Shown: piece after piece, positions 1 to 38,236 of the stretch
Layout: each line of letters starts with the position of its first letter
Position numbering within the stretch: position 1 is the stretch's first letter
Source: Betaproteobacteria bacterium
Lineage (GTDB): Bacteria; Pseudomonadota; Gammaproteobacteria; Burkholderiales; Ga0077523
DNA: 38,236 nucleotides
Reading direction: 5' to 3'
Assembly (NCBI GenBank): GCA_025350245.1
Contig: JANXYG010000053.1
Location: 1-38,236, forward strand
The notes under the pieces: model-generated
The model's input: only the letters and a program-made list of their open reading frames with translations
Told to the model about the DNA's origin: nothing
The model's database searches: none
Position numbers and translations under genes: made by a program

Positions 1-686
1 TCGCGCTTGAGCACCGGCAGGCAATAGTGATGCGGCCGGATGCCTCCCTGGAACAGGGCGTTGCGATTCATCAGCAGATGGTGCGCCGTGATGGTCGCGG
101 CGACGTTGTCGCTCGCGGCGAGCACGAACTTCACCGCATTCGCGGTCGTGATGTGTTCGAGCACGATGCGCAACGCCGGCAGCGTCTGCACCAGCGGCAT
201 CAGCAGGCGCTCGATGAAGATCTTCTCGCGGTCGAATACGTCGACCGAAGCATCGGTCACTTCGCCATGCACCAGTAGCGGCAGGTGCATGGCGGCCATC
301 GCCTCAAGCACCGGCAAGACCTTGCGCAGGTCGGTGACGCCAGAATCGGAATTGGTGGTGGCCCCGGCGGGATAGAGTTTCACGCCGTACACGGCGCCGC
401 TGTCGCGCGCGCGGTGCACCTCGCCGGGCGACGTGTTGTCGGTGAGATAGAGCGTCATCAGCGGCGTGAAAGCGGCGCCCCCCGGGAGGGCTGCGCGGAT
501 GCGATCGCGGTAGGCCAGCGCCAACGCCGTGGTGGTGACCGGCGGACGCAGATTCGGCATCACGATCGCCCGCGCGAAGCGCCGCGCGGTGTCGGGCAGC
601 ACGGCGGCCATGTCGGCGCCATCGCGCAGATGCAGATGCCAGTCGTCGGGGCGCGTAATCGTGATTCGGTCCGGCATGTCACTCAT
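1..686 (-). CDS. pyrC: Dihydroorotase PyrC (class II), 3' end cut by window edge
   Basis: PyrC is the cytosolic zinc amidohydrolase that closes carbamoyl-aspartate to dihydroorotate in pyrimidine synthesis. About 228 codons are visible, roughly two thirds of the usual ~345. The frame shows [12 protein letters not shown] with the metal-binding HxH, then [11 protein letters not shown] with the lysine that is carbamylated in this family, LLVHGEV and EHITTANA with further metal-ligand histidines, and it leaves the window at [11 protein letters not shown] chose the ATG at 686, which overlaps the rsmI stop by 8 bases (ATGAGTGA) and suggests translational coupling; a second in-frame ATG lies at 677. 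The frame is not in doubt; only the start choice is uncertain. Confidence 0.95.
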
Positions 687-1554
687 TTTCTTCGGGTTCT
701 GGTTTGAGCCGCAGCGCTTCCGCGTACAGCTCGTTGCGACGGCCACCGGTGATACGCGCCGCGAGCTTCGCGGCCTGCGATGCCGGGAGATCCTGGGTCA
801 GCAGCGCGAGGATGCGCGAGGCCTCGCGCGCCGCCACCGTGTCGTCGGCGATGGCCGCATGCACGACGAGCACGAACTCGCCGCGCTCGCGATTGGCGTC
901 GGCATCGAGCCACTCGACAGCATCGCCGAGCGCGATCTCGTGAATCGATTCGAACAGCTTGGTGAGCTCGCGGCAGACGGTGACCCGCCGCTGCGCGCCG
1001 AGCACCGCCAGCAGGTCGGTCAGGCTCTCGCGTACGCGATGCGGGGCTTCGTAGAGCACCACCGGAACAACCGACACGGCAAAGGTCTCGACCATGCGGC
1101 GCCGCGCATCGGTGCGGCTCGGCAGGAACCCGAGGAACAGGAAACCGGTTTCATCGAGGCCTGCGGCGGACATCGCAGCAATGGCCGCGCTGGCACCCGG
1201 CACCGGCACCACCGCGAAGCCCGCGGCCCGGGCGCAACGAACCACCACCGACCCAGGATCGCTGATCGCCGGCGTGCCCGCATCGGTGACCAGCGCAACC
1301 GAGTGCCCGGCCGCCAGCGCCGCGACGATGCGCTCGCCCGCGCCGCGCTCGTTGTGTTCGTGGCTGGCGAGCAGCTTTGCGGAAATGCCGTGATGCTCAA
1401 GGAGCCGCCGCGTGTGCCGCGTGTCTTCCGCGGCAACGAGATCGACGCTGCGCAGCACATCGAGCGCTCGCAACGTGATGTCGCGCAGGTTACCGATGGG
1501 GGTGGCCACCACATATAATGTGGCCGCCTCGGCTCTCGAAGGTTCGGTATGCAA
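679..1554 (-). CDS. rsmI: 16S rRNA (cytidine(1402)-2'-O)-methyltransferase RsmI
   Basis: RsmI methylates the 2'-OH of C1402 in the decoding centre of 16S rRNA using S-adenosylmethionine. The 291-residue product has the normal family length and the tetrapyrrole-methylase-like motifs [14 protein letters not shown] near the N-terminus, [15 protein letters not shown] and [13 protein letters not shown]. No ATG exists before the conserved N-terminal strand. The TTG at 1554 is the best start, with AAGAGGA about 10 bases upstream; CTG at 1560 is the only other in-frame choice before a stop. Its 5' end overlaps the divergent lpoA start, and the lpoA -10 box lies inside its first codons. Downstream it is coupled to pyrC. 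Confidence 0.95.
1514..1519 (+). promoter_or_regulatory. Candidate -10 box for lpoA operon
   Basis: A perfect TATAAT stands 29 bases before the lpoA ATG. The upstream -35 region (around TTACCG at 1490) is poor. The box lies inside the 5' coding part of the oppositely oriented rsmI, so transcription of one gene crosses the start of the other. Confidence 0.55.
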
Positions 1555-2670
1555 CGCCAGCGCGTCCTCTTGTTTTTCGCCTCATTACTATACGTTGCGG
1601 CATCGGCGCTGGCCAACGTGCCGGCCCTGGCGCAGGGCACCGACCCGTCTGCCGCGCAGAACGTCGAACCCGACGCCGAACGCCCGCACATCGCCGCGAT
1701 CCTGCCGCTCAAGTCCGCCAGCTTCTCACGGCTCGGCGATGCCGTGCGGCGCGGCATGCAAACCGCCGCTGCCGCCGATCGCGCCGATGCCCTGCCGCTG
1801 ATCATCTACGCAACCGGCGACGACGCGAAGGAAGTGACCGACACCTACGATCGAGCGCTTCGCCTTGGCGCTCGTCTGGTGCTCGGCCCGCTCACGCGGA
1901 ACGATGTCCAGACCATCGCCAACAGCCACGCGGTCACGGTGCCGACTCTTGCGCTCAGCATTCCCGACGGCGCCGAGGCCATGCTGCCCGATGGCATGTA
2001 CGCGCTCGGGGTGCAGATCGAATCCGAGGCGCGGCAGATCGCGAAGCTGGCGCAGTCGCAAGGACGTCGCCGCGCGGTGATCATCGCGGTCGACAGCTTG
2101 CTCGGCAAGCGCATCGCCCAGGCCTTCGCCGACGATTTCGCGCGTGCCGGCCGGCTGATCGTCGACCAGTTCACCTACACGGCGGCGGCGCCGCAACTCA
2201 AGAAGATCAAGGACGCCCTTGCCCTCAACACGGCCGACATGATCTTCTTCGCAATGGATGCAACGCGGGCGCGCGCCATGCGGCCGTACCTGGGCAAGCT
2301 TCTGCCCAGCTACGGCACGTCGCAGATCTACGCCGGCACCAACGACGCCGTCGGCATGCACGATCTCAACGGCGTCACCTTCGTCGACATGCCGTGGGTC
2401 CTGATGCCTGACCATCCCGCGGTGATGATCTATCCGCGCGCCCAGGGTGCGCCGCTCGGTATCGAACAAGAACGCTTCTACGCCCTGGGCATCGACGCCT
2501 GGCGCCTTGGCCAGGTGCTGCTCGAGGCTGGCTTCAACGACGCCGGCACGATCGACGGCGTGACCGGCTACCTGTCACCGGGCGGCGGCCGCGTGTTCAT
2601 CCGCGAGGCGGTGTCGGCGCAGTTCGTCCAGGGCCAGCCGAAGCTGCTCAATCCCGTGAGCGGGCGTTGA
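1549..2670 (+). CDS. lpoA: LpoA/LppC-type penicillin-binding protein activator, short non-lipoprotein form
   Basis: In enterobacteria LpoA is an outer-membrane lipoprotein that activates the peptidoglycan synthase PBP1A. This 373-residue protein matches only the C-terminal, periplasmic-binding-like half (HIAAILPLKSASFSRLGDAV, LGPLTRNDVQTIA). The N-terminal TPR half of the ~680-residue enterobacterial protein is missing. The N-terminus ([20 protein letters not shown]...ALAQG) looks like a signal peptide, but I see no lipobox cysteine, so it may be soluble periplasmic. The identification rests on sequence and on position between rsmI and yraN, the same order as in E. coli. GAAGG precedes the ATG. 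The stop overlaps the yraN start by 4 bases (TTGA). Confidence 0.85.
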   Translation: MQRQRVLLFFASLLYVAASALANVPALAQGTDPSAAQNVEPDAERPHIAAILPLKSASFSRLGDAVRRGMQTAAAADRADALPLIIYATGDDAKEVTDTYDRALRLGARLVLGPLTRNDVQTIANSHAVTVPTLALSIPDGAEAMLPDGMYALGVQIESEARQIAKLAQSQGRRRAVIIAVDSLLGKRIAQAFADDFARAGRLIVDQFTYTAAAPQLKKIKDALALNTADMIFFAMDATRARAMRPYLGKLLPSYGTSQIYAGTNDAVGMHDLNGVTFVDMPWVLMPDHPAVMIYPRAQGAPLGIEQERFYALGIDAWRLGQVLLEAGFNDAGTIDGVTGYLSPGGGRVFIREAVSAQFVQGQPKLLNPVSGR

Positions 2671-3005
2671 AAACCGATGGCGACCGCGCCGAAGACGCCG
2701 CGGCGGCATGGCTTGCGCAGCAGGGCCTGAGGCTTCGCGATCGCAATTTTCGCAGCCGTTTCGGCGAGATCGACCTGATCTGCGACGACCACGGCACGCT
2801 GGTGTTCGTGGAGGTGCGCAAGCGCTCCAGCCAACGTTTCGGCGGCGCGGCCGAGAGCATCACCGCCACCAAACGCAACCGGCTGGTTGCCACGGCCCGC
2901 ATCTATCTCGCGTCGCTGAAACACGACATGCCCTGCCGGTTCGATGCCGTCCTGATCGACGGTGCCGGCGAAATCGAGTGGATCCGCGACGCCTTCGGCG
3001 CGTGA
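2667..3005 (+). CDS. yraN: YraN family protein (UPF0102), endonuclease-fold
   Basis: This is a small conserved protein with the restriction-endonuclease-like fold seen in Holliday-junction resolvases; its exact cellular function is not established. It has 112 residues, normal for the family, with the core RNFRSRFGEIDLI and LVFVEVRKRSS (conserved Glu, Asp, Glu), preceded by the AxxWLAQQGL helix. The start is the TTG at 2667, which overlaps the lpoA stop (TTGA); no ATG fits in this frame. It lies in the middle of the lpoA-yraN-diaA-dolP block. Confidence 0.93.
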   Translation: MKTDGDRAEDAAAAWLAQQGLRLRDRNFRSRFGEIDLICDDHGTLVFVEVRKRSSQRFGGAAESITATKRNRLVATARIYLASLKHDMPCRFDAVLIDGAGEIEWIRDAFGA

Positions 3006-3044
3006 CCGGTGCGTTCCACGAATGGCCGCCACGCAAAAGTGCCA

Positions 3045-4248
<1,204 letters not shown>

Positions 4249-4252
4249 GCGT

Positions 4253-4801
4253 TCAGGGCGCAGACAAGGCCAGGCTGCCTTGAGAATCCTCACCTGGAAC
4301 GACACCCTCCAGCTCCAGCAACGCCTGTTTGCGCCCGAGGCCACCGGCATACCCGGTGAGCGATCCATCGGCCCCGATGGCGCGATGGCACGGGATCACC
4401 ACCGCGATCGGGTTGCGGCCATTGGCGGCACCGACGGCGCGTGATGCGTTGCGATTGCCGAGCGTTGCGGCCATGGCGCCGTAGGTCGTGGTCTCGCCGA
4501 AAGGGATCGTGACCAGCACCTGCCAGACGCGTTGCTGCCAGTCGGTGCCTTCCGGTGCCAGCGGCAGGTCGAATCGGCGGCGCTGGCCGGCGAAGTACTC
4601 GGCGACCTCGATGCCGGTTTGCCGGAACAGCGGCAACCGGTCGTCGCGTTGCCATTCGGAGGCGATGTGCGGCACATATTTGTCGTCGTGGAAATGCAGG
4701 CCGCTCAGCGCGTCGCCATCCGACATCGCGAGCATCGGGCCGAGCGGCGACTCGATCCAGGTCCAGATCACGGCGCCCGGATTCTGTGCCCCGTGCCTCA
4801 T
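4253..4801 (-). CDS. ogt: Methylated-DNA--[protein]-cysteine S-methyltransferase
   Basis: This is a suicide repair protein that moves the methyl group from O6-methylguanine in DNA to its own cysteine. The 182-residue product carries the active-site motif IPCHRAIGADGSLTGYAGG and the helix IPFGETTTYGAMA, and the size fits Ogt rather than full Ada. I set the start at the ATG at 4801 (MRHGAQNPGA), which overlaps the stop of the upstream AlkA fusion gene (ATGA); the longer open frame is antisense shadow. Co-transcription and coupling with the Ada-AlkA fusion make a dedicated alkylation-repair operon. Confidence 0.94.
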   Translation of the reverse strand: MRHGAQNPGAVIWTWIESPLGPMLAMSDGDALSGLHFHDDKYVPHIASEWQRDDRLPLFRQTGIEVAEYFAGQRRRFDLPLAPEGTDWQQRVWQVLVTIPFGETTTYGAMAATLGNRNASRAVGAANGRNPIAVVIPCHRAIGADGSLTGYAGGLGRKQALLELEGVVPGEDSQGSLALSAP

Positions 4802-6246
4802 GCTGCCGCGCTCAGCGAATCCCACAGATGCATCACGGCATAGGCGCGCCACGGGCGCCATTGCTCGGCCGTCTCGCGGACGCGGCGCAGGTTGCGCTCA
4901 CCCAGCGCCTTCATGACGCCGTAGTCGGCGGCGGGAAAGGCATCGGGCCACGCCAGCGCCCGCATGGCGATGTACTGGGCGGTCCAGTCGCCGATACCGG
5001 GCAGCGCCACCAGGCCGGCGATGGTCGCGTCAACATCGACACCGGGTTCGAGCCGGATCTCGCCAGCGGCGATTGCCCGCGCCAGCGCCTGGATGGTACC
5101 GGCCCGGGCACCGATGATGCCTAGCGGCGCGATCTCGCCGATGCTTCTCCCGGCGATGTTCGCGGCGGTGGGAAACAAGGTGACCAGCCCTGCGAACGGC
5201 GTCACCATCGGGGTGCCGAAGGCGATGGCAAAACGCTGCGCCAGTGTGCGTGCCGCGCGCACCGTGATCTGCTGCCCCAGCACCGCGCGCACCGCGATTT
5301 CGAATCCATCCACGACGCCGGGCAGACGCAGGCCGGGCCGGCGCGCCAGCGGACCGAGCGTGGCCGCGATCTCGGCCGGATCGCAGGCGAGATCGAACAG
5401 CCGCTTGACGCGTGCCAGCACCGCCGGCAGCCCCTTGCCGAGCGAGCCCGCGATCCGCACGCGGATGCGGTCCTTGCCCGCGATCGGCTCGGCTTCGAAC
5501 CAGCCGACATGGGACTCTCCGCCGTGCCGGATCATCAGCGTGCGCCGGTAGCGATCGGCGGCGACCTCCTCGACGCCATCGATGGTGCGGGCGCCGAGAA
5601 AGCCCAGCAGCGCCGGCCAGTCGAGCGGTGGGCGATAGCCGAGTTCGAAGACGAACTCGTCCGGCGAGAACAGCGGCGCGGCGGCGTCGGCCTTGCGCCG
5701 AAAATCCGACGGCGTCAGACGATAGCGTTCCTTCAGCACTGCATTGAAGCGCCGCAGGCTGCCAAAGCCGCTCGCCAGTGCGACGTCGAGCACCGGCATC
5801 GCCGTGTCCGTCAGCAGGCGCTTGGCCAGCAGCAAGCGCTGCGTCTGTGCGTATGCCACGGGCGAGACCCCGAACGCCTCCTTGAACACGCGGCGCAGGT
5901 GGCGGTCGGTCACGCCCAGGCGCAGCGCCAGCGACGACAGACTCCCGTCATTGGCGAAACCGTCGTCGATCAGACCTGAAGCGACGTGGGCAAGGCGCGC
6001 GCTGGCATCGACGCTGGCATATCCGGGTGCAAGCTCCGGGCGGCAGCGCAGGCAGGGCCGGAAGCCCGCCGCTTCGGCTGCGGCCGCACTGCGATGGAAG
6101 CTGCAGTTCTCGCGCTTGGGAAACTTCGCGGCACACACCGGCCGACAATAGATGCGGGTGGACGACACGCCCACGAACACGCGCCCGTCGAAACGCGCGT
6201 CGTGCGCCTTGAAGGCGGCATACAGGTGTGCCGGATCGGAAGTCAT
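4798..6246 (-). CDS. alkA: Ada (N-terminal)-AraC HTH-AlkA fusion: methylphosphotriester sensor and 3-methyladenine DNA glycosylase II
   Basis: The 482-residue protein has three parts. Residues 1-~80 are the Ada zinc domain with Cys34, Cys38, Cys65 and Cys68 (IYCRPVC, FRPCLRC), where one cysteine accepts a methyl from methylphosphotriesters. Residues ~85-185 are an AraC-type helix-turn-helix (LALRLGVTDRHLRRVFKEAFG). The rest is AlkA: an N-terminal beta domain, then the helix-hairpin-helix glycosylase with AVLGQQITV, LPGIGDWTAQYIAM and DAFPAADYGVMKAL containing the catalytic Asp. The likely job is to sense methylation, activate the operon and excise alkylated bases. I used the ATG at 6246 (MTSDPAHLY). 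It lacks Ada's own methylguanine domain, which is supplied by the coupled ogt. Confidence 0.93.
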   Translation of the reverse strand: MTSDPAHLYAAFKAHDARFDGRVFVGVSSTRIYCRPVCAAKFPKRENCSFHRSAAAAEAAGFRPCLRCRPELAPGYASVDASARLAHVASGLIDDGFANDGSLSSLALRLGVTDRHLRRVFKEAFGVSPVAYAQTQRLLLAKRLLTDTAMPVLDVALASGFGSLRRFNAVLKERYRLTPSDFRRKADAAAPLFSPDEFVFELGYRPPLDWPALLGFLGARTIDGVEEVAADRYRRTLMIRHGGESHVGWFEAEPIAGKDRIRVRIAGSLGKGLPAVLARVKRLFDLACDPAEIAATLGPLARRPGLRLPGVVDGFEIAVRAVLGQQITVRAARTLAQRFAIAFGTPMVTPFAGLVTLFPTAANIAGRSIGEIAPLGIIGARAGTIQALARAIAAGEIRLEPGVDVDATIAGLVALPGIGDWTAQYIAMRALAWPDAFPAADYGVMKALGERNLRRVRETAEQWRPWRAYAVMHLWDSLSAAA

Positions 6247-6358
6247 CGTTGGATTATCCGGTGCCACGAGCCGCCGTGCTCGCCGGAATCGGACATCGAA
6301 TCGCGCCACGCCGTCGCCAACCCCGGCGCAGCGGCAGCCGGTGCACCCGGGGCAGCCG

Positions 6359-7204
6359 TTACTGCAACGTGCGGTCCGCGACCGTGACCCGGTGCAACAA
6401 CCGCGGATACCCCTCGTAGTCGCCGGTGGCGGCGTGGATCAGGCAACGGTTGTCCCACATCACGAGCATGCCGGCCGACCAGCGGTGCCGGTAGACGAAC
6501 TCGGACTTGCTCTGGTGCGCATACAGCTCGAGCAGCACTTGTTGCGCTTCGTCCTCGGGCATGCCCTCGATGCCGATGGTGTAGCTGGGGCTGACGAACA
6601 AGGCGGTACGCCCGGTCTCGGTGTGTCGGCGTCCCAGCGGATGCAGTTGGGTCTTCATGGCGCTGTCACCGTAGCGGATGGCCATCGACCGGCCGACGTC
6701 GCGCTCGCCATACGCGCCCTGGGGCGAATATCCACGGCGAGCGGAGTGGATGCCGTTGCGATCCTGCAACAGCGTCTTCATCGAAGCCGGCAGCGCATCC
6801 CAGGCGGCGTACTGGTTGGAGAACAGCGTGTCGCCACCGACCGGCGGAATCACGTTGCCGTAGAGCACCGTGGCGGCCGGCGGCTGCGGCAGGAAGCTCC
6901 AGTCGGAGTGCCAGGACTCGGCGAAGAGCGGCGTCTTTTCATCGGCATCGCGCTTGACCTGGACCACGTGCGGATGACCCGGAATCGCGGCGATGTAGGG
7001 GTCTTCGCCATTCGGGCCGAGGTACAACGCGAAGCGCTCGATGTCGGCGATCTCGAGCGGCTGATCGGGAAAGGCGATCACCTGGTGCGCGAGCCACGCC
7101 GCGCGAATCTCGGCGACCGCCGACGGATCGAGATCGCGCGTCAGGTCTATGCCGCGGATCAGTGCGCCGCAGGGCGCGGATTGCGGCGTGATGTGGATGC
7201 TCAT
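6359..7204 (-). CDS. TauD/TfdA-family Fe(II)/2-oxoglutarate dioxygenase
   Basis: This is a 281-residue enzyme of the taurine dioxygenase family, which hydroxylates small substrates using 2-oxoglutarate and O2. The iron triad is visible: His99 and Asp101 in WHSDWSF and His257 in CLIHAATGDY. Arg272 in RLLHRVT probably binds 2-oxoglutarate. The N-terminus (GALIRGIDLTRDLD) and length are typical. The ATG at 7204 has GGAG just upstream. The substrate cannot be told; the gene stands alone, about 110 bases downstream-side of the AlkA fusion start. Assignment to the family is firm. Confidence 0.9.
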   Translation of the reverse strand: MSIHITPQSAPCGALIRGIDLTRDLDPSAVAEIRAAWLAHQVIAFPDQPLEIADIERFALYLGPNGEDPYIAAIPGHPHVVQVKRDADEKTPLFAESWHSDWSFLPQPPAATVLYGNVIPPVGGDTLFSNQYAAWDALPASMKTLLQDRNGIHSARRGYSPQGAYGERDVGRSMAIRYGDSAMKTQLHPLGRRHTETGRTALFVSPSYTIGIEGMPEDEAQQVLLELYAHQSKSEFVYRHRWSAGMLVMWDNRCLIHAATGDYEGYPRLLHRVTVADRTLQ

Positions 7205-7343
7205 GGAACTCCTCCGGTCCGGCCCATCGATAGTCTGACGGCAGCGTCACGCGCCGAAGGGCACCCGCCAGGAGTAGCGCCGCTTCGCGTGCTCTGATTT
7301 CACCGCGAAGGATACTACGTTTGCACCACCGGGGGCGGCCCCC

Positions 7344-8495
7344 TCAATGGAACAGCGAGGTCACCGATGTCGGCCGCGGCAGGTCTTTCGGCGGCAGCAC
7401 GCGGTCGTCGCTCTCGACCCGGGACACGCGACAATCCTCCAGCAGTTGCCGGATCGAGCGTTCGACGGCGGCGAGGTCGTCGGCCGGCGCAAGCTTCCAC
7501 GCATGCGCATGGTCCAGCATCGCGTCGAAGGGCGAGGTCAGGTCGATGCGGATCGTGCCGTCGGCGCGAGCGGTGATGAGCGCCTCGGGGTCGCCGCTCT
7601 CGGCACGAATGCGGCGGATCGCCCCTGAAGCGAACAGGTTGAACGCCAACTCCTCGCGTGCAAAGCGGCCCTCATGCAGAGCGGTGAACCAGGGGCGCGG
7701 CGCGCGCGGCAACGGCAGCAGGCTCAGACCGGGGTCGGCCAACTGCTGCGCCAGCGCCTGCGACAACCCCATGCCCCAGCGCCCGATCTGGCCCGCGGTT
7801 TCGAGAAAGCTCGGCAGGTCGGCGGGGGTAACGGAAGCGCCAGCCAGAAACCGCAGGTGCACGGTCTCGTCGGCGGACTCGATCGACACCGGTTCCGGCG
7901 CGAGCAGATCGTTGCCGCCCGCCGATCCGAAGCGCCGCACCAGGGCATGCAGGTCCGCAGGCGAGACCGCACTGGCCCCCGCCAACGATCCCATCGCATT
8001 GCCGAGGCCGAAATTCTCGACCGCCCCCAAGGCGGCGGCGCGCTTCATCAGCGTGGTGAGTTCAGCGATATCAGGCACGACCCCCGGGACGGTTGCGGGT
8101 GCCTTGCCCGCCGACACCAGCAGCACCGGCAGCAGGAACACGCGTGCCAGCACGCTGCCCTGCTCGTCGGCGCCCGGACCGTTGATCGCGGCATCGACGG
8201 CGGCGATCAGCGCTCGGGCCGACGCGGAGGGCAGCGGTGCGTGGAGCGCCTCGGTGACGGAGGTGGCATCGCCGGCGGCGAGCAGGCTCCGGACCGTGTT
8301 GACCAGCGAGGACTGTGCGGCCGCCGCGAGCGAGACGGCAAGAGGGTTGAATTCGGGCAGCGTGGTCGTGCTGCGTGGGTCGGGCAAGGTGAGCAAAGGA
8401 GTAACCCCGGGGTCAGGTCTTGCAGCATCGCATCCAAATGGCTCGTCGGGCAATTCCCCTGCATCGCCTGAAACCAGGCCTCGCGACGGCTGCAC
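7344..8495 (-). CDS. Unrecognised protein with a repeat-disturbed N-terminus
   Basis: The 383-codon frame has no motif I recognise. It looks soluble, mostly helical and rich in Ala and Leu, with a more mixed C-terminal part (WFTALHEGRFAREELAFN, DGTIRIDLTSPFDAMLDHAH). Codon use and composition are normal for this genome. The first ~30 residues, from a GTG at 8495 with no Shine-Dalgarno, read through a 44-bp repeat at 8405-8448, so this N-terminus is probably not native. The gene has either lost its 5' end or starts at a TTG inside (8384 or 8375 region). The main body is likely a real conserved gene of unknown function. Confidence 0.55.
   Translation of the reverse strand: MQPSRGLVSGDAGELPDEPFGCDAARPDPGVTPLLTLPDPRSTTTLPEFNPLAVSLAAAAQSSLVNTVRSLLAAGDATSVTEALHAPLPSASARALIAAVDAAINGPGADEQGSVLARVFLLPVLLVSAGKAPATVPGVVPDIAELTTLMKRAAALGAVENFGLGNAMGSLAGASAVSPADLHALVRRFGSAGGNDLLAPEPVSIESADETVHLRFLAGASVTPADLPSFLETAGQIGRWGMGLSQALAQQLADPGLSLLPLPRAPRPWFTALHEGRFAREELAFNLFASGAIRRIRAESGDPEALITARADGTIRIDLTSPFDAMLDHAHAWKLAPADDLAAVERSIRQLLEDCRVSRVESDDRVLPPKDLPRPTSVTSLFH
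8405..8448 (+). repeat. Copy 1 of a 44-bp dispersed repeat
   Basis: The segment starts CCCCGGGGTCAGGTCTTGCA and matches 9298-9341 except for two bases, in the same orientation. It sits at the 5' end of the unrecognised gene and marks the left boundary of the truncated-ATPase segment. The GGGGTCAGGTCTTGCA core resembles intergenic REP-like elements of proteobacteria as I remember them; no partner half-palindrome is seen here. Confidence 0.8.
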
Positions 8496-8514
8496 CTATC
8501 AAGTCCGAGATATG

Positions 8515-8557
8515 ACACCTTGAAAAAGCCACTCTTGGCGTTGCTTTTTCAAGGTGT
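8515..8557. repeat. 15-bp perfect inverted repeat (hairpin), possible terminator
   Basis: ACACCTTGAAAAAGC at 8515-8529 is exactly complementary to GCTTTTTCAAGGTGT at 8543-8557, with a 13-base loop. T residues follow on the plus strand, as in an intrinsic terminator, but no plus-strand gene ends here. It lies just before the start of the truncated ATPase and may instead be a mobile-element end or a two-way terminator. Confidence 0.6.
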
Positions 8558-8575
8558 TTTTGTCAAAGAATCGGC

Positions 8576-9297
8576 GTGCTCGAACGCGCCCGCGTGCTCG
8601 CCCAGATCCGGGAAGCCTTGCGCCGATCCCGGGCGGTCGTGCTGGTCGGCCCAAGCCAGACCGGCAAGACCACGCTCGCCAGGCAATTCCTGGCGCCCGG
8701 GCACCCCAACTATTTCGATCTCGAGGACCCCGTCGCGAACGCCCGGCTGGCGCAACCCATGTCGACGCTGGGATCGCTCACCGGGCTCGTCGTGATCGAC
8801 GAGGTGCAACGAGCATCCAACTTGTTCGCGGTGCTGCGGGTGCTGATCGACCGCAGCAACACGCCCGGCCAGTTTCTGCTGCTGGGCAGCGCATCGCCCG
8901 GCCTGCTGCGCCAGACCGGCGAGTCGTTGCTCGGGCGGGTGGAAGTCATCGAGATAGCCGGCTTCGACATCGCCGAGGCCGGCCCGGATGCGATCTCGAC
9001 GCTTTGGGCGCGCGGCGGCTATCCGCTGTCCTATCTGGCACAGACCGACGCCGACAGCCTGCGCTGGCGCAAGGAAGCGATCAATCGTTTCGTCGACGCC
9101 GACCTGCCGCAACTGGGACTCGGCGTCCCAGGGCCTGCCATGCTGCGCTTCTGGACCATGCTGGCCCACTACCATGGGCAGGTGTGGAATGCGGCGGACC
9201 CCGCGTGGTCGCTCGGCGTGAGCGAAACGACCGTGCGCCGATATCTCGACTGGCTGACGCAGACCTGCATGGCGCGGGAACTGCAACCCTTGCCGAA
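8576..9297 (+). pseudogene. AAA_14/DUF4143 ATPase, C-terminus lost at a repeat
   Basis: The frame starts at GTG 8576 and shows the N-terminal AAA_14 domain: Walker A GPSQTGKTTLAR at about residue 24, Walker B LVVIDEVQ, then the winged-helix-like stretch GVSETTVRRYLDWL. Family members run to ~380-400 residues with a DUF4143 and nuclease-like C-terminus, as in the intact paralogue at 14442-15599. Here homology stops at ARELQPLPN (about residue 239) exactly where the 44-bp repeat begins at 9298. The frame then runs on as nonsense, antisense to vapC, to 9415. The function of this ATPase family is not established. The ATPase part could still be made, but without its C-terminal half. Confidence 0.85.
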
Positions 9298-9341
9298 CCC
9301 CGGGGTCAGGTCTTGCAGCATCGCTTCCAAATGGCCCGTCG
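9298..9341 (+). repeat. Copy 2 of the 44-bp dispersed repeat
   Basis: This copy matches 8405-8448 with two mismatches and ends one base before the vapC stop codon. It is fused to the 3' end of the truncated ATPase and adds the residues PGVRSCSIASKW to its frame. Confidence 0.8.
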
Positions 9342-9737
9342 TTACGACGCGGAGAACGGCACCGTGTGCTTCGGGAAGGCTTTCAACACCTTGCTGTCCG
9401 CCGTCACCAGCTTGACGCCAAGGCGCATCGCCACCGAAACAAACTCGCAGTCATAGGCGCTGCACTCGCTGTCGCGAACCAGCTCCAGCACTCGCAGGGA
9501 ATCGACTTCATGCTCGTTGCCGATCAACAGGGCCTCTGCCTCTCGCTGAATATCGCGCACCGCCTCGAACGTCAGTTGCTTTCGTCGCAGATAACCCGCC
9601 AGCACGTTCCGAAACTCGCTGCGCCAGAGCATTGGTGCCACCCAGTCCCGATCACGCATCAACCAGGCTTCGGCCCGCGCAGCGAACTCTCCACGCAAGA
9701 AGAGGTAGGCGATCACGTTCGTGTCGACAGCGATCAA
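9342..9737 (-). CDS. vapC: PIN-domain toxin, VapC family
   Basis: This is the toxin of a type II toxin-antitoxin pair, a metal-dependent RNase with a PIN fold. The 131-residue product begins IAVDTNVIAYLF (first acidic residue Asp4), with the Glu of LWRSEFRNVLAG and the pair of aspartates in SAYDCEFVSVA and LVTADSKVL. The start is the TTG at 9737, overlapping the antitoxin stop by 4 bases (TTGA). The longer open frame upstream is antitoxin sequence in another frame. All acidic residues are present, so it looks active. Its last codon abuts repeat copy 2. Confidence 0.92.
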   Translation of the reverse strand: MIAVDTNVIAYLFLRGEFAARAEAWLMRDRDWVAPMLWRSEFRNVLAGYLRRKQLTFEAVRDIQREAEALLIGNEHEVDSLRVLELVRDSECSAYDCEFVSVAMRLGVKLVTADSKVLKAFPKHTVPFSAS

Positions 9738-9979
9738 GGGCGGCCGTCGCGCTTGAGGGTGTCGATGTCCTTGGCGGTGAACTTGCCCTTCGGGAGCGAC
9801 TCGCGGATGGCACGAGCCCTCGCGATCACCGCCTCGGCTGTGGCACGCCCAGGAAGAAGCACCGACTCGAGACACACGATCGCCTCGCTGTTCAGGCTTC
9901 GGCGATGGCTCGTGGCGGACGCCTTCAGGCGCACGTAAATTTCGTCGGGAATGTTCTTCAGTGTGAGCGTGGTGGGCAT
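9734..9979 (-). CDS. vapB: Ribbon-helix-helix antitoxin, FitA/VapB type
   Basis: The 81-residue antitoxin has an N-terminal ribbon-helix-helix DNA-binding domain (TLTLKNIPDEIYVRLKASA, HRRSLNSEAI) and a C-terminal tail (KGKFTAKDIDTLKRDGRP) that would wrap the toxin. The ATG at 9979 is preceded by CTGGAGAA at proper spacing. It is followed by vapC with a 4-base overlap. A good promoter and a palindrome overlapping its -10 box lie just upstream, which suggests autoregulation by the complex. The long upstream extension of the frame is not used. Confidence 0.92.
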   Translation of the reverse strand: MPTTLTLKNIPDEIYVRLKASATSHRRSLNSEAIVCLESVLLPGRATAEAVIARARAIRESLPKGKFTAKDIDTLKRDGRP

Positions 9980-10000
9980 CGCGTTCTCCAGTCCGAATGA

Positions 10001-10033
10001 AACCATTATGGTTCCGTTTCGGCGCATCGTCAA
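10001..10033 (-). promoter_or_regulatory. vapBC promoter with operator palindrome
   Basis: On the minus strand TTGACG (10028-10033) and CATAAT (10005-10010) are separated by 17 bases. A perfect 6-base-arm palindrome, AACCATAATGGTT (10001-10013), covers the -10 box. That is the expected place for binding of the ribbon-helix-helix antitoxin and its toxin complex. The leader to the ATG at 9979 is about 20 bases. Confidence 0.75.
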
Positions 10034-10311
10034 ACTGACGTCAACTATAAAATAACGACTCGCGGCGTTGCTGGCGTGGCGGCGAATCACTTGCGGGGTG
10101 GGATCGTCGTCGCGCTCGTTTCTCTTCGGCGTGGCCTGATCATGTTGGCAATGGTGCCGTCCTGGCACAGCGCGCTGGCCGCTTCCCCATTCGCCCGATC
10201 CGGTCACCGGCTACCGCCAGCGTGACCCTCATCCCGTTACGGCAGCAACCACCCCCGCGCAAGACCCCCGCTCAGCCTTCGCGGCAAATAAGCGCGGTTC
10301 CTGACAGCCGC

Positions 10312-10603
10312 TTACATCCAGCGGTGGGTGCTCGCGTCCTGGCGCACCATCATCCCGGGCGGCGGCGCGCGCTCGCGCTTGAGGCGGTGCTTGCCCCGGC
10401 GCTTGGAGATCTGGCTCAAGCGCTGGTCCAGCAGGCCTTCCAACCCATCGGCCCGGTAGCGCTCGGCGTGGCGGCGAAAGCTGCGCTCGCACTGCCCCAG
10501 CAGCCCGCCGCCTCGGCTGCGTCAAACGCCCGCCGGTCCATCCCTGGTATGCCTCTTCGAATCTCATCTTCCGGTTCTCCTGCACGTAGCGGCACCGGCT
10601 CAT
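10312..10603 (-). pseudogene. Remnant of an ISNCY/IS1202-type transposase
   Basis: The minus strand reads MSRCRYVQENRKMRFEEAYQ and WTGGRLTQ, the N-terminus of a transposase family I know from ISNCY (IS1202 group) elements. A frameshift follows. In the next frame one reads LLGQCERSFRRHAERYRADG, LEGLLDQRLSQISKRR, then, after a missing ~70-residue segment, GKHRLKRERAPPPGMM and DASTHRWM before a TAA. The piece is therefore frameshifted, internally deleted and truncated, and cannot be active. Short repeats GACAGCCGCTTAC (10304 region) and GACAGCCGCTAAC (10687 region) may mark old element borders. The opposite-strand open frame here is a shadow. Confidence 0.75.
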
Positions 10604-10909
10604 GGGGAGGTGTTGCATCGCTCTTCCACAAACCGGACACACTACTTGCTAACAACCGGACAACTCCCGGACAACTCATTTGCTCCCGACAGCCGCTAAC
10701 AACATGTATTACCAACAACTGGAAACGGGGTTACTATGAAGTTATGACCAGTGGATATCGTCAGTAGTCAACCTTGCTTGCTTCAGTTGCCGCCTCGCGC
10801 ATCGTGCGTGGGACACGCGTTGTTCGAATCGCGCTTCAGAACCATACGCTCGCGACTTAAACTCAGAGGAGCAAACCGGAGGCCTCTGCGTCGTCAACCG
10901 GGAGGGGAT
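10604..10909. other. Gene-free stretch, IS border debris and cupin leader
   Basis: This part holds no supported gene. The left half has AACCGGACA-type repeats (around 10640 and 10663) that may be insertion-sequence border sequence. The right half leads into the cupin gene. I see no strong promoter; a weak TTGTTC/CATACG pair lies near 10824-10852. The region 9980-10311 likewise carries only the vapBC promoter and nothing else I can name. Confidence 0.4.
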
Positions 10910-11257
10910 ATGAAAAAGGCAACGCTGCTTATCGCATTGGGTCTGATGGCCTCGTCGTACGCTTTGGCCGCCGATGTTTGCTCGGTCTCGCCCAAGCACT
11001 GCAAGGTGTTGAAGGAAACCGACAAGATTCGCGTGATCGAATTTACCGCCAAGAAGGGCGACAAGATCGGCATGCACTCGCACCCCGCCATGGTCGTTTA
11101 TATTCAAAAGGCGGGGAAAACGAAATTCACGCTCGAGGATGGAACGACCAAGGTAACTGACGGGAAGGTTGGGGATGTCCTGATCAATCCACCGGTCACA
11201 CATTCTCAGGAGCATCTGACCGATACGCGTGCGCTCCTGGTGGAGATCAAGGGGTAA
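10910..11257 (+). CDS. Periplasmic single-domain cupin protein
   Basis: This is a 115-residue cupin with a clear signal peptide (MKKATLLIALGLMASSYALA, then ADVCS). The cupin core GDKIGMHSHPAMVVYIQKAG carries two His of the first cupin motif; the second motif region is GDVLINPPVTHSQEH. It probably binds a metal in the periplasm, but no reaction can be assigned. The ATG at 10910 has a GGGAGGGG Shine-Dalgarno; the longer upstream frame lacks one. It sits between a decayed transposase and a decayed SUMF1-domain gene, converging on the latter. Confidence 0.85.
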   Translation: MKKATLLIALGLMASSYALAADVCSVSPKHCKVLKETDKIRVIEFTAKKGDKIGMHSHPAMVVYIQKAGKTKFTLEDGTTKVTDGKVGDVLINPPVTHSQEHLTDTRALLVEIKG

Positions 11258-11290
11258 AGCGGTAAGGGGCCAAGGGTCAAGCTGCCGTAG

Positions 11291-12317
11291 TCACGGCAGC
11301 TTCCTGGCGACACGGAAGCCCAGGATGAGGTTCCGAACCGTCGGCCGGATCCCGTAGCGTCTGGCCGAGCGCACGCCCGCGGGATCGCTGCCCCAACTAC
11401 CACCGCGGTTCACGCGCCGGGAGCAGTCCCCGGTAGCCCACACCCGGCCGTCAGTCGGTGCCCCATCGTAGGTCTTGTTGTAGCAGTCCTCCACCCACTC
11501 CCGGACGTTGCCCAGCATGTCATGCAACCCGAAGGCATTCGGCGCAAAGGAGCCGACCGGCGATGTGTCGGGGTACCCGTCATCGCACTCATGCACAGTC
11601 AAACGAGGAAACTTTCTCTTGAGCGACAAATCGTCTACGTTGGCAAACAGACATGCGCGGTCGGGTGAGTTTCCCCAGAACCGCGTTTTATCCGACCCTG
11701 CGCGTGCCGCGTACTCCCACTCACCTTCGGATAGCAGGCGATACTTCTTGCCGGTCTTGTCAGCCAGCCATTCGGCATACCCAATCGCCTGTCCGTAGTT
11801 CACCTTGATCACCGGTCGACGGCCACGGCCTGTGTCATCCTTTACAGTCGCACAGCTCTTGTCCCGAACACAGGCTTCCCATTCGTTGAACGTGACCTCG
11901 TACTTGCCGACCGCGAACGGTTTCGCGATGGTGACCAGATGGGGTGGCCCTTCGTCTTCATAACGCCCGGTTTCGCTCGGCGGCGAGCCCATCACGAACT
12001 GGCCGGCCGGCACGACCACCATTTCCGGGCAAGACGAGCAGTCCCGGATCACGGTCCCGGCTGCGGGAAAATTGCCGCCCCCATTCCCGCCGCTGTCGTT
12101 TCCGCTGGCAAAGGCATTCCCCGTCAACTCCCCGAGTCGTTTACGGGCATCCGCGGCGACTTGGCTGTTGGCGTCGAGGTCGAGGGACTTGCGCTACTGC
12201 TCCTTCGCCTTGTCGCGCTGTCCGAGCGCGAACAGCGCTTCACCGAACCCAACCCACAGTGCAGCAACCCAGCATCATGACGGCGACGATCAGCCGAACA
12301 GCCCATTTTGCAAGCAT
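11291..12317 (-). pseudogene. Secreted TPR plus SUMF1 (FGE-like) domain protein, 5' part broken
   Basis: The intact part (from TTG 12127, 278 codons) is a sulfatase-modifying-factor domain: EMVVVPAGQFVMGS, LSEGEWEYAARAG, HDMLGNVREWVEDC and RGGSWGSDPAGVRSARR to GFRVARKLP. The two catalytic cysteines of true formylglycine-generating enzyme are absent in the RSARRYGIRP region, so it is not a classical FGE. Upstream, the same frame continues as a TPR-like segment (GFGEALFALGQRDKAKEQ, stop, RKSLDLDANSQVAADARKRL), where a TAG replaces the expected Tyr codon. A signal-peptide-like start (MLAKWAVRLIVAV, ATG at 12317) lies in another frame. The gene has thus suffered a frameshift or deletion and a nonsense change. 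Translation from 12127 would make an unexported domain. Confidence 0.8.
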
Positions 12318-12467
12318 GGCGTTTCCTGTCGAGGAGGGAGACAGGATTCTAAGCAGCTTCCCGAGCTGCGTCATCGACGAGCGTCACTGGGGAGTGTAAC
12401 GACCACACGCATTGACGCGCCAGCCGATGCCCCCGACACTCGACACCACACCCTTCCGGAGTCCGTC

Positions 12468-13760
12468 ATGCGCCGCCTTGCCCCGCTCGCCTTCCTCCTG
12501 CTTGCCCTCCCGCCCGTCCACGCCCAGGACCTCCGCACCGACCTCGACCGGCTCGCCGATACCCTGGAGCCCAAGGTCATCGACTGGCGGCGCGACATCC
12601 ATGAGCACCCGGAGCTCGGTAATCGAGAATTCCGTACCTCGGCGCTGGTCGCCGCGCATCTGAAGGCGCTCGGCTACGAGGTGCGGACCGGGGTTGCGCA
12701 CACCGGTGTGATCGGGGTCTTGCGCGGTGGCCTGCCTGGCCCCGTAGTCGCGTTGCGGGCCGACATGGACGCGCTGCCGGTCACCGAGGAAGTCGACGTG
12801 CCGTTCGCGTCCAAGGTCAGGGCAACCTACGCCGGCAAGGAAACCGGCGTGATGCATGCCTGCGGCCACGACACCCATGTCGCGATGCTGATGGGCGCGG
12901 CCGAGGCGCTGGTGGCAGTGCGCGATCGCCTGCCGGGCACGGTCAAGCTGCTGTTCCAGCCGGCCGAGGAAGGCCCGCCGCCGGGCGAGGAAGGCGGCGC
13001 GGTGCTGATGCTGAAGGAAGGCGCGTTCGACGACCCGGTGCCCGATGCGGTGTTCGGCATCCACATCGGCGCGTCGCTCGAAACCGGCCAGCTCGGCTAT
13101 CGACCCGGCCCGCTGCTCGCGGCCACCGACGTGCTGCGCATCACCGTGAAAGGCCGCCAGACGCACGGTGCCTCGCCCTGGAACGGCGTCGATCCGATCG
13201 TGGTGGCGTCGCAGATCGTGCTATCACTGCAAACCATCGTCAGCCGCCAGATGAATATCACGCGTGAACCGGTGGTGCTCACCATCGGCGGCATCGATGG
13301 CGGCATCCGCTTCAACATCATCCCCGACAAGGTCGAGATGATCGGCACCATCCGCACCTTCGACGAAGGCATGCGCGACGACATCCATCGCCGGGTCAAG
13401 CTGATGGCGGAGAGCATCGCCATGGCCAGCGGCGCCAGCGCCGAGGTCAGCGTCGAGAAGACCTACGCCGTCACCATCAACAACCCCGAGCTCACCGAGC
13501 GCATGCTGCCGACGCTGAAGCGCGTGGCCGGCGAGGCGAACGTGATCCTCAGCAGCAAGGTCACCGGCGGCGAGGATTTCTCGTTCTACGCGCAGCGCGC
13601 ACCCGGGCTGTTCGTGTTTCTCGGCGGCACGCCCAAGGGCAGCGACATGAAGCAGATCGGCTTCAATCATTCGCCGCGCTTCAAGATCGAGGAGTCGGCC
13701 ATGAAGCTCGGCGTGCGCACCCTGCTGAACCTCACCGTGGACTATCTCGAAAAGCGCTGA
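12468..13760 (+). CDS. Periplasmic M20-family amidohydrolase
   Basis: This 430-residue zinc amidohydrolase belongs to the M20 / hippurate hydrolase / aminoacylase group, which cleaves N-acyl amino acids. An N-terminal signal peptide (MRRLAPLAFLLLALPPVHAQ) sends it to the periplasm. Metal and catalytic motifs are present: HEHPELGNREF, ADMDALPV, HACGHDTHV, FQPAEEGPPPGEEGG, GIHIG and FNHSPRF near the end. The ATG at 12468 follows CCGGAG; the open frame upstream overlaps the broken SUMF1 gene and is not used. The substrate cannot be determined. It is followed after 40 bases by acpH. Confidence 0.92.
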   Translation: MRRLAPLAFLLLALPPVHAQDLRTDLDRLADTLEPKVIDWRRDIHEHPELGNREFRTSALVAAHLKALGYEVRTGVAHTGVIGVLRGGLPGPVVALRADMDALPVTEEVDVPFASKVRATYAGKETGVMHACGHDTHVAMLMGAAEALVAVRDRLPGTVKLLFQPAEEGPPPGEEGGAVLMLKEGAFDDPVPDAVFGIHIGASLETGQLGYRPGPLLAATDVLRITVKGRQTHGASPWNGVDPIVVASQIVLSLQTIVSRQMNITREPVVLTIGGIDGGIRFNIIPDKVEMIGTIRTFDEGMRDDIHRRVKLMAESIAMASGASAEVSVEKTYAVTINNPELTERMLPTLKRVAGEANVILSSKVTGGEDFSFYAQRAPGLFVFLGGTPKGSDMKQIGFNHSPRFKIEESAMKLGVRTLLNLTVDYLEKR

Positions 13761-13800
13761 GCGCGATCACCCACCGATTCGCCGCGGGCCACCGCAAGCC

Positions 13801-14388
13801 ATGAATTTCCTGGCGCACCTCTATCTCTCGCCACCCACGCCCGACGCCCTGCTCGGCAGCCTGCTGGGCGATTTCGTGAAGGGGCCGGTGGAACACGCCG
13901 GCTACAACCCCGAGATCACCGCGGCGATCCGGCTGCATCGCGCCATCGACACCTTCACCGATGCGCACCCGATCGTGCTGGCCAGCAAGGCGCGCATCAG
14001 TCCGGCGCGGCGGCGCTACGCCGGCATCCTGGTCGACGTGTTCTACGACCATTTCCTGGCGCGCGACTGGCGCCGGTTTCACCCCGAACCGCTGGACCGC
14101 TTCGCGGCGTCGACGTACCAGGCGCTGAGCGGCACGACGCAGGTGTTGCCCGAGCGGCTGGCGCACATGCTGCCGCATCTCATCACCGGCGACTGGCTCA
14201 CCTCGTATCGGCGGCTCGACGGCATTCATCTGGCACTGGACCGGATGTCGCGCCGCGTGCGCCCCGGCAATCCACTGCTGGGCAGCGCCGCCGAGCTGGA
14301 GGCGCAGTTGCCGGCGTTCGAGAGCGACTTCGAGACGTTCTTCGGCGAGCTTCGGACGCGGGTGTCAGGTCATGATCGCCGCGCCTGA
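13801..14388 (+). CDS. acpH: Acyl carrier protein phosphodiesterase (AcpH family)
   Basis: AcpH removes the 4'-phosphopantetheine arm from acyl carrier protein. The 195-residue protein starts MNFLAHLYLSPPTPDALLGS, has GDFVKG, then RLHRAIDTFTDAHP and VDVFYDHFLARDW, the metal-binding HD-like motifs of the family, and the normal length (~193). The ATG at 13801 follows the amidohydrolase by 40 bases, probably in one transcript. It converges with the AAA_14 ATPase. Confidence 0.9.
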   Translation: MNFLAHLYLSPPTPDALLGSLLGDFVKGPVEHAGYNPEITAAIRLHRAIDTFTDAHPIVLASKARISPARRRYAGILVDVFYDHFLARDWRRFHPEPLDRFAASTYQALSGTTQVLPERLAHMLPHLITGDWLTSYRRLDGIHLALDRMSRRVRPGNPLLGSAAELEAQLPAFESDFETFFGELRTRVSGHDRRA

Positions 14389-14441
14389 ACCCGCCGAGCC
14401 GCTCGTCCGACATGCCGCGCCTTGTTCGCGCTCGGCAAACC

Positions 14442-15599
14442 CTATGGAGTTCCCGCCAAGAGAGAGGCGAAGCCGGCTCGCGCGATACGCTCGCCGACCA
14501 GCTCCGCACCCGTAGCCTGATCGACGATCCAGCCGCGAGTCGCCTCCACGTCCGGCATCGCCTCGCGCAAGGTGCGCACGGTGCGCGCATCGTTGCCACG
14601 GCCAGCCTTGATCTCCAAAGCGATTCGCTCGACGCCGCGATCGAGCACGAGGTCGATTTCGGCGCCCGCAGCAGTGCGCCAGAAGAAAGCTTGCGTGCCC
14701 GGGTGCGCCAGCCGCTCGCGGCGCAGCACATCCTCGATGACGAACCCTTCCCAGCTCGCACCGCGCGACGGGTGGTTGGCCAATTCTTCGGCGGTCGAAA
14801 TGTTGAGCAGATGGTGCAGCAGCCCGGTGTCGCGAAGATAGGCCTTGGGCGCCTTCGTCAGCCGCTTGCCGACATTGCAAAAGTACGGCGGCAAACGGCG
14901 CAGCAGGTAGATTGCCTCCAGCACGTCGAGGTGGCGCAGCAGCGTGTGATGCGATACGCCGAGCGACGCGCCCAGGGCCGACGCATTCAACAGACCTCCA
15001 TGCTGATGTGCCAGCATGGTGAGCAGCCGACGCATGAACAGCGGGTTGGCGCGCACGCCGTACTGCGGCAGGTCTCGCTCCAATACCAGGCGCAGGTACG
15101 ACTCCCACCAGATGCGCGAATCGCCGCGCAGCGCATCCGGAAATCCGCCCGCGAGCCACACCCTGGCCCAGGAAACGGCGTCTGGCCCCTGCCCCGCCTC
15201 GTGCGCGGTGAGCGGGTCGAGCTCGATCACCGCGGCACGCCCGGCCAGTGACTCGGACACGCTGCGTATCAGCGCTGGCTGTGCCGAGCCGAGAACGACG
15301 AACCTTCCGAACCATGACCTCTGTGCGTCGACGGCACCGCGCAGCGCCCCGAAGACCGACGGTACCGCCTGAGCTTCGTCGAGAATCAGCCCGGCGTGGG
15401 CGCCGGCGTCGAGCTCGAACCGCGCATCCTGGTTGAACCGCTCGGCTGTAACCGGATCTTCGAGATCGACGTAACGATGTTGCTCGAATGCCGCGCGGGC
15501 GAGCGTCGTCTTGCCGACCTGCCGCGCGCCAAGCAGGATGACCACCGGGAAACTCGCAGCGGCGGCTTGCAGTGTGGAGACGATCGATCGAGGAAACAC
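14442..15599 (-). CDS. AAA_14/DUF4143 ATPase, intact
   Basis: The 385-residue protein has the AAA_14 ATPase domain (Walker A LLGARQVGKTTLA near residue 22, Walker B GLILDEAQ), a central winged-helix region (ALGASLGVSHHTLLRHLDVL) and the DUF4143 C-terminus (LTKAPKAYLRDTGLLHHLL) with a nuclease-like strand pair (FFWRTAAGAEIDLVLD, ALEIKAGRG). Such ATPases are widespread, often in mobile regions, with no settled function. The GTG at 15599 places the start three residues before the conserved PRS, as in relatives; there is no spaced Shine-Dalgarno, and a promoter sits so close that the message may be leaderless. A truncated paralogue lies at 8576. Confidence 0.88.
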   Translation of the reverse strand: MFPRSIVSTLQAAAASFPVVILLGARQVGKTTLARAAFEQHRYVDLEDPVTAERFNQDARFELDAGAHAGLILDEAQAVPSVFGALRGAVDAQRSWFGRFVVLGSAQPALIRSVSESLAGRAAVIELDPLTAHEAGQGPDAVSWARVWLAGGFPDALRGDSRIWWESYLRLVLERDLPQYGVRANPLFMRRLLTMLAHQHGGLLNASALGASLGVSHHTLLRHLDVLEAIYLLRRLPPYFCNVGKRLTKAPKAYLRDTGLLHHLLNISTAEELANHPSRGASWEGFVIEDVLRRERLAHPGTQAFFWRTAAGAEIDLVLDRGVERIALEIKAGRGNDARTVRTLREAMPDVEATRGWIVDQATGAELVGERIARAGFASLLAGTP

Positions 15600-15605
15600 C
15601 CTTGC

Positions 15606-15634
15606 ATAATGGAATGGTAGCTTCCAATTTACAA
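15606..15634 (-). promoter_or_regulatory. Candidate promoter of the AAA_14 ATPase, leaderless geometry
   Basis: On the minus strand TTGTAA (15629-15634) and CATTAT (15606-15611) are 17 bases apart. The GTG start codon begins 7 bases after the -10 box, where transcription would start. Confidence 0.45.
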
Positions 15635-15730
15635 GCCTTCTCGATTGATGGTCGATCGGCAAACAGGTATCGTTTCCCGAGTCGGCACCAGACCGGCGCC
15701 AACCTATCCTCCCACCGAAAGACCCGGCAC

Positions 15731-16435
15731 ATGCCCACCACCAGACATGTCTTCGCCATGGGCGGCGCATTCCTCGCCGACCCCGAGAACAACCTTCACC
15801 TCGAGCGCTACTTCAAGGAGCTCACCGGGCGCGAGTCGCCGCGGGTGCTGTTCGTACCGACCGCGAGCGGCGACAACGAGCCGTACCAGTTGCGCTTCTT
15901 CCAGGCGTTCACGCGCCTGGGTTGCAAGCCCGCCGTGCTGCCGTTCTTCAAGCGCACGCCGCAGCAGCTCGAGGCGTTCGTCGGTGAGTTCGACGCCATC
16001 GCCGTCGGCGGCGGCAACACCCGCACCATGCTCGCCGTCTGGCGCGACTGGGGCTTCGACACGATCCTGCGTGCCGCCTACGATCGCGGGGTGGTGCTGG
16101 GCGGCTCCAGCGCCGGCTCGATCTGCTGGTTCGAGGACGGCATCACCGATTCGATCGCCGGGCCGTTGACGTTGCTGCCGTGCCTGGGCCTGGTGCCCGG
16201 CAGCAACTGCCCTCACTACGACAGCGAAACCGAGCGTCGGCCGACCTTCCAGGCCTTGGTCACCGCCGGCACGGTGAAGGACGGCTATGCCGCCGACGAC
16301 GGCTGCGGGCTGCACTTCGTCGACGGCCGCTTTCATCAGGCGATCGCATCGCGCTCCAAGGCAAGGGGCTGGCACCTGACCCGCGACAACGGCGCCGTGA
16401 ACGAACGGATGATCGAGCCGGTTTCACCGGCGTAG
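15731..16435 (+). CDS. Peptidase family S51 (dipeptidase E / cyanophycinase-like)
   Basis: This is a 234-residue serine peptidase of family S51, cytosolic. Key motifs: AVGGGNTRTML, and the nucleophile elbow GSSAGSICWF with the catalytic Ser; HYDSE and FHQAIA follow. Length fits peptidase E (Asp-X dipeptidase) better than the longer cyanophycinases. The frame is open upstream of the ATG at 15731, but the upstream part overlaps the ATPase promoter and has no recognisable content. Downstream the UPF0149 gene follows in the same direction and frame, separated by a TAG. Confidence 0.88.
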   Translation: MPTTRHVFAMGGAFLADPENNLHLERYFKELTGRESPRVLFVPTASGDNEPYQLRFFQAFTRLGCKPAVLPFFKRTPQQLEAFVGEFDAIAVGGGNTRTMLAVWRDWGFDTILRAAYDRGVVLGGSSAGSICWFEDGITDSIAGPLTLLPCLGLVPGSNCPHYDSETERRPTFQALVTAGTVKDGYAADDGCGLHFVDGRFHQAIASRSKARGWHLTRDNGAVNERMIEPVSPA

Positions 16436-16486
16436 AACCGCGCGCCGCCGAACCGGATCGAACCGCTGTCCGAGCCCGAGCTGGTA

Positions 16487-17131
16487 TTGCTCGACCGTTT
16501 TCTGGCGCAGTGTCGGAGCCCGGGCGCGATGCGCCTGGAAAAGGTCGACGGCTTCTTCGCCGCGCTGATCGCGGGGCCGGTGTCGGTGGGGCCGGCCGAA
16601 TACTGGCCGGCAGTGTTCGGCTGCGAACTGCATTACCTCATGCATCCGGCGCACACCGAACTCGACGCCATTCTCACGCTGCTGACGCAACACTGGAACT
16701 CGATGACCGAGACGCTCGAGCGTGGTGGCCTGCTCGGCCCCTTGCTGCTCGAAGACCGCGCTGGCGCGGTGCGCGGAAACGATTGGGCAGCGGGTTTTCT
16801 ACACGGGGTGCAGTTGCACCGGATGGACTGGCTCACGCTACTCGACGACGACGACAACAATGCGGTGCTGACACCCACCTTCATGCTCGCCCATGAACAG
16901 GAGAGCCGGAATACGGTGCAGGTGTCGAATGAACGGCGCGCCGAACTGCTCACCGACATGACGCTCGGTCTGTCGCACATCCGCAGCTATTTCCGGCCGA
17001 TGCGCTTACCGAGGGGGCGCAGCGTCCTCGGGGGACCCTGTGGGGAGGTGACGCCCACCCCCAGGCTGCGCTGCGCTGTGCCTTCCCCCTCAAGGGGGCG
17101 CAGCGTCCTCGGGGGACCCTGTGGGCGCTGA
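16487..17131 (+). CDS. UPF0149 / YecA family protein with repeat-derived C-terminal tail
   Basis: This YecA-like protein of unknown function has the signature RLEKVDGFFAALIAGPV and GNDWAAGFLHGVQLH. No ATG or GTG precedes the domain after the in-frame TAG of the S51 gene at 16433. TTG at 16487 or CTG at 16466 (LSEPELVLLDRF) are the only plausible starts, so expression is uncertain. The domain ends near SYFRPMRL. The last ~36 residues (RGRSVLGGPCG, a linker, then RGRSVLGGPCGR and stop) are encoded entirely by two copies of a 32-bp repeat, which also supplies the stop codon. The SEC-C metal-binding tail of many YecA proteins is absent. Confidence 0.75.
   Translation: MLDRFLAQCRSPGAMRLEKVDGFFAALIAGPVSVGPAEYWPAVFGCELHYLMHPAHTELDAILTLLTQHWNSMTETLERGGLLGPLLLEDRAGAVRGNDWAAGFLHGVQLHRMDWLTLLDDDDNNAVLTPTFMLAHEQESRNTVQVSNERRAELLTDMTLGLSHIRSYFRPMRLPRGRSVLGGPCGEVTPTPRLRCAVPSPSRGRSVLGGPCGR
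17013..17125 (+). repeat. Two direct copies of a 32-bp G-rich repeat inside the UPF0149 3' end
   Basis: Identical copies at 17013-17044 and 17094-17125 (each starting GGGGGCGCAGCGTCCTCGGG) lie 81 bases apart. Between them is a second motif, CCCACCCCCAGGCTGCGC and following (17054-17080), that recurs in altered form at 19643-19670. A 24-bp piece of the 32-bp unit recurs at 18874-18897. Both copies are translated. Confidence 0.85.
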
Positions 17132-17211
17132 TCGGTAAACAGCAGGAGTGCCATGCGCGCGAGCACCCGACGGAAAGCCGGAAGTGGGCTGAGCGATTGC
17201 CGATCGGGTGA

Positions 17212-18087
17212 TCAAAGGTCGTCCGAATACCGCGGCGTGGCGGCAAACTCCTCGCCATGGCCGATATGAAAATCGTTGCCACCGCGATCGGAACCGCGCA
17301 GCAACCATAGCGGCCGTCGGGCCAGGCTGAACGAGATGCCGGCCTGCTGCTGCATGCCGGCCAGGTCGCGCGCGAAGCGCGATGTGGCCGGCATGTAGCG
17401 CACGACGAACCCTGCCCGCCGCTGCGCCGAACGGTTGTGCGCCGACCCGTGGACAAGAAATATGTCGTGCAACGAAAACTGCCCGGCATCGAGCACGTCA
17501 TCGCGGGCGGGCGCCGCATCGAAGCTGGCAGGTTCGATCTCCTGCCCCAGCACGCGGTCGGGCCGCATCGCGTCGCGGTGCGGATACACGCTGCCAGCGG
17601 CATGCGAGCCGGGAAGGTAGCGCATGCAGCCGTTTTCCGGCGTTGCTGGGTCGAGCGCGATCCAGACCGAACACGTTGCCAACGGCCGGATCGGCCAGTA
17701 TTCGCCGTCCTGGTGCCACGGCACCTCGCGCCCGATGCGCGCCGGCTTGCAGAACACCTGGCTGCCCCACAGGATGATGTCGGGTCCGATGATCTGCTCC
17801 ACCAGATCGAGAATCGGCGGCAGCGTCGCGTAGTCGAACCAGGCCGTCGCCTCGCTCGCCGGATGTCGGGCACCGTTGGGAATGTGCGGACACACCAGGC
17901 TCTCCGGGGCAGTGTCGGCGCAATTGATCAGCAGCGCGTCGAGCGACGCCCGCATGCGCGCGAGCAGGTCGGGGGCGATGCGCACCGGCGCAACAACCAG
18001 ACCATCGCGGCGATAGGCCTTGAGGGCGGAGGCGTCGAGCAGACTGGCTTTCGGGACCACCAGCGGTTCAGCCAGTGACAGGGTCAT
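17212..18087 (-). CDS. Phytanoyl-CoA dioxygenase (PhyH) family protein
   Basis: This 291-residue Fe(II)/2-oxoglutarate oxygenase has the iron ligands His125 and Asp127 in VPWHQDGEYW and the distal His in LVHGSAHNRS (about 213). Arg224 or Arg230 probably binds 2-oxoglutarate. Length and the MRYLPGSH motif fit PhyH. The substrate is unknown; bacterial members hydroxylate varied small molecules. The ATG at 18087 is the natural start. It is a second 2-oxoglutarate oxygenase in the window besides the TauD-type at 6359, with no evident link between them. Confidence 0.9.
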   Translation of the reverse strand: MTLSLAEPLVVPKASLLDASALKAYRRDGLVVAPVRIAPDLLARMRASLDALLINCADTAPESLVCPHIPNGARHPASEATAWFDYATLPPILDLVEQIIGPDIILWGSQVFCKPARIGREVPWHQDGEYWPIRPLATCSVWIALDPATPENGCMRYLPGSHAAGSVYPHRDAMRPDRVLGQEIEPASFDAAPARDDVLDAGQFSLHDIFLVHGSAHNRSAQRRAGFVVRYMPATSRFARDLAGMQQQAGISFSLARRPLWLLRGSDRGGNDFHIGHGEEFAATPRYSDDL

Positions 18088-18210
18088 GACGACAAGCGGC
18101 GCGAGGGGGGCGGAAAGGCGTCGATGACGGCTGCTGGCGCTGCATGCTCGTTACCTTGTGGGAGGTGTCGACCGGATCGATGGTAGCAGCATCGCATTAT
18201 CGATCGGCAT

Positions 18211-18687
18211 TCATCCGCGCCCGCGATACGGTGCCACACCGGTATCCGGTATCCACACGCCGCGCGGCGGCGCGCCGGTCTGCCAGAACACGTCGATCGG
18301 GATGCCGCCGCGCGGATACCAATAGCCGGCGATGCGCAGCCAGCGTGGCTTCAGCAATATCTCGAGCCGGCCGGCGATCGACAAGGTACAGTCCTCGTGA
18401 AACGCGCCGTGATTGCGAAACGCGCCCAGATAGAGCTTGAGCGACTTGCTCTCCACCAGCCAGCGGCCCGGCACATAGTCGATGACCAGGTGGGCGAAGT
18501 CCGGCTGCCCGGTGATGGGGCACAACGTGGTGAACTCAGGCACCGCGAAGCGCGCTAGGTAGCGCTTGTCGGGGTGCGGATCGGGAATCCGCTCGAGCAA
18601 TGCTTCCGCCGGCGTCGACGGCAGTGCGGTGGTGGTGCCGAGTTGTTTCAGCGATGCGGCGGCGGGACGCGCCTTGGCGGTGGGCAT
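18211..18687 (-). CDS. queF: NADPH-dependent 7-cyano-7-deazaguanine reductase QueF
   Basis: QueF reduces preQ0 to preQ1 in queuosine synthesis. This is the short (158-residue, unimodular) form. The nucleophile Cys56 is in [14 protein letters not shown], with Asp63 next to it. The QueF NADPH motif is [16 protein letters not shown], with Glu98 in AFHED. The ATG at 18687 is the only good start. It is divergent from the gene at 18803; the 115-base gap holds a 9-bp inverted repeat. Confidence 0.95.
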
Positions 18688-18720
18688 GCAGACAGGCCGG
18701 TCAGGTCGTGGAACCGGTAT

Positions 18721-18748
18721 TCTGCCTCGTTAATCGTGGCGAGGCAGA
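18721..18748. repeat. 9-bp perfect inverted repeat between queF and its divergent neighbour
   Basis: TCTGCCTCG (18721-18729) pairs exactly with CGAGGCAGA (18740-18748) around a 10-base AT-richer loop. Its position between two divergent genes would suit an operator or a hairpin in a leader; nothing identifies a binding protein. Confidence 0.5.
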
Positions 18749-18802
18749 GTCGGCGGAACCATCCACCGGGATCGAATTCCAACGATGAAGGAGAGAGCAC
18801 CC

Positions 18803-19633
18803 ATGAAGACATCCAGGAAAGGGTCCACCGCCAGTCTCGCGTTGCCCGCCACCCCATCAGAGGCGGCCAGGGCCCTCGGGGGACCCTGTGGGCGCTGGGT
18901 ATCGAGGTTCGTGCTGGCGATGGCGCTCGGGTTTGCCACCCTGGCCGGCGCCGCGATTCCGGAGCCGCTGCCGATTGCCAGGGTGGTCGCTGCCGCCCGC
19001 GCGGGTGATGACGTGGCCACGATCATCGCGCAGATCAAGACGGCCAGGACCACCTATGCCTTGCGCGGCTCCGACTTCGGCAAGCTCGCGACAGCGGGCG
19101 TGCCGGCGGCCCTGCTCGATTCGCTCCAGCAGGGGTTCGTCGACGACGTGGATCTGCTGGTTCGCTACTGGAGCGGCGGGGAATCGATGGGGCCCTGCGC
19201 GTGGTGCTACCCGCAGCAGGTCGACCTGGGCCAGCCGCCGGAACCCGCCAGCGGCAGGACCTTTCCGCCGCCGTTGCGCGTCGCATTCGGTCGCCCGCTG
19301 GGCCTCCCCGACTGGTATCGCCCCGCCGGATTCACCGTCGGCCGCCACATCACGGTCGCGCAGGTAAGCGAGATGGTGAAGGCGGGACAAGGCGCGGACG
19401 AAATCCTGCAAACGCTGCGCAGCGCCGGACTCGACGGCGTGATCGGCATCGGCGGCGTGGGCACATTCGGGACGCGATTGCAGGCCGGCATTTCCGGATC
19501 ACGCTTTGCTGCCCTGCGCGCGGAGGGCATGCCCGACACGGTGCTCGATGAACTGCAGGGGCGCTACCTCGCGATGTACGTGGAATATCTGCGCCTGCGC
19601 TACAAGAACCTCGGCAAAGGATCACACCGGTAG
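18803..19633 (+). CDS. Unrecognised secreted protein with an internal duplication
   Basis: I do not recognise this 276-residue protein. The ATG at 18803 has GGAGAGAG at good spacing. A hydrophobic signal segment (RFVLAMALGFATLAGAAIP) follows an odd 30-residue lead, part of which (ALGGPCGRW) is encoded by the same repeat that ends the UPF0149 gene. The mature part appears to contain two related units: AARAGDDVATIIAQIK with GSDFGKLATAGVPAALLDSLQ, and MVKAGQGADEILQTLR with GSRFAALRAEGMPDTVLDELQ, each ending in a (V/Y)-L-x-x-RY helix. A Trp/Pro/Cys-rich linker (GPCAWCYP) joins them. It is probably periplasmic or outer-membrane associated; function unknown. Confidence 0.7.
   Translation: MKTSRKGSTASLALPATPSEAARALGGPCGRWVSRFVLAMALGFATLAGAAIPEPLPIARVVAAARAGDDVATIIAQIKTARTTYALRGSDFGKLATAGVPAALLDSLQQGFVDDVDLLVRYWSGGESMGPCAWCYPQQVDLGQPPEPASGRTFPPPLRVAFGRPLGLPDWYRPAGFTVGRHITVAQVSEMVKAGQGADEILQTLRSAGLDGVIGIGGVGTFGTRLQAGISGSRFAALRAEGMPDTVLDELQGRYLAMYVEYLRLRYKNLGKGSHR
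18874..18897 (+). repeat. Third, partial copy of the G-rich repeat, within a signal-peptide region
   Basis: Twenty-four bases, CCTCGGGGGACCCTGTGGGC and GCTG, are identical to 17107-17130. They encode LGGPCGRW in the N-terminal lead of the secreted protein at 18803. Confidence 0.8.
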
Positions 19634-19642
19634 CAGAGCAAG

Positions 19643-19670
19643 CCCCACCCTCAGGCTACGCTGCGCTATG
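19643..19670 (+). repeat. Diverged copy of the CCCACCCCCAGGCTGCGC motif
   Basis: This 28-base stretch in the convergent gap between the secreted protein and guaD matches 17053-17080 at all but about four positions. It belongs to the same intergenic repeat family. Confidence 0.6.
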
Positions 19671-19686
19671 TAACCAAGAGATTCGT

Positions 19687-21036
19687 TCAGCCGAATACTC
19701 GACGGCCGCCGGCATAGGTTGCGACGACATTGCGGTCGTCACCCAGCGTCATCAGCGCAGTCAACACGTCGTCGATCCCGGTCACCGTCGTCATCCGCTC
19801 CGCCAGCAGCGGTGTCGAGGCCGGGTTGATCACCACCAGATCGGCGTCGAGTCCGGGCGCAAGGTTGCCGGTGACCGCGCCCAGACCCAGCGTCCGGGCT
19901 GCACCGGCAGTAGCGAGCCAGAGCGCCTGCGCCGGATGCAGGCTCGCGCCGCGCAGGCGTGCCACCAGCATCGCGGCGCCCATGGTTGCCAGCATCGACA
20001 GCGTGGTGCCCGCGCCGACGTCGGTTGCGAGACCGACCATGACACCCGCCGAGCGGGTCGCTGCGACATCGAACAGGCCGCTGCCGAGCGCCAGGTTGGA
20101 CGTCGGGCAATGCGCGATGGCCGCGCCCGAGGCGGCCAGTCGCTCGCGCTCCAACGCCGACAGATGGATGCCATGCCCGAACACGGCGCCTGGACCCAGC
20201 AGCCCGAAACGGTCGAACACGTCGGTGTAGTCGCGCGCCTCGGGAAAGAGCTCGTGCACCCAGCCGAGTTCGGCGGTGTTTTCGGCCAGATGTGACTGCA
20301 GCAGCATGCCGGGATGTTCGCGCCACAATGCGGCGGTGGCTTCGAGTTGTTCGGGGGTGCTGGTGGCGACGAATCGCAAGGTGAGCGCGTGGTGCAGCCG
20401 GCCCCCGCGGCCATGCCAGCGGGCGATCAGGCCCTTCGATTCGTCGTAGCCGCGCCGGGCGGTGTCGAGCAACCCGGCGGGCGCGTTGCGGTCCATGAGC
20501 GCCTTGCCGGCGAACACGCGCAAGCCGGTCGGCAATGCCGCGGTGAACAGCGCATCGACCGATTGCGGATGGACCGTTCCGTAGACGGCTGCCGTGGTGG
20601 TGCCGTTGCGTCGAAGCTGGTCGAGGAACACGGCGGCGACGCGCCCGGCATGGCCGGCATCGGCGAACGCGGCTTCTGCCGGGAACGTGTAACGCTCCAG
20701 CCAGTCGAGCAACGGGTAACCGACGGCGCCCGCAATGCCGAGTTGCGGATAGTGAACGTGGCAGTCGATGAATCCGGGCATGAGGAGCGCGCGCGGATAG
20801 CGCACCACCGGCGTTGCCGGCGGCAGCCGCGCGAGCACGTCCGCGGCCGGACCGATGTCGGCGATGCGCTCGCCGCGGATCGCGACGACGGCGTCGGGCT
20901 CGTACCAGAGCGCTTCATCGGCCGGCACCAGGAACGGATCGCCGCGAAACGCGACCGCCGGCCCGCGAATCGCGTATCGGGCAACCGCGGTCAAGGCAGT
21001 GAGCGCCGGACCGCTCCCAAGCGAACCGGCCCCCAT
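19687..21036 (-). CDS. guaD: Guanine deaminase
   Basis: Guanine deaminase converts guanine to xanthine in purine catabolism. The 449-residue frame has the amidohydrolase HxH in MPGFIDCHVHYPQ, LLQSHLAENTAELGWV, FGHGIHL and the Asp of ATDVGAGTTLSML, all as expected, and the family length (~440). The ATG at 21036 lies inside a G-rich repeat-like stretch without a Shine-Dalgarno. TTG at 20994 (LTAVARYAIRGPAV) would give 435 residues and is a fair alternative. The very long upstream open frame is a shadow of DUF3429. Confidence 0.92.
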   Translation of the reverse strand: MGAGSLGSGPALTALTAVARYAIRGPAVAFRGDPFLVPADEALWYEPDAVVAIRGERIADIGPAADVLARLPPATPVVRYPRALLMPGFIDCHVHYPQLGIAGAVGYPLLDWLERYTFPAEAAFADAGHAGRVAAVFLDQLRRNGTTTAAVYGTVHPQSVDALFTAALPTGLRVFAGKALMDRNAPAGLLDTARRGYDESKGLIARWHGRGGRLHHALTLRFVATSTPEQLEATAALWREHPGMLLQSHLAENTAELGWVHELFPEARDYTDVFDRFGLLGPGAVFGHGIHLSALERERLAASGAAIAHCPTSNLALGSGLFDVAATRSAGVMVGLATDVGAGTTLSMLATMGAAMLVARLRGASLHPAQALWLATAGAARTLGLGAVTGNLAPGLDADLVVINPASTPLLAERMTTVTGIDDVLTALMTLGDDRNVVATYAGGRRVFG

Positions 21037-21077
21037 TGGGGGTGGCGAAGCGAGGCGGAGCCTGGGGGGGGCGTCAT
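21030..21077. repeat. G-rich repeat-like stretch between DUF3429 and guaD
   Basis: The stretch around CCCCCATTGGGGGTGGCGAA followed by GCGAGGCGGAGCC and a run of G looks like a Burkholderiales intergenic repeat, including the small palindrome CCCCCATTGGGGG. It contains the annotated guaD ATG, so it may decide or disturb that start. Confidence 0.45.
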
Positions 21078-21536
21078 CTAGACGTGCACCGCCGCGCGGC
21101 CGACGCACACCACGACCACGGCGGTGAGCCCGTTGCGCAGGCTCAGGTACCAGGGCGGCAGAGCGAAACGTCGCGCGAACCCCCGGTCCATCGACAGCTG
21201 GATGACGAACATCACGGCGATGAACACCAGCCCGTTGTGCAGGGGCACCATCATCCCGACCCAACCCACCAGCGCCGACACCACGCTCCACGCCATGATC
21301 GTGTCGCGCTCGCCCTCGCCCACCTTGGGATGGAGCATGGCGAAGCCCCAGTGCACGGCGCCGACGAACGTGAGGATCACCGCCGCGTAGGATCGCAGCC
21401 AGTCGGCGAGCATCGGACGATAGGGTTCGGGCGCCACCCAGAGCGAGCCGGCGAGAACGATGAAGGGCAGCAGCCCGCCCGCACCGAGCCACAGCGGCGT
21501 GTTCGGGATCGGCTGGTGCGGATCGGAAAGCGCCAT
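21078..21536 (-). CDS. DUF3429 family inner-membrane protein
   Basis: The 152-residue protein has about five hydrophobic segments (LWLGAGGLLPFIVLAGSLWV, YAAVILTFVGAVHWGFAM, AWSVVSALVGWVGMMVP, GLVFIAVMFVIQL, GLTAVVVVCVGRAA). FVGAVHWGFAM is the DUF3429 hallmark as I remember it. No function is established for the family. The ATG at 21536 gives a short polar N-terminus before the first segment. It lies between the photolyase-like gene and guaD on the same strand and may be co-transcribed with them. Confidence 0.85.
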   Translation of the reverse strand: MALSDPHQPIPNTPLWLGAGGLLPFIVLAGSLWVAPEPYRPMLADWLRSYAAVILTFVGAVHWGFAMLHPKVGEGERDTIMAWSVVSALVGWVGMMVPLHNGLVFIAVMFVIQLSMDRGFARRFALPPWYLSLRNGLTAVVVVCVGRAAVHV

Positions 21537-21584
21537 CTGCCGACATTCAGGGCGAACGGGTGTGGAAGCGCAGGCGCGGGGGGT

Positions 21585-22793
21585 TCACGTCGCGCGCGCC
21601 ACCTGCTCCCAGAACTGGCTGAACGAGCGACACGGTTGCGCCGGATCGTCCAGGAATCGCGGCGCATCCACGAGTTCGACCCGTTCGTCGTCCAGCGCTT
21701 CGCGGTACCCGGGATTCAGCGTGGCGACGGCCTGCACGGAATCGGCGGCGTCGAGCGCCGCCGGCAGCGTCGCGAGATCGCCGCACCAGACCACGTCGGC
21801 CAGTTGGCGCATGCCGTCGATCACGAAGCGCCAGCGTCGTTCCGACCATGGAAAGCGGGCGTGGAACGGCGCATGCAGCACGCCGATGACGAGGTCGACC
21901 TGCTTCGGCCGCTTCAGGCTCCACGGATGCAGCAGCGCGATGCGCCTGCCGTTCACCGCGCGAGCGTCGAGCTCGGCAAACTCGCCAGCGGGTGCCACCC
22001 CCAGCAGCACGGGAATCTCGACACCCTCAGGACGCTGCGACTCCGGCCCCGCGTCGCGACCATGGCGCGCGAGTTCGTCGAGCGCCGGATAGGCGGCATC
22101 GATGGCGGTGCCCTGACTCGCCAGCGCCGGCGCATACCGCGCGACGTTGTCGGCGTTGAACAGGTAGGGTTTGCTGCTGAAGGTGCCCGCGCACCACTGC
22201 CACGACAGGTGATTGGAGGCGAGATCGCCATCGAGCAAGTGGCCATACAGCCAGTCGGCGGCCGCGCGCCAGGCGACCTTGCGCAGGTGCACCACATAGG
22301 ACGCGAGCCACATCCGCTGGTGGTTATGCAGGTAACCGGTGGCGTAGAGCTGGCGCACCGTGGCGTCGATCACCGGCACGCCGGTGGACGCGGTGAGGAT
22401 GTCATCGGGAAGCGTCGCCGCGTACTCGACGCCGGCCAGCGGCGCGCGAATGTCGCGAAGAATGTCTTCGCCCTGATGACCCCAGACGTGATGAAAGAAC
22501 TCGCGCCATGCGAGCTCGAACACCAGTTTGTCGTCGGTGTTGACCCGGAAGCGCGCGCGCAGGCTGTCGACGATTTCGGGCAGGTCGATGAAGCCGTGCG
22601 TGATCCATGGCGACAATCGCGTGACCGCGCCATCGAGGGAGTTGCGCGTGCGTCCGTAGGCGCGCGGGTCGACGCGCCGCAATTGCGCCAACGCCGCCTC
22701 GCGCGTCGGCGTCCAGCCGGGCAGGTCGAAGACGCTGCCCTGCGCCGGGGCGCCATTGCCATCGTTCGATCGCGGTGCGTGCCAGCGTGCCAT
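21585..22793 (-). CDS. Photolyase/cryptochrome-like FAD protein with apparently permuted domain order
   Basis: The 402-residue protein starts directly with the helical FAD-binding domain of photolyases (residues ~20-230): LSPWITHGFIDLPEIV, FELAWREFFHHVW, TGVPVIDATVRQLYATGYL, HNHQRMWLASYVVHL, NHLSWQWCAGTFSSKPYLF and NADNVARYAP. The usual N-terminal alpha/beta domain is not in front. Instead residues ~265-402 look like that domain placed behind: a strand GRRIALLHP, VDLVIGVLHAPF, RRWRFVIDGMRQLADVVWCG, AALDAADSVQAVATLNP and a final CRSFSQFWEQV, which resembles the F-x-P/Q-F-W end of the alpha/beta domain. FAD binding is likely. Repair or signalling function is open. The ATG at 22793 is a good start. 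Confidence 0.85.
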   Translation of the reverse strand: MARWHAPRSNDGNGAPAQGSVFDLPGWTPTREAALAQLRRVDPRAYGRTRNSLDGAVTRLSPWITHGFIDLPEIVDSLRARFRVNTDDKLVFELAWREFFHHVWGHQGEDILRDIRAPLAGVEYAATLPDDILTASTGVPVIDATVRQLYATGYLHNHQRMWLASYVVHLRKVAWRAAADWLYGHLLDGDLASNHLSWQWCAGTFSSKPYLFNADNVARYAPALASQGTAIDAAYPALDELARHGRDAGPESQRPEGVEIPVLLGVAPAGEFAELDARAVNGRRIALLHPWSLKRPKQVDLVIGVLHAPFHARFPWSERRWRFVIDGMRQLADVVWCGDLATLPAALDAADSVQAVATLNPGYREALDDERVELVDAPRFLDDPAQPCRSFSQFWEQVARAT

Positions 22794-22799
22794 TGGCGA

Positions 22800-22985
22800 C
22801 TACCGGCCCGGCACGGCGGCCGACGAGGCCTCGAGCATGGCCATGACGTCCCGCTTCGGATCGGTGTCGGCGGGATGCGTCGAATGCGACGAGCGCGGGA
22901 TGTCGGCCCGCAGCGCCTGACTGGCGGCGCACCCGGCCTTGCCGGGAACAAGGACTTCTGGGGGAGGAGTATCGATTGCAGCCAT
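22800..22985 (-). CDS. Possible small protein upstream of the photolyase-like gene
   Basis: A 61-codon frame (ATG 22985, or GTG 23024 for 74) ends 7 bases before the photolyase-like gene. It reads MAAIDTPPPEVLVPGKAG to MAMLEASSAAVPGR. No motif and no clear Shine-Dalgarno is visible, and it fills an otherwise empty gap. Its closeness to the next start is the only support. Confidence 0.25.
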   Translation of the reverse strand: MAAIDTPPPEVLVPGKAGCAASQALRADIPRSSHSTHPADTDPKRDVMAMLEASSAAVPGR

Positions 22986-23069
22986 GGCGTCGAGATCGAA
23001 AGGGGGACAGCCATAGTTTGCCACGCCGCCAGCGCGTGCAGGCAGGCTCGCGATACCCTGGCCTCGAAC

Positions 23070-24233
23070 CTACTGCCAGTCGGAGAGCGAGATGCCGATG
23101 CCGGCGGTGGTCTGGCGGTAGTTGTAATCGATCAGGGTCTCGCCGTAGCCGGAGAACACCTGGAGATAGCCCTTGAGGTTGCGATAGAGCGGGAAGCGCC
23201 AGTCGAACTGCAGCGCCCCCCGGTTGGCCGTGCCGCTGAAGTTGTTGCGGGCGAGCACCGCAAAGCTGTGGCCGCTGTCGGCGGGTTGGTACACCGCGAG
23301 CAGATCGCCACGACCGAGATAGTGGACGATGTCGGGGTTGTTGTCGTTGCCGTGGCTTTCCGGCAACCGCCACCACGGCCGGATCAGCACCGAGAAGTCG
23401 CCGCGCTCGATGCCGAACTGCGCATAAACCCGATTCCAGCTGCGCGACAACGGCTCGCCACGGCCGTTGCTCTGGTGCACGAAGCCGAAATTCACGAACC
23501 GCCACTGCAAGCCGAGCGGCAGCTTCACGTCCGTGCGCAGCACCGCCATCGCCTCGGGTTCGTAGTTGGTCTCGCGGAACGGCGCCGACGGACTGTAGAT
23601 CTGCCAGCTCGACTGCTGCGTGAGCGCCACCCACAGATCGAGGCGGCGATCGAACAACCCTTGCACCAGCTTGGTCTTGAACGACAACTGGTACTTGGCT
23701 TCGATGTTGCGCAGGTTGGTTGTCGTGCCCCCGAGCGCCAGGCCCGAGAACGGGGCCTCGTTCGGGGCATCGGTGTAGCGGGCGAACAGGAAATAGTTCG
23801 GCTTGTGGGTGCGCAGGCGCAGCACGCCGAAGCGCGAGTCCTGATCGAGCTCCCATTTGAAAGCAAGCGCTGATCCGGTGCGAGCGGGCTTGTCGTGGCG
23901 GGCCACGAAGTCGCCGGCCACGCTCTGGCGACGGTCTTCCGGCAGCGGCGGCGGTTCCGTGCGCGCGGTCGGTGGTGGGGCCGCGGGTCGCCCGGCGAGT
24001 TGGTCGTAGCAGGCCAGGCGCACGCGATCGTCGGGTATGGTCGCGCAACCGGCCACGCCGGCGTCATCGGCGATCGCGCCGCCCGCCAGGACCGCCATCC
24101 GGACCGCACCCGCGATCGCCAACGGCCACCCTCGGCGGGCGACGGCATGACGACGGATTGGTATGCCGCACGTGCCCGGAGCAGCCGTCAGGGTCCCGGG
24201 ACGCTTGCTCACCCGACCACATCGGGGCAGCAT
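23070..24233 (-). CDS. pldA: Outer-membrane phospholipase A (OmpPLA)
   Basis: PldA is a beta-barrel phospholipase of the outer membrane, active as a calcium-bound dimer on misplaced phospholipid. The catalytic His and Ser are in FGFVHQSNGRGEP and the Asn in SRSWNRVY. NYEPEAMAVL and the closing ISLSDWQ with a C-terminal aromatic region fit the barrel. Before the barrel is a proline-rich stretch and an ADD...CATIPDDRVRLACYDQLA segment seen in proteobacterial PldA. I chose ATG 24233 (387 residues), with GAGGGAACGAGG upstream; GTG 24212 is an alternative. The signal region (RRGWPLAIAGAVRMAVLAGG) is internal to a long basic lead. It is divergent from the gene at 24269. Confidence 0.92.
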   Translation of the reverse strand: MLPRCGRVSKRPGTLTAAPGTCGIPIRRHAVARRGWPLAIAGAVRMAVLAGGAIADDAGVAGCATIPDDRVRLACYDQLAGRPAAPPPTARTEPPPLPEDRRQSVAGDFVARHDKPARTGSALAFKWELDQDSRFGVLRLRTHKPNYFLFARYTDAPNEAPFSGLALGGTTTNLRNIEAKYQLSFKTKLVQGLFDRRLDLWVALTQQSSWQIYSPSAPFRETNYEPEAMAVLRTDVKLPLGLQWRFVNFGFVHQSNGRGEPLSRSWNRVYAQFGIERGDFSVLIRPWWRLPESHGNDNNPDIVHYLGRGDLLAVYQPADSGHSFAVLARNNFSGTANRGALQFDWRFPLYRNLKGYLQVFSGYGETLIDYNYRQTTAGIGISLSDWQ

Positions 24234-24268
24234 GCGCCTCGTTCCCTCATTTTCGACCGGAGACCTGG

Positions 24269-24838
24269 ATGGACGTCGTCGTGTATCTCGCCAATGGCGC
24301 ATTGCGCCGTTTCGTGCAGCCTGAAGAGGATTCGGCGGCAACGCTGGCCACGTTCCAGCCGGCGCGCATGTTCGCCGTGCCCACACTCATCATCGGCAGC
24401 CCGACCGCCACCGTGCTGCTGGCCACGCGCGAGATCAGCCGGGTCGATCTGCGCACCCAGGAAACCCTGCCGGTCCCGCAGGGCGTGGGGGGCGGTTCGG
24501 TCACGGTGCTCGGCGGCGAGTCCGACTTCATCGAACGCCGGGATGCCGTGTTCATCGACGGCGCTCAGGCCGTATCGGTGGGAGAAAAACTCTCCGGGGT
24601 GATCGCCTACGAAATGGCGGGCGGCCACAAGCTCTACGGCTCGCTCGAGGCGCAGCTCGATTCGATGGCGGCGGTGTTCAACAGCATGCAGCACCTGCTC
24701 GCGCAACCGGTGCTCGCCTTCAACCTGCCCGGTGGCGGCGCCACCTACATCAACCCGATCAACCTGGTCGGCATCACCCTGCACCCGGGCCTGCAATCGC
24801 TGCCGCGCGGCAGCCTCGCCGCCAGCCTGGTGGAATAG
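24269..24838 (+). CDS. Unrecognised cytosolic protein
   Basis: This is a 189-residue protein I cannot place. The ATG at 24269 has GGAGACC upstream. It seems to contain beta-rich stretches (MFAVPTLIIGSPTATVLLATREI, VGEKLSGVIAYEMAGG) and ends with LNLPGGGATYINPINLVGIT-like sequence (FNLPGGGATYINP). The N-terminal TATVLLATREISRVDLRT and C-terminal ATYINPINLVGITLHP have a similar pattern, which may indicate two related beta units. There is no signal peptide and no membrane segment. It is divergent from pldA across 35 bases, so the two may share a control region. Confidence 0.6.
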   Translation: MDVVVYLANGALRRFVQPEEDSAATLATFQPARMFAVPTLIIGSPTATVLLATREISRVDLRTQETLPVPQGVGGGSVTVLGGESDFIERRDAVFIDGAQAVSVGEKLSGVIAYEMAGGHKLYGSLEAQLDSMAAVFNSMQHLLAQPVLAFNLPGGGATYINPINLVGITLHPGLQSLPRGSLAASLVE

Positions 24839-24888
24839 ACCGCCTGCAGGCAACCCGAGCGGATGCGACCTGGCGCCCGCCGAGCGGT

Positions 24889-25338
24889 TCATGGTGGCGG
24901 TTGCAGCCGTCCGTCGACAATGCGCACCCGGTCGCCCACCTGCAGATCCGAGGCATCGGGCTCGGACACGGTGGTGTAGCCACCAACGTCGAGCCAGACA
25001 ATGATGTCGAAGCTGGTTTCACGCATGCGGTCGAGCATGCGGTCGCTCCCCCGCGCGCCGACGAACGATTTCACCTTGCGGCCGGGGCCGAAGGTGAATC
25101 CGGCCACCGGACCCACCAGCAAAGGTTCGCCCGGCCCGCTCTTGATGCTGAGCGAATTGCGCTGATCCAGCGCGGTGTCGGCATTCGGGATCGGGCGCTC
25201 GCCATGGCGCTCGCGAATGGTGCGGATGACACCGCAAGTGGGGCACGCCGCGGCTTCGTCCGAGACCGTGTCCTTTGCCACCACCTGCGACCCGACCGCG
25301 AGCAGCGCCGCCAGACCCAGCGCAGCGCCGCCGTTCAC
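24889..25338 (-). CDS. Secreted protein with SlyB/YcfJ-like C-terminus
   Basis: The 149-residue product has a signal peptide (GAALGLAALLAVGSQVVA), then ACPTCGVIRTIRERHG, and ends FDIIVWLDVGGYTTVSEP, DLQVGDRVRIVDGRL. This resembles the beta-strand end of SlyB/YcfJ-type envelope proteins, but the usual glycine zipper is not obvious; GPVAGFTFGPG is the nearest. The start is GTG 25338, overlapping the stop of the binding-protein gene (GTGA). It is probably a periplasmic or envelope protein co-expressed with that transporter component. Function unknown. Confidence 0.7.
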   Translation of the reverse strand: MNGGAALGLAALLAVGSQVVAKDTVSDEAAACPTCGVIRTIRERHGERPIPNADTALDQRNSLSIKSGPGEPLLVGPVAGFTFGPGRKVKSFVGARGSDRMLDRMRETSFDIIVWLDVGGYTTVSEPDASDLQVGDRVRIVDGRLQPPP

Positions 25339-26186
25339 TCCGGAATCCTCTGCAGGTAGTACAACGCGTCGAGCAGCAGGCTCGGCTTGCCGAGCGGTGC
25401 CAGCCAGCGCTCATAGACGATGGATATGTCGCCGCTGCGGTAGATCGCCGCCAGGGCGCGGTTGACCGCGATGCGAAACCCGGGGTCACCCGCGTGCATC
25501 GCGAGTGCGTAGGGTTCCATCGAGAAATCCTCGTCGAGTAAACGGAAGCCGCCGGCCCCCTGCGCACCGAGCGCCGTGCCCAGCAGCTTGACGCGATCCG
25601 ACGCGTAGCCATCGACAGCGCCGCTGCGCAACGCCGCCAATGCGGCTTCCGCGTCGTCGAACAGCACTATCTCGGCCGTCATCTCACGCCGTTGCAGCGC
25701 ATCGGCCACGGACCGCTGCGTGGTGGTGTTGCGCACCACCGCGACCCGCTTGCCCGCGAAGTCCCTCACCCGCGAGAAATCGCTGTCATTGCGAATCAGG
25801 ATGGTGCCGCCGTCGACGAAAATCATGAGGCTGAACTCGACGCTTTTCTGGCGCGAAAATGTCCAGGTGCTGGTGCTGCATTCGATCTCGACCCGGCCCT
25901 TGGCCACCGCCTCGAAACGATCGGCCAGGGTGACTGGAACCCATTCGACCCGCAGGTCGGGCCGCTCGATCTCGCGGCCGATCGCGGCGGCGACCCGCGC
26001 GCACAACTCCACCGAAAAGCCTTCCGGGGGCCCGCTCGCCCCCCGTGCGGAGAACGGCGGCGCCTCTTCCAGATAGCCCATCCGGATCACGCCGCTGGTC
26101 TTGAGGGCGGCGAGCACATCGTGCGCGGACGCGGAAGAAAGAGCGCCGAACCAGAGCGCGATGACGAACGGCAGCAGGCGGATCAT
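25335..26186 (-). CDS. Amino-acid-type ABC transporter substrate-binding protein (SBP_bac_3)
   Basis: The 283-residue periplasmic protein has a signal peptide (MIRLLPFVIALWFGALSSASA) and the family-3 solute-binding fold: GVIRMGYLEEAPPFS, GFSVELCARVAAAIG, WVPVTLADRFEAVAKGRV, the hinge ECSTSTWTFSRQKSVEFS and GKRVAVVRNTTTQRS. This order is typical of polar amino-acid binding proteins. The ATG at 26186 precedes the signal; the longer frame is unused. No permease or ATPase gene is adjacent; only the coupled secreted protein follows. It may serve a transporter elsewhere or act as a sensor. Confidence 0.9.
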   Translation of the reverse strand: MIRLLPFVIALWFGALSSASAHDVLAALKTSGVIRMGYLEEAPPFSARGASGPPEGFSVELCARVAAAIGREIERPDLRVEWVPVTLADRFEAVAKGRVEIECSTSTWTFSRQKSVEFSLMIFVDGGTILIRNDSDFSRVRDFAGKRVAVVRNTTTQRSVADALQRREMTAEIVLFDDAEAALAALRSGAVDGYASDRVKLLGTALGAQGAGGFRLLDEDFSMEPYALAMHAGDPGFRIAVNRALAAIYRSGDISIVYERWLAPLGKPSLLLDALYYLQRIPE

Positions 26187-26281
26187 GGGAGAGCGGGCTC
26201 CGTGGCGGAAGGGAAAACAATGCCACGCAATGGTAACGCGATACCGGTACCGCGCCTGTAGGTGGAGCGGCTGCGCGCCGT

Positions 26282-28246
26282 TCACCCTAACTCCCGGGGA
26301 GTGCGCTTAAGGGCCCGCGCCTGGAATCGCGGCGGCGAAAGTTCACGCAACGTCACCCGGGCCACCGGCGCGGGCTCACCGAGCGCGAGCGCCGCGATGA
26401 TCTCGCCGGCCAGCGGCGCCGATATCAGTCCGTGCGACCCATGCGCGACCGTGACGAACAGACCGCGCAACCAGGGCGCCTCGCCGTCGAAGCTCGTGGT
26501 GGCATCGATCGACAGCGCGCGATAGCGATCGGTGAACTCGCCGTCGTCGATCACGCCCCCGACCACGGGCGAGTGATCCGGCGCCACGCAGCGCAGCGCG
26601 GCACGGCCGGCCAACGACGCCGCATCGAGTGGTCCGAAGGCGCTGGCGAGCGAAGGCGCGAGGCGCCCCAGCATGACCACGTTGGCCGAGTTGTCGGCGA
26701 TGCGGATCGCCGTGTCCGGGTCGCGCAGGCCGAAGGTCGCGCCCACGCTGTGACAACCGGCGCGGGCCGGGGTGACATAGCCTTCACCCGACAAGACCAT
26801 GCGCAGCGCGACGCTGGCTTCGGTTGCCGGCAGTGAAGTCACCTGACCCCGGATCACATCGAGGGGCAACCAGGCGGTGGGCGCGAAACCGAGCACGTCC
26901 GCCGCGTTCGCCAGCACCAGCACATCGGCGCAGGCGATATCGCCGTCCTCACCTGCCACGCACCACCGCTCGTTGGCATCACGCCGGAAACGCAGCGCGT
27001 TCGCCGCGAGCCTGACCTCGATCCCGTCGTGCGCCACCAGGGCGGTGCAAAGCGCGGGCAGATGTGCCCAGCCGCCGACGGCGAAGTGCAGACCGCCGAC
27101 AGGCAGGTCGACGCCGGCCAGCGCACCGGCCTCGTCCCGACCGACCACCCGCAGGAACGACGCGGGCCAGCCGAGCGCCGCGAGTTGTTGCTGCCGCCCG
27201 GCATCGGCCGCATCTTCCGGCAACAGCAGCACGCCGCAGCGCGACCAGGCATGCCCGTCGTCGGGCAAGCGGGCGGTGAGTTGCCGCAGCGCGTACAGGT
27301 AGCCGTCGGCAAACAACCGCGAGCGCACCGTTCGATGCGCGGAGAGCTTCGCGTACAGCACCGCCTGGGCATTTCCCGAAGCGGCGGCAGCGAGCCGGGG
27401 CTGGCGCTCGATCAGCGTCACCGCCACCCCACGCTCGGCCAGCGCCGCAGCGGCGGCGGAACCGGCGATGCCACCGCCGACGACAATCGCGCTGCGCGCA
27501 TCGGGCCGTGCCGTGGGTCGCGACAGCCACGGCGAGTGACGCGACCGCGGCCCCGGCGCCACGCAGATACCGCGGAGCATCTCGCGCTTGAACCCGAAGC
27601 CCGCCTGGCGCCGCATATCGAAGCCGACCGCTTCCAACCCGCGCCGCACTTCGCCGGCCGCGGTGTAGGTGGCGACGGTCGTGCCGGCCGACGACAGCGC
27701 TGATATCGCCGCGAATACTTCGGGCGACCAGAGCGCCGGATTGAGCGCCGGCGCGAAGCCATCGAGAAACCAGGCATCCACGCGCGCGTCGATCTCGGGC
27801 AGCGTCTCGCGGGCATCGCCGATCACCAGCGTTAGCACGACCCGGCCGCCCTCGAAGCGCAACCGATGCCAACCTGGCGGCAACTCGTCGTATCGGGCGA
27901 GCAGCGCCCCGCGCTCGTGCGCCAGGACCGGCCAGGGATCGAGCGCCGCGCGCAGCTCGGCGGCATTCAAGGGATAGGCCTCGGTGCTGATGATGTGCAA
28001 GGTGGCATCCGCCGGCGCAACCTCGCGCCACAGCGACCACGCGCACAGGAAATTCAACCCGGCGCCGAAGCCGGTCTCGGCGATGGTGAAAGTCGCTCGC
28101 GGCGGCAATACGGTCCAGCGCGAGCGCAACGCATTGCCTTCGAGAAACACGTGGCGCTTCTCGTCGAGGCCACCGGCGCGCGAGTGGTAGAGGTCACCGA
28201 AACGACGCGACCAGGGCGCGCCGTCACGCCAGTCGAGTTCAGACAT
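26282..28246 (-). CDS. mnmC: tRNA 5-(aminomethyl)-2-thiouridine-forming bifunctional protein MnmC
   Basis: MnmC finishes the wobble-uridine modification mnm5s2U34. Its FAD-dependent oxidoreductase removes the carboxymethyl group and its methyltransferase adds the methyl. The 654-residue protein (E. coli 668) has the methyltransferase first (FTIAETGFGAGLNFLCAW, VDAWFLDGFAPALNPALW) and from about residue 255 the FAD domain (AIVVGGGIAGSAAAAALAER, SGNAQAVLYAKLSAHRT), ending with a G-rich FAD motif (FVTVAHGSHGLISAPLAGE). The ATG at 28246 is standard. It is divergent from the hydratase gene. Confidence 0.96.
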   Translation of the reverse strand: MSELDWRDGAPWSRRFGDLYHSRAGGLDEKRHVFLEGNALRSRWTVLPPRATFTIAETGFGAGLNFLCAWSLWREVAPADATLHIISTEAYPLNAAELRAALDPWPVLAHERGALLARYDELPPGWHRLRFEGGRVVLTLVIGDARETLPEIDARVDAWFLDGFAPALNPALWSPEVFAAISALSSAGTTVATYTAAGEVRRGLEAVGFDMRRQAGFGFKREMLRGICVAPGPRSRHSPWLSRPTARPDARSAIVVGGGIAGSAAAAALAERGVAVTLIERQPRLAAAASGNAQAVLYAKLSAHRTVRSRLFADGYLYALRQLTARLPDDGHAWSRCGVLLLPEDAADAGRQQQLAALGWPASFLRVVGRDEAGALAGVDLPVGGLHFAVGGWAHLPALCTALVAHDGIEVRLAANALRFRRDANERWCVAGEDGDIACADVLVLANAADVLGFAPTAWLPLDVIRGQVTSLPATEASVALRMVLSGEGYVTPARAGCHSVGATFGLRDPDTAIRIADNSANVVMLGRLAPSLASAFGPLDAASLAGRAALRCVAPDHSPVVGGVIDDGEFTDRYRALSIDATTSFDGEAPWLRGLFVTVAHGSHGLISAPLAGEIIAALALGEPAPVARVTLRELSPPRFQARALKRTPRELG

Positions 28247-28277
28247 GGAGAACCAGTACCGGTGTCCTGCAACCGCT

Positions 28278-28286
28278 TGCTATGAT
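28278..28286 (+). promoter_or_regulatory. Extended -10 promoter of the hydratase gene, leaderless geometry
   Basis: TGC plus TATGAT forms an extended -10 element. Its last base is 7 bases before the A of the ATG at 28293, so transcription would begin at or next to the start codon. No Shine-Dalgarno is present. Confidence 0.5.
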
Positions 28287-28292
28287 CCGCCC

Positions 28293-29075
28293 ATGCAATT
28301 CGATCCGGAGCGCGTGGCGGACTGGCTGGTGAGCGAACACAGGCGCGGTGCGCCGCTGGTGCCGTTTGCCCACGATCACGGGGCTCATGATCTGGCGGCG
28401 GCCTATGCCATCCAGGATGCCTTCGTGCGGCGCATGACCAGCCTGCTCGGCGCTGCGGCCGGCTACAAGATCGGGCTGACCTCCAGACGCATGCAGCAGT
28501 TGTGCGCGATCGATCATCCGGTGGCCGGCGTGGTGTTCCGCGAGCGCGTGCTGGCGAGCGGCCGGCGGATCGCACGCGCCGCCCTCCAGCGCGTCGGGCT
28601 CGAATTCGAGATCTGCGTGCGCATGGGGCGCGACGTGCCGGCGCGCGACCGGCCTTGGACCATCGATGACATCGCCGATGCCGTCGACGCGGTCGCACCG
28701 GCGTTCGAGGTCATCGACGACCGCCATTCCAGCTACCCGCTCGACCTGCTGTCGCTGGTGGCGGACAACGCCTGGAACGAAGGCATCGTGCTGGGTGAAT
28801 TCCGGCGCGAGTGGCCGGATCTCGCCGCGGTGCGAGGCACGGTGTTCTGCAATGGCGAGCAGGTGGATCAAGGCCACGGGCGCGATGTGCTTGGACACCC
28901 GTTCGCGCCGCTCGCGTGGCTGGCCGATCATCTGGCTGCCACCGGACGCGGCCTGCGGGCGGGCGACATCGTATCGACCGGAAGTCTGGTCACCACGCGG
29001 TTTCCGGCACAGGCGGAGCACTACCGGTTCGAGCTGGACGGCATCGGCGCGGTGGAACTCGGCATCGTCGAGTAG
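28293..29075 (+). CDS. 2-keto-4-pentenoate hydratase / 2-oxohepta-3-enedioate hydratase family
   Basis: The 260-residue protein belongs to the MhpD/HpaH hydratase group, which adds water to 2-oxo-alkenoates in aromatic meta-cleavage. Supporting motifs: AYAIQDAFVRRM, GYKIGLTSRRMQQL, EFEICVRMGRDV, APAFEVIDDR and VVSTGSLVTT-like IVSTGSLVTTRFPA, with metal-binding Glu in the EFE and FEVID segments. The ATG at 28293 follows an extended -10. It converges with an HpcH/HpaI aldolase, the enzyme that would act next on the product in such pathways, although the two are not in one operon. Confidence 0.88.
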   Translation: MQFDPERVADWLVSEHRRGAPLVPFAHDHGAHDLAAAYAIQDAFVRRMTSLLGAAAGYKIGLTSRRMQQLCAIDHPVAGVVFRERVLASGRRIARAALQRVGLEFEICVRMGRDVPARDRPWTIDDIADAVDAVAPAFEVIDDRHSSYPLDLLSLVADNAWNEGIVLGEFRREWPDLAAVRGTVFCNGEQVDQGHGRDVLGHPFAPLAWLADHLAATGRGLRAGDIVSTGSLVTTRFPAQAEHYRFELDGIGAVELGIVE

Positions 29076-29099
29076 CACCCGGCGACTCGGACAAAACGG

Positions 29100-29852
29100 T
29101 CAGTCGCGCACTTCCTTCAAGGCTGCGGCTGCAGCCCGCGCCAGCAGGATGTAGTCAGTGCACAACCCGATGACCCGGTAGCCCTGCTCCATGTAGGTGC
29201 GGGCGTGGGCCGGTGTGTGCGCGTAGATGCAGCGGGCGATCTCGCGTTTTTCGCAGGCGCGGATGATGGTCTGGATGGCCTGCTGGACTTCGGGGTCGTT
29301 GATGCGGCCGGGCTTGCCCATGCTGCCCGAGAGGTCGAACGGGCCGACGAACACGCCATCGACCCCGGGCACATCGAGGATCGAATCGATGTTGCGCGCG
29401 GCCTCGACATGCTCGATCTGGACGATGACGGCGATGTCGTCGTTGGCCTCGCGCATGTAGCGCTCGAAATCGAGGTCGAAGCGCTGGGCGCGGGTGATAC
29501 CGACACTGCGGGAGCCCAGCGGCGGGTACTTGCAGCGCGCCACGGCCAGCCGGGCATCATCGGCGTTGTTGACCAGGGGCACGATGATGCCGGTGGCGCC
29601 GATGTCGAGCGCCTTCTTGATCGAGGCCTCGTCGTTCCAGGGCACGCGCACCACGCATGGCACCTGCTTGTCGACGGCGGTGAGCAGGTTGAGCGCCGCG
29701 CGAGCGTCCATGGGGGAATGTTCGAGGTCGACGAACAGCCAGTCGTAGCCGGCCTCGGCAAACAGCTCGGCCACCTCGGGCAAGGGGATTTGCAGCAACG
29801 CCCCGATCAGGGGGCGGCCTTCGAGCAGGCGACGGCGGAAGGAAAGAGTCAC
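29100..29852 (-). CDS. HpcH/HpaI-family class II aldolase
   Basis: This is a 250-residue metal-dependent aldolase that cleaves 4-hydroxy-2-oxo acids to pyruvate or a similar keto acid and an aldehyde (HpaI, GarL, YfaU relatives). Motifs: GYDWLFVDLEHSPMD, VVRVPWNDEASIKKALD, GATGIIVPLVNNADDARLAV, the metal Glu in VIVQIEHVEAARNID and VDGVFVGPFDLSGSMG with the metal Asp. I chose GTG 29852 (TLSFRRRLLEGRPLIGAL), matching the family N-terminus; the ATG 105 bases upstream adds an unlikely extension. The exact substrate cannot be named. Confidence 0.88.
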   Translation of the reverse strand: MTLSFRRRLLEGRPLIGALLQIPLPEVAELFAEAGYDWLFVDLEHSPMDARAALNLLTAVDKQVPCVVRVPWNDEASIKKALDIGATGIIVPLVNNADDARLAVARCKYPPLGSRSVGITRAQRFDLDFERYMREANDDIAVIVQIEHVEAARNIDSILDVPGVDGVFVGPFDLSGSMGKPGRINDPEVQQAIQTIIRACEKREIARCIYAHTPAHARTYMEQGYRVIGLCTDYILLARAAAAALKEVRD

Positions 29853-29905
29853 GGCAGGCCTCGTATCAGGATGCCGGATGATACCCGCCGCCGGCGAAGC
29901 CGGGG

Positions 29906-30295
29906 TCAGCGCTGGCGACGCACCTGCTGGCGCGAGGGCACGTATTGCGCAAGCCACTCGAGCGCGTCGTCTTCAGTGCCGCAGATGCGAAACGGATAGG
30001 ACGGGCGGTGATAGAGCTCGAACACGCGCATGGCCATGTTGCCCAGGCTGGACTCGACCACCATGCCGCTCGCGCCGGTGGCAGCACACCATTCAGCCGA
30101 CGATATGAACGCGGCAGCATCGACGTCCACCCGCCAGACACCCCTGAGGATGACCATCAGGACCTGCGCCCCGGGTGCAAGACGTTGCCTGGCTACGAGT
30201 TCAGCCTTGACGAGATCAAGGGTGACCACGCCGGTGCTGCCGTAGTCGACCCTTACGATACCGTCGTCACCAATGACGACTTCGGGTGTTGTCAC
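29906..30295 (-). CDS. STAS/SpoIIAA-like small protein
   Basis: This 129-residue protein has an alternating strand-helix pattern (DDGIVRVDYGSTGVVTLDLV, QVLMVILRGVWRVDVDAAAF, ATGASGMVVESSLGNMAMRV, TEDDALEWLAQYV) that resembles small STAS-fold domains (DUF7793-like), which act as switches or are of unknown role. That fold is my inference. The GTG at 30295 has AAAGAGG upstream and overlaps the stop of a 26-codon upstream gene (GTGA), so the two are probably translationally coupled. Confidence 0.65.
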   Translation of the reverse strand: MTTPEVVIGDDGIVRVDYGSTGVVTLDLVKAELVARQRLAPGAQVLMVILRGVWRVDVDAAAFISSAEWCAATGASGMVVESSLGNMAMRVFELYHRPSYPFRICGTEDDALEWLAQYVPSRQQVRRQR

Positions 30296-30372
30296 GAACG
30301 ACCTCTTTGATAGAGTTCAATCGGCTTCTTGCCCCCGCTGAAGCCGGACTGTTGCTGTTGCGAACCTGCCAT
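30292..30372 (-). CDS. 26-residue small protein coupled to the STAS-like gene
   Basis: ATG 30372 is preceded by AAGGGGAGA at ideal spacing and encodes MAGSQQQQSGFSGGKKPIEL followed by YQRGRS, ending in a TGA that overlaps the GTG of the next gene. It is polar, with a run of four Gln and a basic end, and has no membrane segment. It may be a true small protein, or a leader whose translation sets expression of the STAS-like gene. I recognise no family. Confidence 0.5.
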   Translation of the reverse strand: MAGSQQQQSGFSGGKKPIELYQRGRS

Positions 30373-30447
30373 TCCGGTCTCCCCTTGGCGAAACCCATTG
30401 CAGATTCGTGACCGGGAGGTTACGCCTGAATCCGCAAAAAGTTAACA

Positions 30448-30463
30448 AAACTTCTCGAAGTTT
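30448..30463 (-). terminator. Weak AT-rich hairpin after the methyltransferase gene
   Basis: AAACTT and AAGTTT pair around a CGAG loop at the 3' end of the methyltransferase gene, followed by TTGTTAACTTTTT on the minus strand. The stem is short and AT-rich, so termination would be weak. Confidence 0.3.
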
Positions 30464-31254
30464 CAGGTTTCGAACATGAACCGGTCAAGACTGAAAAAGT
30501 ACCGGTTCCGGGTGCCGGCCAGGACCCAAAAATCTTCCAGCCACTGCTCGGCCATCAGGGCCGGGACCAGGCCACTCTTGCCAACAAAGGCCGCAATGGC
30601 GTGGGCGATACCATGGCTGTAGGTATCCGCGCTCCAGGCAAGGTTGATGAGCGGCAGCGTGCTCACCCGGCGAACCTCCAACCCGCCCCGACCGAGCAAC
30701 CCGCACAGCAGCCGCGGCAGCCGCGGCTGCGCACAGTGCGTGTCCCAGACCTCAAGCATCCGGCGCATCCGGGCATCGTCGCTGCTGGCCCACAGGCAGG
30801 ACTGCCAGTCGGTATCCATGATCAGCGCCCGGCCACCGGGCCGCAACACCCGCCGCAGTTCGGCGATGGCGCCTTCGACGTCCGGCACGTACTCGAGCAC
30901 CTGGGTGCAGGCCACGACGTCGAAACTGTCATCGGCGAACGGCAGGCTGGTGGCGTCCGCCACCTGGAAGCCGGCCCAGCCGAAAGCCGAGCAGCGCGCG
31001 GTAGCCAGCCCGACCATGGTGTCCGAGACATCGACGCCCCTGATTTCGCCTCGCGCCCCCACCTGCTCTGCCATCGACGCCGCCAGCAGCCCGGGCCCGC
31101 TGCCGATGTCGAGCACGCGCTCGCCCAGTTGCAGCCGCAACCGATCGAGCACTGCTGCGCGCTGCGCCACGATGTCGGGGGTGAGGTACATCGCCTCGAG
31201 ACGGCGGGCGGCGTCGCCGCCGAACTGTTCGGCGACGGAGGGGGTGTCGTTCAT
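30463..31254 (-). CDS. Class I SAM-dependent methyltransferase (Methyltransf_11)
   Basis: This 263-residue methyltransferase has motif I VLDIGSGPGLLAASMAEQVG, the acidic end of strand 2 (GVDVSD), VADATSLPFADDSFD and LRRVLRPGGRALIMDTDW. The C-terminal third (VSTLPLINLAWSADTYSHG) resembles substrate-binding lids of small-molecule methyltransferases such as UbiE or arsenite methyltransferase relatives, but no cysteine set for arsenite is visible. ATG at 31254; divergent from the GNAT-like gene 54 bases away. Substrate unknown. Confidence 0.85.
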   Translation of the reverse strand: MNDTPSVAEQFGGDAARRLEAMYLTPDIVAQRAAVLDRLRLQLGERVLDIGSGPGLLAASMAEQVGARGEIRGVDVSDTMVGLATARCSAFGWAGFQVADATSLPFADDSFDVVACTQVLEYVPDVEGAIAELRRVLRPGGRALIMDTDWQSCLWASSDDARMRRMLEVWDTHCAQPRLPRLLCGLLGRGGLEVRRVSTLPLINLAWSADTYSHGIAHAIAAFVGKSGLVPALMAEQWLEDFWVLAGTRNRYFFSLDRFMFET

Positions 31255-31308
31255 GGCTATCGCTCGTAGGAAAAGCTGGCGGGATTTGGAGCGATAGGAT
31301 ATTCATAA

Positions 31309-31992
31309 ATGAACGAGAGGCCACAATCGCAAGCGATGAAACACGTTCGGCAAGCACCCCGAGTTCAGGATGGCGTGGGAATGGGCTCGGTGCCAGTGCG
31401 GGTGAGCCTGATGCGCTCGCAAGACGCGACTTACTGGCACAATCAGATGCAACCGTTGATCGTGGCATCCACAGAGATGCGCGCTGACAGGCATTGGGAC
31501 AGGCGCCTGTTTCGTCGAGTATTGCCTCTGGTGCAGCACCTGCAACGCCGCCGATGCCTCGCACTGACGACTGTCGCGGAGAACGATCACGCGGAGGCGG
31601 TGCCGGTGGCAATGCACCTGCTGATCGAGCGCTACCCACACCTGTCTGACTGGAATTTGGGGGCAACATTCGTGTGGTTCATGTGCGCGATGCCCAAGGA
31701 CATCTTTACCCGATTCGATATCTCCGGTGTGCCACCTTCCCTGGGCCGCGTTTGCGTGGATGTAGCACTCACGGCGAGCCATCTCCTGGGCCTTGAAGGC
31801 AGAATCGGCCTCCACTGCGCACCGACCGGTGGACCCCGGCTGATGAGCTTCTACAAGAACCACTGTCGGCTATTGAATCTGGCGGAACATTTGCCTCTGC
31901 CGCCGTTTCATGGCAATGACGGTCGATTCTTCTATACTGAGGATGAGTTGACTAAAGACTTGCTCGCCGAACTTGAGCATTTGCGCGAATGA
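31309..31992 (+). CDS. GNAT-like protein of unknown function
   Basis: The 227-residue frame resembles a diverged acetyltransferase family: QMQPLIVASTEMRADRHWD, VPVAMHLLIERYPHLSDW, VCVDVALTASHLLGLEGRIG, LHCAPTGGPRLMSFYKNHC and NDGRFFYTEDEL, in which LLGLEGRIGLH and GGPRLMSFYK sit like the CoA-binding and C-terminal GNAT elements. That is inference from pattern. ATG 31309 is the longest start; ATG 31336 or 31381 (GSVPVRVSLMR) could be the real one. It is followed by a small gene with a strong Shine-Dalgarno 14 bases downstream, probably a functional pair. Base composition is slightly lower in GC than its surroundings. Confidence 0.6.
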   Translation: MNERPQSQAMKHVRQAPRVQDGVGMGSVPVRVSLMRSQDATYWHNQMQPLIVASTEMRADRHWDRRLFRRVLPLVQHLQRRRCLALTTVAENDHAEAVPVAMHLLIERYPHLSDWNLGATFVWFMCAMPKDIFTRFDISGVPPSLGRVCVDVALTASHLLGLEGRIGLHCAPTGGPRLMSFYKNHCRLLNLAEHLPLPPFHGNDGRFFYTEDELTKDLLAELEHLRE

Positions 31993-32005
31993 AGGAGTGA
32001 TAACA

Positions 32006-32287
32006 ATGCCGCAGCAAGGCGAATTCGTGACCATGTCTTCAGACGTTGATTCATCCGACCAACTGCGCGGCGCATCCGTCGACGAAGTGGTGGAGGCCAT
32101 AGTGACGCTATCCCGTATGAACGAAGCCGAACTCGCCGAACGCGTGGCATCGGGCAAACTGAACGAGATGTTTCCGTTCCGCATCCGCGATGGAGAAACC
32201 CCTGCGTTGAGGCCGTTCTCGGAGGTCGAAGAGGCGCCCACCCGCGCATTGACCGATGAGGAATATCTGCGGTTCCTGCGTGGGTAG
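32006..32287 (+). CDS. Small acidic protein paired with the GNAT-like gene
   Basis: This is a 93-residue protein, ATG 32006 with AAGGAG 8 bases upstream. It is acidic and largely helical in the middle (VDEVVEAIVTLSRMNEAELA) and ends EEYLRFLRG. There is no recognisable motif. The close spacing after the GNAT-like gene suggests a two-gene unit. In the same frame beyond the TAG, translation would continue with VPKPLSDWTVRFFAMAQEHL and a further stretch to a TGA at about 32434, which looks protein-like and may be a fragment of another gene. Confidence 0.6.
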   Translation: MPQQGEFVTMSSDVDSSDQLRGASVDEVVEAIVTLSRMNEAELAERVASGKLNEMFPFRIRDGETPALRPFSEVEEAPTRALTDEEYLRFLRG

Positions 32288-32401
32288 AATGTACCGAAAC
32301 CGCTGTCGGACTGGACGGTCCGCTTCTTCGCGATGGCCCAGGAACACCTTCCGGGAATGAAACCGCATAGCCGCCCGCTGGTGCAGCAGGCGAGGCTTGT
32401 T
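32288..32401 (+). other. Protein-like fragment or gap after the small acidic gene
   Basis: This gap reads in the plus frame as DWTVRFFAMAQEHLPGMKPH and SRPLVQQARLV without its own start codon or Shine-Dalgarno. The residue choice looks like real protein, so it may be a gene fragment, but I cannot name it. Confidence 0.3.
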
Positions 32402-32760
32402 TCAAGCCTGCTGCCGAGCGGGGAACTTCGTTGAATTATCGACCCGACGTTCGCGATGTGCCGGCTGCTCCCGTCGCTGAATCGCTCGCCGCCCTTCCTT
32501 GCCTCGGAACACGACATCAAACGCACACCCGGCCGCCATCGCCACGGCATGGATGGTCTCGATCGTCAGAATGCCTTCTCCCGAAAGCACCTGCGATACC
32601 CGAGACCGGGTCCAACCCAGGCGCTCAGCGATGTCGCTCCGCTTGAGGCCCGCACGATGCACCAGTACGGTCAGATCGGCAGCCACCGCAACCTTCGCCA
32701 GCGCCGCGCCCGCGTTCGGATCGGTCTTGTTCAGCGCCGCAAAAATGCTGCTCGAGACAT
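32402..32760 (-). pseudogene. XRE-family regulator with a 2-bp frameshift after its start codon
   Basis: The minus strand encodes an XRE helix-turn-helix (LKRSDIAERLGWTRSRVSQV, LSGEGILTIETIHAVAMAAG). Read back in frame, it continues upstream as SSIFAALNKTDPNAGAALAK, a typical N-terminus for such regulators. The natural start ATG at 32760, with AGGGGG before it, is out of frame by a duplicated TC (ATGTCTCGAGC where ATGTCGAGC would be in frame). Either the gene is broken, or a GTG at 32686 gives a 94-residue protein that still holds the DNA-binding helices. Just upstream (about 32837-32785) the tail AIDDYLDARANGALHWTE and stop may be the end of a toxin gene that this regulator once partnered. 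Confidence 0.7.
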
Positions 32761-32839
32761 TCGCTACCCCCTGTGACCGTTGCTCTATTCCGTCCAGTGC
32801 AACGCACCGTTGGCGCGTGCATCCAGATAGTCATCGATG

Positions 32840-33249
32840 GCGTTCTCCGACCAGCGGCTGGGCGCGGACGAGTACTACGCACAGGGGCTGTTCGAGAAAG
32901 AAGAACTGAGCGGCCACCTCAAGAACATGCTGCTAGACGCAGCGCGCTCGGTGTATCAGCACGTGGTCTACGACTCCGTAAGTCGAGCGTGACTTCGCCG
33001 ACCAGTTGTCGAAAAATGATGCCATCAAGGTCTACTGCCCGGCGGGTTCAAGGTGCCAACGCCGCTCGGCAGCTACACCCCCGACTGGGCCGTGCTGGTG
33101 ACCACGCCAGACGGCGACCGCTTGTACTTCGTCGTCGAGACCAGGAGCAGCCTGTTCGCCAGCGATCTGCGTAACGCCGAAAGCGCGAAGATCGAATGCG
33201 GCCGGACGCACTTCAAGGCGCTGGCCGTGGGCGAAAACTCCGCCATCTA
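32840..33249 (+). pseudogene. C-terminal remnant of a type III restriction endonuclease (Res)
   Basis: Three frames carry successive pieces of the Res C-terminal nuclease region: AFSDQRLGADEYYAQGLFEK and EELSGHLKNMLLDAARSVYQ (first frame, ends in TGA near 32990), ERDFADQLSKNDAIKVY (second), then FKVPTPLGSYTPDWAVLV, YFVVETRSSLFASDLR and AKIECGRTHFKALAVGENSA (third). The D-x(n)-ExK-like nuclease core appears here as PDW...VVET. At least two frameshifts and the absence of the helicase part make it inactive. No mod (methyltransferase) gene is in the window. The match stops near 33249, where formamidase-like sequence begins on the other strand. Confidence 0.82.
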
Positions 33250-33477
33250 CGACAGGTTCGGCACGTCGACCACCTGGTTCACCTTCAGGTCGACGGCGAC
33301 GCTGGTCAGGCAATAGGCCTGCGCGCGCGTGAGCCCGCGAGCATCCACCAGGTAGTCGATCATATTGAGCAGCGCATTCTTGGCGGCGAGCGACAGATCC
33401 TCGGACTCGTTGTGCCTGCCGTCGCGGCTGACGGGGATGCCGGTGGTGGCGTAGATCCGGCGCGCCAGCTTTCAGAC
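33250..33477 (-). pseudogene. C-terminal fragment of an acetamidase/formamidase
   Basis: About 75 codons on the minus strand read LARRIYATTGIPVSRDGRHN, SLAAKNALLNMIDYLVDARG, LTRAQAYCLTSVAVDLKVNQ and VVDVPNLS, the recognisable C-terminal part of FmdA/AmdA-type amidases. The end of the protein is cut by the type III Res remnant, and the N-terminal bulk is missing. It begins only ~15 bases downstream of dmfA2 on the same strand. A full amidase gene may once have been the next gene of the amide operon, removed by a rearrangement or deletion. Confidence 0.75.
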
Positions 33478-33491
33478 CGCGCCCGCCGGCC

Positions 33492-35813
33492 TCACCGCCA
33501 CTGCTTCTCGTTGTTGACCCAGAAGGCTCCCGGCAGCCTGCCGGGCTGGATGAAGGCGTCGACGATGTTGCCCAGCACGGTCGACACGTTGTTCTTGAAG
33601 CCGTCGGCGGGGAGCGCCTGACCGAAGGCGATCGATCCGCCGCAGAACACGGCGCCGTTGTTGGGCGCGGAGAAATACACCATGTCGCCGCGGATGCGGT
33701 AATCCTGCGAGCCGCTCAGGCCGGGATAGGGATAGAGGATCTCCTCGATCGCCAGCAGGTAGTTGTCGCTGTGGCCGCCCGAGGAGGCGAGGATGCGCGC
33801 ATGCGGCGGCGTGCCGAGCGACAGGTCGTAGCGGTCGAGCTCGATGCCGGCGGCGCCGCCGTAGGCGAGTCCGCTGGTGCCGATCATCTCGCCTTCGACC
33901 CCCTTCATGATCCAGTCGACGGTGCGGTGGTAGCTGTCGGGCATGCGCCGGTACGGGCGGCTGGTCTCGAAACCCTCGGCGATGAAGCCGACGCCGACCA
34001 TCTTCTGCGGCGGCCGACCGAGGTTCTTCCACAGGCCGCTCTTCTGGCCGGTGGTGGCGAGATAGTGTTCGCCGGGCCGCGCGTTCCAGGCGCGCATGCC
34101 CGAGTCGAGCTTGCGCACTTCCATGATCCAGGGTTCGGCCGGCCGGAAGGCGACGTTCCAGTAATAACCGTTGCCGCCCATGTAGACGTAGCGTCCGCCG
34201 CCGGCGATGTAGTCCTCGGTCGCGTCGAGCATCTGCTCGGAGTAGTACTCCGGATGGGTGCCGCTCAGCACGCAGCGATAGGGGGCGAGCGCGGCCACGC
34301 CTTCGCGATGCAGATCTTCGTCGGTGAGCACCTCGTAGTCGTAGCCCTTGTGCTCCAGCCAAGCGACGATCGACAGGTCGGCCGGGAACTGCCAGGTGAT
34401 GCCCATGCTGGAGATGCGGTGCTTCGGCCGCATGTTGACGATGGGCCGATGATACGAGCTGTAGCACACGCCGTTGCCGTCCTCCCACGCGTCGTAGGTC
34501 GACAGCCCGAACTCCTTGTTCTTGTACATCTCGATGTCGATGTCGGTGACGATCGGCGGCTGCCCGGTCATCGGCTGGATGATCTGCGCATCGAAGCTCA
34601 GGTGTTCGTTGGCGTACGCGAGATAGCTCGCGGTCGGAAACAGGAAGGCGATCGGTGCCTTCGGCTTCAGCGGCCGCACGAAGAACACGATGTACTCCTC
34701 GCCGAGGCCGCGGCCGTCGCCGGCGCGCAGGCGCATGGCGTACGCACCGCTCTTCAGGTTGGCGGGCAGCGTGACGCTGCGCGTGACCTCCCAGTTCGAC
34801 GAGATCATCACCTCGTAGTGGAACTCGATGCCGCCATATTCGTGCGGCGCGAGACGGAAGCAGTCGTTGCGACCGTTCCAGTTCCAACCGGTCTGGCCGC
34901 GCACCGGGCGGTTGTAACCTTCGGCATGCAGGCCATGCGGGCCGGTGTCGATCACGGTGTCGCCGATGCCCTGGTCGGTGTAACCCGCGCTCGTGTCCCA
35001 GTAGGCAACGAGCCCGTTGCCGGTGGGCACCTCGCCCTTCATGAGCAGCGCGAGTTCGTCCCAGCCAAGGGCGCGATCGAACACGGCCGGCCGGTCGAGC
35101 TTGCCGCAGAACGTCTGCGACACGAACTCGCCGCGCGTCTCGTGCCAGTCGCGCGAGCCCGCCATCAGGAACGGCGTGTCGGGAAGATGCTTCTGCCGGA
35201 ACCGGAACACCTCGCTCACGTGCGAGCGGTAGTCGATGGGGCTCACGCGCCCGAGCAGGCTGTTGTAGCGGTTGGCGACGCTTTCCTGGTGGACGGTGGC
35301 GCGCCCCGTCGTCGCGTCGAAACTCGCGGCGACGAAATACCACATATCCGGCAGCAGCGGCACCTCGGTCTGCACGTAGTCGACCTGGTCGCCCTGCCCC
35401 ACCCAGAATTCAAGGTGGCCCTGCTGGGTGATGCCGAGGCAATAGCCGAAGTTGCGCTGGTTGTGCCAGCGGCCCACGAGCGCCTGGCGCAGGCCCGCCA
35501 GCGGCAGGCTCGAATAGACGAATGCGCACAGCGTGAGACTGCCTTCGAGCGCGAGGCGAGCCTGCGGATCCGCAACCTGGAGAAACGAACCGAGCTGCGT
35601 GTACTGCTTGCGCACGACCCACTCGCCGTTGGCCTCGCAGGCGATCTCTTCCTCGACGAAACCGGGACCCGATGGATGCTGGTCGCCGTGGATAAGCCGG
35701 ACCAGTTGCGCCTGCGCCAGCGTGGTGCCGTCGGCATTGACGTGGAACTCGAGGGTTTCCGCGGGCTTGATCGAGATCTTGCTCGCGTAACCGAACAGCT
35801 TTACCTGTGCCAT
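33492..35813 (-). CDS. dmfA2: N,N-dimethylformamidase large (beta) subunit
   Basis: DMFase hydrolyses N,N-dimethylformamide to dimethylamine and formate. The 773-residue protein (known subunits ~762) has an N-terminal lectin-like sandwich region (LTLCAFVYSSLP, WYFVAASFDATTGRATVH) and a large glutamine-amidotransferase-like catalytic part. Remembered structural work gives a Tyr-Tyr-Glu iron site. Residues with matching spacing are Tyr400 in SYLAYANEH, Tyr440 in GLSTYDAWED and Glu522 in GTHPEYYSE. The ATG at 35813 has GGAG upstream and is 36 bases after the small-subunit stop. The operon context with amide-type permeases supports the role; related amides could be the true substrate. Confidence 0.9.
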   Translation of the reverse strand: MAQVKLFGYASKISIKPAETLEFHVNADGTTLAQAQLVRLIHGDQHPSGPGFVEEEIACEANGEWVVRKQYTQLGSFLQVADPQARLALEGSLTLCAFVYSSLPLAGLRQALVGRWHNQRNFGYCLGITQQGHLEFWVGQGDQVDYVQTEVPLLPDMWYFVAASFDATTGRATVHQESVANRYNSLLGRVSPIDYRSHVSEVFRFRQKHLPDTPFLMAGSRDWHETRGEFVSQTFCGKLDRPAVFDRALGWDELALLMKGEVPTGNGLVAYWDTSAGYTDQGIGDTVIDTGPHGLHAEGYNRPVRGQTGWNWNGRNDCFRLAPHEYGGIEFHYEVMISSNWEVTRSVTLPANLKSGAYAMRLRAGDGRGLGEEYIVFFVRPLKPKAPIAFLFPTASYLAYANEHLSFDAQIIQPMTGQPPIVTDIDIEMYKNKEFGLSTYDAWEDGNGVCYSSYHRPIVNMRPKHRISSMGITWQFPADLSIVAWLEHKGYDYEVLTDEDLHREGVAALAPYRCVLSGTHPEYYSEQMLDATEDYIAGGGRYVYMGGNGYYWNVAFRPAEPWIMEVRKLDSGMRAWNARPGEHYLATTGQKSGLWKNLGRPPQKMVGVGFIAEGFETSRPYRRMPDSYHRTVDWIMKGVEGEMIGTSGLAYGGAAGIELDRYDLSLGTPPHARILASSGGHSDNYLLAIEEILYPYPGLSGSQDYRIRGDMVYFSAPNNGAVFCGGSIAFGQALPADGFKNNVSTVLGNIVDAFIQPGRLPGAFWVNNEKQWR

Positions 35814-35849
35814 TTACGCTCCGTGGCGGTGAATCGTGACCGACATGGG

Positions 35850-36215
35850 TCAGCTTTCGAGAAGGTCTTGCACGCGGCGCATGAACACGCCGTGATAGGC
35901 CTCTTCCTGCGAGGCGTAGGTTTTTTCCTCGACGATGCGCGGCGCCACGCCGCGCTGGCCGGAGAGCGCGACAATGCGATAGGCCTTGAAGGGCTCCACG
36001 GCGATGATCGCGTACTTGTCCGACAGCGGTGCCCGGCGAAAGTACAGCAGCAGGCGTTCGAGCGCCTCGCTGTGCTGGCCCAGCGGGCAGCGGCTGTGTT
36101 CCGCGATGAGCGCCGGCGACACCAGCTTCTTGAGGTAGTCGCGCTGCATCTTGTCGTAGCGGCGCCAGTAGATGAGGTCCTTGTCGCGGGTCTCGGTGGC
36201 TTCTTCGGGCAGCAT
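35850..36215 (-). CDS. dmfA1: N,N-dimethylformamidase small (alpha) subunit from an internal start
   Basis: The 121 codons from ATG 36215 match the small subunit of DMFase (about 130 residues in known enzymes): KDLIYWRRYDKMQRDYLKK, HSRCPLGQHSEALERLLLYF, SDKYAIIAVEPFKAYRIVAL and EEAYHGVFMRRVQDLLES. AAGGAGG lies four bases before this ATG, a full match to the anti-Shine-Dalgarno, which argues for separate synthesis. The same codons also form the end of the LivM fusion frame. dmfA2 follows directly. Both subunits together form the active enzyme in known systems. Confidence 0.85.
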   Translation of the reverse strand: MLPEEATETRDKDLIYWRRYDKMQRDYLKKLVSPALIAEHSRCPLGQHSEALERLLLYFRRAPLSDKYAIIAVEPFKAYRIVALSGQRGVAPRIVEEKTYASQEEAYHGVFMRRVQDLLES

Positions 36216-37487
36216 CTCGCCTCCTTTTTCGGCACGGGTGGATCGGCGCTCGCTCTTTTTTTTCTCGCGCCAGGCGCGGAACTGGGGCTTGATGCCGAAC
36301 AGCCCGCCATTCAGGAACAGCACAACGCCGAGCATGATCAGGCCGATCAGGATCAGCCGTATGGGTCCGAGCGAGATCAGCGCCTTGTCGAGGAAGATGA
36401 CGATGGCGGCGCCGGCAACCGCGCCCTCCGCCCGGCCGATGCCGCCGATCACCAGCATCGCAACGCCGAGCAGCACGGTGTCGAAGCTGAAGATGGAGAA
36501 CGACACGCCGCGATAGTGGGCGGTGTAGAACCCGCCGATGAAGCCGAGCGCGACCGACGACACGACGAACACCAGGATCCTCGCCTGCCGGAAGTTCACG
36601 CCGGTCGCTTCCGCGAAAGCCTCGCGCTTCTCGGGCGCCATGCGCAGGATGCGGCCGATGCGCTTGCCGTTGACGAAGCGGAACAGGATGAGCGCCGCGA
36701 TCATCAGCGCCACGCAGGCAAAGTAGGCCAGCCGCGACTGGTTCAGGTCGTCCCACGAATCGGGGATGTAGCTCGACGCGCCGTACAGGCCGCCGGTCGA
36801 GGAGCCGAACACCTTCGACGTCAGGGCGTAGACCCGGCACAGTTCATTGAGACCCAGCGTGAGCAACGCGTAGTAGAAGCCGTCGAGCCGGGTCGCCGGA
36901 ATGGCGATGATGACGCCGAAGACCAGACCGACGGCGGCCCCGATGAACGGCAGCACGTACCAGGGCAGGCCGTAGTTGATCGACAGCCACGCCGTGCCGA
37001 AGGCCGCGGCACCGACGACCGCATAGGTCGCCAGCGAGAAGATGCCCGCGGTGCCGATGATGAGCATCCAGACCAGGTTCACCGACGCGTAGATCGCGAA
37101 CGTCGCGCCGGCGGTGAGCAGGGTGCTCTGGTAGTCGAGCGGCATGATCCACGGCGCGATGGCGAGGAAGATGAACGCCAGCACCCACCAGATCGGCCGC
37201 TTGTCGGCGATGGTCTTCTCGCGCCGCAGGGTCTTGGGGTTGTATTCGCCGCGGATGTTGAGCACGCGCCGGCGCGTGGGCCAGTAGCGCTTGCGATTCC
37301 AGGTCCAGCCACCGTGCCCGGGCCACTTGTAGTAGCGGCGCAGGCGCCCGACCGGGAGCATCTCCACCTTGGCCCCGGTCGTTGCGTCCCACGGCTCCTG
37401 CGGTGGCCGGTACTCGTTGGTGGGGGTCTGCTCTTCGGCGCGCTCCACACCCCAGCCGAACAACGGATTGCGCCAGAAATTCGCCAT
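35850..37487 (-). CDS. livM: LivM-type ABC permease fused in frame to the DMFase small subunit
   Basis: This single frame has 545 codons. Residues 1-~95 are an unusual hydrophilic, Trp/Arg-rich cytosolic lead (NPLFGWGVERAEEQ, RYYKWPGHGGWTWNRKRYWP). Residues ~98-405 are a LivM permease with eight or so membrane segments, including YALLTLGLNELCRVY, the cytosolic loop APEKREAFAEATGVN and VIGGIGRAEGAVAGA. A basic linker (REKKKSERRSTRAEKGGE) leads straight into the DMFase small subunit at residue 425, with no stop. LivM C-termini are cytosolic, so the subunit would hang on the inner face of the membrane. The ATG at 37487 has GGGAGG upstream and follows livH by 2 bases. An internal start may also give the free subunit. 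Confidence 0.85.
   Translation of the reverse strand: MANFWRNPLFGWGVERAEEQTPTNEYRPPQEPWDATTGAKVEMLPVGRLRRYYKWPGHGGWTWNRKRYWPTRRRVLNIRGEYNPKTLRREKTIADKRPIWWVLAFIFLAIAPWIMPLDYQSTLLTAGATFAIYASVNLVWMLIIGTAGIFSLATYAVVGAAAFGTAWLSINYGLPWYVLPFIGAAVGLVFGVIIAIPATRLDGFYYALLTLGLNELCRVYALTSKVFGSSTGGLYGASSYIPDSWDDLNQSRLAYFACVALMIAALILFRFVNGKRIGRILRMAPEKREAFAEATGVNFRQARILVFVVSSVALGFIGGFYTAHYRGVSFSIFSFDTVLLGVAMLVIGGIGRAEGAVAGAAIVIFLDKALISLGPIRLILIGLIMLGVVLFLNGGLFGIKPQFRAWREKKKSERRSTRAEKGGEMLPEEATETRDKDLIYWRRYDKMQRDYLKKLVSPALIAEHSRCPLGQHSEALERLLLYFRRAPLSDKYAIIAVEPFKAYRIVALSGQRGVAPRIVEEKTYASQEEAYHGVFMRRVQDLLES
36220..36226 (-). promoter_or_regulatory. Strong internal Shine-Dalgarno for dmfA1
   Basis: AAGGAGG on the minus strand, four bases before ATG 36215. 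It also encodes the residues K-G-G of the linker between permease and enzyme parts, so it decides whether a free small subunit can be made from the fused frame. Confidence 0.8.
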
Positions 37488-37489
37488 GG

Positions 37490-38236
37490 TCAGGCCTCCC
37501 GCGCGCGGTCGAGGATGCCGGCGATGCCGCGCGGGCGCACCAGCAGGATGGCGATGATCAGCAGGAACTGCGTGATGAGCACGTACTGCCCGCCGATGGT
37601 CACGCTGGTGAGCGCCTCGTTCAGGCCGAGGATGGCGGCGGCGATCACGGCGCCCTGGACGCTGCCCAGGCCGCCACACAGCGCGATGCTCACGCCCTTG
37701 ATCATCGGCGTGAGCCCGCCGAACGGCGAGATGTAGTAGGTTTGCGACAGCAGCACCGCCGCCAGGCCGGCCATGCCGCCGGTGATTGCCATCACGTAGA
37801 AGCCGGTGCGGCGCACGCCGATGCCGACGATGGCGGCGGCGTGTGGGTTCATCATCATTGCGCGGATCTCGAGGCCGCGCCGGCTCGAGCGCATCCACAA
37901 CACGACCGCGGCGACGAACCCGATCGAGACCAGCACATTGCCGATCTTGTCAGCTGTCAGGGCGGTGTCACCCATCATCACGCTGCCGCTACCGAAGATC
38001 TCCGGCAGGTTCTTCGACAACGGTCCGAACACCCAGAGGAGCCCTTGCATGCCCATCAGGCTGATGGCCAGCGTCGCAATCATGCCGCGCACCGGGAAGT
38101 TGGGTTTGTCGTGGATCGGAATGAAGGCCAGCGCGCACACGAATACGCCGGCCAGCGCGCCGGTGAGCACGCCCGCAGCCAGCACCACAGCGCCGTTGTC
38201 CGTGAGGTACTGCGAAGTCATCCACGCGCCATAACC
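37490..38236 (-). CDS. livH: LivH-type branched-chain amino acid/amide ABC permease, 5' end cut by window edge
   Basis: This is a permease of the HAAT family (branched-chain amino acids, urea, short amides). The visible 248 codons (GYGAWMTSQYLTD at the edge to RPRGIAGILDRAREA) contain about six membrane segments, the LivH loop SRRGLEIRAMMMNPHAAAIV and CGGLGSVQGAVIAAAILG. The frame is open to the right edge. The ATG at 38221 is internal; the usual first ~45 residues lie outside. The stop is 2 bases from the livM start, so they are co-transcribed. Together with DMFase genes it probably imports an amide. The ATPase and binding-protein genes must lie outside the window. Confidence 0.93.
   Translation of the reverse strand, partial: GYGAWMTSQYLTDNGAVVLAAGVLTGALAGVFVCALAFIPIHDKPNFPVRGMIATLAISLMGMQGLLWVFGPLSKNLPEIFGSGSVMMGDTALTADKIGNVLVSIGFVAAVVLWMRSSRRGLEIRAMMMNPHAAAIVGIGVRRTGFYVMAITGGMAGLAAVLLSQTYYISPFGGLTPMIKGVSIALCGGLGSVQGAVIAAAILGLNEALTSVTIGGQYVLITQFLLIIAILLVRPRGIAGILDRAREA

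Follow-up and report, generated by a model that had tools for sequence, protein, structure and literature searches.

The closest described relative of the enzyme considered here is the dimethylformamidase (DMFase) of Paracoccus, encoded by dmfA1 and dmfA2 (PDB 6lvb; plasmid pAMI2 of P. aminophilus). As described in PMC7686228, this enzyme is an α2β2 assembly whose large subunit is inactive alone. The N-terminal helix of the small subunit lies between the large subunits, and the entrance to the active site is built by both subunits. Y399, Y440 and E521 are the iron ligands, and H519 is essential. Free dmfA1-dmfA2 pairs are described in two further papers (PMC4543880, PMC11381386). The locus presented here resembles the Paracoccus one in the order of the genes, small then large subunit, in the sequences and folds of the two subunits and in the iron-site residues. 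Paracoccus dmfA1 is a separate gene that adjoins no transporter gene in the region seen, unlike the present small subunit, which forms the C-terminus of a permease encoded in a Liv-type operon.

On the transport side, the locus shares with LivHMGF and UrtBC-type importers a LivM-type permease domain and a LivH neighbour, and its plasmid relatives show the complete LivK-G-F-H-M order. It differs from these importers in having about 95 additional, conserved residues at the N-terminus and the subunit of a catabolic enzyme at the C-terminus. A long protein and its separate C-terminal part are made from one frame in two described cases, Cas11b inside cas8b (PMC11899642) and RpnS inside Rpn (PMC10327210). 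Both are defence systems; in the present gene, a membrane permease takes the place of the long form, and a metabolic-enzyme subunit that of the short form. Unlike Cas11b and RpnS, one lineage with the fusion has a duplicated separate gene instead. The earlier note knew of no ABC permease fused to a subunit of its catabolic enzyme, and neither such a fusion nor this locus was found in the open-access literature searched, in large part by titles and the opening lines of abstracts. Within that literature, the parts are known, and the joined and nested arrangement is new.

The fusion gene and its neighbours

The window, which is the whole stretch of 38,236 nucleotides that was analysed, contains on its minus strand a frame (35850–37487) that starts with ATG and encodes 545 residues without internal stop. 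It had been read from the letters as a LivM permease joined to the small subunit of DMFase, and the assignment holds when sequence, Pfam, a structural model and relatives are considered. The permease part extends from residue 1 to about 412 and matches Pfam BPD_transp_2 (PF02653) at residues 128–388 (E = 1.6e-21). The small-subunit domain comprises residues 428–545; residues 428–542 match 6lvb_B by sequence (E = 9.1e-11), a phmmer comparison gave E = 2e-11 for the small subunit, and searches of Pfam and NCBIfam returned no match for it. With the AlphaFold model of the fusion (mean pLDDT 76.5), the top Foldseek match is 6lvb_B (TM 0.81 on target), followed by BtuC-type permeases (E of 0.005 and above, TM 0.47–0.56 on target).

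BPD_transp_2 and the Liv-type operon identify the permease as LivM-type. The NCBIfam scores are far under the cut-offs, with 46.8 bits for UrtC (cut-off 296) and 43.3 for LivM (cut-off 366), so that by these models the protein is neither a urea permease nor a leucine permease of the E. coli type. The N-terminal 95 or so residues (37200–37487, minus strand), ahead of the transmembrane part, are conserved, with several residues invariant in 34 relatives, and residues 1–95 have no Pfam match.

The junction and linker (residues 413–433; 36189–36251, minus strand) read ER..R.EKGGEM.PEEA.. in the one-letter code. E420–E424 (EKGGE) and P427–A430 (PEEA) are invariant in 34 aligned rows; locus L031, outside this alignment, has a valine at E420 and at A430. 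AlphaFold gives no confident structure for residues 416–433 (pLDDT under 50). The codons AAA-GGA-GGC-GAG-ATG at the junction form a strong Shine-Dalgarno sequence followed by an in-frame ATG, as the earlier note had pointed out. By eye, the motif AAAGGAGG, contributed by the codons of Lys421-Gly422-Gly423, was located at 36227–36220 and the ATG at 36215–36213. The predicted nested gene (35850–36215, minus strand) would encode a free small subunit of 121 residues.

The gene of the DMFase-type large, catalytic subunit (33492–35813, minus strand, 773 residues) starts 36 bases past the end of the fusion. Its product contains a DMFA2_C domain (PF20254, E = 7e-89) and aligns with 6lvb_A (E = 9.5e-178). 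Inspection of the alignment by eye shows that H519 and the iron ligands Y399, Y440 and E521 (Paracoccus numbering) are kept and that a tyrosine replaces the pocket residue F693. The pair is thus DMFase-type by the DMFA2_C domain and iron-site residues of the large subunit and by the 6lvb_B fold of the small one; the family of the large subunit also contains an N-acetyl-β-phenylalanine acylase. On the other side of the fusion lies a LivH-type permease gene (37490–38236, minus strand; Pfam and NCBIfam), the 5′ end of which is lost at the contig end.

Three side observations concern the same genome. A second, unfused DMFase-type pair is present on another contig (C62, locus L122, around 33231–33452), with a small subunit (36% identity over part of its length) followed by a large subunit (36%), and with a LivH-like gene 3.8 kb upstream. 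In the window, an open frame of 1321 codons (33771–37736, plus strand) lies antisense to the large-subunit gene and to most of the fusion, probably as a consequence of G+C-rich codon use. Another frame (26282–28246, minus strand) combines Methyltransf_30 and an FAD oxidoreductase, which we take to be the ordinary pairing of the tRNA-modifying enzyme MnmC.

Distribution and history of the fusion

Other fused cases were searched for, as the earlier note had proposed, and 46 distinct in-frame fusions with a nearly invariant linker were collected from alpha- and betaproteobacteria and from conjugative plasmids. They are the distinct sequences, repeats removed, whose open frame contains the motif KGGE..PEE, and many of them are close relatives. 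Among 41 genomes of relatives of the window, its own included, eight have a match that crosses the junction uninterrupted by a stop; that of G004 is truncated at a contig end, and G006 and G007 have two copies each. A scan with the small subunit, taking one genome per species, gave 27 loci. These 27 and 8 others make 35 loci with a small-subunit match, and in every one of them LivM precedes the small subunit in frame with no intervening stop; some of them are one genome in two collections, and the scan favours close relatives. The whole fusion is carried by 26 of 72,556 plasmid records, all typed as conjugative and 21 of them from Agrobacterium. Each of the 20 plasmid fusions among the matches listed bears the annotation of a branched-chain amino acid permease. 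With such annotations, and with a small subunit that matches no Pfam or NCBIfam model, the enzyme part and the internal start are easily missed.

Matching genomes that cover both the end of LivM and the small subunit numbered 1 of 7 in a sample of the class (369 genomes), 3 of 6 in a sample of the phylum (398 genomes) and 8 of 9 in the window's own order (399 genomes), the genome of the window being counted in all three. In one alphaproteobacterial order (397 genomes), 15 of 50 were fused, one of the 15 being cut by a contig end. Two genomes with weak matches to the first half of the query (G761 and G1186) were excluded from the fusion counts. Beyond the order to which the window belongs, most members of the small-subunit family are unfused. 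In the other loci that were checked, the unfused small subunit directly precedes the large subunit (16 of 16).

Several loci have peculiarities of their own. Aminobacter plasmid pMDW2 (L051, 10440–15183) carries one fusion gene followed by two large-subunit genes in tandem. In Hansschlegelia (L126, 9883–14810), the large subunit is immediately followed by a second ABC set of the Liv/Urt type (Peripla_BP_5, BPD_transp_2, ABC_tran). In Methylobacillus arboreus (L037, 6417–7568), a frame of 383 residues, resembling an outer-membrane porin by eye, separates the fusion from the large subunit. One locus with a separate small-subunit gene (L047) belongs to a record named Oceanobacillus, a Gram-positive genus, and its sequence groups with proteobacterial ones, possibly through contamination or misnaming. 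A candidate archaeal fusion in Halalkalicoccus, annotated as an 'inner-membrane translocator', was rejected, as the gene spans only about 180 codons and no permease match adjoins it; the locus (L050, 8779–9321) is a small-subunit gene of 180 residues, and its label was perhaps carried over from fusions.

The 46 loci were divided by the presence of a separate small-subunit gene. In 31 there is none: the large-subunit match begins 6–127 bases after the fused frame with no small-subunit match between, except in L037, where it begins at 1288 behind the unrelated 383-residue frame. In 12 tandem loci, the fusion is followed first by a separate small-subunit gene, 34–47% identical to the small subunit of the window, and then by the large-subunit gene. 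L132 carries a further small-large pair past its first large subunit, and L049 and L137 are truncated at the ends of their contigs.

In a LivM tree of 45 rows (L045 being too short), a single clade holds the other 11 tandem loci and L049, and with midpoint rooting it falls inside the rest. With L132 as a second change, the contrast between the groups rests on two evolutionary events, and a paired-trait test on the tree has no power. Comparison with other columns of the same genes is unaffected by this limit. The small-subunit tree is built on few columns and leaves many forks open; use was made only of one set, with an SH-aLRT support of 99, in which the 12 separate subunits join the fused copies of their own 12 loci. 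This points to a duplication of the small-subunit part in the tandem clade, after which the internal start may have fallen into disuse. The free small subunit of Caballeronia (L053) groups among fused ones, with weak support. In ten loci of the tandem clade, the fused domain is 57–68% identical to that of the window and the separate copy 35–47%. A kept fused copy and a faster-changing free copy would fit two roles. As the fused copy and the linker persist in this clade, the fused protein itself appears to be kept.

Two loci with a distant LivM (26–30% identity) have unfused LivH, LivM, small and large subunit genes in the same order. Read by eye, the LivM stop lies four bases before the small-subunit ATG in one (L139) and overlaps it in the other (L140). 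Loss of such a stop would yield a fusion with the ribosome-binding site left in frame.

The predicted internal start

A start codon (ATG, GTG or TTG) is found at codon 425 or 426 in all 31 loci without a separate small-subunit gene. It is ATG at codon 425 in 23 of them, and the other eight have GTC-GTG (four), CCA-TTG (two), ATC-GTG or GTG-ATG. The residues at these positions vary (ML, VV, IV, PL, VM), yet a start codon persists. Nine of the 12 tandem loci have none at either codon. Counting against the internal start, the three others keep GTG (L039) or TTG (L044 and L045), and L132, with GGC-GGC, retains its ATG although GGA is lost.

The choice of synonymous codons upstream is also biased. 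Gly422 is encoded by GGA in 21 of 31 loci (30 non-tandem loci and L132; L027, L049 and L137 were left out), to be compared with 7.7% of the other glycine codons of these genes and with at most 17% at 27 other near-invariant glycine columns of common ancestry with it. By tally of the list, GGA occurs at Gly422 or Gly423 in 27 of 31, the remainder being GGG-GGC (three) and GGT-GGG (one). When the 31 loci without a separate gene are taken together with L132 and L137, the Gly422-Gly423 pair contains at least one GGA in 28 of 33, and three other Gly-Gly pairs do so in 1, 2 and 2. None of the 12 tandem loci has GGA at this pair, nor any of the 13 when L049 is included, where the other pairs have it in 1, 2 and 4. 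Lys421 is AAA in 29 of 33 loci; the corresponding figures are 3–4 of 31–33 at four other conserved lysines and 12 of 32 at K491. Judged by plain codon identity, Gly422 is unremarkable (rank 39 of 77 invariant columns). Three further plasmid loci, outside these counts, read AAAGGCGGAGAAATG (L145) and AAAGGTGGAGAAATG (L146 and L147).

The pairing energy with the 16S tail supports the assignment of the Shine-Dalgarno sequence only in part of the set. It beats synonymous shuffles at p < 0.05 in 15 of 34 loci and is no better than the shuffles in the five GGT-GGA loci and in L037, L116 and L117; per locus the test is weak, as only seven codons vary.

The folding of the mRNA was evaluated for 60 bases around the internal start in 44 loci (L049 and L137 left out), relative to random synonymous versions drawn according to the codon usage of each gene. 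In 31 of the 32 loci without a tandem gene, this segment is less structured than the median synonymous version, and in 22 of the 32 it lies beyond the 90th percentile, the window reaching a percentile of 1.00. Five control sites in the same genes gave 8–11 of 32 above the median. The sole exception is L132, with a structured mRNA (0.01). Of the 12 tandem loci, four exceed the median, and three have percentiles under 0.02. Within-gene percentiles agree, with 31 of 32 non-tandem and 3 of 12 tandem loci above the median.

Start codons, synonymous codon choice and mRNA accessibility thus lend comparative support to the internal start, and codon-level selection for it is observed in the sequences compared. 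By this comparison, a ribosome-binding site and a start codon under selection lie inside a longer frame, as expected of a nested gene. The best evidence for the internal start comes from the tandem clade with its separate small-subunit gene. The earlier note had proposed a membrane-tethered and a free subunit: the comparison supports the fusion, which recurs in several families, and the internal start behind that proposal, and the two products are predicted from them.

A proposed pair of tethered and free small subunits

It is quite probable that one gene gives rise to both a membrane-tethered and a free small subunit, and that the hydrolase is docked on its importer. Translation from 37487 would produce the LivM permease bearing a β subunit at its C-terminus on a short, flexible, conserved linker, whereas translation from the internal Shine-Dalgarno sequence and the ATG at 36215 would produce the free β subunit. 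The α subunit, large and catalytic, would be supplied by the next gene. The fused domain would have to face the cytoplasm, as the basic tail past the last helix of the permease suggests. A LivHM transporter usually contains one LivH and one LivM. There would thus be a single tethered β subunit per transporter, and a free one would take the second place of the α2β2 enzyme and complete the dimer. One enzyme dimer would dock per importer, and free β subunit may also feed a soluble pool. An enzyme held at the channel exit could be of benefit for a small methylated amide, and we hypothesize that substrate is handed over from the permease to the hydrolase.

A fuller proposal is put forward tentatively, with somewhat less than even confidence: the fused β subunit would dock the α2 dimer at the channel exit of an importer with its own hydrolase, the nested start would give the second β subunit, one lineage would have swapped this start for a duplicated and specialized free-subunit gene, and import and hydrolysis of the amide would form one membrane machine. 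We infer that both proteins are made, that they would dock in this stoichiometry on the cytoplasmic side, and that location at the channel exit would be advantageous.

A small N-methylated amide is the likely substrate, considering the enzyme family, the hosts and the formaldehyde-handling genes found near one plasmid copy of the fusion. In the scan of one genome per species, the hosts include Methylopila, Methylobacterium and Methylocella, which are methylotrophs; the other hosts of that scan are not known as such. The large-subunit family also takes in other amidases, so that the substrate may be something other than DMF. In P. aminophilus, a further dmfA1-dmfA2 locus was not linked to the use of DMF (PMC4543880).

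The same two proteins could be made with the tether serving assembly, translational balance or control of the transporter instead of substrate hand-over. This is a serious alternative, if on balance not the expected one. The fusion would guarantee co-production and membrane placement, and DMF and similar small amides could plausibly pass through membranes without a transporter. It is weakly opposed by the joint contribution of both subunits to the active-site entrance of the Paracoccus enzyme (PMC7686228), as the tether would then place the entrance near the permease.

It is improbable that the fusion is the sole product and that the Shine-Dalgarno sequence and ATG are chance or a relic of an older separate gene. 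A relic would be the natural expectation from the unfused LivM-small-large orders, where the stop abuts or overlaps the small-subunit ATG, and K-G-G-E-M by itself encodes something close to a ribosome-binding site. However, genes that have diverged strongly still have GGA at silent positions, the start codon persists even where it has moved by one codon, and the mRNA is more accessible than its synonymous versions. A relic should decay, as has seemingly happened in the tandem clade and in L132. On the strength of codon statistics and mRNA folding, relic or chance was rejected as the main reading.

The converse, that only the free small subunit matters and that the loss of a stop codon left the fused product as a tolerated by-product, is very improbable: selection on the internal site would agree with it, but loci with a separate gene retain the fused domain with the same linker and with the higher identity given above. 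Removal of a stop codon by a sequencing or assembly error, conceivable in an assembly of 156 contigs with a run of eight A just before the junction, is rejected along with a chance joining, as the same frame recurs in other isolates, metagenome bins and plasmids, with LivM in frame in 35 of 35 loci and in 26 plasmid records.

The preferred reading remains that of a tethered and a free small subunit from one gene. If both proteins are made, the import and breakdown of small amides would be one machine. The fusion would be a natural and genetically simple joint between an importer and a subunit of the enzyme encoded beside it in the operon, in which hand-over of substrate across the membrane is directly testable. 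It also offers an evolutionary case, in which the internal start of a nested gene appears to be under selection and is seemingly abandoned once a separate copy exists.
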